DNA of 64,000 nt from Tetraselmis striata (Eukaryota > Chlorophyta > Chlorodendrophyceae > Chlorodendrales > Chlorodendraceae): positions 62,001 through 126,000 of the forward strand of contig VCJN01001322.1 in NCBI GenBank assembly GCA_006384855.1, given 5' to 3'. The translations under genes and the position numbers were made by a program. Shown one piece after another: positions 1 to 64,000 of this stretch (position 1 is its first letter; each line of letters opens with the position of its first letter). A model generated the notes under the pieces. It searched no databases. It saw only the letters and a program-made list of their open reading frames with translations, and was not told the origin of the DNA.

Positions 1-3000
1 TCCGCGGCTGATCCCGCCTCCGCGGCGCGCGCCGCCTTGAGCGCCAGGCGCCGCTCGCGCGCCTTGGCCAGGTCCGCCTTGCGGCGCGCCTCCTTGACGG
101 CGACACACGAGGGGCAGTCCCAGCGCTCGTCCTCGCCGAGCGCCTCGGCTTTCTCGAAAGTCATGCCGACACAGTCGCCATGGAACCACTTCTTGCAGGC
201 GGCGCAGCCGATCCATAGCACGTCGAAATCCGTCTCGTCCCACTCGCGCTTGCACTTCTCGCACGCGTCGGTCGCGCTCGCGGCCACTGCCGTCGCCGTC
301 GCCGCACCGGCCTCCGCGGCCGCGGCACGCTCGCGCTCGTAGAGCGCCGTCAGCTCCTTGCGCCGGACGCCCTCCTCGTAGCAGCGTATCACCCACAACG
401 GCAGCCGCTTCTCGTTCACCCAGCTCGGCGTGGCGTACGGTATCTTGAAGTTGCTCTGCATCCCTCCCGAGTAGCTGAACATCGCGCGCGGCTTCTCCTC
501 CTCCTCCTCCTCCTCCTCCGCCTCTTTCGGCTCCTCCTCCTCACTACTAACCTGGTCGACTGCCGCGGCAGGAGGCGGTACAGGCTGCGGCGGGGCGGCG
601 GTCGGGACTGGGGCTGGCGACGCCTTGTGTTGCGCCACCAGAGTCTCGTTCACCTGCGCCTGCTGCCACGTGGCGACGATGTGGGGGCCCATTGGCGAGT
701 TGCCAAACGCGGCCACGAGCGGCGCGAATAGGTTGGCCAGCGTGCCCGGCGGGGCAGCGGCCACGGCGGCCGCGAGAGTGGCATTGCCGGCACTACCGAG
801 GCCGGGAATGGGCGGCAGTGCGGGCACCGGCGGCGGCGGGGGCGGCGGAGGCGGAGGCGGGGGCGGCTCCGGTACCAGCACCTGGTATTCGTAGCCGGGG
901 CCGCGCTCCGCCGGCCGGCGGCTAAGCACGGCGAGGTCGCGCAGAGGGTGGTTGGGCTCCTTTTCAGGGTTGGGCCGCCGGGTGTCGTCCCAGCGTACGT
1001 ACGAGTCGAACTCGCGCAGCACCAGCGCCAGCTGGCTCACCGTGGTGGCCGACTCAAGCGCCGAGCCCCACACGTACGCTGGCGCGCGGTCCAGCACGCG
1101 GCCCTTCCAGATGCGGCGGTAGATGACGCCGTTGACGGGTCCGAGGCCGCCGCGGCGTGCCACGCTGCGGGCCACCGCGCCCGGCAGCGCAAAATGGCCA
1201 CCCGCCGCGTTGAGAGCGCTGCGATGCACCAGCCAGCCCGACAGCGCCGGCGGCTTGCTGTCCCGCCAGGCGTACGCGCCCGCGCCACGCTTCCCACGGC
1301 GCGCGTAGTCGGGAAGGATCGCGTCGCTGAACGCGGCGTCCCTCTCCTCGTCGTCGTCGCTGCTCTCGTCAACGACGCCTGGCCGAGCCGCCTCCAAGTC
1401 TGCACCCTCGCCCTCCCCCTCGCCCTCACTGCCGGGGCGCACCACCGCGCTGGGCGTGCGCCCGCTGCGCCGCAGCGAGGAGGGGTCCGGCAGCGCGCGC
1501 TTCCGAGACGTGGCCGGCGTCGATTTGGGCCGCGGCGGCAGCGGCGTGCCGTCGGGCCCAAAGCGCTGCTTGGGGGGGCGCCCGCGGCGCTTCTTCTGCG
1601 GCATGGCGGGGTCGGGCGATGCGAAGGGGCCGCCCGTCAGCGGCGGTGACAGCATGCCGGGGTAGGAGGCCATGCCGGCCATCGCCGCGACTGGAGTCTG
1701 GGCCATCATCAACGCCAGGCCCTCGGGCATCGGGCTCTGGGCAGGCCCGGCCATCGGAGCACTTGCGGGTTGGGCCGGCTCCGCTGCGGGTTGTTGGGCG
1801 TCCGCCATGATGGCATCCGGCGCTGCTGCGGGCTGCCCCTCCGCTGGGTCCACAGCCTTATCGGAAGGTTCCGCCGAGGGCTGCTTGGCAGCCAGCGGCG
1901 CGGCGCCGTCTTCGCTCGGCCCGTTGGCAGTGGGGATGGCATCCGGCGCGCTGCCCCCAATGGGTGCTTGGGGGGGCGCCACAGCCTGCGGATGTGCTTG
2001 AGGCTGCCCGTTTGCCTTTGCCTTTTCGCTTGCATCTACGGCTACGGTACTGGGAGCCTCGGATACTGCCTGTGCAGAAGGGCATGCCGCGCCTGGTGCC
2101 AAGGTCGCGGCAAGTCGCGCAGGGCTTGCAGCGTCGTCAACAGGCTCGCTATTTGCGGCATTGGCATCGGCGTCGGCATCGGCGTCAACGTTGGCATTGG
2201 CATCGGCGTCGGCGTCGGCATTGGCGTCGGCATTGGCATTGGCATTGGCGTCGACATTGGCATCAGTATCGGCATCGGCATCAGTATCTTTGGGCTCTGG
2301 CGGCGGGTTGGCCTGCTCAGCGGAGGGGCCCGCGTCAGCGGCGCCTGGGTCCTCCTCCTTGACACCCTCCTTCTCATCTGCTGCCTCCATAGGCACGTCA
2401 GCAGCCAGGGCAGCCTGCTCGGCTGGCGGCATGCCGGCCGCAGCCAGGGGAGGCACAAGCGCAGACACGACCGCCATCGGCTGGGGCAGCTCCGCCCCCT
2501 CCGCCTCCGCCGGGCCGTCGCCCACCCTCCGCCTCTTGTAGACCCTGGGGGCCATGTCGGGCGCCTCCTGGATGACCTCCCCCATGTGCTCCACGTGGCC
2601 GTCCTGGTACTTGATGATGGGCTCGCGGCACCGCTGCTTGAAGTGCGGCCGCAGGCAGGTGTAGCACTTTCCGCAGCGCTTGTGGGACAGCACAATCTGC
2701 GCGGTCGCGTCGGAGCGCTCAGCGCCCTCGAACATCTCGCCAGTGCGGGGAAGGTCTCCCCCGCCCGCCCTACTGGTAGCTCCACATGATACGGTGTTGT
2801 TATTTTCTACTGCCACCCCTCATGGGCGTAGTAGATAGGAAATGCCCCTGATGTTCATGAATACATATCAAGCCACCTTTCCAATGCTGACTACGCCGGA
2901 ATACAACGAAGAGTATAGCACCGAATAAGAACCTGCCCTGCCCGCCAAAGACAATACATAGACGGCACTACAATTAATGGTGATATATAGAATGTGGTCC

Positions 3001-6000
3001 CGGCATGAGGCGTACCAGGGATTTATACATTCAAGCAGATGCACCCGTCTATCATAACCACCATAGCCACAGAGGCCAAAATAATAACGATCCATCTGAC
3101 CGTATAGTTAAATACGGTTCGCAGGGCCCAAAAAGAGTGAATTGTTCTGCAACTTTGTGTCAGAATATTCGTGTTGTATTCCTGCTGCATCCTGACTTAT
3201 TTCTCCATTTTTTTCTCGGGGGGGGGGGGGGGGGGGCAAAAAGTTATAATTTCGCAGACCGTTTGTATTTGGACGGTAGCAGAGTTTTGATGCCTGATGT
3301 ACCCTGGTACTTGCAATATCGTTCTGCAATGATTTAGGAGACGCTGCAGGCAAAAAGCAGCCGTAAACACCGCAGAGACATACATACATATATATATGTA
3401 TATATGTATGTATGTATGATACATACACATGATATATATCAGGTTCGTACGGTCAGGATTGACTGAAGCTTGAATGCGGTTCAAGGCAAGTACACGGCAG
3501 AGTGCTATCTGTCAGTCAACGTATCAGCACATAAGTGTTCAGCTGGATTGGACAGCGGGGTGGGGGGGAAGGGAGGGGAAGGCCACCTGGCTGGGATCCT
3601 TTTCTTCCTCCTCAACAACCCGCGATGGGAGCGGGCGCGGACGAGGCGCGCCGCCCGCATCCGACGAGCGCGCAGCAGGCAGCGTCTGGGAGCTCTGCTT
3701 GTCCATCGGCTTTGGCTCCGGAGGCTTGTCGGTGATCTTGACCTTGGCAGCCGAGCGCCACTGCGGGTGCATCACGGACCAGCGCACGGAGGTGACCACC
3801 TCCAGGGCAGCGGTTCGGACCTGCAGCACGGGCGGAGGGAAATTGAACGAGGTTTTAGCAGAAGGGGTGGGAGGACGAGCAGGCCCGGATTCAGCATGCA
3901 GCAGCCCACGTGCCACAGCAGTAAAATCAAAGTCATACAACTCCCCCCCCCCCCCCCCCCACCCCTCCCCACGCGAACGCCCTCCACGTACCTGCTCGGG
4001 CGTCGTGGCCTCCCGCATGCGGCGCAGCCAGTCTTGCCGGAACTCCGCGCCCTCAGTGCCGGGCGCGGCCCACGGCCCCTCCAGCAGCCCCCACAGCTCA
4101 CGCTCCAGGCGCATGAGGTAGCCTGCAGCGCAGCGGTGCAGCCGCACAGTCCGCCGATCGCCTCAGCCTGCCGGCCCCCCCCAACATGTCCAGGCACAAA
4201 ACGGCAGCGAAGGCACTGCAAGGCCGCCCGCACCCGCGATTGTCCGGACGTGCGCGTGGTCCTCGCGGTTCAGCTCCAGGGATGGCGGCCCCTCGCCTGG
4301 CTGACGGCGCCCGGGGCGGCTCCACACAAATCTGGAGATCGGCAACGGCTGCGGCAGCGACTCGGGGGCAACCTTGGTCTGATGGCAGGTGGGGGACGGG
4401 GCGGGCCGCGTCGGCGAGCGGGCGGCAGAGGCTCCAGCACGGCAGCAGGAAGGCGCAGCATAGGGACAGCGCGGGCGCGCACCTGCTTGTCACCGCGCAC
4501 CCAGCCCTCGTCCAGAATGGCCTTCTGCGCAGCGTGCAGCGTCACCCAGCCGCTGCGGTACCGGTTCACGTATGTGCTGGGGTTGCCCTCCGCGGGCGTC
4601 GCCTTGCGCAGCAGCTCCAGCGAGGAGGGGTGCGGCTCGTCGGGCACGGACCCGCTCCCATAGTCGCCGTCCTCCTCACCCTCCAGATCCTCGAGCGGGT
4701 CGTAGTCGCTGTCGCTCAGGCCGTCCGCCTCCGCCAGCGCGCCCTTGATCAGCTCCTCCTGGCTGGGGTCCAGCTCGATGGGGTTGCTCCCCGCCCCGCT
4801 GCTGCGCGGGGCAATGTACGCAGCAGCTGCGGCCGCGGCGTCGCCCTGCGCATAAAAACCCCTTCCGTCAGCCAGCTGTCAGGCCCTCCGGGATGAATGC
4901 CACGGAGCTTCACGCACTACCAACGTGCTTCCCATGTCGATTTCCACAAAACGCCGACTGGCTAACTAACCGACCCATGGATGCACCGCTACATGAGGAT
5001 TCGCAGCAACGCATCCCATTCTGTGTACAAACACCCAACATTTACCGATCAGCCCCCCCCCCCCCCCCCCCGCAGATGCGCTGTAGATGTGTAAGCTATA
5101 GGATCCCATCTGAAACCGCAGACGGGGTGTGAGGGGAGCGGTGCCACTGCAGGCGGGCCCACCTCCAGCATGTACAGCTGCATCGCTTGGTCCGCTGCCC
5201 AGTCCGCCTCGCATGCCGCGCTCCTCAGCTTCAGGGGCGCCACCTTGATGCGCACGGTCTTGCCCTTTTTGTCCTTCTTCCCCTTTTTGTCCTTCTTGTC
5301 CTGCTTGCTCCTGTCGCCCCCCTCCAGCGGCGCCTCCGCCTCCGCCCCCACACGCACCCGCCGCCGGGCACCCCGCCCCAGCGGCTCACCTCCTGCCTCC
5401 GCCGCTATCCTCGCCTCCTCCGTCTCCTCCTCAACTTCAGCCTCCCCCTCTTCTTGTGCCGCCTCCGGCTGCGCCTCCGTCCCACCAGCCTCATCAGGTC
5501 CTGACCTGCCCTCAGCCTCCGCAGCCGCCTCGCCCCCGCCCAGCGCGTCCGTGATGCCCGGATGCGCACTCCACATGCGGCCGTGCGCCACAAACACGGG
5601 CTGGCTCCCCTCCGTCAGCCCGGCGGGCGGCACACGCAGCCCAGCTGCCTCGTGTCTGCCTCCCACGGCGCACTCCGGGCACAGCCACTCTCCCTGTTAC
5701 ACCACATCGGCGCCCGCGGCCGCAGAGGGGGGGTATCAGCTCGAGGCAGAAAGATGAGTTAAAGTAATGCTAGGGGGACACAGGCAGGGCGGAAGCATGG
5801 AGGTACATGGGAATGCGACACGGAAGGGGGGGGGGGGGGGGGGGGGGTTCACCTCTGGAATGGTTTTGGAGTTTTCGCCGATGCAGCGCAAGTGGTACGC
5901 GGCCGGGCAGCCGTCGCAGCACAGCAGGCCACCGCCGATGCCGCACAACGCGCAAAAGTCGTCATTGTACTGGCTGAGGTCGATGTCATCTACACGAGCA

Positions 6001-7316
6001 GGTAAAGGGGGCGAACGGTGGTGGGGGGGGGGGGGGGGGGGGTCAGTTGTTCCCCGGGATCCGATCCCCAAAAGATGGCCTGCTCATGACGTGCAGAGCC
6101 ATTATCGCAATGACAGCAGTCGTCCACATGCAAACTGACACATATGTGTACATGTATATGGCACATACATACATACATACATACATACACATACCCATGG
6201 GTGCCGACGCCGTATTGAGATCATTGTGAATAGGGATCTGCCCTACCCGTCAGAGGACAGATGTAGACAAGACCATAGTGGAACTATAGCGAGTGTTCCT
6301 ACAGCTTGCATCCAGCCCCAACGTGAGTATTGTAGGTGCCTCGGCACCCATTGTGTTTCTGTGTTTGTGTGCGTGTGTGTGCGCCTGAGAGAGAGGGAGA
6401 CAAGGTGTTCTATCCACCCCTCCATAACGTTCTGTCGTTCGTTCCCAGAGGGGCGTAGCGCACCGTTGTCGTCCGCCTCGGCCTTGAGCGCCTTGATCTC
6501 GTCGGTGAACATCGCAAACGCGCCGCCCTCACCGCCCTCGCCCGCCACCCAGAGGCCCTTCCCCGCGCGGCGGTCCACCTCCGCCTTGACTGCCTTGGTG
6601 CCCAGCAGCTCGTTGCACAGTGCCATGAGCGCCGCCGCGCGGCTGGCCGCCGGCAAACTGTGGTACTCCACCTCGCCCGCCGCGGTGGGGCCCGCGCCGG
6701 GCTTGGCGAACAGGGCCGCCACGGGGTGCATGTCGGGCGCGGGCCCGGCGCCGGGGGCAGTGCTTGGGGCAACGGTGGGGAAGGGCAGCTTTGCCAGCCT
6801 TGAGCCGGTGGAGTGCAGGAACTGCCAGAGGAACTGTGGCCAGGTGAGCGAGTCCAGAAGCGCGGGGTCGGGGGAGCGCCGGGCGCGCTGCTCCGCGTTG
6901 TCGTCCAGGAAGAGCGCGCGCAGGAGGCAGATGTGGACCTCGTCCAGCAGCGGCGTGGCGTGCTTCATGCACAGCGCGGCGGCGAGGTCCTCGAAGGCGA
7001 AGGGGCTCAGGCGCAGCTGCCAGGAGAAGGCGCGCAGGATGGAGTAAGCGCCCGCGGCGTTGCCGACGACGTCCACGCCCGCGATGGCGCCCACAAACGC
7101 CGGCGCGATGGCCTGCGACTGCAGCATCTCGCGTAGCCACCAGGGCGCCGCCGCCGCGATGTGCTTTGCGGGCTGCGCCAGCAGGGCGGCGCCGTCAATA
7201 GGCTCCGCCTTGGCTATCAGCGCCCCCTTCTCGGCTGCCTGGGCCGCCTGGCCCACCTCCGCCTCCTTCACAGCAGCCATGCCCGGCTCCTCAACGACCT
7301 CCATCGGAGTGGTCAT
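1..7316 (-). CDS. DDT-WHIM-PHD chromatin protein (PTM/MBD9/BAZ-like), 3' end beyond the window
   Basis: Likely nuclear chromatin reader. Exons on the minus strand: 7316-6464, 5989-5853, 5693-5163, 4845-4483, 4300-4234, 4122-3992, 3820-3587, then one long exon from about 2790 to past position 1. All junctions are GT-AG and in phase except entry into the last exon, which I could not place exactly; a small exon may be missing. Exon 1 carries a DDT domain (around residues 80-145) and a WHIM1-like stretch (LTWPQFLWQFL). Exons 2-3 encode a PHD finger (CALCG, CCDGC, YHLRC, ending WLCPEC across the junction). Acidic and lysine-rich linkers and a WHIM2-like segment follow. The last exon has a CXXC-like cluster (KRCGKCYTC, about 2629-2690), an AT-hook (KRRGRPPK, about 1575-1605), a WHIM3-like motif (LREFDSYVRWDD, about 980-1050) and a second PHD finger (about 90-260). 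More than 1,600 residues are visible. Plant PTM and MBD9 are the nearest family I recognise. Domain calls are firm; the exact orthologue is not. Confidence 0.88.
2155..2300 (-). repeat. In-frame hexanucleotide repeat coding Asp-Ala/Asn-Ala dipeptides
   Basis: Imperfect hexamers (GGCATT, GGCGTC and relatives on the plus strand) inside the last DDT-PHD exon. Read on the minus strand they give an alternating Asp/Asn-Ala run of about 40 residues. It is an expanded low-complexity linker that stays in frame. Confidence 0.85.
3379..3440. repeat. ATAC/TATG simple repeat in an intron
   Basis: Short TA-rich microsatellite made of CATA, TATA and TATG units, in the AT-rich intron (about 2790-3586) before the last DDT-PHD exon. 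A run of about 18 G lies nearby at 3220. Confidence 0.85.
6163..6193. repeat. CATA simple repeat in intron 1 of the DDT-PHD gene
   Basis: Seven to eight CATA units in the first intron (6463-5990), which also holds a run of more than 20 G at about 6021. Confidence 0.85.
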
Positions 7317-8350
7317 TGACAGTGAAGTGAGCGGCGCCTGCAGTGGATGGGGTGTTAATGAGAGAGAGGGGGGGGGGGGGGGGGGGGGCGCTCAGGTGGC
7401 ACAGCAAACAGAGGCACGGCACCGCCCCTTGTATGCCTGCATGGGCCAGCCACACGCCAGGCGGGGCTGGCAACAGGGCAAGCCTAGCGTGGGTGCCAGG
7501 TGCTCTTTTAGAGTAAGGGTGAGTGGGAGACATGGGCGCGCGGATGGGGAGGGGGGGAATTGTTCCAACTTCAGGTGTGTTAGGGCAACAGACCGCAAGC
7601 AGGAAGCCCGCGTCCCCGTGTGTGGTGCTCGCCCCAGCCAATAAACTGGAACATGGGGGCGGCGAGCGCAGGGCCATGAGGCGCGCCTGCCGTGCTATGC
7701 ATGCTACGCCGTATGGTGTCGCGGCGGAGGTCGAAGGGGGGGGGGGGGGGGGGGGGGGACAGGGCGAACACTTGGCAGGCGGCCGGCTCATCGCCTGGGC
7801 GCCTCGCGACAGCGGGGCAGGAGTGCAAGGGCTAACGTGGAGAGGAGGCGGTCGTCGGTTGCTTTTGGGACCGAGCGGGTGCATACCGCGAGCGTGTCGG
7901 ACTGGACCGGCGTGCCGATCTGGCGGCACCGGATCGGCTCCGCTCCGCTCTCGTCAGCGAGACGCTTCCTCTCCTTGGCGTGCGTGAGGCAAGCTGCCGC
8001 CGGCCGGCTGCGACCGCACGAGGACGGCGCAGCACGGCGCAAGGCAGTGGTTCGCGTACAGTTACTGCACGCTCTGTTCTCGACCGCGGCGGTACTTAGG
8101 GTGCGAGTGCGCGCACCTGCCGATAGCTGCCGCTGGGTGCCGGGGCGATGGGCAGCGGTTGCGCGACAGCAGCAGTTTGAAATTGGCCAAGAAGCCGCTC
8201 GTCCGCGCAGCCGCAGCGGGGGCAGCCCCTGCTGACTTGCCGCAGTAGTAGGTTGCGGGCGGCGCCCCGCTGCTGCTGCTGCTGCGTGGCGCCTCGTTCC
8301 TCTCAACGTCCGAATCAGAGGCGCGTAACGCGCGCGCCAGCAGCATCCGA
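7317..8350 (-). promoter_or_regulatory. GC-rich upstream region of the DDT-PHD gene
   Basis: About 1 kb of GC-rich DNA upstream of the start codon at 7316, with two G-runs of about 20 bp (7368 and 7737). It probably holds the promoter and 5' UTR. Base composition drops abruptly at about 8345. A minus-strand reading frame at 8346-8062 could be an upstream exon of this gene or chance; nothing in it is recognisable. No TATA box or other site stands out. Confidence 0.4.
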
Positions 8351-8574
8351 ATTCAAAAAGTTACACTACCCGTACATATTATTATTTGGGTCGCTAAACC
8401 CTGGTGAATTCAACTTACTCCTTCGACCCTTCGACCCTATCCTTCAACGAGTATCCCTATACTTTTCCTGCGCCCGACTCTACCCCGTGCAACCAAACCC
8501 ATCTCAGTAAACGAGTCCAATGAGTACCTGGTAGCGCTAGTTATTGTAGATCTTCAGCATTTTTTGGGGGGCTG

Positions 8575-9306
8575 GGATACACCCAATTGACATGTAAGCA
8601 CAGTACATTACAGTGTTTGCTCGAAGTGGCCCCTGCCGCACAGTAGTTTCAGCCAGTCTGGGGTGCCGGCTCTAGCTTTGTAGATATTCAGTGTAATAGA
8701 AGAGCAGCCAATACTTAAGAAATGATTCCTACTACTCCTCTGGCTTAATTCGCGTAGGGCGAGGTGGGCAGCAGGAGCGATTTAGAAGCTAGAACTGAGC
8801 CGGATCTTGCAGACGACCTCCTATAACTATTTGTAGTGGGATAGGCCAGGCTCCTGCGACCCCGCGGCCCACTACACCCTGAGTGACCTAGTGTCGCTCG
8901 ATCTCCTCTTCCGTCGTCATTCATGCGGTTGAATGCCCATCGGGGGGCAACGCTTCTTCAACTAGTTCAGTTGTCGCAGCAGCGGTCGTGAGGCGTTACC
9001 GCCATTAGTTTAATCATTCGTAACGCCGCTTGTAAAGCGGAGAGCGTGCGACTACGCGCGCGGCCGTGCCGCCCCTTCCAAAACCATCATTCCGCCGCCA
9101 CTGTCACCACCACTGACAGCTCCGATGTCGCCAAAATATCCTTTTTTGAAGGAACTTGGCCACACTCAATTGAGATGTAAACACAGTATACGGTGTATAC
9201 ATTACAATGTTTGCTCAATGTGGCCCCTGCCGCACAGTAGTTTTAGCCAGTCTGAAGTGCTGGCTCTAGAGCTTTATCGATATTTCCAGCAGACTCCACT
9301 CAATAG
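8575..9306. repeat. Pair of diverged direct repeats of about 130-150 bp
   Basis: The stretch at 8575-8700 is repeated at 9157-9306 with substitutions and small insertions. The core CCCCTGCCGCACAGTAGTTT is common to both, as are the flanking matches (CAATTGA-ATGTAA and GCCGGCTCTAG or GCTGGCTCTAG). This looks like two old copies of a dispersed element. The DNA between and around them has no recognisable gene. Confidence 0.75.
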
Positions 9307-9599
9307 GGGGTGCCTGGAATTTGCTTGGTGCGCGTAATCATGATGGAGGGTGCTTGGGGACGAACGGCTACGGTACTTTTTCGGCGGGTGTGAGAGTGTG
9401 CGTCAGGTAGGCGCTATTGGTGTTTTGAAAAACCTATAAGTCCGGCGCCGTGCCTGGACGACTACTCGCGCTCCGCTATTGTATAGCGCAGATCGTAGCA
9501 TTAGTGCGAGTACCCGGCTTGCTTCGTATCCATCCCGTAATATCCGCGAAATGTGTCAAGCCCTGATCCATATCCCGTATGGCGACCGTATTAATTTTA

Positions 9600-10520
9600 T
9601 AGCGTTGACATGAGGACACATGTGTCGCCGGATGCTGACACATACGTGCTCCGGGGTCGTAATTCGTCCGTAACTATCCCTTTGACGGGTAAGCGTCCCG
9701 TGATGAGCTTTCAATTCGACGATATGCGTATGTACAAGTTAGCCCAAACAATGAGACAAGCGACTGACTACGTCGGGGTTGCCAACTTCTTGTAGTGCCG
9801 CAAGGGACACGGTGCAGCAAAGTTATCGGCTTCTCCTAGCTACCGAACCCAAACCCATGCATTCAATCAGCACCCACCCACCGCCGGCACCCAGCATTCC
9901 CCACCACACCCACGGTTCCTCGTGGCCAAGCGCCACCCGCCGCGGACAGTCCGTAGCTAAGTATGTGGCCAACCGCCACCCGCCGCACGCAACGTATTGT
10001 CGCGTCCCTACGGAGTTAAGCAGTTACCTCATTTAGCATTTGATCGTGAGGGGGTGCATCCATCTCGAGCCGGGTTGGGTTCCAACCCGCAGGAGCGACA
10101 CCAACATGTATACCTCTATGGACAAGGAACAGACATGGCCGGGCATCCTCACCGTTGAAGCAGAGGGTCGTCGGGGCAGGAAGTTCTTCCTTTGAGACCC
10201 GCCGGAGGATACCCGGGTTTCTGATAGGTTTAGCGAAGTCGACCGGATATGGCTCGCTGCGGCGCGGGCTCAGCTATGTGGTGTGCATCGAGAAGGACCC
10301 ACTATAGGGAACCCAAAGCTGCGGCAAGCCTTCGTCGACCAATTCAAGTTGCTCGGGGCAATGGCGCTCGCGGCTACCGCCTTGCTGTCCCGCTATTTAC
10401 ACTTGAGTAATTCCCATGACACACCGACTAATGTGCGCAAACTGATGGAGGCTGCCAGGCGGGTGGCATCGTCCCCGATTACCCGCACCCAGAAAATGCA
10501 GGTGCAGCACGGAGGGTAGC
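9600..10520 (+). pseudogene. Unrecognised reading-frame remnants, probably transposon-derived
   Basis: Short plus-strand frames at 9610-9795 and 10283-10519 lie in DNA whose composition looks coding (GC-rich third positions, helix-rich peptides such as LRQAFVDQFKLLGAMALAATALL). No full-length frame and no recognisable domain are present. Position upstream of the recombinase relic, in the same orientation, suggests the remains of an upstream ORF of a mobile element. That link is inference only. Confidence 0.3.
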
Positions 10521-11728
10521 CTTCCTGCCGTACCCAACATCCCGTGGTACGTGGAGGAGGCCACCGGGCCAACGGCCTCCGTAATGACTCCCATCATGCA
10601 ACGGCCAGACATATACAAGCAGCCATGATCTTGCAATCGTACAATTGTTCGATACTGGTCGACTCACGAAATTTTGCAGTGAGACCAGCTCAGCATGAGA
10701 TGCTCCACCCCCCCCCCCCCCCACTTTGGGAGTAGAGTAGACTGCGGGCAAATGAGGCATTTGTTGGGCCACCAGCCAAAATGCTTTAAGATGCAGATGA
10801 GGCATAGTCGCCCATAGCAAGTAAAGTAGCGGATAGCATCACGGGGAAGTGCTGTATTTTTTGCATTATGTATTAGTGTGACACGCCTTACCCCTATAAT
10901 TGTCCTAACTGTGTCACCTCCCTTGGCGTACCCAACAGACTGCTAACATGGGCGGTTTAAACCGCCTTCGATTCTGATGGTGTAAACCTCACGGCCGCCG
11001 CTGATCAAACCCGCAAGGGGGCTAGATTATGGACGGTGGGTGTTGGGTTTGCAGGGCAGCAGCGCCGGGGCCCTGCGCGGAATTGCTGAGCAGCAGAACT
11101 TTGATCGATTACATTACCAGCTATACGGAATTCGGCTAGTATTAGTGCAGGGTCATTTTGTTATATGTGCACCACAAATACTACCGCACAGCATGTGAGG
11201 ACGTGCCAAACCGGGATAAGTGCCAGTCTGTCACTATGTCCGGATCAGCATGGAAGCAGCACAATTTCGCCTCGATGTGCTTCAGCGCGACAAGGAAGGC
11301 GCGATGCCCCTTGCGAATGTATGGCCGAAGGGGCGCCTAACTTGCTCAGCCACACACCAGTGCCGAGGGGGGACCCAATCGCCATGCGCTGAACTGCGTG
11401 CATTCGGCACCCGACGAGGGCGAGGTCCGACACTGAAGGGCTGGTGTGGGTCACATCCAGGAAGTACTGCTCTTCCCCAACATACACGTGGTTATTGTCA
11501 TGTTGCTCTACCTCGGCACGCTTGTCTAGCAGTATGGCATGCTTGCCGTACTCATCAGTGGGCACCCACTGACTGCTCGTCCCATGTCTTGCGTATGAAC
11601 ACCACAGGCCTCCGTGTCTCGGGCTTCTCATACACAACATGCATGTGTGTGTATACCAGAACTCAGCAGCAGGGCAACACTATGTAGGCAGTTTGGAGTC
11701 AGGCGTGCGGGGGGGGGGGGGGGGGTGT

Positions 11729-11772
<44 letters not shown>

Positions 11773-12800
11773 GCCTTTATCTAGAAGTTGCGCTTCCGTC
11801 CTTGTGTCCTTGTGTACGATACAAAGGTAACCAGGAATGATGTCCCCTGCCTTATCTTGCACTAGTGATATGTAGGTTGTACGTGCAGCTAAGTGCAGCC
11901 AATAACCTCATTAATCATAATCAAGAATAATAATAATCATTTTCGATCGCAGATAAGAGTGGAATCGACTCATGTCCGTCGATTTCACAAACCGCATTTC
12001 CTTTGCTAGCGCGGCCGGGGCAGCGGGGCGCCAATGTGCCGCGGCCGGGACAGCGGGGCGCCAACGTGCAGCAGGGTACGCAATATGTACGCGGTTCTCA
12101 TGGTAGTAGGAAGTTGCGTACACACCCGGAACATGCTGCGTTAAGATTTTCGCCTATGACCGTTACGATTGCAACTAAATGGGGGGGTAGAAGTCGGCAT
12201 GGGCCGGGGGGGGGGGGGGGGCGGGGGGGCGGGGGGGCGGGGGGGGGAGGGGGTCACTTGATGTCAGACAGGCTGAGCTTCATTTCATATTAGTGATTCC
12301 ATGCTAGCGCAGGCTCCAGTGTGCCAGTGTGACATACTTATCCAGCGCCTCTGCGCAAGCCGCCTAGGTGGCGGGGGCGGCTGAGGTGCCTGGCTGCACA
12401 GCGGCGCCCATGCAGCCCGGTGATGTGCCCTCAAACATATCCACCGTATCGTTTGCGCTAGCGGCCTCCAACTGTCCCACAAAGCATGGCCGCCACAGAG
12501 GCAGGCTAGGGAAGTCTGAGTCCAGGCCTGCACGCAAGAATTTTTTTGCGTGCCTCCAGAAAGAACTGCCGCCCGTATGCCCGCTCCGATTCAGTGGTGC
12601 CACTGCCTTTGGCACTTACCGAGATGGCGGTGGCGGAGCGCGTGGTACGGCCTCGCCGCGATCTTTTCCGGCCGAGGCGGAGGGCATGGCGCGAAATGCC
12701 CGGAGCGCCGCGTTGGACAGTGAGTATCTTCCGAGTGCCATTCCGACCTGGCTGAACCTGCGCCGCGGCTCAGTGAGCGCAACCTTGGCGTTGTTCCCCG
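10521..12800. other. Intergenic DNA with long G-runs
   Basis: No supportable gene. It holds a C-run at 10709, a G-dominated tract at 11709-11770 (the longest in the window, broken by single T bases), a G-rich tract at 12206-12252, and a small direct repeat at 12006-12065 (GCGGCCGGGRCAGCGGGGCGCCAA, two copies). The rest is unremarkable. Confidence 0.6.
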
Positions 12801-12859
12801 TACGAGGTGCTACGCCTGTCGTCAGGCCCGCACGCGCGCCACGCGTGCCGCCGGCAATA

Positions 12860-13960
12860 ATATCTGTTTGACATCCGGACGAGCTGCACGAACCCGACCG
12901 TGGGAAGCTACTATGCGTCCGTACATGCGTTCAATACTAGGCAGCGACAACTCGGCGAAAAGGCGCTTCATTTGTACGCGTCGACGTGGGCAGCGACTAT
13001 ACCGCCCGTACGTACGGCAGTGCCATCCGCCCGTTCCTACAGTTCTGCGCTGGGTGCACCCACCTCTGGGTGCCACGGCGGCAACCGTCGCGCGCTACAT
13101 CGCGTGGCATGGGTTGCGGGGGACTGTCAAGGCAACCAATATGTAGCCTTACCTTTCCGCGGTCAACGCTTTCTACCGCTACCACGTCGCGGCGCCGGTG
13201 GCGCAAGGCGACCTCATCCGCAAAGTGAGAAAGGGCCCCGCGGTATCGCAGGTTGAGCCAGACCCGCATGGGGTCCGCACCGACGTGCCCGCCCGGTTGA
13301 TCAAACGGACATTGCGGCTGGCGGAGACCCTGAGTGAGGACTTGGGACCCACGTGGACCCGCGACCAACATCCTCGTATTCTTTTGTTCCGCACCGCAAT
13401 GGCAATCGTTGCCATATACGTGTTCTACGCGCGTGGCAAGGCCGGCGTAAGTTGCCAAACGGGCGATTTGACGGTAACTGCAGATGGTACAATATAATTG
13501 TACCATCGGGACCGAAAAGGAAAAATAACGCAATAATACCGAGACCGCAAGATTCCGGCGCGCGCGCAGCCCCGGATTGCGAACCTGCTGCTCTATTTTG
13601 ATGCCGCACACGCAGTCTACCGCGGGCAGCGCGGACTGCAACAAGCCCGGTGGGCAGTGACCCACGACGAGCCGGCGGCATATGGTGGACATCGGCCACC
13701 GTTACGAACTGGTTGCAGCTAGTGGCACATATGTTGGATGAGGAGCACCCGCCTCCCGGGTTTGTGTGGATGTCACACTCTCTGCTCCGCAAAGGCGCGG
13801 CCACTGCGGCGTACGCCATTGGCGTGGTGCTGCAAAAGATCAAGCACTTTGGCGGTTGTTGGGCGGAGTTGTCCAGCAGCGTCGTGCTCGACTACATCAA
13901 TCCCACGGCGCTGCCGTGTGCGGCATCGTGGCAGCTCTTCGGATTTGGTAGGATTACAGG
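12860..13960 (+). mobile_element. Decayed tyrosine recombinase of DIRS-like type (fossil)
   Basis: Plus-strand frames across this interval together look like a retroelement tyrosine recombinase. They have an N-terminal SAM-like core-binding stretch (ending near AVNAFYRYHVAAPVA) and a C-terminal catalytic region with a SHSLLRKGAA box followed by an HFGGCWAELS segment, as in DIRS-type recombinases. The copy is broken in several places. No reverse transcriptase lies next to it, so it is a fragment or a non-autonomous derivative. The tandem duplication that follows at 13938 may be its terminal region. Family assignment comes from motif pattern only. Confidence 0.65.
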
Positions 13961-14396
13961 GCTAGCGTCCAGAGAACACACGGAAGTAGTGGGGAGGCAA
14001 AACTTACCTACTCTTTCTCTGTTTCTTATCCTTAGCGTTAATTACATTGCGCTACTTTCGTGTAAACATGCCTTCGCACTTTTTTAGCAAAGCCAGACTC
14101 GATTGCATGTTCGAAATGTATCTATGCATGTATGTATGACATCGTATGGTCGTTAAATTCTTGGATCTTTGGATTTGGTTGGCTACATGGGTAGCTTCCA
14201 GAGAACACACGGAAAGTAGGGGGGAGGGAAAACTTTCCGCCTACTCTTTCTCTGTTCCTTATTATTCTTAGCGTTAATTAGAATTGCGCTTCTCTCGTGT
14301 AAATAAGCCTTCGCACTTTTTTAGCAAAACCAGACTCGATTGCATGTTCGAAATGTATCTATGCATGCACGCATGATGTCGTATGGTCGTTTAATC
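13938..14396. repeat. Tandem duplication of an approximately 220-bp unit
   Basis: Copy 1 spans about 13938-14157 and copy 2 about 14165-14396. Both contain CCAGAGAACACACGGAA, CCTACTCTTTCTCTGTT, CTTCGCACTTTTTTAGCAAA and GACTCGATTGCATGTTCGAA. The copies differ by scattered substitutions and small indels. They lie directly downstream of the recombinase relic and could be its terminal repeats. Confidence 0.85.
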
Positions 14397-15501
14397 CGTG
14401 TATAGAGCGACCTAGCGACCATCACGTATATCATGTCATCGGCATCTGATTGTGCACCGCCCGTAGTAAAATATGAAGCGCCGCGAACTTGCGGACGAAT
14501 ACTGCATCATCGGCAATTTGCTTGACGTTGATTGATCATATCCGTGAAAGGGGGCGTCGCCTACATCATGGACTTCCATAGCTGGGTTTCTGCCTGAGTG
14601 ATTGGAAGACTGTCGCAGAGACGCTGCAATGGTTGCCAGTCCTGTCGTAAAAACATGAAAAACATATCCTGTGAAAAACTAACATGAAGCGCCGAGATTA
14701 TGTCACGATCCAGCACCATCGCGCAAGTAAATCCTTGCAAAGACTGTACTACACATTCGCTAATTCGTTACATGGTGTATAGCTGAGCTTGACATTCTGC
14801 GTCAGGGTATACTGGCACGATAAGCACAGTAATAATGGCAGTACGAGTAGCCCCTGTGCCATAGGAGTGGCCAATGACAGTAGGGACAGCGGCAACGGCA
14901 GCGGCAGCGGCAGAGCAGCGAGAGTATGGACCGATCAAGTGACGAGGGAGTTGAGGAGTACATGTATCTCAAACAAAAGATGCCTGGGAATCGGTGTCAG
15001 ATTGCGAGAGCCCTGTCGGTTACAAGCTTACATGCCGAGCAACGAACACCCTCTCTGCTCTGTTCTTTCATCTTGTGTATGCTATTGCTCAGGGGATTCA
15101 GGCGAGCGTTGGCAGGGCTTGGTAAACCTATATTTACGAAAGAGTATAGGAGAATGTAGGGTTGCATTTCGCCAGTGTCCGCACCAGCTGCCCGCAAATA
15201 TGGGCATGTGTCGATGTGTTTGAAGCACGTCAATCGCCGGACATGCACAGCCGGTGCAACAGCGCCAGTCTTCATCAAATCGCTGAACGCAGCGATTATA
15301 TTACAAATCAGCGAGCTGCGCACTCTCCGAAACTCTTTCCCGCCTGGAAAATCAGCCAGGCGTGGCTGAGCAACAGGGGCACGCGCATCCCACGTAGCAG
15401 CCGGGTAGCAGCCGGCCGTGGTTGCGTTACATAGCCCCCCCCCCCCCCCCCTTCTCCCACGCTCTATCCTCATTCAGCCCCGTCGCTCCGAGTACGCGCC
15501 A
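14397..15501. other. Intergenic stretch without recognisable gene
   Basis: Mixed-composition DNA between the duplicated repeat and the stop codon of the UBP gene. A run of about 15 C lies at 15436. A TGTAA pentamer, the usual polyadenylation signal of green algae, is present on the minus strand at about 15433-15429, some 70 nt past the UBP stop, and may be its signal. Confidence 0.5.
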
Positions 15502-17537
15502 TCAAGGCATGCTGGTGTTTGCGGTCGCCTTCTCGTACATTAGGATGTAGCCGTGGTCCGTGTTGTTCCCAAACTCCGTCGTCGACCCAAACGTCGTCTG
15601 CACCATGGACTCCGTCACCGGCTCAACGTTCTCGTCGTCAAAGAACAGCCAGTTGCTGAAACTCTTCACAAGGCTCACATAGTGCCCTGGGCCAGCACGA
15701 TGACAGTGACATCAACACGACTGATGTAACCCGCTGGATTATAAAAAACCAGGGGGGGGGGGAGGGGGGGGGGGGGGGGGGGGGCAGGGCAGGGAGGCTA
15801 CCGTGGTTGGGCCCGCTTCCCACATGCACCACGACCGCGCTGAGATTGTACACTGTATCGGCCTCGTCGCAGTTGTCGGTGGTGTTGAACAACTTCAGCT
15901 CCATGGGGAACACCACGCGGTACGACAGCTTCTTGTACCTGCGGCAGGGGGAAGCAGACACGAGCGCCCGTCGGATGCACCCATGCCTGGGCGGGAAGCG
16001 CCAGAGGAGGCAGCAGCACGCGGCACCCTCGCGCACCTCCCCAGCTGCTCGATGTACTTGAAGCGCTTCAGGTGCAGCAGCAGCACGTTTGGCAGCTGCT
16101 TGATCTTCATACACTTTTGCGCTTCCTGCCGCAGTGCGGCGGGGCGAGTGATCAGCGTGCCTCCTCCCCCACCCACCCCCGCCCGATGAGAACAAACCCT
16201 CCCCACCCATGGCCGCGGGCGGCGGTGGCCAGCCGAGCAGAACTACCTGAAGACAGCAGCATTTGTCGCAGAAGAACTTGTCGTCCTGGCCGAGGGTCTC
16301 CGTGGAGCTGCAGGGTTTCAGGCAGAGGGCTGGTGAGAAGAGGGGGCAGTGGCGAGAGGGGCCCTGGGAGAGACACCGCCACTCGGCGGGGTCCGCCAGC
16401 GCAGAAGGCAGCAGACCGGCGCCGGGCGCACCTAAAGTTCCTGAAGCAGCTCGTCAGTGAGGAGTTCTGCTCGATGTCCAGGCTCAAGTCCAGGAAGTCC
16501 TCCTCCCGCGATGTGACCGTTTCGCACCTGCCGTGCACATGGGGCGCATTACACTACATGCGACAGCGGCAGACCGCATGATGGTGAAGCTGCTCTCCTG
16601 CCATCTACTGCCAGGGGTCCCCCTCCTGCCGCAATGCCTGCCCCTGTTATCTCTCCTTGACGTTGCGGGCATGGCTCACATCATGCAGCGCGTCTCGTTG
16701 ACGAGCTTGCCGTGGAATATGTCGTGCACCCAGGTGCGGATGGGCAGCTGCGCGGGGGTGCCCAGCCGCTGCGTCCGGTCCTTCTCGTCGCGCTCCAGCG
16801 TCTCTACCATCTCATTGAGCAGAAAGTTGAGGAACTCGTGCGCGTCCTGTCGCGCGAGCGCCACAGCGACAACCCACAGCAGGATCAGGAGGGCCAGCCT
16901 GGCGTGGGCGGGGCTGCCAGGCACGTGATGGAGATACGGGTCGTCCATGCGGAGAGACAGGGCTGCTACTGTGACCAGGCGCGCTGCCAATTGCTGCCGG
17001 CGTGCACCTCCCAGCAGCTGGCGACGTTCTGCGGGCATATGGCGTTGGGAAAGAGGGAGAGGTTGGCGCCTCACCTGGTGCATGTAGCCTCGGAACAGCT
17101 CATTGTCTTTCTTCAAGCGCTGGATGAAGCGTTTGGGTGCTATGACGCCAGTTTTCTTCTTTTGCAACCCGATCTGCAGTCCATTTACACGAGCAGGCAC
17201 GCAGGCAGGCACCTCAACGACTGGCGGATTGCACATGGAGGCGCGCATATTCGAGGCGGTGACCGCCACGGAGCGGCACGTGCCGGTGGGAGGGGTGCGA
17301 TGGCTTGCTCACCTGCGTGAACAGGTCATTGAGGCAGACGAGTAAGTTGTCCTCATTTTCTCGCGCTTCCGCCGGCGTGTAGCGCACCACCTTGTCCCGG
17401 AAAGTGCGGCAGAAGTACAGCGCCTGCAGGACGCTGTTGCAGTAGCACGTGTTCCCGAAGTTCTCCAGCCCAAAGTAGCGCTCCCCCTCTGGAAACTCGT
17501 TGAGGACACGCTCCAGCTTGCTGGAGCTGCTGCCCAT
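15502..17537 (-). CDS. UBP3: Ubiquitin-specific protease, UBP3/UBP4 (USP12/USP46) family
   Basis: Cysteine protease that removes ubiquitin from proteins. Eight exons, all GT-AG and in phase: 17537-17313, 17173-17075, 16846-16680, 16527-16432, 16307-16247, 16125-16037, 15938-15802, 15686-15502, giving 352 residues (about 370 in Arabidopsis UBP3/UBP4). The Cys box [11 protein letters not shown] has the catalytic Cys at residue 31. The C-terminal box has [12 protein letters not shown] with its His and WLFFDDENV with its Asp. Zinc ligands appear as CMMC and CDKCC. The segments [19 protein letters not shown] and [10 protein letters not shown] are near-identical to the plant proteins. The N-terminus MGSSSSK looks like an N-myristoylation site, as in Arabidopsis UBP3/UBP4 (MGAAGSK). 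The start is supported by that match. Intron 7 (15801-15687) carries a run of about 30 G. All catalytic residues are present, so it should be active. Confidence 0.97.
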
Positions 17538-18350
17538 CTTGGTGATTGTCGCGCCTATGTTGCTACGTGTGCGGTGCAGGGGTCGGTCGGGGCGGGCCCT
17601 CAGGAGCGCGACCGCTGCCTGCAGGCGCAAGCGGTGGGCGCGGTGCTCCCTCCCTCACCAGCCTCGAGCTTCCTTATCTGGCGCGCACCCAGGACGCCCT
17701 GCCCTTCCTCCCGTCGACTGTAAAAGCACTGCTGAACACACCCGGCGAGTCCTGTTCCTTTCTCCCGACCCGTCCCACCCCTCACGCCCTCCAAGCTGCG
17801 CTCAGTCGGGGTAGTTGTGGGATGGCGGCTGGAACTGCCTACTGGTAGGCCAGCAGGGGCGGTTGAAGGCAGAAACTGCTGGACGATGCACCTGCTGCCT
17901 GCTGAGGTGTGGCATTAAAGAGCTCCTCCGGGTGCTGGCGGATGACGAAACACAGCAACTCGTCAAGGAAGCGACTGGTGCGTCGGAACTATTCCGCGGG
18001 GGCGCGCCCCCGCCCGCCCGCCGGGCGGGCCGGGACAGGACTGGCAGAAGTGAAGCCCTTGCAGTGTCAGGTGTATTGCGGATGCTGGGAATAGCAGCAG
18101 GTATTTTGAATAACTGTTAAGCGGTGTTATTCTTGCTGGGGTTTCCTTGCCTTGCTCCAGCCCTAGTGCCTCTCCAGAATGAGGGTATACATACCCCACA
18201 TGGGGTATGTATACCCCAACTAGGCCCATATAACAGCAAGCCTGCAAGACGCATGCCCGTGAACCTGCGCGTTTGACACCAAAACGAACCGGCCATTGAC
18301 GTCCCCGAGGTCCTGATAAGCCTATACTTTTTTGGCGGGACCCAGCCATA
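17538..18350 (-). promoter_or_regulatory. Upstream region of the UBP gene
   Basis: About 0.8 kb upstream of the UBP start codon, presumably promoter and 5' UTR. It is GC-rich to about 18,070 with a hairpin-prone GCCCGCCCGCC tract at about 18010. Further out it contains a short perfect inverted repeat (listed separately). No known promoter element is recognisable. Confidence 0.35.
18183..18216. repeat. Perfect inverted repeat, 16-bp arms and 2-bp loop
   Basis: Arms GGGTATACATACCCCA (18183-18198) and TGGGGTATGTATACCC (18201-18216) flank CA. Each arm is itself nearly palindromic. It could form a hairpin or cruciform, or be the end of a small foldback element. Confidence 0.9.
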
Positions 18351-21300
18351 ACGCCAATTCCCCGCACCCTCTTAAACCATTAGTGCCATCAACCATTCTC
18401 TCCACCATGGAACCACGAGTCACGTTGGGCACTCGCGTCAGCGCCCCTCGAGGCCACCACCTACCTCATGGCAACGGCCAACGCTACGGGAGGAGGCTGC
18501 GACTCTGGCACTGTCGACAAGTCGATGGACAACGACATATGGCTCGTCAAGTGGGAGAACGGGACCGAGAGCCGGGAGCGGTCCACATGCCTACGAGTGG
18601 AGGCTCCACTGACCACCCACCTCATCAAGCCCAACCCACATGTGCGACCGCTGCGAACCCCCGGGACTGCCGGCAGTTCGGCTGAATAACAACATCCTAT
18701 GTTGCCCTTGAGCCAAGTGTACCGGCCGCCGGCGCTGCGCCTGGCCCTCACTGCCGCGTCCGAAGCCGGCGGTTCCACCAGCCATACAACGCCGAATTAT
18801 TCATTTTTTCAAACAACTGCGTCGCACCCACCTAGTCAGTCTCCCCGCCACGACCGCTCCTACCGCCCGACGTCAACCCCGACGGCGCTGCGCCTTGTGC
18901 TGCAAGAGCAACGTCGAGAGCTGGTGCATGACCAAGAGCAACCTATGACCTATATGCGACGTGTCTTTCTATATTGCATGTCGAGCAACCGCCACTCGCG
19001 CAACTCTTGGGCTACGCATTTCACATGTGTTTAAGCCGAGAGGCCGCCGATCCGTAGGGGAAGCGCCTCATGCGCCACCACGCCGCAACCCCCGGCACAA
19101 CCTCCGCCCGTCAAGACCAACCTTTACTATAAAGCTACCTCTTGTGCCTGCGCGGGCGCCCGGGATGGTCGGGTTTGATCCGGATGTGGGCGCTGCCAAG
19201 CTGCGTGAGTGGGTGGAATGGCAACTGCGCCACTTAGGCACGCGGTTGTGTCCTTATCCGCGCGCGCTAACTGTACTACACATGCCAACAAAGTTCTTGC
19301 CCCCTTGTCAAGCATCATTTGTAGATTGGCCCATTATGAGCCCCCACCTTCGTTTCCGGCCGCGCCCTTCCATGTGCCATACGTGAACATGCATGACATC
19401 ATGCGTGGGGGCAGCCCTAAAATAAGTAGAGTTTGTTGTGCTCTTGGTGTAAAAGCCACACATTTGCATGTCATTGTTCAGCCCCTCCGGCATGCTTTTC
19501 GCGATTTTTTTTTGGTTGGAGCAGCCGTCGACCACCCGCCTCCCAGCTACGATCCATTGCGCGTTGTCAACGCCGCGCCGCCGAAGCGGATGCCCCATCG
19601 AAGCTAGTCCCGGGTCCGCTAAAGATATTGACTCGCAGCGTCATCAGGGCGCAAGCTCGCCCCCCGCGGCCAACCTCTCTACCTCGCTTTTTCGCGATCC
19701 GGCGCCGTCACCGATGACGTCACCGGCGCCGCCTCCAGCGCGCGCCGCCGGCCTGGCGCGCGAGTTGCCGTCTCCTACAGGCGCGGCCAGGCCCCCGCGC
19801 GATGGCACGCCATCCATGCCCGCGCCCAGAGAACGAGACAACGACCGCCACCGGGCAGCCGTTCGTCCCCGATGTCAGTTCCACCGGGTTGAATTCCACC
19901 CGGGCCGGAACTCCGGAACTCGCCGGAACGGAACTAAGTTCCGTCCAATCCTGGCGTCGACCCCCCCCCCCCCCCCCCCCCCCGCCCCGGAACTACATCG
20001 AAATTTATCCTAATCGATTCAAGCGTGTTATTATCGCGTGGGCTCGTCGAGATATGGCGATATACGGTAAGAAAAACACCCAAGGTGCTAGGGAGGCAGA
20101 TATATCATCGGCATCACAGCTGGCATGCCACACCAGAGTTGCTGACACCTAACTCACCCCTCGCCCCTCACTCTGGATGAGCTATGGCTTCCGACAATAT
20201 TATCTTCCCTCTCGACCCGGAGGCGGAAGAGGGCGTGCCCATGGATTAGGAGGAAGCGGAAGGCGACGTAGAGGAGGATCCCGCCTTGGAGCGTGTTGAT
20301 GAGGAGGGGTCTACCAACAGCCGCTTCGTCATTCTTAGCATGGTTGGTCGTGAGGCCGGGTGGGCAAGGGGCGTAGACATCACAACATGTAATATTGGTT
20401 TTTTACAATTCGTAGCCTACACTACTGGTGTCACCTGCATGCACAACTGCACAACTAATAGCCCAGCAGCCCAGTACAAACAACCCAGTTCCGGACTTGG
20501 ATCCGGCGGAATTCCGTTTAGTTCCGGCGGATTTTCGTGGTTCCGTTCCGGCGGAATTGATCATTTCCGGCGGAACTGAACGGAATTCCGTGGTTCCGTT
20601 CCTGCGGAAGTGAATTCCGCGGAGAACGGAACTCCTCCATTTGGAGTTCCGCCCAACCCTGGTCGACACCCCCCAAAGATCCAGCTAGACGGCCGCCCGC
20701 AGACCGCGGCCGCGGCCGCATTATTGGCACCGGCCCTCGACCCGCCCACGACCATGCTTCGCTCTTCACCCGCGACGCACATTAGGCCGGCCCCAGCACT
20801 ACCACGCCGGACTCCCCCCCACCCCCCCCCCCCCCCCCCCCCCGCCCCCCCTTAATGCATAGCCGATCTTCGGGACATACCGAAGCCCTTGCCCCCCCAT
20901 GGCCGAGGCACATCGCGCGCTGAGTTAGTCAAGCACCGCGGCGCCCCCAACTTCCCCCGAGCCACTCATCTTCAGCACTACCAGCGGGACGCCTCGGCTG
21001 CCTCAGCCGGAGTGCTACATCTCTGGTGGGGAAGGGGAGAGAGGGGGAGTAGGAGCGTCCATGGGGGCGTCCTAGCTTCACCCGCCGGGATAGTGGGCGG
21101 CGGCTATCGATAGGTGGGATATTGGTTGGCTTTGAATGGGGCCTTTAAAAGCACGAGGAATGCTTGACCACAGTGGACTTACTAGGGTATGGGTAGGAAC
21201 GGGAAGGGATTTACAAAAACCCAAAAAGGAAAATACAAAGGAGGCGGGGTATGTGCCCGCTAGCTGTGGGACGTGGTCTAGAGAGATGCACGCTACGCAC

Positions 21301-21580
21301 TCTTACATCAGTGGACCTTATGCGTGTTTGTGCCGCGGTTTCATAAGACAGATGGCCCGTTTAGCATTAAAATGAAGCGGGAGCAAAGCTAAAAGAAATT
21401 TCAAATTTCGACTTTCGTCCGCTAGATAGGACTACTCTATGAGTTTTGTGCCGGCTTCCTGCGCCTACACAACGTCAACTCGGGGACTCGGACCGTGCAA
21501 AGTGCTCGGGCCCTCGGAAACGGTACATACAAAACCTTCCACCCTCCGCGCTCGCCGGCTGAGGACACCACCACATCTAC
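18351..21580. other. Transposon-like DNA without a confident gene
   Basis: A short plus-strand frame at 18468-18689 contains NDIWLVKWENGTES, which resembles a Tudor- or chromo-like strand pair but is too short to call. Other frames (18699-19034, 19468-20013) are Pro/Ser/Arg-rich and not convincing. C-runs lie at 19960 and 20816. A direct tail of GGAAC/GTTCC motifs is listed separately. I see no host gene here. Confidence 0.4.
19870..20660. repeat. GTTCCG/CGGAAC motif clusters
   Basis: Two clusters (about 19870-19955 and 20484-20660) of short, partly palindromic units built on TTCCGGCGGAA, GGAATTCC and GTTCCG. They look like a degenerate tandem array split by about 530 bp. The second cluster holds around a dozen units within 180 bp. 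Confidence 0.7.
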
Positions 21581-21587
21581 CATGAAC

Positions 21588-24340
21588 ACCGACAGATCTG
21601 AGGAGCAATAGGACGCCGGGGCCGGCACTTTTCTGGCCGCGCTGAGGGGCGGCAGAGTACAAAAGCCAGCGATCCGCACGGTCGCAATTGCAAAAAAACC
21701 CCGGGCACCCAACTCCCCCCAGCAACCCGCCGCCACATACACGTACTGCAACGCCCATCCCACCTGCGTGCTCCCAACCGGCCTCCCCGCCGACACGGAC
21801 GATGCCGCCCACGTGGCCCTACTGTTCGGTGCCTTGGTGGCCCAACATCAAGCGATGGACGAAGAGTCGCGAGGTCGCATTGTGACGAATCTGATCCGCA
21901 CCCTCAGCCCCAAAATCGGAGTCTAAATCCTACCAGCACACGTCCGGGTGGTGACTCGCCGCCCCCCGCCAAACCCATCGCCGCGGACCCAACCGGATCG
22001 AGTGGCACCAAGCTCCCCACTACCACTGGGTCCGTCATCCTGCGACTGGCCCGCCGAGAAACGGCCGCTAGCGTTTTGCATACTCAATGGACAGGAGAGG
22101 GCACAGCGATGCTCGACCGCCAGGGCCGTCGTTGCTCCACCCGCATGCTCGGAACGAGCGCCGCACCTCGACGGCATCGAGCGACCGGTACACCAGGTGT
22201 TGCTCCGCTCCCCCTCATTTAGGGGCCTTACAGAGGCCGGCATGTGGCAGCACCTGGCGGAGGGCCTCCTCCCGGCGTACGACCAACCCCAACCTGGCGA
22301 AGCGGCGGTAGACCAATCGGTGGCAACGCCAGCAGGCAACTTGGCACGCGCCGGCGTGAGAGCCTGGACCGAGTACGAGGCCGACCCGGACGCATACGAC
22401 ACCGTTATCTGGCCCCCGACCCGCACCCTATTGGCCCTCCTGGAGGTCCGCGAGGTGTGGAAGGCCCTCCGCTCGGCCGACTCGGTGCGACTCGAACTCC
22501 TTGATCCCGAACCGGCGCGCCTACTACATGATGTGTGCCGCAACGCCGTATTGGCGACCAGACGCAAGGCCAAGCGGTGATCCAGGTCACCGTCGAACAC
22601 AGTGACGAACGCGAAGACTCGCCCCCGCCCCCGCACACCAGGACGTGCTGCCCCCATCGCTGCCCAACCAGTTCTTCCGATGCGCCAGAGTGATTTGACG
22701 GCCAGAGTGATTTGCACCGCCCCCCTAGCCAACCTGAAGATGCCGACGGTCGAGCATCTAGCAAAGGCCATCGCAACCACCATCAGCCAGCGTATCAACA
22801 CGCCCCCGGAGTTGCATCACGCCCAGTGGCAGACGGACACCATGATGGCTGCTAGCATCAAGATGCGACAATACCACACCGAGCCGAAAATGCGGCGCGT
22901 GGGAGACGACAATCTCTGCGCCATCTCCCTCGGCAAAGAGGACAAGGAGTTCGCGGACACCCTACTACGCCATGCAATGGCCCTCACCTCTCCCGTCGCA
23001 CTACGGCGGGCGGTATGCCTCCGCACCATCGTCATCTACCTCACGGAGTGCGAGTTCGATCCCTCGGAACTACTCATACACCCCTTCAGCAAGACGGTCC
23101 GGGAGGCGGGAGAACTCGGCGGCAACACTGGCCACAACCAACTCCGACGAACTGCGATGGGCATGCGTAAGAAGGCTCGACAGACCCCTCCAGCATCCCT
23201 CGCCCTCCGGGCCGAACGACGCCCAGTCTACACTCTCACGCTGCAGCTGACCGCCCGACCACCACAGCGTCATCGGCGGCACCCGCGCAATTGACAGAAT
23301 AGAGCAGTGGCGTAAGACAGTCTCGACAGCGAGCGGGAAGATCAAGGCCGCGCCAGCTCAGGTACTGGCGAACGAAGGGGCGACCTGCGGGCACAACACC
23401 AGCACCACCAACAGCCGGCCCAGCCCAAGTGACACTAACATCGACCCCAACAACCCAGTCCGAGCCTCAGGTCAACGACACTCCCCCCCTTGGGTTCGAG
23501 CACATGATACAAAGGCGAGGGGCGGTCGCTCATGCCGTCGCAACCATCGACCAGGGCCGAACAACAACGAAGTACGCCCCCGGAGCAGCCCACCCAGCCC
23601 CTGCACCTACAACCACAACCCCAGCGGCAACCGCCATGGCCGGAGTGCATGCGGAAGACGGGGACGAGCTTGATCTGAACTACGAGGAGAACGACAGCAC
23701 CATGGATGTGGACACTTCCCAGCGGGGAGCAACGGAGGCACATGGTCGGGCTGACGCTACCCTCGACTCCCCCCAACGCTCAATAGCGCCACGCACATTC
23801 CGCGAAGGCACACCTGAAGGCACCACAGAACAGCTGGTCGAGCTTCAGCACCTCACCACCGAGACCACAAAGCTGCTCGCCCTGTCCTCCCTTGCCAGTC
23901 AGTCTGCACTCGCGGCCGAACTCGCCAGACTCACATCGGAGTCACGTCGACTGCCACATCGCCACTTGATCCGGCTCGAACACCACCCCCGCCAGCCCCT
24001 CCCACCAGGCAAGGGCAAGGCAGCCCCATCTGCCAAGCACAAGAAGAAGCAGCCCAGGAATCGCAGCCTCTCAGGCGGCGCCACCCGCAACCGAAGCAAG
24101 AGCAAGCCGCGCCTCTCTAGCACTCGCGACTCCGAAAGCGAATGGGTAACGGACGACGAAGCAGCCCAACCATCTGGCAGCTCGCATCAGCAACGGCCGC
24201 GCGATCCACTGCCGCGATATGCAAGCCAGCCGACTCAAGAACACCGGCCACTACCAACCCCTGTGGCTACCGGTGCATCTACTATGCTATCACACAATCA
24301 TGACAGCACCGCCCGAAACACGAGACATCCCCATCGCTGA
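21588..24340 (+). other. Block of same-strand unrecognised reading frames, possibly retroelement gag-like
   Basis: Several plus-strand frames follow one another (about 21.6-21.92, 21948-22580, 22602-23294 and 23429-24340). Their composition is coding-like, with no domain I recognise. The middle frames are helix-rich (for example EVREVWKALRSADSVRLELL and DKEFADTLLRHAMAL). The last has an acidic stretch (ELDLNYEENDSTMDVD), then a predicted helix, then a Lys/Arg/Ser-rich tail (KHKKKQPRNRS), an order seen in nucleic-acid-binding gag-like proteins of retroelements. It lies in a transposon-rich interval and looks broken. The alternative is a rapidly evolving host gene with introns. Confidence 0.35.
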
Positions 24341-24770
24341 TTACCAGCGCAGGTTCTTCCCCGCCACATATAACAAATACGTACTCCAGCGCAAGAGGGC
24401 ATCGCAGCCCCCACTAATCCTACTAGCCGGCTCAGCGGTGGATAAATACTGAGCAACACTTAGCTATTCCGGTCAGCAGGCTCCCTTCCCCCATCTCACC
24501 TTAGTAGCTGTAGGCGGAACGCCTTTGGCTGCCTAAGCATGCCTGCTGAGCTCCGAATGGGACAGGCCTGACTTAGGTAATAAGGGCAGCAAGGGGGCGT
24601 TGCTGTCCTAGCTACAGCCCGCTGGAGGGAGGAGGGACTTGGACACACAAGAGGACGGCCGGTAGCTTGCTTGAGCTGTAATTACACCTAGTGCTCCCTA
24701 CCATGGTGAGAGATAGCATGCCCTAAGAACAACTCAGTCTAAGCCAGTGGACGCAGCTTACTAGTTGTTC

Positions 24771-25068
24771 AATCAAGATCAAGATCAAGATCAATATGAA
24801 TATGAATATGAATATGAATATCACTATCAATATCAATATCAATATCAATATCAATATCAATATCAATATCAATATCAATATCAATATCAATATCAATATC
24901 AATATCATATCAATATCAATATCAATATCAATATCAATATCATATCAATATCAATATCAATATCAATATTCAATATCAATTTCAATTTCAATTTCAATTT
25001 CAATTTCAATATCAATTTCAATTTCAATTTCAATTTCAATTTCAATTTCAATTTCAATTTCAATTTCG
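24771..25068. repeat. Composite hexanucleotide microsatellite
   Basis: About 300 bp of six-base units in successive blocks: ATCAAG, then ATATGA, then a long ATCAAT block (to about 24975), then TTTCAA. The blocks look as if each variant arose by mutation and spread locally. The long Tyr-Gln, Ile-Asn and Ile-Leu frames across it are artefacts. Confidence 0.97.
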
Positions 25069-25239
25069 GAGTCTGCCGTCCAGACGCCAGCACTTCCTGC
25101 GCCTCAGAGCTCTGGATGGAGCGTACTTTACATGAATACGATTTGAAGGGGCGTTCGGGCTCGAAATTAGCGTCTCCGGCACTCATCGATGGCAACAATA
25201 GACTTGGAAGTTATTACTAGACACTTACTAGAAACTGAG

Positions 25240-25575
25240 CCCGTGTTCACATATATTCCATATCACATATTCATCATCAGGAACCCGGAATTTGTGTATT
25301 CAAATATGGAATCTGATGTATTCGAATAGATGAAAACGTCACATATCGCATATGAGGAATCTGTGACGTCACATATTGGCTTATTTCCAATTACCTCAGA
25401 TTCTCGCGGATGTGAGAGAATTATTGACAGCTAGCTGATTATATGTGACGTCACATATTTGACGTCATGGCATCATGCATCATATTGACGTCACGACGTC
25501 ATGACGTCGTGGTCATAGATAGGCAGAGAACTATTGGCAGCTAGTTATGTGACGTCACATATTTGACGTCATGCG
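25240..25575. repeat. Cluster of TGACGTCA-type palindromes in AT-rich DNA
   Basis: At least six copies of (TG)TGACGTCACA, TGACGTCA or GACGTCAT, many followed by TAT or TATTTGACGTCATG, within about 330 bp. A duplicated segment (GGCAGAGAACTATTGGCAGCTAGTTA and its partner at about 25415) suggests unit duplication. TGACGTCA is the classic CRE/bZIP site, but the density suggests a repeat family and not a promoter. Confidence 0.75.
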
Positions 25576-26247
25576 CATTTCGGGCCCGTATGGTATGTCT
25601 CTTGTTCCCACCACACCCACTCCATCCATCGCACCAGCTCAACCCGCCCCTTGTTTCATTAACAATTTCCCCGCCGCGCACGCTCGCGCTCCACCCCGCC
25701 GAAACACTCCCGCCAACCCTCGCCCGCACCCGCACCTATGCATGGAGAGATAGTGGCGATTTCGCAGCCACCTCGCGCCCCTACCTGCGGCGTCATGTAG
25801 TCCCGCCGGGCGGGCCATTGACGGTGAGGAAGGCTGAGAGTACAACCGATGAGACGGGAAGACAGCCCCTGATACGCCGCAGCGATCGCTGCACCCGATC
25901 GATGCACTAGTCTAAACCACATGTCGGTTGAGGACAGGCTGTCCCACCCACACTACTACTAGCACACGGGTGTGCTGCGCAGTACTGGTGAGGTGGGGTG
26001 GCGGAGGGTGTTGTGGTGTGCATTTGTGGTTGTGGTGGTGGTGGCGGCGGCGCATCCGGGGGGCGCCGCAGTGGCGAACAGTAGCCGTAGGATCATCTGT
26101 GATCAGAGGTATGTGTTCCATTCGTATAGACATAGCAGCAGTCCGTCGATCACAGATATCGTTTATCACGGGCTAGTCGTACGGAGTACGGGAATCCGGG
26201 ATATTATCAGTGACGCTCGTTCGTCGATCTGCTGATGCGCTGCTGCT

Positions 26248-27651
26248 GTGACTCGGAATCTATCAATTATGTTCGAATGTTCGAGCACTAGCGGAGGATT
26301 GCGCGTCACCACATCTCCTTTTACGGCCACTCCTCTTGGAGTTGGTACTGGTGAGGCCGCCTCTGCTGCCCAGCAATTGCTTCCTATCGGTGGTACGAGT
26401 ACTGCCAATACCGTTACTACATGCGCTTTTGTAGCTCTGAAGATACCGTCGCCGGGCGAATTAGTGGCACACCCTCCGTCAGCAGCCACTGTTTCCCTCC
26501 CAGAATCGCTGCCAGGTTCTACTGCTCCGCCCTCGGGTACGGGTTCGGGTGCGACCTCCGATGATCAACCCACGACCATGGTTGTCCAACGCCACCTCAG
26601 CCGTGCGATTCGCTTGCGTGACTTCGTGGCCCTCGATCTCAGCTTCCAACGTACTGGTGCAGCGGCCTCGCGACTTGATACCCTGCGCCTGTACAGCGCG
26701 TGCGGGCCGGGCTCCCTATCGCTTTTCCAGTCGGATCACGAGTCCGCCCGCAAGATTCCCCATGCTGCTTATGCGGCCGCCGCTGCGCGGGTACTGGGCC
26801 TTTGCCCGCGCGGAGGTTCCGCGCTTGTCACTTGCCCTGGCCAAACGTGTGGTATTGATCCCTTATGGCTTCGCTCTACGGATGGCTCGAACCGGAGCGC
26901 TACGGATTTCATCGTGGATCATCTACCCATATGCCCCGTAGCGAACTACAAGCACCGCATGCATACCGCTTTGAAGAATCTGTGGGCATCTGTGGCAATT
27001 GATGCGGGGGCGGTGCTTGACCGGGACCGCTCGGGAGCCGGCGACTTGACCCTTGAGACGAGTGGGCTGCGCCCAGCGGACCGCTCGCGGCCGTCGGACC
27101 TGACGCTGGCGGGGTGGGGAGGGGCAGCGTGCGATTACATGATCGACTTCGCGTGCGTGTCCTCCACGACCCCCACTTGGAGCAACGACCCCCGCTGGTG
27201 CATCCCGGGAATCGCGGCGACCGAGGCGGAGCATGCTAAGTTGGCAGCGGACCGGGCGTCTTCCGCCCCAGTGCAGGATGCTCACCGGTACTACCCTTTT
27301 GTGGTTGAGGACCGCGGCCGACTCGGGAAGTCCGCTTTGACTGTGGTCTACATCTTCGCGGTGCTTTTGGCTGTGCGCAACTTCCCTGGCGGTCCTTCCG
27401 CCCCGACCTCTTGCTTTCTTCGTGGTCAATCCGTTCAGGCACTTCGAAACTTTGTCGCCGGCCAACCTGCTGAGTTCCGCCGTCACCTGTCGCGCACACG
27501 GCGGGGGCTGTTGCAGCGGGTCTCGGCTTGCGTGCATGGTACCCTGGGCGGCATTCTCTCTGCCGGTGTGCATATGGCCAAGTCTGATGCGTGTGCTCGT
27601 GCCCACTCTGCGTCTTCTCATGTTCCTGCTTCCACCCCGCAGTCGTTGTAG
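26248..27651 (+). CDS. Retroelement-type zinc-finger plus restriction-like endonuclease protein
   Basis: An open frame of 467 codons. The N-terminal part is Ser/Thr/Ala-rich. The C-terminal half has a possible zinc cluster (CPGQTC, then HLPIC and KHRMH), then RPSDLTLAGW, CDYMIDFACVSS and later EAEHAKL. The order CCHC, (K/R)PD, D, E-x3-K resembles the C-terminal restriction-like endonuclease module of R2/CRE-type LINEs and related algal transposon proteins. No reverse transcriptase domain precedes it. A second, partial copy lies at 34.17-34.93 kb and the downstream sequence recurs elsewhere, so this is repetitive, mobile-element-derived DNA. A domesticated gene is possible because the frame is intact. 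Nuclease activity is inference from weak motifs. Confidence 0.5.
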   Translation: MTRNLSIMFECSSTSGGLRVTTSPFTATPLGVGTGEAASAAQQLLPIGGTSTANTVTTCAFVALKIPSPGELVAHPPSAATVSLPESLPGSTAPPSGTGSGATSDDQPTTMVVQRHLSRAIRLRDFVALDLSFQRTGAAASRLDTLRLYSACGPGSLSLFQSDHESARKIPHAAYAAAAARVLGLCPRGGSALVTCPGQTCGIDPLWLRSTDGSNRSATDFIVDHLPICPVANYKHRMHTALKNLWASVAIDAGAVLDRDRSGAGDLTLETSGLRPADRSRPSDLTLAGWGGAACDYMIDFACVSSTTPTWSNDPRWCIPGIAATEAEHAKLAADRASSAPVQDAHRYYPFVVEDRGRLGKSALTVVYIFAVLLAVRNFPGGPSAPTSCFLRGQSVQALRNFVAGQPAEFRRHLSRTRRGLLQRVSACVHGTLGGILSAGVHMAKSDACARAHSASSHVPASTPQSL

Positions 27652-30300
27652 AGGACCTTTCTGATTGCCTTTTATTTTGGTGATTTCCGATATCGCCTTC
27701 TGCTGCTAGCTCATGTAATTATAATTATGTTCGAATAGGGCGGGCTGCTTTACTGTTCATAGTCGTGATTTTCACATCATCGGTGCTTCAACACATAAAT
27801 TTGCGCACTAAAAGCAGAACTCCTGTAAGCAACACTAGAGGCTGATTACTGTAGTAAAATTGTATGTATATAGTCGCTAATCCTTACGGGTTTTGGCGTT
27901 CTCTGTCTTCGCGTCTGAGGAACGATTGATGTGGGGATCCGGGGATGGCACAATACCTATAGCGACTGTGCCCTGTAGAATAAAAAACCTAAGAACGACA
28001 TAGCAGGTGGTGCTCGTACGGGTACGGCGGGGTATTATGATTGTCCGCTAGCAGCAGCTATGCGGATTTATTACGATCGACAGTAATCCGTAGCAATCCT
28101 TCCAGCTGTAAAAACAGATCGATCCAGATTACTGCCGGAATTCAGCATATGTGATGGATGACATGTGAAAATGCGCAGTCGCTTCATCGCCGGCCCGGTG
28201 CCCCACTCGACTACCTGTACAAGGATGACTATCCTGACGTGTAGTATCGCGTCGCTACTGGTTACTATTAGCGACATCAGGGTTTGTCGCTACATCAGGG
28301 CTTTCAGAAATGCGCACTGCAAACAGAACAGATAGCAGCAACTAGTCGCTAATAATGGTTTGAATCACAAAAAGGCCAGCGTTAGATCCACCGATAATGG
28401 TAAACGCAGTACGTAATAAAGATCAACACAGAAAAGCGGCCCGCATCCCGCACAAGGTGGGAGGGATGGTGGATGTTGCGCGCAGCACGGTTCAGTCCGG
28501 GCCACGCGTGCACATCGCTACAGGGTACTACACAGGCGGTACGGGCGGTAGTACACCCGTATCCGGGATTTATACTCGAGGTAGTCGCTATTGATTAATA
28601 ATTGCATAGATATCATCGTGTCGTTTAAAAACCCTAACTAATATATATCATCGTGTCGTCGCGGAGCTGACAGAATATGCATCAGGGTTCTGGAGGTATG
28701 GGCACCTGAGGTGCCTGGGGATACAGATGAGCAACTCGTCGTAAACCTGTCAACATGCATCGGACGCGCGCAGCGGAACTCGTACAGGCACGTCGCGCGG
28801 GGCCCAAATTAGACAATCCTTTACTTTAGGGTTATGATAACCATTAATCATTAATTATTCATGTTAGGGATTATCGGTCGCAAGATACCACCGTATTTTA
28901 CTCGGTTTTATTTTTCCGCCCCCGGGACTATAGGACTGGCAACAGTGATGAAACCCTTGCAGCGTCTCTACGACAACGGCCGTTTTTTAGTTATCCAGTT
29001 ACGGAAAGCCCTCACCTGCTGGGTTGGCGATGCTCATTTATTCCCCTACCTCTTGGGTTGAGCGGAGGAAAAGGAGAGCCGCGTCCGAAATCGCCTGGAA
29101 TACGAGAGAATCGGTACCGGTCGCAATACGGTTTTATCACGGATTTTTAGGCGTCCGTCCGTCCTCCGTCCTCCTGTGCTGCGTCTTCGCGTATGAACCG
29201 TCATACGTTCGGTTTTCAGTCGTTTGATTTCTAGGTACTGGTCCGACGACGGTAAGGTTCTGAATGGATGCGCGTGTATTCTAGCCCAGGCACGTCATAT
29301 ATTCGTCTGAAACGCCAAAATAACGCGGTACCGCAGCGCGTTTTTACTGCTGAATCAGCAAGCGAGACTATTCCTTACGACTATTCCTTACCTATACGGT
29401 AGTCCGAGTATGGTGCTGTAAAAAGGGGTCGCCGCGGTGCGGGGGCAGTCCGCCGACCCGGGGCCCGGCGTCCGTCGACGGACGGGCGACGGTCGAACGA
29501 CGGCGTCCGGCGTCCGGTGCCGGTACAGGCGGCGGGCGTGGCGATTCGCGGCGTGCCCGCCCCGTAGACCTGACGACCGGCCCGACCTGCGCGGCCTCGT
29601 GCGGGATGCGGGCCGCCTGTGGGCGGCTTGTACTGTATTGCTGATCTTGCAGGGCTGTTTTTTTTTTTCCTTTAGCGGTGGGTTGGGTACCGGCCTTTTT
29701 GTAATGCCCGCCAGTAGTCAGCGGCCCGCTTTTACGCGGCTTGCAGATTTAATCTGTTTTACAAAATAAATTACTGACAAATCTAACGCTAAAAGCAGTA
29801 TTACCCGGAAACAACAGTATTACAAGATCAACACTACTGTACAAGCCGGCTAAAAGCGGCCCGCATCCCGCACGGCCGCACCACGCTCAACCCAAGAGGT
29901 AGGGGCACCTCCACAAATCCCCGGCGCGAAGCGCCGCTTAGTAAATATTCAAAAAGGAAATTGCCGAAGCATTCTGCAAAACTAAGTATTTAACCCCCGC
30001 GACATAGCCTTGTTGGATCACCGCCGTCGAAACACTGCTGCCATCAAAGTACCCTCGGCACTGACCACGAAAGGTCTGCCCTATAAGGATTACCCGTTTG
30101 GGCGTCGGCCCATTCGAGTATTTCAACGGCGGAGGCGGGCGGGCGGGACGCAGACACATTGCCGAAAACATGCGTTGGCTTCATTATAAGCTTTTGGGAG
30201 GGGCCAAAAATAAAGCCTTAGAAAAGAAAAGCCTTAGAGGCAGACCCGCGAAAATGAACGAAGTGAGGGGAGGGTTTTTGTGGATGTCGAGGCGCGACCC
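27652..30300. other. Repeat-rich AT-moderate DNA without recognisable gene
   Basis: It contains the shared 3' tail of the nuclease-like element (TTTTGGTGATTTCCGATATC at about 27676, also at 47638), many copies of the short motif TAGTCGCTA or its complement (28245-28600), a copy of the 54-55 kb repeat at 28905-29045, and inverted CCCCTACCTCTTGGGTTGAG at 29043-29062 versus 29887-29906. No protein-coding gene is supportable. Confidence 0.55.
29043..29906. mobile_element. Possible small inverted-repeat element
   Basis: A 20-bp exact inverted pair (29043-29062 and 29887-29906) encloses about 860 bp with no coding capacity. An AAAAGCGGCCCGCATCCCGC motif inside (about 29852) is also found at 28433. 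It could be a non-autonomous DNA element. Target-site duplications were not identified. Confidence 0.35.
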
Positions 30301-30689
30301 CATGGTGGGTGCGCCGTGACAAAGGAAGATGGAGACAGGCAAGCCCCGGTGCGTTTAAGCAAACGACAAAGCAGTCTGCGGAAGCAGCACTATCCGGGAT
30401 GGCAGCATCGGGATCAGCGCGATAGTGGTGCCGTACGGGAGAAGCAAGGATTACTTTGCCTAGTGACACCAATATTGATGAAACTGAGGCTGCGTCGCCC
30501 GGGCGTATGTAGGAAAGCGGCACCCCCGCTCTCGTTTTCGTACATGAATCGCAACAGTAACGGATACTTATCGACGAAATTCCACGCGGGTCGACCCATT
30601 GCATTTCAAGTTTGGCCGCTCCGGATTCCAGTACTTTATAGAACACAAGTCGCACCGGTGTGGAATTTCGGCCACTCGACTAAAGGCTA

Positions 30690-31765
30690 GTTCCGCCGGA
30701 CGATGAAAGTGCTATGAGCCGGCTGCTGGGATACGGTGTATCTCGTCGGGCGGTACGGGCATGCCACGTGGAGATACGAGCACCGTACTGGTGCCGTACC
30801 GCCCCTGCTAAGTAGACAAGCAAGGGAAGATGGAACCCTAACTAGTAGTAGTGAATTTTTCAAGGGAGGGAGCATATATGAATGGAGCCGCCCAAGCGGG
30901 AGTGCAGCTACGTACCGCCTACCGTGAGAAAAACGGCTGGCTACCGTCACACGTCGGGGCTTGCGAAGCATGGCGGGCGGGGAGGGGCGGACGATGGTGT
31001 GTGGAGCCAGCTCCGCGCATAGCGGGTTGTAGCAGGCGCAGCCCGACAAGCCAAGCATGCAGCGACGGCCCGATGGCGCCGACCACCTTTGTGCCCGGGG
31101 CTGCGAAAGCACATGGGGCACGATGTGCTGCAGTGAAGGCTCGATGGCGCCGACTAGCTGCGTGCCCGGGGCTGCGAAAGCAACCATGGCACAATGTGCA
31201 GCGGCGGCCCGATGGCACCGGCGAGCAACGTACGTACCCGGGCCGCGGAAGCGATTAGGGCACATGTAGCAGTGGCGGCATGATAGCGCCGACCAGCTGC
31301 GTCCCGGGCTGCGGAAACAACTACCGGGGCCCGCGGTGCAGTGGCGGCCCGTTGGAGCCGGCGCGCTGCGTGCCGGGGCAGCGGAAGCAACCGGGGCGCA
31401 TAGTGTAGCGGCGGCCCGTTGGCGCCGACTAACTGCGTGAGTGGGCCGCGAGAGAAACCGGGGCACGATGCATGTATGTGCAGGGGCCGGCAAGATGGAG
31501 ACAGACGAGCCCCATGGTGCTTTTAAGCACACGACGAAACAATGCGCGGGAGCAATAACGCTACACGGGATGGCTGCGCCGAGAAACGCGCGCGGGGTGG
31601 TGCCGTACGGGTGTACGGCAACTTCCGCCGGACGATGAACGTGATGCCGGGGGGCTGCTAGGTCGATGTAGCTCCTCGGGCGGTACGGACACGCCACGTG
31701 GACACTTACTAGCACCGTACGAGTGCCGTACCGCGCATGCAAAGTACAGAAGGGAAGAGAAAAAC
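30690..31765. repeat. Direct repeats of about 135 bp flanking a minisatellite
   Basis: The segment at about 30690-30830 (CGGGCGGTACGGGCATGCCACGTGGA, ending near CAAGGGA) recurs at about 31625-31765. A further match links 30330-30440 with 31493-31620 (GATGGAGACAG, then GTGGTGCCGTACGGG). The whole interval is therefore a large, diverged direct duplication around the 69-bp minisatellite. The long open minus-strand frame here (31742-30687) is a by-product of GC-rich repeats. Confidence 0.75.
31055..31445. repeat. 69-bp minisatellite, about six copies
   Basis: Units begin near 31068, 31139, 31207, 31278, 31347 and 31414 with variants of GCCCGATGGCGCCGAC, each followed by CTGCGTGCCCGGGGCTGCGGAAGC. 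Spacing is 67-71 bp. Copies differ at many sites, so the array is not recent. Confidence 0.85.
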
Positions 31766-34120
31766 TACTAGCAGTATGTACACATGAGTAGAATAAAGTG
31801 TCGCTTTCGGTATTTCATCTACTCGCAATACTTCCGTACGTATCTCCGGGTGTGTCATGGGGCGCTGTGAACGCCGTGCCCCCCCCCCCCCCCCCCCCGC
31901 CCCCCCCCCCCCCCCACCTCCCCGAGGCATCCCGCCACCCCAAACGAACTCAAGAACGGGATTCTTAAGCCACTCCGGTTTGGATGGAGAAATACCATAC
32001 CGAATCTTGCGCAACCATGGCAAATCTCATTCGCAAAGAGCAGCCGGAAGCCGCGGGATAGCATCAGGCGCCGCGGGTCCTCGTATACCGCGCTTTGGTT
32101 CCATCGGGCGTATAGCAGGCCCTAGAGGCAGTAGTGACATGCAACTCATGGCGCAGTAGGCCGGCCCGCATGGTTGAGATGCGGCTCGTCGCAGGGTTCG
32201 CTGGCTCAGCACACGTCGCAACACGTAAGGTTTGAGGGCATGCGTAGTTGGTGGGCCATATGCTAAGGTAGGCACGCTGTCATCTAGGCACTCAACGTCC
32301 TTGCATCAAATCTTGTCGCTAGCATCGGCAAGCGAGTCCAGCAATAAGCCCACCCTCCTCCCTAGTTTCACTGCTAGCCAGATCGTGCTCAATGATCCCT
32401 ACCTCCTTGCTTGTTTTCGGCGGCCTCGTCTTGCTTGTCTCAAGTGATTGCGGGCACTTCCCCATTGTATCTCTTAGTGTGACCGGAGCACATCACTTTA
32501 GGCTCATGCCCGTCGCAGTGTGCGGATTCCGCACACTGCAGGGTCATGCGCACATGCGCAGCCGACGTGGCATGCTGGCACAATTATAATCAGGGCAAAA
32601 CATACGCTTTTCAGCTAGTTGCGGCTGTTTTGAACACTGGAAAGCCGCTAGCTACCCGCAGCCTACAACGCTTTTGTTAGTATTGGTTTATTTCTGAACC
32701 GTACCAACCCACGGGGCGTGCCGGCGCAATGACCCGCCATGGTCGTTGCATAAGAGCATTGCTCCCCAAACTCGGCCCAACCCCTCTGCATATGCAATAT
32801 TGGTGGTATGGCAGTTTGGTTAGAAAAAATATACCGCGTAAACGACGCCATGCCGAGCTAACGGCATGGGTCATAGTGGGTCGGCGGGTACGGACATCAA
32901 GAGGGGCGCTACCATGGGGAGTAACGGCTGCGGCATCGCGCCGCCCGTTGTAGACGCACACGCATGTCACCGGAGAGGCCGACGCGCGGGCTATAGAGGC
33001 CGCGGACGCGAAAAGATATGCTATTGTTTGCAGTATAAAAAGAGAGACATGATCAAGCCCCACCGGCGTACCAGCGCTAACCACAAGGATGAGAGGGGGG
33101 GGGGGGGGGGGGTGCTGCCTCCTAAGATCCTCCGCCCCTTGTGGGCCTTTGCCTGGCGGCGGGCGCCGGACATGCACATAGGTGTGTATATGGAATGAAA
33201 CACATTATTACAATGCAGATTTGTTCGCACCTTGCCTTCCCGGGCCGCCATGCCGAAGCATGTCATACTAAAGATGTCGTTTCGTAATGATGGATTAGAT
33301 ATAGCGACTATATGCAAAGCAATCACTGGATATGAACACAAATGCCGGAACATATACGTTGTCAATGGCTAGCAAAATGTCTGGTGCGCTTCTCTGTGTT
33401 GGTGCAAACACCCGCCGCCTACTCAGAGGCGCCATGATGGCAGCATGGCTGTTCGCCTATGGGGTGCCGACGGTGGAGTAGCGCCACCATGACGGCCGAC
33501 GCCGCCCCGCCGAACTCCGCAACCTTCTTCCACGTCGGCGGCATCGCGCAGCATGCTTCGTCAATACTGACGTTCAGGCACACCGACATGCATGGTGCCC
33601 CCGAGTAGCGTCACAGACAAGGTGACTCGTGACTGATTTAGTCAAATAAAGAAATGGAAGTGACGGACGGCGCTTCCGCCGGTATAGGATAGGGCGGGTA
33701 TTTGAAGGGCGCGCATCAGCAGGGCGCATTGCGTCACGCTGCACATACATGTCCGTGGATGTACCAGCAATGATGTACATCCGGATGTACAATACCGTCA
33801 TCCGTACTCGAACGTTTACACGGCGTGGGGCGGATGAGAATCCATGTCAGCGTGGTGTATTAGGATGTTGTTACACAAGCATACGGTTTCGTGCCATTTC
33901 GCGAGTTCATAAGACTTTCTGCACGGGGTCGGACTTTATTTCTCCCCCCCCCCCCCTCCCCCCCCCCCCGCCCCCCCCCTTCGTGAGCAAAAGTGGGACC
34001 TAAAATAACATTACAAGTTGTAACGGCCTGATAGTACAAATCGCGCGGATGCACTACTACTCGTACATTAAAATAATCGCGATTAGCACGACTAATATTC
34101 AGTGCGATTACATACGTATG
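31766..34120. other. Intergenic stretch without recognisable gene
   Basis: Mixed composition with C-runs at about 31880-31915 and 33945-33980 and a G-run at 33094. No conserved coding frame, RNA gene or terminal repeat was found. A GC-rich patch near 33420-33600 has short open frames with no recognisable content. Confidence 0.5.
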
Positions 34121-34995
34121 GCTTTTGGGTGATATTCCGATCGCCTTTTGCAGCTAGTAGATAGGTCGTGCAATTACGGCTGCTCGAACCGGAATGCCAC
34201 GGATTTTCTCGTGGATCATCTGCCCATATGCCCCGTTACAAACTACAAGCACCGCATGCATACCGCTTTGAAAAATCTGTGGGCTTCCGTGGCGATCGAA
34301 GCGGGGGCGGTGCTCGACCGGGACCGCTGGGGAGTCGGCGACTTAACCCTTGAGACGAGTAGGCTGCGCCTAGCGGACCGCTTGCGGCCGTCAGATTTGA
34401 CGCTGGCGGGTTGGGGGGGGGGGGGGGCGGCGGTGTGCGATTACATGATCGATTTCGCGTGCGTGTCCTCCACGACCCCCACTTGGGCCAACGACCCCCG
34501 CTGGTGCATGCACCCCGGGGATCGCGGCAACCGGGCGTCTTCCGCCCCGGTGCAGGGTGTTCACCGGTACTACCCTTTTGTGGTTGAAGACCGTGGCCGC
34601 CTCGGAAACTCCGCTTTAACTGTGGTCTACATCTTCGCGGTGTTACTTCCTGTGCTATTACTTCCCTGTCCTGCCTTCCGCCACGACTTCATGCTTCCTT
34701 CGTGGTCAGTCCGTCCATGCTCTTCGAAACTTTGTTGCCAACCAACCCGATGAGTTCCGCCATCACATGTCGCGCACGCGGCGGGGGTTGTTGCAGCGAG
34801 TCTCTGCGCTTGCGTGCATGGTACCTTAGGCGGCATTCTCTCTGCCGGAGTGCAGACGGTCAAGTCTGGCGCGTTTGCCCGTGCTCATACCGCACCCTCT
34901 TCTGGTGCTGCTTCCACCTCGCAACTGCTGTAGTGGACGGTTTGTATTGCCTATTCGGATGGTTTCCTGATCGCCTTTTGCAGCTAGCTCATGTA
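34120..34995 (+). pseudogene. Second, partial copy of the zinc-finger/nuclease-like element
   Basis: About 34173-34935 matches the C-terminal half of the 26.2-27.65 kb frame at roughly 90 percent identity by eye, from TGCTCGAACCGG through the RPSDLTLAGW and MIDFACVSS segments to the end of the frame. The N-terminal half is absent and the frame is no longer continuous. The copy sits between two direct copies of a short tail sequence (about 34128-34165 and 34955-34990, CGATCGCCTTTTGCAGCTAG), which is also found after copy 1. A run of 15 G (34413-34427) replaces GGGGTGGGGAGGGG of copy 1. Confidence 0.75.
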
Positions 34996-35736
34996 ACTAA
35001 ATATATGGCCCTTATTCATCTGCCGGCGGACGCCACGCGCGCTCCGCCGGCCCTGGTACTTATTATAGCGTCTGTAGTGCTCTGCCCCCGCCGGCCCGCC
35101 CCCCTGCGTGCCGCCCTGGTACCTGTAGTAGTCCTTTGCCTTTGCCTGACTCTACCCCGTCATCGCCACGTGTAACCAAACACTCATCATTCTACATACA
35201 GGGTACAGTACGCGTACGGCATACCCACTGTTCCTGGTACGTGATTCGAATAGCCCACGTTAATATATTGTACGAGAAATATAAATCAGACGAGTGCCAA
35301 CTACAAAATCCAACAGGTGTGATCCAACAGGTGTCACACCGGAACTACTACGCTTCCGATATTCTACATGTACGGGTTCAGCTGGTACCTCGTACCGGTG
35401 CTGCGCCGTCATATTGATGCGCGCGACATCATCGTATAGCGACTACTGTACGCATCCAGCGCGCCGCGCGCCGTCGAGAACCGTCCGCCTCGTACGACGA
35501 CGACGCTGATGACGCGGCCCGCGACGATGCCATCATCATATGCATGGCCCAGGATGCCCAAACGGACCGAACGCGTCGGACGACGGCTGCACTCGAGCAA
35601 CCCGAGCCGCCGCCGCCGGCGATTGCCACAAATAAAACACCAATCGCAGAGCCACGAACCGCGTAATACTATTATTTTTATTCGTCGTCTCACCTGTGTC
35701 GTTACCGTCCTCAAGTAGCACACAGCACCTGCCAAG
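34996..35736 (+). promoter_or_regulatory. Upstream region of the channelrhodopsin gene
   Basis: About 740 bp between the transposon relic and the channelrhodopsin start codon, presumably promoter and 5' UTR. A short AT-rich patch (AATACTATTATTTTTATTCG, about 35666-35685) lies 50-70 bp before the ATG. No TATA box or light-response element is certain. Confidence 0.35.
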
Positions 35737-38491
35737 ATGTCTGGATCACCCCAGCCCTTCCCCGGTACCTGCGGTCCTGGCTACGATGATGACGTCGTCT
35801 GCGCCCTCGTGGTCAACACAACGCTATATGACCCTCTCTTCGTGCCGCTCGGGCCGCCGTGGGAGCAGATGGTCTCTCGGGGCACGCAGTGGTTTACGGT
35901 CATCCTGAGCATTCTGATGACAGGTTGGTTCTTCTACAACATGTACACAGGGCATTGCGGCTGGGAGGTCATCTTCGTCACGATCATCGAGGTCAGCCGC
36001 CCGGCTATGCTTCAATGGTCTCTTACTGTCGCTGCTTGTCTAGGAAACTCCCTTCCCGAAGCCGATAGCGGCGCCACTTTGCGCTCGCGAGAGTCCTCGC
36101 CAACCCACTTTCGGAAACACGTCTGCTCGAATCGTACGCGGTAACGCGTTTTCTGCGAACCGTTATCCTGTAACGCCCACATGCCGGTCCGGTCGCAGCG
36201 CGGGCGGGCCGCATTCGCCTAGTCTCGTGACAACCACGTCGCAATGACACCCACGCGTGCAGCAGCAACGTCCGACGACATCCTTGGCGCCGCAGTCCGG
36301 CAGTCGACGCTGGGCGGGCACTAGTCACACTTTGGGTTTCGGCGTATTTGTACCAGATCCGCGACTATCCTCAGCCTGTTTCCCTAATTCCCTGCCCAAG
36401 TCCCTGCACTAGCTCAGCCGCCCGACAACCGCCCGTTGACACCCGTCGTGACGCGCGATGATCGTGGGAGTGCTTCTCGCGTCCGGTTTCATCTATCTCA
36501 TAGTGTCTTGTCGCGTCGTCGTCCTGGACCGCATCGGGCGGCAGAGTATCTCAAGAGCATGCGAGGTGTTTCACCGCCGTTACGAGTGGTTGCTGACGTC
36601 ACCAACCGCCGCCGCCTTCTCCCTTTTTCCGACATGGCGACATTCAGCTGGCTAAAATTTTCATCGAGCTGTTCTGGGAGTACGAGACGCCGTGCATGAT
36701 CTACAGCGTCTTTGGCCCTGTGACCTCCTGGCTGAGGTACATCGAGTGGCTACTCACTTGCCCGGTAAGCCCCCCTGCCGCACGACGGCAGTTGCCCATA
36801 CAACCCGCGAGCCCGCACTACTGACAGTCGGAAGCGCTGCACTTGGGATAGTCGCCCCCGTTTTTCCTTCGCCGGGGCTGCGAGTATTAGTCCCGACTCT
36901 CGCTCTAAGGATTTTCCCTCCTTGCGGCCTGTGCCTGCTATTCCTAGCCTGTAGGCATACTCCAAGGCGCGGTACTTAGGCTCAGCTCCACTTGCCTACA
37001 AGAAGTCGCTCTCCTCATTTTTGATGAGGCGCTGCGGCCTGACACCCGCAGCTAGTGCTCGTTTATTCTCGTGCGCGCGATGGCGAATCTGATGCAACAT
37101 AAATGTAAGGAAAGATATTAATGACTTTTTTTCATTTGTGTGTGTATCGCTAGTATATATGGCTGTGCATAGATGTGTAGCGCTTACATGGCTGCGGGTT
37201 ACCTGGCACCAGAATTTCTTTTTCGGGGGATCATTAGCCTTGCTTGTCCTTGCCATGCCCAAGCAAAACAACTTCGTTGCCGGGTTGCCGTCTCAGTATA
37301 TTTTGGTGACCTGTGCGCAACAACACAGCTCGTGCTCGACGTGTTTTCGTTGGTTTCTCAGCTCGGCATCCAACTACTTATGTACTGCTTGTTCGGGCGT
37401 ACCATTCTATCTGACCGCCGACTTTCCCGCATTGCGGATCGTTGCAGGTGATTCTCATCCATTTATCCAACTTGACCGGTTTGGACGAGGAGTACAGCGC
37501 GCGTACGATGAACCTCCTGACCTCCGACCAGGGCACCATCTGCTTTGGCATTACCGCTGCGCTGAGCCCGCACGGCTGGATAAAGATTGTGCTCTTCTTG
37601 ATCGGTCTATCGTTTGGCGTCAACACCTTTTTGACGGCTGCGCGGGTGTACATTGAGTCGTACCACCAGGTCCCCAAGGGCCGCTGCCGCAACCTCGTGA
37701 AGTACCTCTGCGGCATGTTTTTCTGCTCCTGGCTCCTGTTCCCGCTCCTCTTCATCGCGGGCCCCGAGGGCACCGGCTACCTCACCTGGTCGGGCTCCAC
37801 CATCGGCCACACCGTCGCCGACCTGCTGTCCAAGAACATCTGGGGCCTCATCGCCCATTACCTCCAGGTCAAGATCCGCGAGCACATCCTGATCCATGGC
37901 GACGTCCGCAAGACGGTGGAGAAGACCGTCGCGGGGCACACCTTTGAGATCGAGGAGTTTGCCGACAAGGACGACGAGGATGCCGTGGTGCAGACGGGCA
38001 AATTTGACAGGCGCAACAGCTTCCAGCTCATAGGTGCCAAGCTGCAGAAGGGTGGCCAGGAGCTCCAGTATGGGCATGCTGCAGATGATGATGGCGGCAT
38101 GATGGAGAAGGGCGAGAAGGAGATGCAGCAGATGCCGATGCAGATGGGCGGCATGCCGATGCAGGGCATGGACCAGCAGGCGCAGCAGGCGCAGCTGATG
38201 CAGATGATGCAGCAGATGCAGCAGATGCAGCAGCAGGGCGGCATGATGGGCATGCAGCAGCCCCAGCATATGATGTACCAGCAGCCCCAGCACAGCATGT
38301 CTGGCGGGCTCTCCCCCGGCCAGATGTCGCCCACCCACATGATGAGCGGGCAGATGTATCCCGGCCCCAACATGGGCATAATGAGCGGCCAGATGTCCCC
38401 CGGAGGCAACAACCCCATGATGGGCGGCCAGCCGATGTCCCCTGGCGGCCAGCCGATGATGGGCGGTATGATGCCCAACATGTCCATGTAG
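35737..38491 (+). CDS. ChR: Channelrhodopsin (light-gated cation channel)
   Basis: Seven-helix retinal protein expected in the plasma membrane over the eyespot, where it passes cations on illumination and triggers phototaxis. Exons 35737-35991, 36648-36764 and 37448-38491 (GT-AG, all phase 0) give 471 residues. Key residues, with Chlamydomonas ChR2 numbers: E77 (E82), E85 (E90), K88 (K93), E92 (E97), E96 (E101), R115 (R120), E118 (E123), C123 (C128), H129 (H134), D151 (D156), E231 (E235), D249 (D253), K253 (K257, retinal Schiff base) and N254 (N258). WLRYIEWLLTCP and DLLSKNIWG are diagnostic. This set fits a cation, not an anion, channel. The family motif HILIHGDVRKT follows helix 7. Residues 350-471 form a tail with 34 Met, rich in Gln, Gly and Pro, unlike the tails I know. 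A TGTAA signal lies at 38717. ATG choice rests on homology in length only. Confidence 0.97.
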
Positions 38492-38769
38492 ATATCTGCT
38501 GCAGCATTTTTCCCGTGACACCCATACCATAACCTACCTAGCGCGCAGTGACCAGCGAGCGCTGTGCACAGGACATCGCGCCTCATCTCCACGTTATAGA
38601 AAACCCTTACCAAGTCATACAGAAACCCGCCGCTGGACTAGGGCGGCAGTTGGCTCACTTTGTTGCCAGCAATTGTTGTGCCCTGGGAACGGGCGAAGAT
38701 GCAGCTGTGCACTGTGTAACCAACATTCCATATCTGTGTCGGTGAAGGCCGCCTCTAGATGCGCATGCA

Positions 38770-38801
<32 letters not shown>

Positions 38802-39132
38802 ATTAATCGTGTCCGCTCTGATTTTCAATCAGCAGGTAGTGACCAGCACATCCGTGATAATGCATCATTTTTCACTGCTTGGGAGATAAATATCCATGCG
38901 GTGCTGGCTTCAAACACCGCGGCAAAGGAATAGCACAACAGCGCGGTTTGCTTCATTTGTGGCAGCAGCAGAGTCGGCGCACTTCCGGTGTGCCGGCCGG
39001 CAGCAGGTCGCTTCGTGGTGGCACAATCCCGAAACAGCAGGCGCCTGGCTTACAGCAACATGCTATACGATAGTATAGATACCGAGTGATTCACCTATAG
39101 CCGCCCTGGGCTGCACGGCGGCGCTAGCTAGC
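38492..39132. other. Tail-to-tail spacer between channelrhodopsin and ARG1-like genes
   Basis: About 640 bp between two convergent stop codons, presumably both 3' UTRs. It holds a run of about 30 C at 38771-38800. TGTAA pentamers occur on the plus strand at 38717 and on the minus strand near 39053, plausible polyadenylation signals for the two genes. Confidence 0.55.
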
Positions 39133-42100
39133 TTATTTCCCATCTTTCCGGCCTCCAAATATGTTCTTGAAGCCAAAGCCGCCCAGCAGGTTGGGCTTCT
39201 CCTTGCGGCCCTCCCCCGCAGCGCCGGCCGCATCCGCATCCGCCGGCTGCTGATTCGGCCCAGTGCGGCGCGCGGGCGTGTCGGCCGCGGACTTCCCGGC
39301 CCTTGGCCTTCCGGATGCGCTCCCGGAGGTGCCCGCCTGCCGATGCCGTGGACGGCGGGCGCACAGAGGGGGCAAGGGGGGTTGGTGAGGGGGGCACGCA
39401 GTGCCCAGAAACGCACGGCGCCAGCAGCTGGCTGGACGCGTGTGCCGCCGGGGCCACCCTCGGGTGGGCAGGCGCTCACCACTTCCGCATCCCCCAACAG
39501 GCTCAGGTACGCTTCGTCGCGCTTGGCGAGAAGGTCGTCCACCTCCTGCGGGCGCCATGGCACGAGTTTACAAATGGCGCCGCAACGGACCAAACCGTGT
39601 GCATGCACCAAGAATGGGACGGAGCTCGATTCACGGCCCACGATATACGGGCGCCGGCGCGGAAATGAAAACACTGTGGATAAGAACCCGCCCTAGCTGC
39701 CAGCGGTCAGATGTGGACGGAACTATACAGCGTAACGACAGCGAATGTCCTTACAGGTTGCATGCGAGCCCGATTTGAGGGTTATAATAATACCGGTTCT
39801 CATAAGCACCGCTATACTCATAGGCCTTTGTTTGCATAGCGTGAATACCCATTAAGCAAAATTGAGAAGAACCGTCAGCCTGCAATAAAAGACCTGGAGG
39901 CCCAGTCATGGACAGCGGCAGGTAGGGGCGTCTGCGCGAGCGCAGCTTGGGCTCACCTCTTGCATGTTGCCGAACCTCTCGCACAGCGCAATGTACTCCG
40001 ACTGCACCTGCAGCGGCGGCACGCAGTCGGTCACGCACAGCTCAGGCGCCCATCAGGGGAGCGCCAACAGGCGCCGGGGATTGGTTGGTTGGCTGGGGGG
40101 GGGGGGGGGGGGGGGCGCGCGCACCCGGCGGTACTCCTTCTCGAAACCGCGCAGCTCGTCCCGCTTGGTGGCCAGCGCCGCCTCGACGTCGCGCAGCACC
40201 AGCGTGCTGCCGTACGTGCCGGGCCGCTGCACCCGCACCGCCTCGATCTCGAAATGCCCGCGCTTGAACCTGCGTGGCGGCGGTACAGTCAGGGCGTGCC
40301 CACTCTCAGCGGTCTTGAAGAAAGTTCCTCCAGCATGGAGATTTGCGGCGGCGAACATTACCTGCCATCAAAGGTACCGTATTTCCATCACTATCACACC
40401 CCTATTCTGCCATTGCGGGTGCCGACGAAGTCAGGAGAGCACCGCCAGTCAGAACACAACCCGCTGTGCCTGCTATGGGTAAAATGCAGACGAATCTATG
40501 GCGGAACTGTAGCGAATGTTCGTATAGGCCGCATGCAAGCCCGAGTTGGGACTTGGAAAACGGGTTCCTATCGGTGCGTCGGCGGCAGTAGATACCACAT
40601 CACTCACTCCCACACACGTACGTCCGCATGCACCGGAACGCGGAGGGCAACCCTCTCCACGAGCGATGCCAGTACGACCCCACAGTTACCGCGCTTTGGG
40701 TGCGCAATTTATCATTACTTGTGAACCCCCTCGCGTTTTACGGGTGGCGCCATTCTTTCCGGATTTCTGTCAGACCCACCACAAATCCAACACAGAACCC
40801 CCAACGACTCAGCAGTGCGAATCAATCCGCTAGCGACTATCTCGCGACCGGCGAGCCCAAATGAAATGTTGACATATGGGACAGGTTGCTGACAACAAGG
40901 TCATTTCACGGAGTCTCGCATAATTCCGAGGGGGGCGACCAGTGACAGCCGGCACCGCAGCCGCCAGGGGCGGGCGGGGACCAGCACGGGGGCGCGCGAC
41001 GCACCAGTTGTCGCCGTAAATGGCGAAGACGTGCGTGCCGGGCTGCAGGCTGCTTGTCTCGCGCTTGCGCAGCGACTCCAGGCGTCGAAAGAGCGCAGCC
41101 TTGCGGTGGTCGTGGGGATGGGCGGTTTTGTGGGAGGCGGGGGGAGGGGCAACGGGTAGACAGCGTCAGGGACGGGCAGGATGGGTCAGTGGGGGAAGCT
41201 GCTAGTCCTCGCTTTCAGCTTGAAAGCGAGGACTAGCAGCTTCCCCGGCAGTGCAACCGCCAAAGCGCTGGCAGGTAGATGTGACAGGTAGAGGCGCTCA
41301 GCGCCTTTCATCTGCGGCCACGGTGGCCGTGGTGGCGAGGGGAGGGTGGGCGGTGAGGGCGGGGGGAGGGGCACCTCCGGGTCATCTGCCACCTCCAGCG
41401 GACTGGGCTTGGGTCCCAGGGAGTACGTGTCAAACTGCAGGAAGAAGAGGCCTGGACGCAGCAAAGCGAGACGCACAGCAGCAAGCTGAGAGGCGGCCCG
41501 GGGGGGGGGGGGGGGGGGGGGCGCGTAATGCGTCCAACCAAAGAGCCGACTAGGGACCAACTGAGTCGCGTCAAGGGGTGCAAAACGCGAGGACGATGTT
41601 CACATGTAAGCGATTGGCGTCGCCGAGGATGACGCCCTATGCCCAGTCTGATGTCAAGTTTGCACAACGTCCTGTGCGCACAGTGAGTGCCGGCAGCGCT
41701 GTGTGTCACTGGTATGGGGGACACGCGATGTGTATCCCCGCTGGTCGACACCGCCATGAAGTATTGGCTGCTGGGCGGCAATGTGCCGCGAATTTGCCTC
41801 TCTGAGATCATGACTGCTCAGCCGCAGCAACGTGCTTCTTACCACAGTGACAGTAGCAAGACAACCCGCGTCGTAGTTCACACACGAGTCCTCTGCCACC
41901 GTGCGCGCCCTCTCATCATCCCGACAATCAGGTGGCTTGCAGTACTTAATGGTATGTATCAGCCGGTCCCTAGCAACCCTCATCACCCCCCCCCCCCCCC
42001 CCCCCCCCGCCGCCGCCCTCTCCCTCCAGATTCCCCGACGCATTTGCAGGACGGGTCGCCTCGGCGCACCTGCTGTCGTGTACTGCTTGCCCGTCTTGGA

Positions 42101-43317
42101 GCAATCCTCCTGCGGCGGCGCCATGGCGGATGTGAGCGGGTGAGCAGCCGAGTGAAACACGGCGCAATCCGTGCGGTCGGCGCACATGTGGTTTGCGCGT
42201 GTGCGGTGATGAATGCCCCTGCACTGAATCAGGCGAAGGTGGGCTGCGGTGCGTATGTACATGCACGGGCTGCGAGGTGACTGTTGTTGCTGGGGCAATG
42301 AGTAGGTCGCGCGTTAGGCAGGGGGGGGGGGGGGGGGGGGGACCTGCAGGGAGAGGCTGAGCGGCGTGTCGGGCGAGTCGCGCTTGAACATGAGGAGCTT
42401 GAACTTGGAGCCGGCATTGGAGTGTGCAAACACGTAGAACCCCTCGTCGATCAGCTGCTGCGGCACCTCCAGCTCGTAGAAGCACGCCTCCTGCGGGCCC
42501 AGCATGCGCCAATGTTGACGCATCAGCGCCGCCACTGCCGTGCACTGCTCCCCCCCCCCCCCCCCCCGCTTCCTCCGATTCCCATCGCTTGCACGCCATG
42601 CCCCACCTGTTTGTCCACCTTGCCCTTCACCGGTTGCCCAAACTCGAGCCGCGTGACCGGGAAGCTACCCGCATCCGCGGCGTCCAGCACAGCCTGCGAC
42701 ACGGCAGTTTTGATAGGCACACCTACCGGCGTGCAAGTCGCTAAATGTCAGCCGGTGATTTCCATTGCCCTCTTGTGGGAATCCGAGGGGTGGTGTGTGC
42801 GTGTGCGTGTGTGTGTTGAAAGGGGGGGGGGGGGGGGGGGGGCTCCTTGAAGCGCAGAACTCACCCAGCTTGGAGAACATCGCCGCCACAACTGTGTTCA
42901 TGGTGCCCATGCTCGACAGGTCCAGCTCCATCTCCAGTTCCGAAGCCTCCAGGTTGTCGAAGCCGCCCGCATCGTAGCGCCGCCGCTTGTCCGGATCGAT
43001 CCTTTGTGTGCACGGCCACCCTTCGTCAGAACACCCCCCCCCCCTCTCCTCCCCCGCCTTAACGGCATCCTGCCAGCTGAGTGTCGGCCCACACCCGTCC
43101 CCCTGCCCAGCACTCACAGTATGTTGTACGCCGTAACGATTTCCTTGAACTTATCCGCCGCCGCCTCCGCACCCGCCCCCTGGTTCTTGTCCGGGTGGTG
43201 GCGCAGCGCCGCCCTCCTGTATGCACTCTTGATCTGCTCCTCCGTTGCGCTGCGCTCCAGGCCCAGCAACACGTACGGGTCCTCTAGCACCGCGCCGCCG
43301 TTCGCTAGCGCCGCCAT
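39133..43317 (-). CDS. ARG1: ARG1-like DnaJ (J-domain) protein
   Basis: Homologue of plant ALTERED RESPONSE TO GRAVITY 1, a peripheral-membrane Hsp40 with a C-terminal coiled coil that in Arabidopsis acts in gravity signalling and auxin-carrier trafficking. Eleven GT-AG exons: 43317-43118, 43001-42865, 42722-42607, 42544-42344, 42109-42070, 41451-41375, 41099-41005, 40269-40125, 40007-39957, 39545-39480, 39336-39133; phases close and give 443 residues (ARG1 has about 410). The J domain begins DPYVLLGLERSATEEQIKSA with the HPD motif in RHHPDKN. Family-specific segments follow: MELDLSSMGTMNTVVAAMFSKLGVPIKT, split over exons 2-3; SKFKLLMF; EDCSKTGK; FLQFDTYSL; GTHVFAIYGDNW; then the helical stretch KRDELRGFEKEYRR to VDDLLAKRDEAYL. 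The tail is Gly/Ala-rich and ends FGGRKDGK. Nearly every intron holds a G- or C-run. A phototactic alga has no auxin gravitropism, so its role here is likely a conserved trafficking or cytoskeletal one. Confidence 0.95.
41192..41246. repeat. Perfect 26-bp inverted repeat in intron 6 of the ARG1-like gene
   Basis: Arms 41192-41217 and 41221-41246 (starting GGGGAAGCTGCTAGTCCTCG) are exact reverse complements around a 3-base loop GCT. The hairpin lies in the intron between exons 6 and 7 (41374-41100). Confidence 0.95.
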
Positions 43318-44238
43318 GCCTGCTGCTGCGTTGGATGGGAAAACCTCGCCCAGATGCTGTGGCTGTGGCTGTGGCTGTGGCTGTGGCTGTGGCTGTGGCT
43401 GGGGCTGTGTAGCAGTGCCGGGGCAGTGTGGCTGATTGGCCTAGTGGGTGTGTCTCAACTGGTGAGCAGGGTGGGAAGGGGGGAGGGGGCAGTCATCAGC
43501 ATCGCGACTGAAGTTAGCCCCGGCTACAACGCTCTAGCTGGTCCCGACAGAGCGGCCAGCTGGCGGGGTGTGGGCAACGGAAATCAATCCTGCGGCTTTT
43601 GTCCCCCGCGTCGTCGCGCGGAGCGGCGACCGAGTGCCAGCCCACCCAGCAGCCTGGCGCAGTGTCTACACCCCCACGGAGACCCCCCGCAGGGGGGGGG
43701 GGGGGGGGGGAGGGGGGCGCAGGGAGAGGGCATCTCACCGGCTCGCGCACGTCAAGGCCCTTCCGGTCCTCGCCTGCCGGGAGAAGGGAAGGTGGCGGGT
43801 GGGGGGGGTGGGGGGGGGGGGAGGGGCAACGCGACGCGACTCGCCACAGACGTGACGGGGGTAGCAGCACGTCGGAAGGTGTGAGTGCCACTCCGCTGGC
43901 GAACGCAGCAGCGTTCGCGCGCGGGAGGCAAGGCAGCAAGGCGGTGCGGGACGCTTTGCCTGCTGCGCGCCACCAGCCGCGCTGGAGAGGGTGGACCTCG
44001 CTCGGGACCTGATTTTTGCCAGGTAGCAGATATGTTCGCGCGTGCTGCCCGATTATTCCCGTTGCTTCGCCCGTTGACCCTTTTGTCGTCCAAGCCGGGA
44101 CAATATTCTGGTACGAGTCATATTATAGCGACGAAATAAGGCTCTGTATGGATTTCCGTATGGATTTGTTGAATGTTGCATCGAACACCTGTAATTAATC
44201 ACATGAGGTAGCAGCACCTGCAATCAGTAGCGACTATT
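43318..44238 (-). promoter_or_regulatory. Upstream region of the ARG1-like gene
   Basis: About 0.9 kb between the J-domain start codon and the DIRS-like relic, presumably promoter and 5' UTR. It has a hexanucleotide CTGTGG array at 43355-43404, G-rich tracts at 43694-43720 and 43800-43825, and a small inverted pair around CTGGCGAACGCAGCAGCG at 43895. No TATA box is evident. Confidence 0.4.
43355..43404. repeat. CTGTGG hexanucleotide microsatellite
   Basis: About eight units of GCTGTG, ending in a GCTGGGGCTGTG variant, 40 bp upstream of the ARG1-like start codon and so likely in its 5' UTR or core promoter. Confidence 0.95.
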
Positions 44239-44290
44239 AGGTCCGTTTCATACCACGGTCCGCGTGCCGCCCTAGCCGCGTGCCGCCCTA
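44239..44290 (+). repeat. Left inverted terminal repeat of the DIRS-like element
   Basis: Contains TTTCATACCACGGT, then two units of CGCGTGCCGCCCTA. It matches the complement of 47416-47467 almost perfectly. Confidence 0.9.
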
Positions 44291-44822
44291 ACGATACGCG
44301 ATATCGTGCTGCCACGTAGCCGGTGGCATTGGGCGAATAAGCGCACGCGTGCCGCCGCAAAAAACAGCATTTCATACATACGCGCAGCGGCGGAAACGCG
44401 GTGCATATGTCCCCCGCGCCCGCAGCCCGCCTCTCCACCTCCCGCCAGAATGCGTCCTCCCCGTCTTCACCCCTCCCCGTCGGAACCTCCCTCGCCATCG
44501 CTCCCTCCAGACTCACACTCCAATTCAGGGTCTGCCTCCTCGATACGTTGCATACGGCTGTCTGGGCTGAGCCCTAAGCGGGCGTCCAGACGGTCTACTG
44601 GGGAGCGATCAGCTGCGCCAGATGTCCGAGCGCGCGGGGTGGCGGGTGACCGCATCACCTCGCGGGCAGCGGCCCGGTCTGAGCGCGGCGTAGGCATCCT
44701 CGGAGGACGGTTGGCCGCCTCCCCGCCGTCCTTTGCAAACGGTGAACGGGAACACCCTGAGGGTGGAGCGAGCAAGTGCGGGTTGAGAGCAATTGCCCGC
44801 TCCGGCAGCGGTAAATGATATT

Positions 44823-46769
44823 TCACAAGGATCGTCTGGTTCGCGGGTCACGCCAACGGGCGTTGTAGCGGGGCAGGAGGGCGTTTTCAGAAGTCGCGAA
44901 GCGGTCGATGGTGCAGGCGCCCCACTTAGCAGTGAGCGAGGCGAATCGACGAGGGTTGAACTGCCAGTCGTCGCAATCAACCTCGCGACTAAGGCGGTCA
45001 GCCCAGATATTCGCCGCAGAACGGATGTAGCGCACGGAAAGGGTGATGCCGTGCGTGTCCATGAGGTACCACGTTTTGCGTAGCTCAGCCATGAGGCGTG
45101 GAGAGCGAGAGGTGAGGTTAGTGAGGACGCCGACAACTGCTTGGTTATCCTCGTGCAAGCGGATGTGGCGGTTTTGGAGCATGGGGAGGAAGGACTCGAT
45201 AGCCAAGCGGACGGCTTTGAGCTCTTTCAGGGTAATGTGCGCATTGCGGTCATCGTCGTACCAAAAACCCCGAGCTTCATGGTGCTCGTTCAAAACGGCA
45301 CCCCAGCCGTAAGACGAACTGTCGACGTGTAGGTATCCGGTTTCGACAGGGCGGTTAATGGGGCGGCCGTTGTGTTGGGTGGGCACACCCACCCACCATT
45401 GCAGATCGCGCTCGAGCTGGCGGGTAAGCTTGACACGGCCGGACCAAGAGTCGCGCGTCTTGAGCACATCATGCAGCTCACGAAGGTAGAAACGGGCAGG
45501 GGCAATGGCCAAGTAGAGAAACTGGCATTTGCCCGCGAGAGCGGCCAACTCGCGAGCTGGCAACCACCGACGATCGCGTTTTGCTCGTTGGATTAGGCGT
45601 TTGGCCGCGCGAGCAATGCTGGCGAGTTTCTCAGCGGGCGCACGAAGAGTAGGTGACCCCGATGTGTCAATTTCTAACCCCAGGTGCACGAGCTTCTGGG
45701 TGGGCTCCCACACGCCTTTGTTGGGGTTGCGCAGCAGACCAAAGCCCGAGAGGTGGCGTTCGATGTAGTCACGTTGCCAGATGGCCTCAGCCTGAGTCCG
45801 AGCTAGAAATAGGAAATCGTCCATGTAGGGCAACATGCGCAGGCCAAATCGTCGCCGGAAAATAGGTGTGCCATCTGCTTCAGCCGGGTTACGACGCAAT
45901 GCCCTAGTGAGGACGTTGGTGAATTGGCAGAAGTAATAGGGGGACAGAGACCAGCCCATGGGAAGGCCAGCCAGTCGGTACAGAGTGCCGCGGTAATCGA
46001 CAGTGAAAAAATCCCTGTCCTCAGGGGCGATTCCAACCGCGTAAAACCCGTCTTGCAGGTCCATCTGTAACATGTAGTCCCCAGGGCGCGCCAGGTTGCG
46101 TAAATGCGAAAGCGTCTCAAACGAAAGATCGCGCGTCTCACAATAGCGGTTCAGGGGGCGAAGGTCAATGATGAGCCTCCATTTGTTTGTTCCAGGCTTA
46201 GGAACCAGGAACAGCCGGGACACCCATTTTGCGCAGTAGCCTCGCTCCCAGGCCCCAACGGCCAGGAAGCGAGCCAATTCACCGTCCATAAACTCCAGTT
46301 GAGCAGGAGTAGCATCCCCCATTGACACCCCCTGATGAAAAGAAGGTGGGGCAAGCCCGTCCAAGAAAGGAACGCGTACACCTCGGGATATCCAGTTGAG
46401 AACACTGCGATTTGCGCCAGCGGCTTGCCAGTTGCCGAGATTACGACGGACGCGATGTCTCATAAAAGGGGAGTCGGGAGTACAGGAATTGGCGCGATGG
46501 ATGTCGCGAGGGGGGCGAGCAGAGCGCCCTGTCGCTCTGCTGGCCCTCTCCGCGTCGGCGTCAGGGTCCACGGTGCGCGGCACAGTAGGAGTGCCGCGGC
46601 GTGGGAGTAGCCATGTGCCACTGGGCGCTGGCTTGGCCACTGGCAGTGTACTGTCACTTTGTACTCGAATCTGTACTAGACGACGGGCATACGCCGGCAT
46701 ACGCCCCAATCGGAGCGCATCGCGACACCTACGCCGAGTAGGGGCCCGTACAGATCGAGCCATGCCCAC
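44823..46769 (-). CDS. DIRS-type reverse transcriptase/RNase H (retroelement fossil)
   Basis: A 648-codon frame. The palm and fingers motifs appear in order: KWRLIIDLRPLNR, QMDLQDGFYAV, GLPMGWSLSPYYF and the catalytic YMDDFLFLA. A thumb region follows (LGLEIDTSG, ELAALAGKCQFL), then an RNase H domain with HVDSSSYGWGAVL, HITLKELKAV and LHEDNQAVVGVL. It ends in the TIDRFATSENALLPRYN segment, which in DIRS-type polyproteins follows RNase H. The polymerase module itself looks whole, although the element around it lacks other expected parts. Confidence 0.92.
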   Translation of the reverse strand: MGMARSVRAPTRRRCRDALRLGRMPAYARRLVQIRVQSDSTLPVAKPAPSGTWLLPRRGTPTVPRTVDPDADAERASRATGRSARPPRDIHRANSCTPDSPFMRHRVRRNLGNWQAAGANRSVLNWISRGVRVPFLDGLAPPSFHQGVSMGDATPAQLEFMDGELARFLAVGAWERGYCAKWVSRLFLVPKPGTNKWRLIIDLRPLNRYCETRDLSFETLSHLRNLARPGDYMLQMDLQDGFYAVGIAPEDRDFFTVDYRGTLYRLAGLPMGWSLSPYYFCQFTNVLTRALRRNPAEADGTPIFRRRFGLRMLPYMDDFLFLARTQAEAIWQRDYIERHLSGFGLLRNPNKGVWEPTQKLVHLGLEIDTSGSPTLRAPAEKLASIARAAKRLIQRAKRDRRWLPARELAALAGKCQFLYLAIAPARFYLRELHDVLKTRDSWSGRVKLTRQLERDLQWWVGVPTQHNGRPINRPVETGYLHVDSSSYGWGAVLNEHHEARGFWYDDDRNAHITLKELKAVRLAIESFLPMLQNRHIRLHEDNQAVVGVLTNLTSRSPRLMAELRKTWYLMDTHGITLSVRYIRSAANIWADRLSREVDCDDWQFNPRRFASLTAKWGACTIDRFATSENALLPRYNARWRDPRTRRSL

Positions 46770-47283
46770 ACGGGAAAGGGCAGCCAGGGGTTACTGTTGG
46801 TCGACACTGGTCGAAGGTCTTGGACCTTGTTCCACTGAATGGGGAAGCGCTGCAGCTTCGTCCTCTCCTCGCGTTGGGCGAGTAATCAGCAGCTCGTTCG
46901 CGGGTAGTAGTTAGCACGTCGCAAGCGGCGCGCGTACATTAACCACACAAACCCTAACGGGTTTCTCCCAGGGGGGGCCCCGAAAGGCGTCGCTCACCGT
47001 ACATGTTACGATGGCGGAAGACCGGCACCCTGCGCGGCAAAATTGCCGCGACTTTGCTGTGGTGCGCTCGATGGAGCGTGCCACAGCAAAGGAGAGTGAC
47101 CGGTCGGTCCGCCGTGAAGGCAGGTGGTGGCTCTGACCGGCCCCCGCAATCGTGCGCGCGCACACACGCGCTACGGGCGCCGCGCCAGGGCTATCTCGTA
47201 CAGGTAGAGAAACCACATAAACTAGTTTAGAACATATCTCACCCCGGAACATATAAACGCTCTCAAAATTCAGGGTAGAAAGG

Positions 47284-47336
47284 CGGCACGCGTGTACGGG
47301 GCATTTTGAAAAAAAATGCCCCGTACACGCGTGCCG
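47284..47336. repeat. Perfect 24-bp hairpin at the edge of the DIRS-like element
   Basis: Arms 47284-47307 (CGGCACGCGTGTACGGGGCA, then TTTT) and 47313-47336 are exact reverse complements with a 5-base spacer. It lies inside the right inverted terminal repeat and reuses the CGGCACGCG word of that terminus. Confidence 0.95.
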
Positions 47337-47415
47337 CTTTGGTGTCGGGGGCGTGCGCGAATTTTCATAAGGGCCCCCGCGGCCCTGTCGACGTGGCGCG
47401 CTCCGGTACGAGTAC

Positions 47416-47467
47416 TAGGGCGGCACGCGGCTAGGGCGGCACGCGAACCGTGGTATGAAATGAACCT
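47416..47467 (-). repeat. Right inverted terminal repeat of the DIRS-like element
   Basis: TAGGGCGGCACGCGG twice, then ACCGTGGTATGAAA. Inverted partner of 44239-44290. Confidence 0.9.
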
Positions 47468-48847
47468 TAGAAGGCTCGGTCTATACAGAACGTAAAAAAG
47501 CGACGCATCGCCGTCGCTATATCGGTACGAATCATCCCCTACCCGTATCCCGTACCCCATAGACCAGGGGTAGTATTAAATGAGCTAGGCGGGGCTGCTT
47601 TCAAGGCGGCACTTCTGTGACACAGTACACCACTGTATTTTGGTGATTTCCGATATCGCCTTCGTCTGACACAACTGTATGTAGCCAGTGTGTACCGGTA
47701 CGGTCACGAAGAGTATATGCCGAATATCGTCCGTGAATAGTCGCTAGCGACTACAGGAAATTTACGATGCCAGACGATGAAACTACCGCCGCTGCCGCTG
47801 AGCCACCACGCACTACAGTTCTAGCTCCGGGCCAATGATCCGGCAATAAAACACCCCTCGAACTAAACGGCAAATCTCACACATTTTATCTCATTCAGCC
47901 AATGAAATCCCGTACCACAGCGATTATCGTCAATTCACCGCAAAATCATCATCAAAGCAACAGTCAGCGCCGTACCGCAGAATAAAAATTTCAAATTACC
48001 CGAATAAGGCGGGAGGGCGGAAAATAGTGCTGTTATAAAGACCGTGCCGCTGGTAAAAGTTAAGTAAAGTTCGCCCCGGTACATCGGCCGAAGCCGCCCC
48101 AGCACTTGACCTCGTGCGCTAACTGCATTCGTAGGTCTGGCATAGCCCGTAAACCGTGCCGCTGGTATTTAGTCGCTAGCGACTAGCGACAATATGACAG
48201 CACGACAGAATGCTGAATGCTGCTGATGCCTGCTGGGACGACTACCCTATCGCCGACACTCGCCGACAATCGCCGATGAGGCCTTGGCAAGCAGTAGCGG
48301 CCGCCTTACCGTGCGGCCTACAGCAGGCGCCGCTACAACGCGACTACTACAGCGCTAACGGTATGCAGTATGTGGTTTTCATCGGATACTTTAATAATAC
48401 TGCGACGATATATTAATCGGGTAGATCAGATGATCATATCATCATGCGGGTGCCGATCCGTTGGTAGGCCGGGTGCTGGGGGACCCAGGCGTGCCCGGCG
48501 TGCCCGAGGTGCGACGGTTCAATCTGCGAGGTGCCAGCCCAGTTGTGAGGCAGGTGTGTAAGGGTACCGGTATTGGGCAGTGCGGCCGGACGAGTACACT
48601 GTAAAACTAAGTGAGGACCCAAACTCTGGCAAAGACTTGGAAAATATCCGGGGGGTGCTCACGCTCACAGTCGCCCACTCCGAGTCGCCACAAGGTCCGC
48701 CACTTCAAAGCACGTGACGATCGTGAACTGCGTCTAGCGATTTTACTGCCCCTGGCTCGTCCGGGCCACTGAAATATATGTGAGCAACCCGGCGCAGTCC
48801 GCGCTGGAAGACCTTACTACGATTCCCGAAGTGCCGAGGCCTCGACA
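47468..48847. other. Repeat-derived intergenic DNA
   Basis: Contains the element-tail sequence TTTTGGTGATTTCCGATATC (about 47638, shared with 27676), a 16-bp palindrome TAGTCGCTAGCGACTA (about 48172), a near copy of that palindrome at 47738, and one member of a repeat pair shared with 55.57 kb. There is no recognisable gene. The promoter of the Gly-rich gene should lie near its right end. Confidence 0.5.
48060..48160. repeat. Dispersed repeat, copy 1 of 2
   Basis: AGTAAAGTTCGCCCCGGTAC, then TCGGCCGAAGCCGCCCCAGC through GGTCTGGCATAGCC. It matches 55566-55680 in the same orientation with scattered differences and small indels. Confidence 0.8.
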
Positions 48848-49926
48848 ATGAGGATGTCTCAGTCCAGTCGCTTCTTCGCGGCGGTAGTCCTTTGCGCCTC
48901 GCTGGCTGTCGTTGAGGCCAAGGGTGGTGGCGGCGGAGGCGGTGGCGGAGGGGGCGGCGGCGGAGGAGGCGGAGTCGTCGGGTATGGAGGAGTCGGAGGA
49001 GGCGGAGTCGGTCGTGCGAGCGGTGGTGGCAATGGCGGCCCGACATGGGCGGCTGTGTTGATAACCACCATACCGGTGACATGCTCCTTTGTCCTCCTGG
49101 GCTGCATCTTGAGAAATTGCTGCTATCGCGCGAGCTACCTGCGAGCCATGTCCCGTGGCGAGGCGGCCTTTCTGGCGGGCGCGCCCCCCGGGTGGCCGAA
49201 GGCTGCGAGAGCCAAGTATCCTCCCCGCTCGGCGGTGGGCGGCTTGCTGACCGCGCAGAGCGCGCCCGTCGTGTGGGAAGGGACCTATGCCGAGGGCGGC
49301 ATGCGCAAGGTCACCAAGTACAGCCTCACCCTGAGCGAGGATGGAACGCTGCAGGGCTCCGCCACCGATGCGGACGGCCAGGCTACCGTCACGGGAAGCT
49401 TCAACCAGGACACCGGGCGGGCGTCCTGGAAGGAGATCACCGGCCGGCTGAAGGTGCAGAATCCCCCCATCCCTCCCTGCCATTGCATCGCCACCATGCA
49501 TGCGGAACCGCAGCAGCGTTTTCAACACGGGTATCGATGTTCTGCTGTGCAGCTGCTTCCCGTGTTTAATGTGTAAAATACCGGGCGTCTCGCCGATGAC
49601 CCAAATGGGGTGGGAATCATTGCTGGTGGTGAGGAGGGTGTTTTGGGAAGGGGGGGGGTACAATGTTTGACTACTCAATCTGAATGCATGGGGTGTGGAT
49701 GTTGGTAATTGCATCATTCGCTCGGTATTTTGCCTGGCGAATAAATGCGTTATTTGTGTAATGCCTCAACTTAGCCATCGTTATATGATAGATGTGTCAG
49801 ACGGAAATACATTATTTACAGCTTCACATTAGTACTAGGATATAGTCATATAATGGTGTCAATGCATATAGTTAATAGTGTATTCCTTCGTTATCGATAA
49901 TGACGATATCTCCAGATGCACACACA

Positions 49927-49961
<35 letters not shown>

Positions 49962-50478
49962 ATAACACAGGAAGTCTGATGACGAGACATAGGAGCACAG
50001 GAGAATCCCAGTGGGCCATTGTCTACCCTCTAGTCATGCCTGGCTGATGTTGACATTGGTGAATTCTGAGTGGTTTGCCACTGCCCTGCCAGCCTGGCAT
50101 ACTATATAGGATCATAAACCCTCAGCGTTACCGTAGCTGACACGGCCAGATGCTGCGCCGCAGGTGTGTGTTCAGGTGTGGGCAAACCCTGGGCCGGGCG
50201 GCAACTTGGAGAGCCTCACAGGATTGTACGCCGCCAACACGGGTGTCTGGGGGGAGCTTGACCTCATCCCCGCCGGCGCGCTCTCACCTGGCGGGGCTAC
50301 ACGAGGAGGTGCCGCAGCTGGAGATGGGCGTGGTGGCAAACACCAGGGCAGGACGTCGTCTGTCTCCAAGACACAGTCTGACCGCAAAGTCGAGCTTTGG
50401 CTGTCCAGCAGTCCTCAGCCACTGGAGTTGGCTGCCCGGGGCACAGCCAACGGGCAGGATGCTGCTGCCCAGGTCTGA
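48848..50478 (+). CDS. Gly-rich signal-peptide and single-membrane-span protein, unknown function
   Basis: Two exons proposed: 48848-49453 and 50164-50478 (GT-AG, phase 0; an alternative acceptor 12 bp further is also in frame), giving 306 residues. Features in order: a hydrophobic signal peptide (FFAAVVLCASLAVVEA), a poly-Gly and Gly-Val-rich stretch of about 45 residues, one transmembrane helix (AAVLITTIPVTCSFVLLGCI) followed by a Cys pair, then a predicted beta-rich domain (WEGTYAEGG, YSLTLSEDGTLQGSATD, GSFNQDTGRASWKE) whose last strands appear to lie in exon 2 (LTGLYAANTGVWGELDL). Such beta domains occur in many algal and plant proteins of unknown role. Likely type I membrane topology, with the Gly-rich part outside. 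Two TGTAA signals lie at 50615 and 50626. The second exon's end is uncertain. No function assigned. Confidence 0.6.
49919..49959. repeat. CA dinucleotide microsatellite
   Basis: About 20 CA units with one interruption, in the intron of the Gly-rich gene. Confidence 0.95.
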
Positions 50479-52680
50479 GGCACCGGATGCCGCATAACGG
50501 AAGATGATGAGTAATGCGCGGTTACAGGATCTCTGAAGGGCACCAGAAAGACTGAGGAGAATATGCACTTGCATATTGGGCTCGTTACATGCCTTTGAAT
50601 TCAGCTTGGTGGTGTGTAAGATTGGTGTAAATGATTTATTGAATTGTGTCCCGGTGGCCGCCTCACTCTGTTGGCATGTGAGTGGATGAGGCTGGATACC
50701 ATTGATGGCAGCTAGCCTGGATAGCCCCTCTGTCTGTCAGGTAGACAAGCTTCGGGCGCCTCCCCCCCCTTCGCCCATCATGAACTCTGCCACGTGATGG
50801 ATGTGCTGATATTGTCGTGTACCTGGAATCAGGACACATGTTAATTCACCACCATGCCAGCCCTTCCTCTTGCAGGTTCGCCTCCTTGCTCATTAGCGCT
50901 ACCGAGTGCCCCAAAGTAACAGGAGCTAGTGGAGCAACTGCATGATGACACGCATCGACTTGCCCCCCTCCGACCGCCCCGATTGTGAAATGTATTCTCC
51001 TTGACATCTAACACTCGTGCAACGGCGAGTTGGATGGCCTTGTCTGAATAATGATGTCACAATGTCAAGTGTCCATGTCACTTGACTGCGATTGACTGAA
51101 AATGATTAAACTAACAGCAATGCGGTAAAATTAAATCATGTTATATATACATGCCTACCGCCTGCCAAAATATGGCTCCGAAAACATCGCATCGCCACAT
51201 TGTCGGGCGCGTGATTCAGTGATTGCGTCTCCATGCTCTATCGTGGCGCGTGCTCCGAAACCGTACGCACGCCCAGTCCATCCCCACGCACCGTAGTTAC
51301 TGATGACGAATTTTGGTTGGATATTTCTCTCCGGAAAACCTGCTAGATTCCCGGTAGGAGTTCTCTCGCATAGAGTTCCTACCGGTCACGTGGTCTTTCG
51401 TAACACGTATGATTAAGGCAGACGTTCCAATCGTATCATGTAAGTCGTATGTGGTACCAAAAAATGCCCGCTGACCACACTATCGCCCCGGTCAACATTC
51501 CGGTAGGAAATCCGTATACCCGAGAACTTCTACTAGAAATCGATATTTTACGATGGGAGAAGTTTCTTGCCAAAACAGTCCTACCGGAAATCCGCGGTTA
51601 AAACAGTGCCTCCACCGCCGCCCCAACCGCTAGAATCCCGCGGTGCCATTGCTGCACCACTCCCCCATCACCACACAAGAGCGGCAGCATACTGGCTCCC
51701 GTATCGTGAATAGCCGCAGAATCGACCACCACGGTCAGGCCCGTATGCCACCATAGCCCGACATGTCCACTCCCCGTGGACCGTCACCGCTCGGTCGTCG
51801 CGTGACCAATGCCCCACCTCGCTGGCAACACCGATCAGCACGCCATGGAGTCGCGCGGCGACCGAGCGCCCGAGCGGTGATGACAGTCGACGGGGGCTAG
51901 ACATGTCAGGTGCACACGGTGCTCACTGTAGCGGCCGAACCTGCAACTATGCACGATACGGCAGCCGATGTGCTGCCGCTCTTGCGTGGTGGTTATTGAG
52001 TGGTGCAGCGACGGCACCACGGGATGGCGGGCAGCGCTTAGTCGTACGATAAGAGCTTTCAGGGCGTACCGACTATCGTATCCGTTCCGAATAGTCACTG
52101 ACTGGCTTCCGGTAGGAAATACCCGGTACAACAAGAACGTTTGCCTTACCTTGTAGGATAAGAACGTCCACCTAAGAAATCGCGATTTTTCCCGGATCCC
52201 GGGAAAAACGGAGCCGCTGCAGTCCGACAGTAGGAAGGTTGGCTGTGGGCGGATCGACCCGCCCCGCCAAACAAACACGCTCATCTGTGATCGGTCTCCG
52301 CCCCGCCTCACGCCGGTCAAATACGTCCGGCTGTGCATATGACCCGCTGACTTAGGCTAGGGCTGAGCGGTCTGAGTCGAGGCGGGGAGGGGCGGCACGC
52401 GGTGAAAGCGAGATGGTCGTGGCAGAGGAGTCGCGACGACCCGCGACGAGGGCGGCCACGGCTCGCCAAGTTCCCGTCAACGCCCGTCGCCTAGCTATAT
52501 GGTATAGCTAGGCAAAATTCTATCTAGAATTGAAACTGATTAAAACGGCTAGTATGTTGCATGTCGCCTGCCCAGACTGAGTTGCTCTTAGGGCTTGCCA
52601 TATCTAAACACGGTGGAAAACACATGGTGTTGTCACAATTCGGGTTGCCGGCTATCATCTGTCCGAGCCCCCAGGCGTTT
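50479..52680. other. Intergenic stretch with CCGGTAGGA palindromic words
   Basis: No gene is supportable. Between about 51350 and 52130 the word CCGGTAGGA or its complement TCCTACCGG occurs at least six times, including a hairpin pair at 51351-51386, often followed by AATCCG or AATAC. This looks like remnants of a small repeat family. The rest shows nothing recognisable. Confidence 0.55.
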
Positions 52681-52684
52681 GTGC

Positions 52685-53590
52685 GTGGGCGTTGGGCATG
52701 GCGGTGGAACGAGACTGGGGCAATGTGACGCTGAAGGTGCATCATGCCAAGTACATTCACGACGTGATGCACAAGCTAACCTTGCTGACGCTTACGCTCC
52801 GAGCACCCCGGCGGAGGTTGGTGCTGATATCCCCGGTAGCAACAAGTTGTTAGTTGCGGAGGTGCCATATCTGCCCTTGTGGGCAGCATGTTGTACGCGA
52901 TGGTGGCGAACCCCCCCCTCCTCCCCCGACAATGCCGATGCAGTGAGCAAGTTGTTCCGTATGATGGCCAAGCCCGAGGAGCGCCACTGAGAGGCTGCGA
53001 AGCCAGTCATGCGATACCTGAAGGGTACCAAGACCCTGGGTCTGACCTTCAGTGCGGGCAAAGCTGACGGCCTATTGCACGGATACTGCGATGCTGACTG
53101 GCCAAAGACGTGGTGTCGCGACGCTTTACCACTGGCGTCGTTTTCATGCTTTGTGGAACTGCGGTAGGTGACTTGGAAGTCGCAGTTGCGTGCGACAATG
53201 GCGCCGTCAATTAGGGGGAGAATCGGGAGGTAGATAGGAGCCTGCATGGCGGAGGCGGAGTACATGGTGTTGTGTGCTGCGGTGTGCGAGGCGTTGTTCT
53301 CTTGCGAGTTGTTGTGCGAGATGTGTTGTGCTAGTCCGAGGCTACAGTGATCTTCGAGGACACCTGGAGCTGCATTGCGTTGACGCGCGACCGCCCCATG
53401 ACCCGTACGTGGTGGCAGCAAGCACATCACCATCAAGTACCACTTCCCACGGGAAAAGGTGCTCAGCGGGGAGGTGGCAATCAAGTATTGTTTGACTGCA
53501 CAGATGGTTGCGAATGCACTCACCAAGCAAAGGCTCTCGGAAGTTTGAAGCACGCGCAGTTCTCCATGCGGATGCTAGGCGCGTGAGGAC
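52685..53590 (+). mobile_element. Decayed Ty1/copia-type retrotransposon fragment (fossil)
   Basis: Plus-strand peptide stretches match the 3' part of a copia polyprotein in order: DWGNVTLKVHHAKYIHDVMHK, then VGSMLYAMVANPP, EERHWEAA-like and VMRYLKGTKTLGLTF, DADW, and finally KHITIKYHFPREKV and a MVANALTKQR-like end of RNase H. Only the C-terminal part of the reverse transcriptase and the RNase H region remain. The copy is broken at many places, no long terminal repeats were found, and it is presumably old. Confidence 0.8.
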
Positions 53591-54096
53591 TGCATGGCGA
53601 GTGGCCGTGTTGTTTTGATACCGTCATGCATGTGTTTGACCGGTTGTTTGGAGCCTTGACGTTTCCACACTCCCAACAATACATGTACACAGCGGAGCGA
53701 TCGTACAGCTACGAGTCGTACGAGGACGCGAGTACATCTCCGGCATTACACGTACATCGTGGAGTGGATGTACATCTACGAGTACGAGAACGCATGTACC
53801 AGCAAAATAAAGATTCCGGCATTGCCGAGTATGAATGGTGGGCGCCATGCAGTACTACAATATACTGTAGAATATCGGCCGATCGATGCAGCGGCGAGTA
53901 CTTAAGTGTGTTCTACGGACAAAGTAAGCGCTAGTACTCAGGTTCGCACACATGCATTAAGTACTAATGGCTGGCGCACGCGCCAGGACGCGCGCGAGTA
54001 TAAAGGCATGGCGCGACTCGTAACAAATTATATCGTTCTATTCCCTCCTGCCAGCCAGGGCGCGTCCCCTTCCAGCAGAATGCTTTGGCAATAATA
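53591..54096. other. Intergenic stretch without recognisable gene
   Basis: Short GTAC-rich patch (GTACGAGTCGTACGAGGACG, about 53703-53722) and nothing else of note. Confidence 0.45.
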
Positions 54097-55395
54097 ACTT
54101 GTCGACTAACACGGAGCGTCGCCTACCCAGGGTTTTCCGGAGCTGGATCGCTGCCTAAACGGCCGACCGTGTAGATACGCTGCAAGGTTTTCACTGTTGC
54201 CAATCATGTCCCGGGGGCGAAGAAAAGTCGTGAAATGCTGGTCGTTGAGGTCTTACGTAGGAGCGTCCCCTTTCGCCAACGTCGGAGCTGTGATCCCATG
54301 AATGTTGTTGCTGCAGGAACATCTGCTGCAACCAGCGGCAGTGCATGTGTCTCGCCGGCCACGGCCCGTCTCGCCCCTCTTGGCCTCCGCATGCTCAGCC
54401 CACTACTTGCGCATGCTCTGCAGGCTGGCCTCTGCATGCATGGCATTGCGCTTGCGCTTGGCCGCCGTAATGAGTGCATTGCTGAAGGCGCGCTCCGGGA
54501 AGGTGCTCGTGAGCTCCTTTTGCAGCGGCCTTTCCTCAAGCTCGCTGCTCGCTGCCAGCAGCCTCTTTGCGGTGCCCCTCAGCTTCTCTTCCGACATGCG
54601 CAGCGCGGCGGCGTAGTGCCATGCGTGCGTGCATGGCGGTGGCGTGCGCCAGGGCGGAGGCCAGGCTCAAGCGTCGTGCTGACTCAATGTCCTTGCCGCG
54701 ACTGTCGCGCAGTTTGGGCAGCCCGCCGCTGCCAACCGCGGTGCAGTATACACCAGCGCGGCAGCCAAGCCAACGGACATGGCCATCCATTCACGGCTGA
54801 CGAAATTTGAAATCGCTCAGTCATCATGCAAGCGCGCGCGGTTTTAGACAGTGATCATCCAACCGTGTTGGAAGTTCCGTCACTGGCCTCAAATTATATA
54901 GTCTTCCGAAATGCTTCGACCATTTGCTTGTTGACTATAACGGAGCGTCGCCGCGTACCCATGCATGGCTTTCCGGAACTGGATCGTTGCCTAAACGGCC
55001 ACGGTAGAGGCGTTGCAAGGGTTTCATCACTGTTGCCAGTCATGTCCCGGGGGCGAAAAATAAATGCGCACGTGCAGCATGACGACAGAGGGACTTCGCG
55101 GCCCGGCGATGGTTTGTTTTGCTTTAAAATATGTAGGTTTTTCCTTTCCCAAGTACTTTCCGTGCATTATCCGGACGCTTGCATGTAGTAGTCAAACTCA
55201 ACCACGACCCCCTCCCCCCCCCCCCCCCCCCTCCCCATCCTCATCCTTTTCTTTCGCCCATGGGACAAGACTGGCACCAGTAAAACCCTTGCATCATCTC
55301 TACGACGGCCGTTCAGGCAGCGCTCCAGTTACATACAACCTGGGTAGGCGACGCTCCGTTATAGTCAACCAACAATTTACCGCATTTGCAATATT
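54097..55395. mobile_element. Composite inverted-repeat structure around a gene-like fragment
   Basis: Three related copies of a segment of about 120 bp: 54100-54222 and 54929-55062 in one orientation, and 55255-55378 inverted. Shared words are CGGAGCGTCGCC, CTAAACGGCC, TGCAAGGGTTT and CATGTCCCGGGGGCGA. A fourth copy lies at 28905-29045. The outer pair could be terminal inverted repeats of a DNA element of about 1.3 kb, with the gene fragment at 54400-54790 inside, as in Pack-type elements. No transposase is present. Target-site duplications were not found by eye. Confidence 0.55.
54400..54790 (-). pseudogene. Gene-like fragment inside the inverted-repeat structure
   Basis: Minus-strand peptide with a natural coding look: KLRDSRGKDIESARRLSLAS and then, in another frame, YAAALRMSEEKLRGTAKRLL through FSNALITAAKRKRNAMHAEA, ending SLQSMRK before a stop at 54403. 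It is rich in Ala, Arg, Lys and Glu and helical. The two frames do not join without an intron or frameshift around 54610. I do not recognise the parent gene. It may be a captured fragment or a truncated host gene. Confidence 0.4.
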
Positions 55396-56159
55396 AAATG
55401 GAGGCCAGTGACGGAATTTCAAACACTGTTGGATCACCGTACGTCGTCTAAAGCATTGCCATCAAAATACCCGGCAGTGACCATCCCCATCCTACCATCC
55501 TACTCCCAACGCATGAGGGGTTTGCTATATTATCATTTATTGTTTCAGTAGTCTACTAACTAAGTCTAAAAGTAAAGTTCGCCCCGATTCGTCGGCCGAA
55601 GCCGCCCCAGCACTTAATACCTCGCTCGTGCGCCAACTGTAATCCTTAGTTGTCGGTCTGGCATAGCCATCGTTTATACCGTTGCCTCATTCGAACCCCA
55701 AAGGGCTAACGCCTCAACCGGGTAAACCCGGGACACGGGCCCGGACGATATTGCCCTGAAATCACGACAATTCTCTTTTAGCGGGGAATAGATCCGGGGA
55801 CCTCCGGAGTACGGACCACCGCTGTACCGAGGTCAGGCAACGAGGCCTGTCTTGGTACTCGGTCGTGCTCGCACTAGCACTCGCTTAAGCGCGTTGTATA
55901 TGCGTAATATAATCCTAATATGACCAGGCGATACATCAGCGACGACCTACATACAGGGTATTATTAAATACTAACCGTATGCGGCTGACGGTCGTGAAGC
56001 AGTCGTCAAGTGCTGCATGCCCCGGGCCGACGATGGCTGCTACTTCGCTCACGACACAGTCAGACGTGTCTCTCACCACACCAAACCTCTCACACAAAGT
56101 TAGACACACGGCCTCTCGCCTACCCCGGGCGACCGCTCGCTCTCACCTGCAGTACGGCG
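55396..56159 (+). promoter_or_regulatory. Upstream region of the kinase gene
   Basis: Holds the second member of the dispersed repeat pair (55566-55680) and a TTGTTGGATCACCG repeat word (about 55426) shared with 30010. The last 180 bp before the ATG at 56160 are likely promoter and 5' UTR. No TATA box is certain. Confidence 0.4.
55566..55680. repeat. Dispersed repeat, copy 2 of 2
   Basis: AGTAAAGTTCGCCCCGATTC, then TCGGCCGAAGCCGCCCCAGC through GGTCTGGCATAGCC. Same orientation as 48060-48160. Confidence 0.8.
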
Positions 56160-57049
56160 ATGGCAGAGTCAGCGGCACACGATGATGTCAGCGGCCTCCT
56201 TGCACAGCCAGATGTCGCCGCCCACCCGGACGAGTCGCCGCCGCCCGCGGTTGGCGAGGCGGAGCTGACGGCGATGCCACCCGCCGCGGCGTCGTCACCC
56301 ACAGCAGCGGCGCCGGAGGCGCACTCGGACTCCAAGCCCTCGTACAATCGGACCGACACCATGCAGATCGACTCGATGGGGGAGGACCAGCTGCAGACGC
56401 CGCTGATCGTGGTGGCAGAGAACTTCCGGCCGAGGCCCGACGCGGTGCTGAACTCCAACCTCACGCTCGGTGCCCCCCCCCCCCCCACCCCCCTTTTCGA
56501 GCCCCCTTGCTGAGTGCAAGGTCCGCCTCTGGGGCGGGGGGGGGGGGGGGGGGGGGGGCGAGAGCTGCCAGTGTCGCTTATCTACTGACGATGTGCCCCC
56601 GGTGGTACGGTGGTCGCCACAGGCAAGGTTCTGGGCACGGGCTTCATGGGCGCCGTATTCGACATCAAACACGCCGACGGAAGCCCCGCCAGTGCGCTCC
56701 GCCGACGACGGCTTGTTGCGGGAGCCAAGGGGGGGGGGGGGGGGGGGGGCTGCGCAGCCCTGACGCTGTTTGCGCTGTGTTTGAGCAGACCGCGTGCTGA
56801 AGACGTTGAAGGAGAACGCGGGCGAGGAACCGCGAGACCTGTTGGAGCGCGAGATGGTGGGGGCTTGGGGGGAGGAGGGGCGGGGGGGGGGCTAAGGGCG
56901 CGAGACTGGAGCAGCGAGGGGGGAATGGGGGGGGGGGGGGGAGGGGTGCAGGAGCTGAGGGTTGACTCGCCTTGACTATCCTTGCCTGGCGCTCCGAAGG
57001 TCATCGGGCGGCTGCTCAGCCAGGCATTGGGCATCCGCGACGAAGAGGG

Positions 57050-57086
<37 letters not shown>

Positions 57087-57309
57087 TCCCCCAAAGGCCC
57101 TCCGGGCCTCATCCTCTGCCTCAACCCCTTCCCTCTCCATCACTGTGATAGTGTGCATCACAGCGGCGGCAGTAGCATCACAAGCATCGGGTGGTCTTTG
57201 ACTTCCTTTTAATGTTGGACGTCAGGCGGGATTGTCGTCCCGGGCTTCATGCACGTGCAGGCGGTGGTGCGCCACGGCGGTCCCAAGGGCAAGCTGTTGG
57301 GTGCGTGCG

Positions 57310-57340
<31 letters not shown>

Positions 57341-58138
57341 CGCTCTCGCCCTCATGTCGTTTGCGCCAGCTGCATGCCCGCAAACTTTCCGGCCCGCCTC
57401 ACCCCCCGCCCCCCTTTCTCCGGGTGCATCCCCTCGCCAGGCATTATCCTGGAGAAGGTGAACAGCGTAGGACTGCTACAAGCGCGTGATGGCATTCGGG
57501 CGCACCAAGCCAGTGAACCTGAGCTACATCCGGCAGATGCTGTTCCAGGTGCTGACGGCGCTCAAGGCCGGGCCAGGACAGCATCGGCTTCCACCACCGC
57601 GACCTGCACCTCGGCAATGTCATGGAGCACTTCCCGCACGGCGCGGGCCCCAAGGCGCGCATGATGGAGCGCACGCTCAGCCTGCGCGAGGTCAAACGCG
57701 ACCACGTGAAGCTGTCCAACACCGGCTGGAAGTACCGCCCGGACGAAAACGCGCCGAGTTGGCGCGACGTGGACGTGGCCGGCAAGGGTAGAATTCAAGA
57801 TCATCGACTTTGGCTGGGCGGTCGCGGATGCGGTGGACCCCGAGGACATCAGCAAGATGATGGAGGAGGGCGCACAGACGGGCACCATCGGCTGCTGCCG
57901 CTGCCTGTGCTGCATCCCCAACCGGGTGGGCGCCTCTCGCCACCCCCCGAAAAGCGCCCTTGACTACACACGTCCCAGGGAGGGGATGTGGCTACTGCAC
58001 ATGGGGGAGTGCAGACATGTGCAGTGATTACATGATAACATGTTATTCGTTTACGCAGAGATGCGGGCACCTCGAGGTAATGAACATACTATACAATAAT
58101 GAAATATATATTCATGTGTACACACACACACACGCACC

Positions 58139-58169
<31 letters not shown>

Positions 58170-60507
58170 CACATACACTCACACACACAGACGCATGCAC
58201 CGCCACATGTAATTGGGTTCGCGGGTCGAAAACGAAAGAACTATATTGCAGCATGGAGTCAGAGTATCCATGTCGTGTTCGTGGTGCATTCTGATGTATT
58301 TCAAGATAAATGTAGTTTCCTCTCTTTGGGGCGGGTCTAAACAACGGTAAAACGCGAACCCAAAGTGTGCTTACCGTATGAAGTTGTATCAATAGCTTTG
58401 CACGTCAAGCAGGCGCATGGGGAGAGACTGTTAAAGAGGTACCCGGGGGTGCGTTTGAATTGCGCCGTCTTTTCCGTGAGTACAAGTGACGAGGTCGCTC
58501 CTTGTCTCCCCGCGCATTGTTGCTTTTCTTTGACTCACGCCGCCGGCGCGCTGCATAGCCTCACGCACCCAAGCGCCCAGTGAAGACCGGCACGGCGGGG
58601 GCCGCCCCCAAGGCCGACATCCCCAAGATGTCCTTCGCCGCGCGGCTGTACCACCGCACCTGGCGCGGCTCCAGTGACTGCTGGCGGATGCTGTCCTCGG
58701 TGGCCGCCGTTGTGGACGGCATGCTGTGGCACACGGACGATAAGGAGGGCGTCGCGGAGCTGCAGGACATGCTCTACCAGGCGTCTGGTGGGTGGCTGCT
58801 GCCCCTCTAAACGACGTTGATCAGAGTCGCAAAGGCACAACCAATAATAGTATAATGTATATGTTAAGACCCATATAACATATGTAAAGACCCACGTACG
58901 AAAATGCCCTGTGTATACACAGGGCATTTGGGTGCCCTGTGTATACACAGGGCATTACCTTGTATGCCATGTGTACACACAGGTCACTTGCATTGACCTG
59001 TGTACACACAGGTCATTTTGACCATGACCTGTGTATACACAAGTCACTTGAAATCGCCTTGTGTACACACAGGTCATAGAAAATGACCCAAGTGCGAAAA
59101 TCGCTGCCTTGTTTGTACACAGGTCATATGACACATGACCCAAGTACATGTTTTCACCCAGACCATTTCACAGATGCCCCATGTGCAAACAAGGTGTCGG
59201 GTTTTAGTTATCATGGGTGACCCGTGTATACACAGGTGGATACCGTAATGACCTGTGTGTACACGGGTCATAAAAAGTCACCTGTGTGTACACGGGTCAA
59301 AGTAAACATGACCCGTGTACACACAGGTCAGTACGGTATCGACCGGTGTGTACACAGGCAAAATAATGACCTGTGTGTACACAGGTAGATTAGAAATATG
59401 ACCTGTGTACACACAGGTCAAATTGATGACCTGTGTATACACAGGGCGACCTGTGTGTACACGGGGCATTTTCGTACCTGGGTCTTAACATATACATATA
59501 TATGTATATACATACACACAAAAATATATGTATACATATGTATGTATGCATGTATGTATATGTGTATACTGTATATATATATGTACATATATGTACTTAT
59601 ATGTACATGTGTACATGTGTACATGTGTATATGTACGTGTGTATATGTATGTGTACATATATGTACATATACTGTACATATATGTGTATACTGTATATAT
59701 ATATATGTGTGTATGTATGTATATGTATACAGATATATGACATATATATGTATATCACACCCCAGCCAGAAGTTTTCCTTCTCAATGACAGGCTTGAGTG
59801 TTTTCGGTACGTTTTGTATACACATGATTGTACATTCGCCTGAAACGGGCCAGAAAATGAACCCCGCCCTGACAGGAAACAATTGGGTTTGCCAGCCGCC
59901 ATGTAGTTGAATGTTGCCGCCACGCTGTCGAACAATACTGTTATTTAATAACCCCCCCCCCCCCCCCCCCTCCCCCCTCAATGCAAAAAAGCTGTACGGT
60001 ATCACAGCAGAGGTTAGCACAAGTTGGCACTATTCGATACAGAGACTACTGGCAAGCTTTACTCCAGCCTGCAGACGCACAGCGCATTAAGTAATCCTTT
60101 AGTTGTGGTTGGTGTGTACTGTTGCGATATTTTATTCTGCTGTTTTTTACACTTCTCCTTCATAAGCGGGCGGCATGAGAATGTTTATGCGGCACTGCGC
60201 AGGGGTGTACATCCGCGTGAGGTTCACCGACAAGTGCGAGTCCGACGTGTACAAGGCGAAGAAGTTCGGGAGGGCCTGGCAGGCGCGGACGCTGATGCGC
60301 ATGACGCAGGGCTGGGCCAACATGGCGTGGGCGATAGCCTTCCCGCAGGACCCGGGCTACACGGTGGAGCAGGCGCTGGAGCACCCCTTCCTCAAGCCGC
60401 TGTCCGCGGAGGCGGCGGCGGGGGCCGTTTCCCCTGCGAGACGCGCCACGCCGCCCACGGTGCCCGAGGAGATCGAGCTGGTTCCAGTGGAGGCTGCTGC
60501 CGCCTGA
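56160..60507 (+). CDS. Atypical protein kinase-like protein
   Basis: Eight exons: 56160-56469, 56623-56691, 56789-56856, 57000-57048, 57226-57300, 57441-57925, 58574-58787, 60203-60507; GT-AG, phases consistent, about 523 residues. After an Ala/Pro/Ser-rich N-terminus of about 100 residues come a Gly-rich loop (GKVLGTGFMGAVFDIK), a candidate ATP-binding Lys (VLKTLKE), the catalytic loop HHRDLHLGNVM and the metal-binding IIDFGWAV. HRDLH with a following Asn, plus an unusual insertion with CCRCLCC after DFG, set it apart from ordinary Ser/Thr kinases; haspin has a similar HRDLHxxN loop, but I do not claim orthology. The C-lobe ends FPQDPGYTVEQALEHPFLKPL. Exon 6 contains three apparent single-base insertions (near 57469, 57571 and 57787); without them its length restores the phase exactly. 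These are probably sequence errors, otherwise the gene is decaying. Substrate unknown. Confidence 0.82.
58854..59496. repeat. Array of about 17 palindromes with inverted ends, in kinase intron 7
   Basis: Units of about 20-22 bp with consensus GACCTGTGTRTACACAGGTC, each a near-perfect palindrome, repeat every 22-50 bp from about 58905 to 59472. The whole block is bounded by inverted ends: TGTATATGTTAAGACCCA, then GTACGAAAATGCCC on the left, and the complement GGGCATTTTCGTAC, then TGGGTCTTAACATATACA on the right. It looks like one foldback-type element of about 640 bp inserted in the intron. TA-rich microsatellite follows to about 59750. Confidence 0.9.
59497..59755. repeat. TATG/TACA microsatellite next to the palindrome array
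   Basis: About 260 bp of TATG, TATA, TACATG and GTGTACATGT units, in the same kinase intron. Tyr-rich frames across it on both strands are artefacts. Confidence 0.95.
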
Positions 60508-61330
60508 CAGGCGCAGCCCCCTCTGCGGCTGCAAAGGGCTCACAGCAGCCCAACTGGGCCCGATGTGTCCAACGCCGTAATGCACGCGATGTGCCTACTG
60601 AACTGGGAAACATATAATCATCCGGAAATAGTGTATCAACCAGGTATCAGCATACCACCGAATCCCCGGCTCGCTGTGGTACGAAACAGTTCATTATTTT
60701 CCGGCCTGCAAACCCAACCACGGCGCCATGGTTACGTGTAGATCAGGCAGACGTGCAGGCATCTGTGTGAGTTTTGTGGCAAAGGACCACAACGGCGCTG
60801 GATTGTTATCGGGCGAGTTGAAAAGCGGGGTGGGGGTCAGAGTTTTGACGCCGCCCACAGCACAGTAAGGCCCGCCCAGGCGCGCCTCCGTTCCAAGGAC
60901 ACCCTCGGCTTGGGCTATGGACCGTTGCTGCGGGTTGACGGTTCTGAACGGCGGCGGGCTGGGGTGACAAGCCGGGCAGCCACATCAGGAGGGTGTCCCG
61001 CTTAGTGTCGGGGTGCACTGCATGATCGGGAGCCGATGCGGACCCCGGTAGGTGAGGGCGAGTGGCCTTTCCGGAGGTCGGCAGGATGGAGTCCAGGGGG
61101 GAGGGGGGAGAAAACTTTCATATCCTTTGTGTGAAATTCGGGATCAAATCTGTTGAATCTCAATCTAGCGGAGAAGGGCGCGCCCCGGGGGAGGGGGGGG
61201 GGGGGGGGGGTAATACAAGGGGCTCATTGCCAGCAACCATCTCCGCGCCGCACGTGCAGGGGCTTGAGTTTCACGGTCCACCTCGCAGCAGCAGCCGGCT
61301 CCCTTCCTACTGCTTGGCGAGGTGGTTCTC
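60508..61330. other. Convergent spacer between kinase and ankyrin genes
   Basis: About 0.8 kb of 3' flanking DNA. A G-run lies at 61190. A minus-strand frame at 61018-60806 is open but has no recognisable content. A short minus-strand stretch ending MENHLAKQ and a stop near 61313 could be the last codons of the ankyrin gene; this is unproven. Confidence 0.4.
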
Positions 61331-61939
61331 CATGGGTGGCATTGAGGGCGCCTGCACGCAGGGGAGGGGGGGAAGGGAAAGGGGCACAGGGGATGTGTCA
61401 AGGGGGAAGGGAGAAGGGGGGGGGGGGGGGGGGGGGGCTCGTGTGGAACCTCCTCAGTAAGCACGTGCACACAGACTGGGGGATGATGTGCGGGAGGTCA
61501 GCCCGAAGGCGGTGGGCATGCTTTCTGTTCAGTATCATCGCCACTCGTGTTTTTATGGACAGGCCGCTAAATTCGGCTGACCGTATCGAAACCGGATCCG
61601 GTTGCGGTGCTCTGGCATGACGAAGCGTAAAGTACTCAGCGTTTTCGAAATGGAAACAGATCGATAGAAATGTATCCCAATAACAGGTACGCGTTGCCGC
61701 GGCAACACGCACAAATGATACTCGCCCACAGGGCACAGTAACATCCGGAATGCAGAAAAGGGGGGGGGGGGGGGGGGGGAGATCGCCACATCATCCCGCT
61801 CCTCCTGGGTGCCTTAGGGTTCTGCTAGGGTTTTGCCTCTGGAATCAACCAATCACGTCCCTTCTGTAGAGTGACACACTAGACACACGCGTATTGGGGG
61901 GAGGGGGGTGGAAGAGGCGCGGGCCCGGGCGGCTCGTAC

Positions 61940-63643
61940 GTTCTCCCACTTGTTGATTTCGTAGTTGGCGCCGTGTGAGAGCAGGTACTCAAACACCCGC
62001 ATCGCGCCCTCGTCGCCGCTGTCGCCCCTGCGCACACAGCCGGGCGCCGTCAGCACGCTCCATGCCCCGCTCCCGCCCCTCCTTTCCATGATCCCCCCCC
62101 TCTCCCCCCCGAGAGCTGTCCACTTCACTGAAGCAGCTGAAGCGGCAGGGGGGGGGAGGGGGGAGGGTCTCACTTCTGCCTGGCGAGAAACACGGGCGTC
62201 AGGGAAAAGTTATCCAGCTCGTTAATCAGTTTCAACCGCTCCTGCGTCTTCTCCGCCGCCTGCGCCAGCCCGCAGCCCCTCGCCAATCAGCGCGCCGCCC
62301 AGCAGCATGCAGCATGCTCCCCCCCCCTCGCTTTGTCCCTTTGTCCCACGCTTGGCCAAGGGGGTGACACACCATTCCCGTCGGTTGAGGCGCGCCTGTG
62401 CACAGTCTATTACTTGGAGGGTAGGAACATCGTGCCACGGGACTGGGCGCAAGGGGCGCACGCGTAGCGAAGGGTTGCCACTGGACACCCCCCCCCCCCC
62501 CCCCCCCGACACCGCCCGGACAGAAAAAGACCCTACCACCCTAGAGTTATTCTGAGCACAGTTTTGGGGGGTGCCCATTATCGCACATACGTAGCGGCAC
62601 GAGGAAGCCAGCCAGCCCTTCTGGGTGCCGCCCTGTCACTTTCGCCGATTGCATTCGATTCGTGCTATTCAACAAACGGTGCCGCAGCGGTGATCACAAC
62701 ACTGCCAATTCGCACGCGGCATGCCTCCAAGATGCCAGATGTATACAAAGGCACGGCCGGCGCACTGCGAATCTTCCGATGGAAAGGATGGCGTGCGGCC
62801 CCAGTGAGAGGCTTTGATTCCGGGGGATGCGCCGGCAGCTGTCTAGTTTATATCAGCTACCGTATCCTATCAATGCATATCAGGGCGTCCACTTGCCAGT
62901 CCCGCCAGGGCCGCCCACCTGACCCTGGAAATCGACCCTGTGCGGTGGTTGGGGCTGAGTTGCCGCATGGTACCCGCGCGCCATACTTTCTCTCTCGCCG
63001 TTTGGAGACCATCTCGGAAGATACAGAAGGAGAGGGGTGTGTGTGTTGGGAGGGGGGGGCTTACATCTTCGGCGCTCTCCTCAGCCTTCTCCACCAGGGC
63101 CTTGACAGCGTCCAGGTAGCCGGCACGCGCGGCCAGGTGCATGGCAGTCCTGGCCGACATGGCGGGGATCAGTGGGGGGTCAGCTCGGCTCGTGACGGCA
63201 GTGCTCGGCGGGTGGGGGCTCGCAGCGCGGCGCACCTGCCGACACCGTCCTTGGCGTGCAGGTCGGCGCCTAGGTATACCAACGTCTTGCAGGCCTCCGG
63301 GTGGCCGCACTCCGCGGCCCAGTGCAGCGCGGTGCGGTCCCACTTGTCCTGTGTGCCAGTAGAAGGCAGCCATCGAGGTGAGGTAGGCGAGGTGGTGGCC
63401 CAAAGGTAGCGTGCACAGGGTAGCGCGTGGGGGCGCGGTCGCACCCGGGTGTCGATGTTGAGGTCCATTGTCCGGTCGAAGATGTTCTCAATCACGGTGA
63501 CCAGCCCCTTCTCCGCCGCGTCGTGCAGCCGGAGACCGGGCTCCGGCGCATTGGAGTCCTTCGCCAGCAGGTCAGCGATGCCGGCCGACTTGCGGCGGTC
63601 AGCGGGGCCAAGCGTCTCTGCGCAAGCAGCGGCGCCGGCCGGA
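61940..63643 (-). CDS. Ankyrin-repeat protein, partial
   Basis: Five exons traced: 63643-63445, 63348-63236, 63149-63065, 62259-62174 and 62027-61940; from the second onward junctions are GT-AG and in phase. Ankyrin repeats are clear: LRLHDAAEKGLVTVIENIF with LNIDTR; DRTALHWAAECGHPEACKTL with LGADLHAKDGVG; RTAMHLAARAGYLDAVKALVE; then NFSLTPVFLARQKGDSGDEG and MRVFEYLLSHGANYEI. The repeats mediate protein binding; no catalytic domain is visible. The upstream exon start is uncertain because DNA to the right is dominated by G-runs, so the N-terminus may lie past the window edge. At the other end an exon near 61440-61530 (minus) and a terminal exon near 61313 are possible but unsupported. Partner and pathway unknown. 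Confidence 0.82.
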
Positions 63644-64000
63644 CTTGTAAGCGAATTTTGCGGAGGGGCGGGGCACAGAGGGGGGGGGGGGAGGGAGGTG
63701 GGGGGGGGGGCGGGCGCGGGGGGGGGGGGGGGGTCATCCTGCGCACACACTGGGCGCCGGCAGGCACGCGCAGTGGGCCGTCGGGGCGACTCACTTATGC
63801 CCGGCCCGTCGCCCGCCCCCTGGGTATCCTGGCGCCACGAACAGCGCAACCGGCAAAGGTGAGATTTGCGGTGGATGAGGAGATATCAACGGACACGGCA
63901 GGCACAGCGCGCGGTTGTTGTTTGGGTTTCGGGGGGGGGGGGGGGGGGGGGGATATAGAGAGCCGAGCGCGGATGCCAGCGCGCAGCGCAATACCTTCGC
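63644..64000. other. G-run-rich DNA at the right edge
   Basis: Probably intron or 5' flank of the ankyrin gene. G-runs at 63679-63690, 63703-63710, 63718-63734 and 63930-63951. A short coding-like minus-strand stretch at the very edge may be an upstream exon. Confidence 0.35.

Follow-up and report, generated by a model that had tools for sequence, protein, structure and literature searches.

More than 150 chlorophyte channelrhodopsins had been identified by 2021, few of them tested by expression (PMC8406140), and one more is therefore unsurprising. The Tetraselmis channels named in the literature searched are TsChR, PsChR/PsChR2 (also TsRh1), and TcChR. TsChR absorbs at ~436 nm (PMC12558739). 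It has in common with PsChR2 and TcChR a G/A pair at the positions of ChR2 T159 and G163 (PMC5668261), and the blue shift seen in PsChR2 and in TsChR has been linked to this pair (PMC8818676). Most chlorophyte cation channels keep five glutamates in helix 2 and its loop, E82, E83, E90, E97, and E101 in ChR2 numbering (PMC8406140, PMC8818676). In simulations of ChR2, E82 and E83 belong to the intracellular gate and R268 is its core, bonded to E82 (PMC6695816). Prasinophyte green algae also have anion channels (PMC8406140), so the selectivity of a new member is not readable from its family alone; one review found no carboxylate at the E123 position in any anion channel known to it (PMC8818676).

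We analyzed a window of 64,000 nucleotides of Tetraselmis striata DNA (bases 62001-126000 of contig C1060, in an assembly of 224 Mb and 2903 contigs), in which an intact gene of three exons at 35737-38491 on the forward strand, here called gene A, encodes a channelrhodopsin of 471 aa. With a probability of roughly 0.88, we read gene A as encoding a natural Tetraselmis channelrhodopsin that belongs to the chlorophyte cation-channel family and would respond to blue to blue-green light and depolarize the eyespot membrane.

Gene structure and family placement

The joined exons of gene A (35737-35991, 36648-36764, and 37448-38491) were in frame over 1416 nt and encoded 471 aa followed by a TAG stop codon (38489-38491). 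An in-frame TAG at 35716 was located 21 nt 5' of the start codon. Exon 1 carries the start codon, the extracellular N-terminus with C12 and C22, helix 1, and early helix 2 as far as E85 (ChR2 E90). Exon 2 runs through the remainder of helix 2 to where helix 3 begins and includes K88, E92, E96, R115, E118, C123, and P124, and exon 3 encodes helices 3-7 and a Met/Gln/Gly-rich cytoplasmic tail. Both intron 1 (35992-36647, 656 nt) and intron 2 (36765-37447, 683 nt) were GT-AG introns of phase 0. Neither length is divisible by three, and the introns contained four and nine in-frame stops, respectively, which rules out read-through. The three-exon model with clean GT-AG junctions put forward in the first-pass annotation was supported by this frame and by the intron places in three paralogues (see below).

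The predicted protein matched the Pfam family Bac_rhodopsin (PF01036) at 5.2e-43 and contained the retinal Schiff-base lysine K253 (37832-37834; ChR2 K257), the two features that define a microbial (type 1) rhodopsin. The best solved structure was C1C2 (4.6e-91, residues 42-305), followed by ChR2 (2.6e-90, residues 43-308). By both the Pfam and the PDB comparison, the match of the predicted protein is far beyond chance. Identity to gene A over the core was 84.1% for paralogue B, 58.2% for paralogue C, 56.0% for C1C2, 53.8% for ChR2, 46.7% for paralogue D, 38.7% for Chrimson, and 19.4% for GtACR1.

A tree was built from eight core sequences, in which GtACR1, on a long branch, was the one anion channel and green-algal anion channels were outside the sample. 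Genes A and B grouped at 100/100 and joined C at 82/98, with GtACR1 apart and three of the five inner branches open. Within this sample, the A and B clade falls with the cation channelrhodopsins of green algae and is separate from GtACR1. In a tree with two further sequences added, C, SdChR, and the A and B clade formed a group at 91/91 whose internal order was still open, and five of seven inner branches were open. The earlier reading of a complete green-algal cation-type channelrhodopsin, which was to be checked against characterized channels and in a tree, held up in the sequence, in the comparison with solved channelrhodopsins, and in this small tree. Gene A is a complete and apparently functional gene for a light-gated channel. 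Viral contigs were also scanned with the channelrhodopsin alignment; six stretches matched and none was confirmed.

The window also contains exons for a ubiquitin carboxyl-terminal hydrolase (15638-17308, with one of two frames below the Pfam cut-off), exons for a DDT-domain protein (6243-7391), and ankyrin repeats (62870-63885), all on the reverse strand, and these genes are ordinary neighbors of gene A. A retroelement reverse transcriptase/RNase H open frame was found at 44823-46790, also on the reverse strand. A high-copy dispersed repeat occupies 34175-35005, ~0.7 kb upstream of gene A. At least 44 matching pieces of this repeat were counted, including the window's own (40 were scored of 3008 first-look candidates), and an open reading frame at 26236-27651 appeared by eye to be related to it.

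Gate, selectivity, and color residues

Positions of gene A were mapped onto ChR2. The carboxylate counterions E118 and D249 (ChR2 E123 and D253) were kept, together with the C128-D156 gate (C123 and D151), the central gate S63-E90-N258 (S58, E85, and N254), R115, H129, and four of the five glutamates of helix 2 and the loop (E77, E85, E92, and E96). The fifth, ChR2 E83, is replaced by V78 (codon GTC, 35968-35970), and the position of R268 in the intracellular gate is taken by Q264 (codon CAG, 37865-37867); both are non-canonical inner-gate residues. The first-pass annotation had described a canonical cation-channel set with all pore and gate residues present. Its 12 named residues were all found in the protein at the numbers it gave, and the stretch LAKIFIELFWEYETP that it quoted begins at residue 86. 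The claim to completeness did not stand: with two inner-gate residues changed in the predicted protein, "canonical" is slightly overstated.

Paralogue B carries the same pair as gene A (V89 and Q275). Glutamate and arginine occupy these two positions in C, D, ChR2, C1C2, and Chrimson, that is, in all five other green-algal rows, of which ChR2 and C1C2 are not independent of each other; GtACR1 has alanine at the E83 position and a gap at the R268 position. Since the five-glutamate set is held by most members only, V78 does not disqualify gene A from the family, and we know of no source that makes R268 a criterion of the chlorophyte cation channelrhodopsin family. Introduction of glutamate at the E83 position of GtACR1 (A61E) altered current decay (PMC8818676). 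Given this effect and the inner-gate roles of E83 and R268 in ChR2, a changed inner gate in gene A is a reasonable guess. V78 and Q264 probably put uncharged contacts where the inner gate of ChR2 has the charged E83/R268 pair and, in doing so, probably alter closing rate, rectification, or proton leak. More tentatively, and at less than even odds, genes A and B may represent a second Tetraselmis channelrhodopsin type, with V/Q in place of the charged inner gate, that would differ in closing, rectification, or proton leak and serve phototaxis at wavelengths outside those of TsChR.

The V78/Q264 pair, the same letters in B, and the A61E effect could also point to a channel of changed selectivity, either proton-dominated or partly anion-permeable, whose inner gate works without E83 and R268. 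We consider this unlikely, because the equivalents of E82, E90, E97, E101, and E123 are all kept in gene A. At the E123 position, where a non-carboxylate marks anion channelrhodopsins, gene A has E118, a carboxylate that none of the anion channels in the review cited above has at this position, and its retention in the predicted protein argues against an anion channel.

Genes A and B have T/G at the color-tuning pair (T154 and G158 in gene A, 37535-37549), whereas C has G141/A145, so gene A falls outside the deep-blue TsChR/PsChR2/TcChR group defined by G/A. S252 is kept in gene A where Chrimson has alanine, and the residue at this position matters for red shift. From the T/G pair and S252, a longer wavelength than that of TsChR is expected, yet not a red one. 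Our guess is that gene A would absorb above the ~436 nm of TsChR, at 455-490 nm.

In the proposed working of gene A, retinal presumably bound to K253 would absorb blue to blue-green light, and its isomerization would transfer the proton of the Schiff base onto the counterion complex of E118 and D249. Both the C123-D151 gate and the central one (S58, E85, and N254) would open. We infer an inward flow of cations that would depolarize the eyespot membrane and lead to phototaxis. Gene A most likely encodes a light-gated cation channel that would sit in the eyespot membrane and start phototactic signaling.

Channelrhodopsin paralogues in the genome

The genome was searched by Pfam family, by DNA, and with two proteins, in addition to local comparison. 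At least four channelrhodopsin genes were identified: A in the window, B (contig C679), C (C342), and D (C1923 and C1848). The gene counts are lower bounds and the Pfam search overlooked D, so further channelrhodopsin genes are possible. The predicted models comprise seven exons for B, six for C, and nine for D, and every intron is GT-AG.

Intron 2 of gene A, after ChR2 P129, recurs at the same place and in the same phase (0) in B, C, and D. The site of intron 1 is within the ChR2 E90 codon or directly behind it in every one of the four; relative to gene A, it is shifted 2 nt upstream in B and 1 nt downstream in both C and D. These intron places, common to the paralogues, lend independent support to the splice sites of gene A. 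B, C, and D share an intron after ChR2 K174; gene A does not have it and probably lost it. Gene A is also without the introns at ChR2 194 (B and D) and at 248 and 270 (C and D). Introns at ChR2 260 and in the N-terminal part were found in B alone, and two extra introns 3' of helix 7 in D alone. Both introns of gene A lie in its 5' part, and the intronless 3' part may have recombined with a reverse-transcribed copy.

Gene A lacks four introns of the B model (N-terminal, ChR2 174, 194, and 260) and has the high-copy repeat ~0.7 kb upstream, as might a decaying or non-expressed duplicate of B, whether a pseudogene or a partly processed copy. This reading is highly improbable, as gene A has an intact frame, clean splice sites, an upstream stop, and the photochemical residues kept. 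Selection between A and B also stands against it. Over 237 codons, dN was 0.125, dS 1.84 (near saturation), and dN/dS 0.068, and 120 of the 176 differences fell at third positions. Gene A is under purifying selection, which is strong in this comparison.

Paralogue C agreed with the published numbering of TsChR (PMC9772239, PMC5668261) at five of five residues (S45, E72, L114, G141, and N240), and the published PsChR residues S46, E73, and D139 each carry a number one above that of their counterparts in C. The residue numbering of C makes the organism most likely T. striata or a very close relative (taxon 3165, Chlorodendrophyceae). That gene A is itself the TsChR gene or the PsChR orthologue, as a common genome and family and 58.2% identity with C over the 7TM core might suggest, can practically be dismissed, because a separate locus on C342 fits TsChR at all five numbered residues, the glutamate numbered E72 in TsChR is E85 in gene A, and gene A has T/G against G/A.

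In each of the four proteins, an HGDVR-like motif behind helix 7 is followed by a C-terminal tail rich in Met and Gln (Met 10-19%). Only C has an extra 127-aa segment (residues 331-457) between helix 7 and this tail; CrChR2 has a similar segment. The segment was sought in A, B, and D by blastp (to E = 10) and by tblastn on parts of the loci and was not found, apart from one chance-level stretch of 26 aa in the window (E 0.57). In PDB it had three weak, unrelated matches (E 0.23-0.94), and a receiver-domain (response-regulator-like) reading was rejected, as no Pfam match was obtained up to E = 1. The C query did align to the exon of gene A through query residue 388, inside the segment. Since the search with the segment itself gave no significant match, this alignment was taken as a run-on into the Gln/Met-rich tail. 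For TsRh1, the channel of T. subcordiformis, a MED15 module has been proposed (PMC7693036), and our guess is that this may reflect such a Gln/Met-rich tail. A 59-base DNA match on contig C1651, considered as a further paralogue, gave no channelrhodopsin protein match up to E = 1 and was taken as Met/Gln-rich tail sequence.

Paralogue D was the most unusual sequence met, stranger than gene A. It encodes 633 aa in nine exons and is intact on C1923 only (L021:2758-5901). Contig C1848 (L022) stops within exon 1, past the start codon, and a one-base gap in that exon shifts the frame. The nine main exon alignments of the C1848 copy with the C1923 model were 96.97-100% identical, and four shorter pieces at 87.5-91.9% were cross-matches within the repetitive tail. 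At ChR2 positions, D has T for R120, Q for H134, D for E97, M for E101, Q for H249, and E for D253, the threonine for R120 being identical on both contigs. R120 is the core arginine of the outer gate, and with threonine in its place, the predicted extracellular gate of D is rebuilt.

Other rhodopsin genes were also observed. A fifth, divergent channelrhodopsin-like gene, E (L012:5207-5860, C2171), lies in a 10-kb locus with 3500 N; by eye from the alignments, it has alanine at the E123 counterion, methionine at C128, and odd spacing before the helix-7 lysine. Three further loci (L003, L004, and L005 on C1314, C1951, and C974) held other rhodopsin genes above the Pfam cut-off. By eye, the first two are apparently two copies of one gene, and the third (C974) runs on into a histidine-kinase-like stretch. 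A pump-like rhodopsin, also judged by eye (L002/L011), lies on the 653-kb contig C2605 in a 3.5-kb locus with a G+C of 0.69, and it possibly comes from another organism in the culture.

Comparison with known channels

GtACR1 and gene A are both microbial rhodopsin channels with equivalents of E82 and E90 in common, but they are only 19.4% identical, and GtACR1 has serine at the counterion position and alanine at E83. Chrimson has the 7TM fold and the equivalents of E90, E97, E101, and E123 in common with gene A at 38.7% identity; the cysteine at D156, alanine at S256, and lysine at H134 of the Chrimson chain (5zih) are all absent from gene A. With the Chlamydomonas channels CrChR2 and C1C2 (53.8 and 56.0% core identity), gene A shares the counterions, the C/D gate, the central gate, and the color pair, and differs from them at E83 (V78), R268 (Q264), I157 (Q152), and W162 (F157).

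The comparison with TsChR of T. striata and PsChR2 of Platymonas subcordiformis was made via paralogue C. Gene A is of the same family and probably of the same species as TsChR, and C is the nearest sampled relative of A and B in the eight-row tree (82/98), with introns at ChR2 E90-91 and P129 in common with gene A. Gene A differs in being 58.2% identical in the core, in having T/G rather than G/A and V and Q at E83 and R268, and in being without the 127-aa segment that C has between helix 7 and the Met-rich tail.

Gene A or B may already be among the more than 150 chlorophyte sequences. Gene A is a useful addition to a well-known family and not a new kind of channel. Beyond the first-pass annotation, the analysis adds a V/Q inner gate shared by the sister genes A and B, and a genome that also holds the deep-blue TsChR type and the stranger fourth gene D. 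This places gene A beside a published deep-blue channel in one genome, from which it differs at color-setting and two inner-gate residues, and together with its natural sister B, which has the same changes, it offers a ready test of the roles of E83 and R268.
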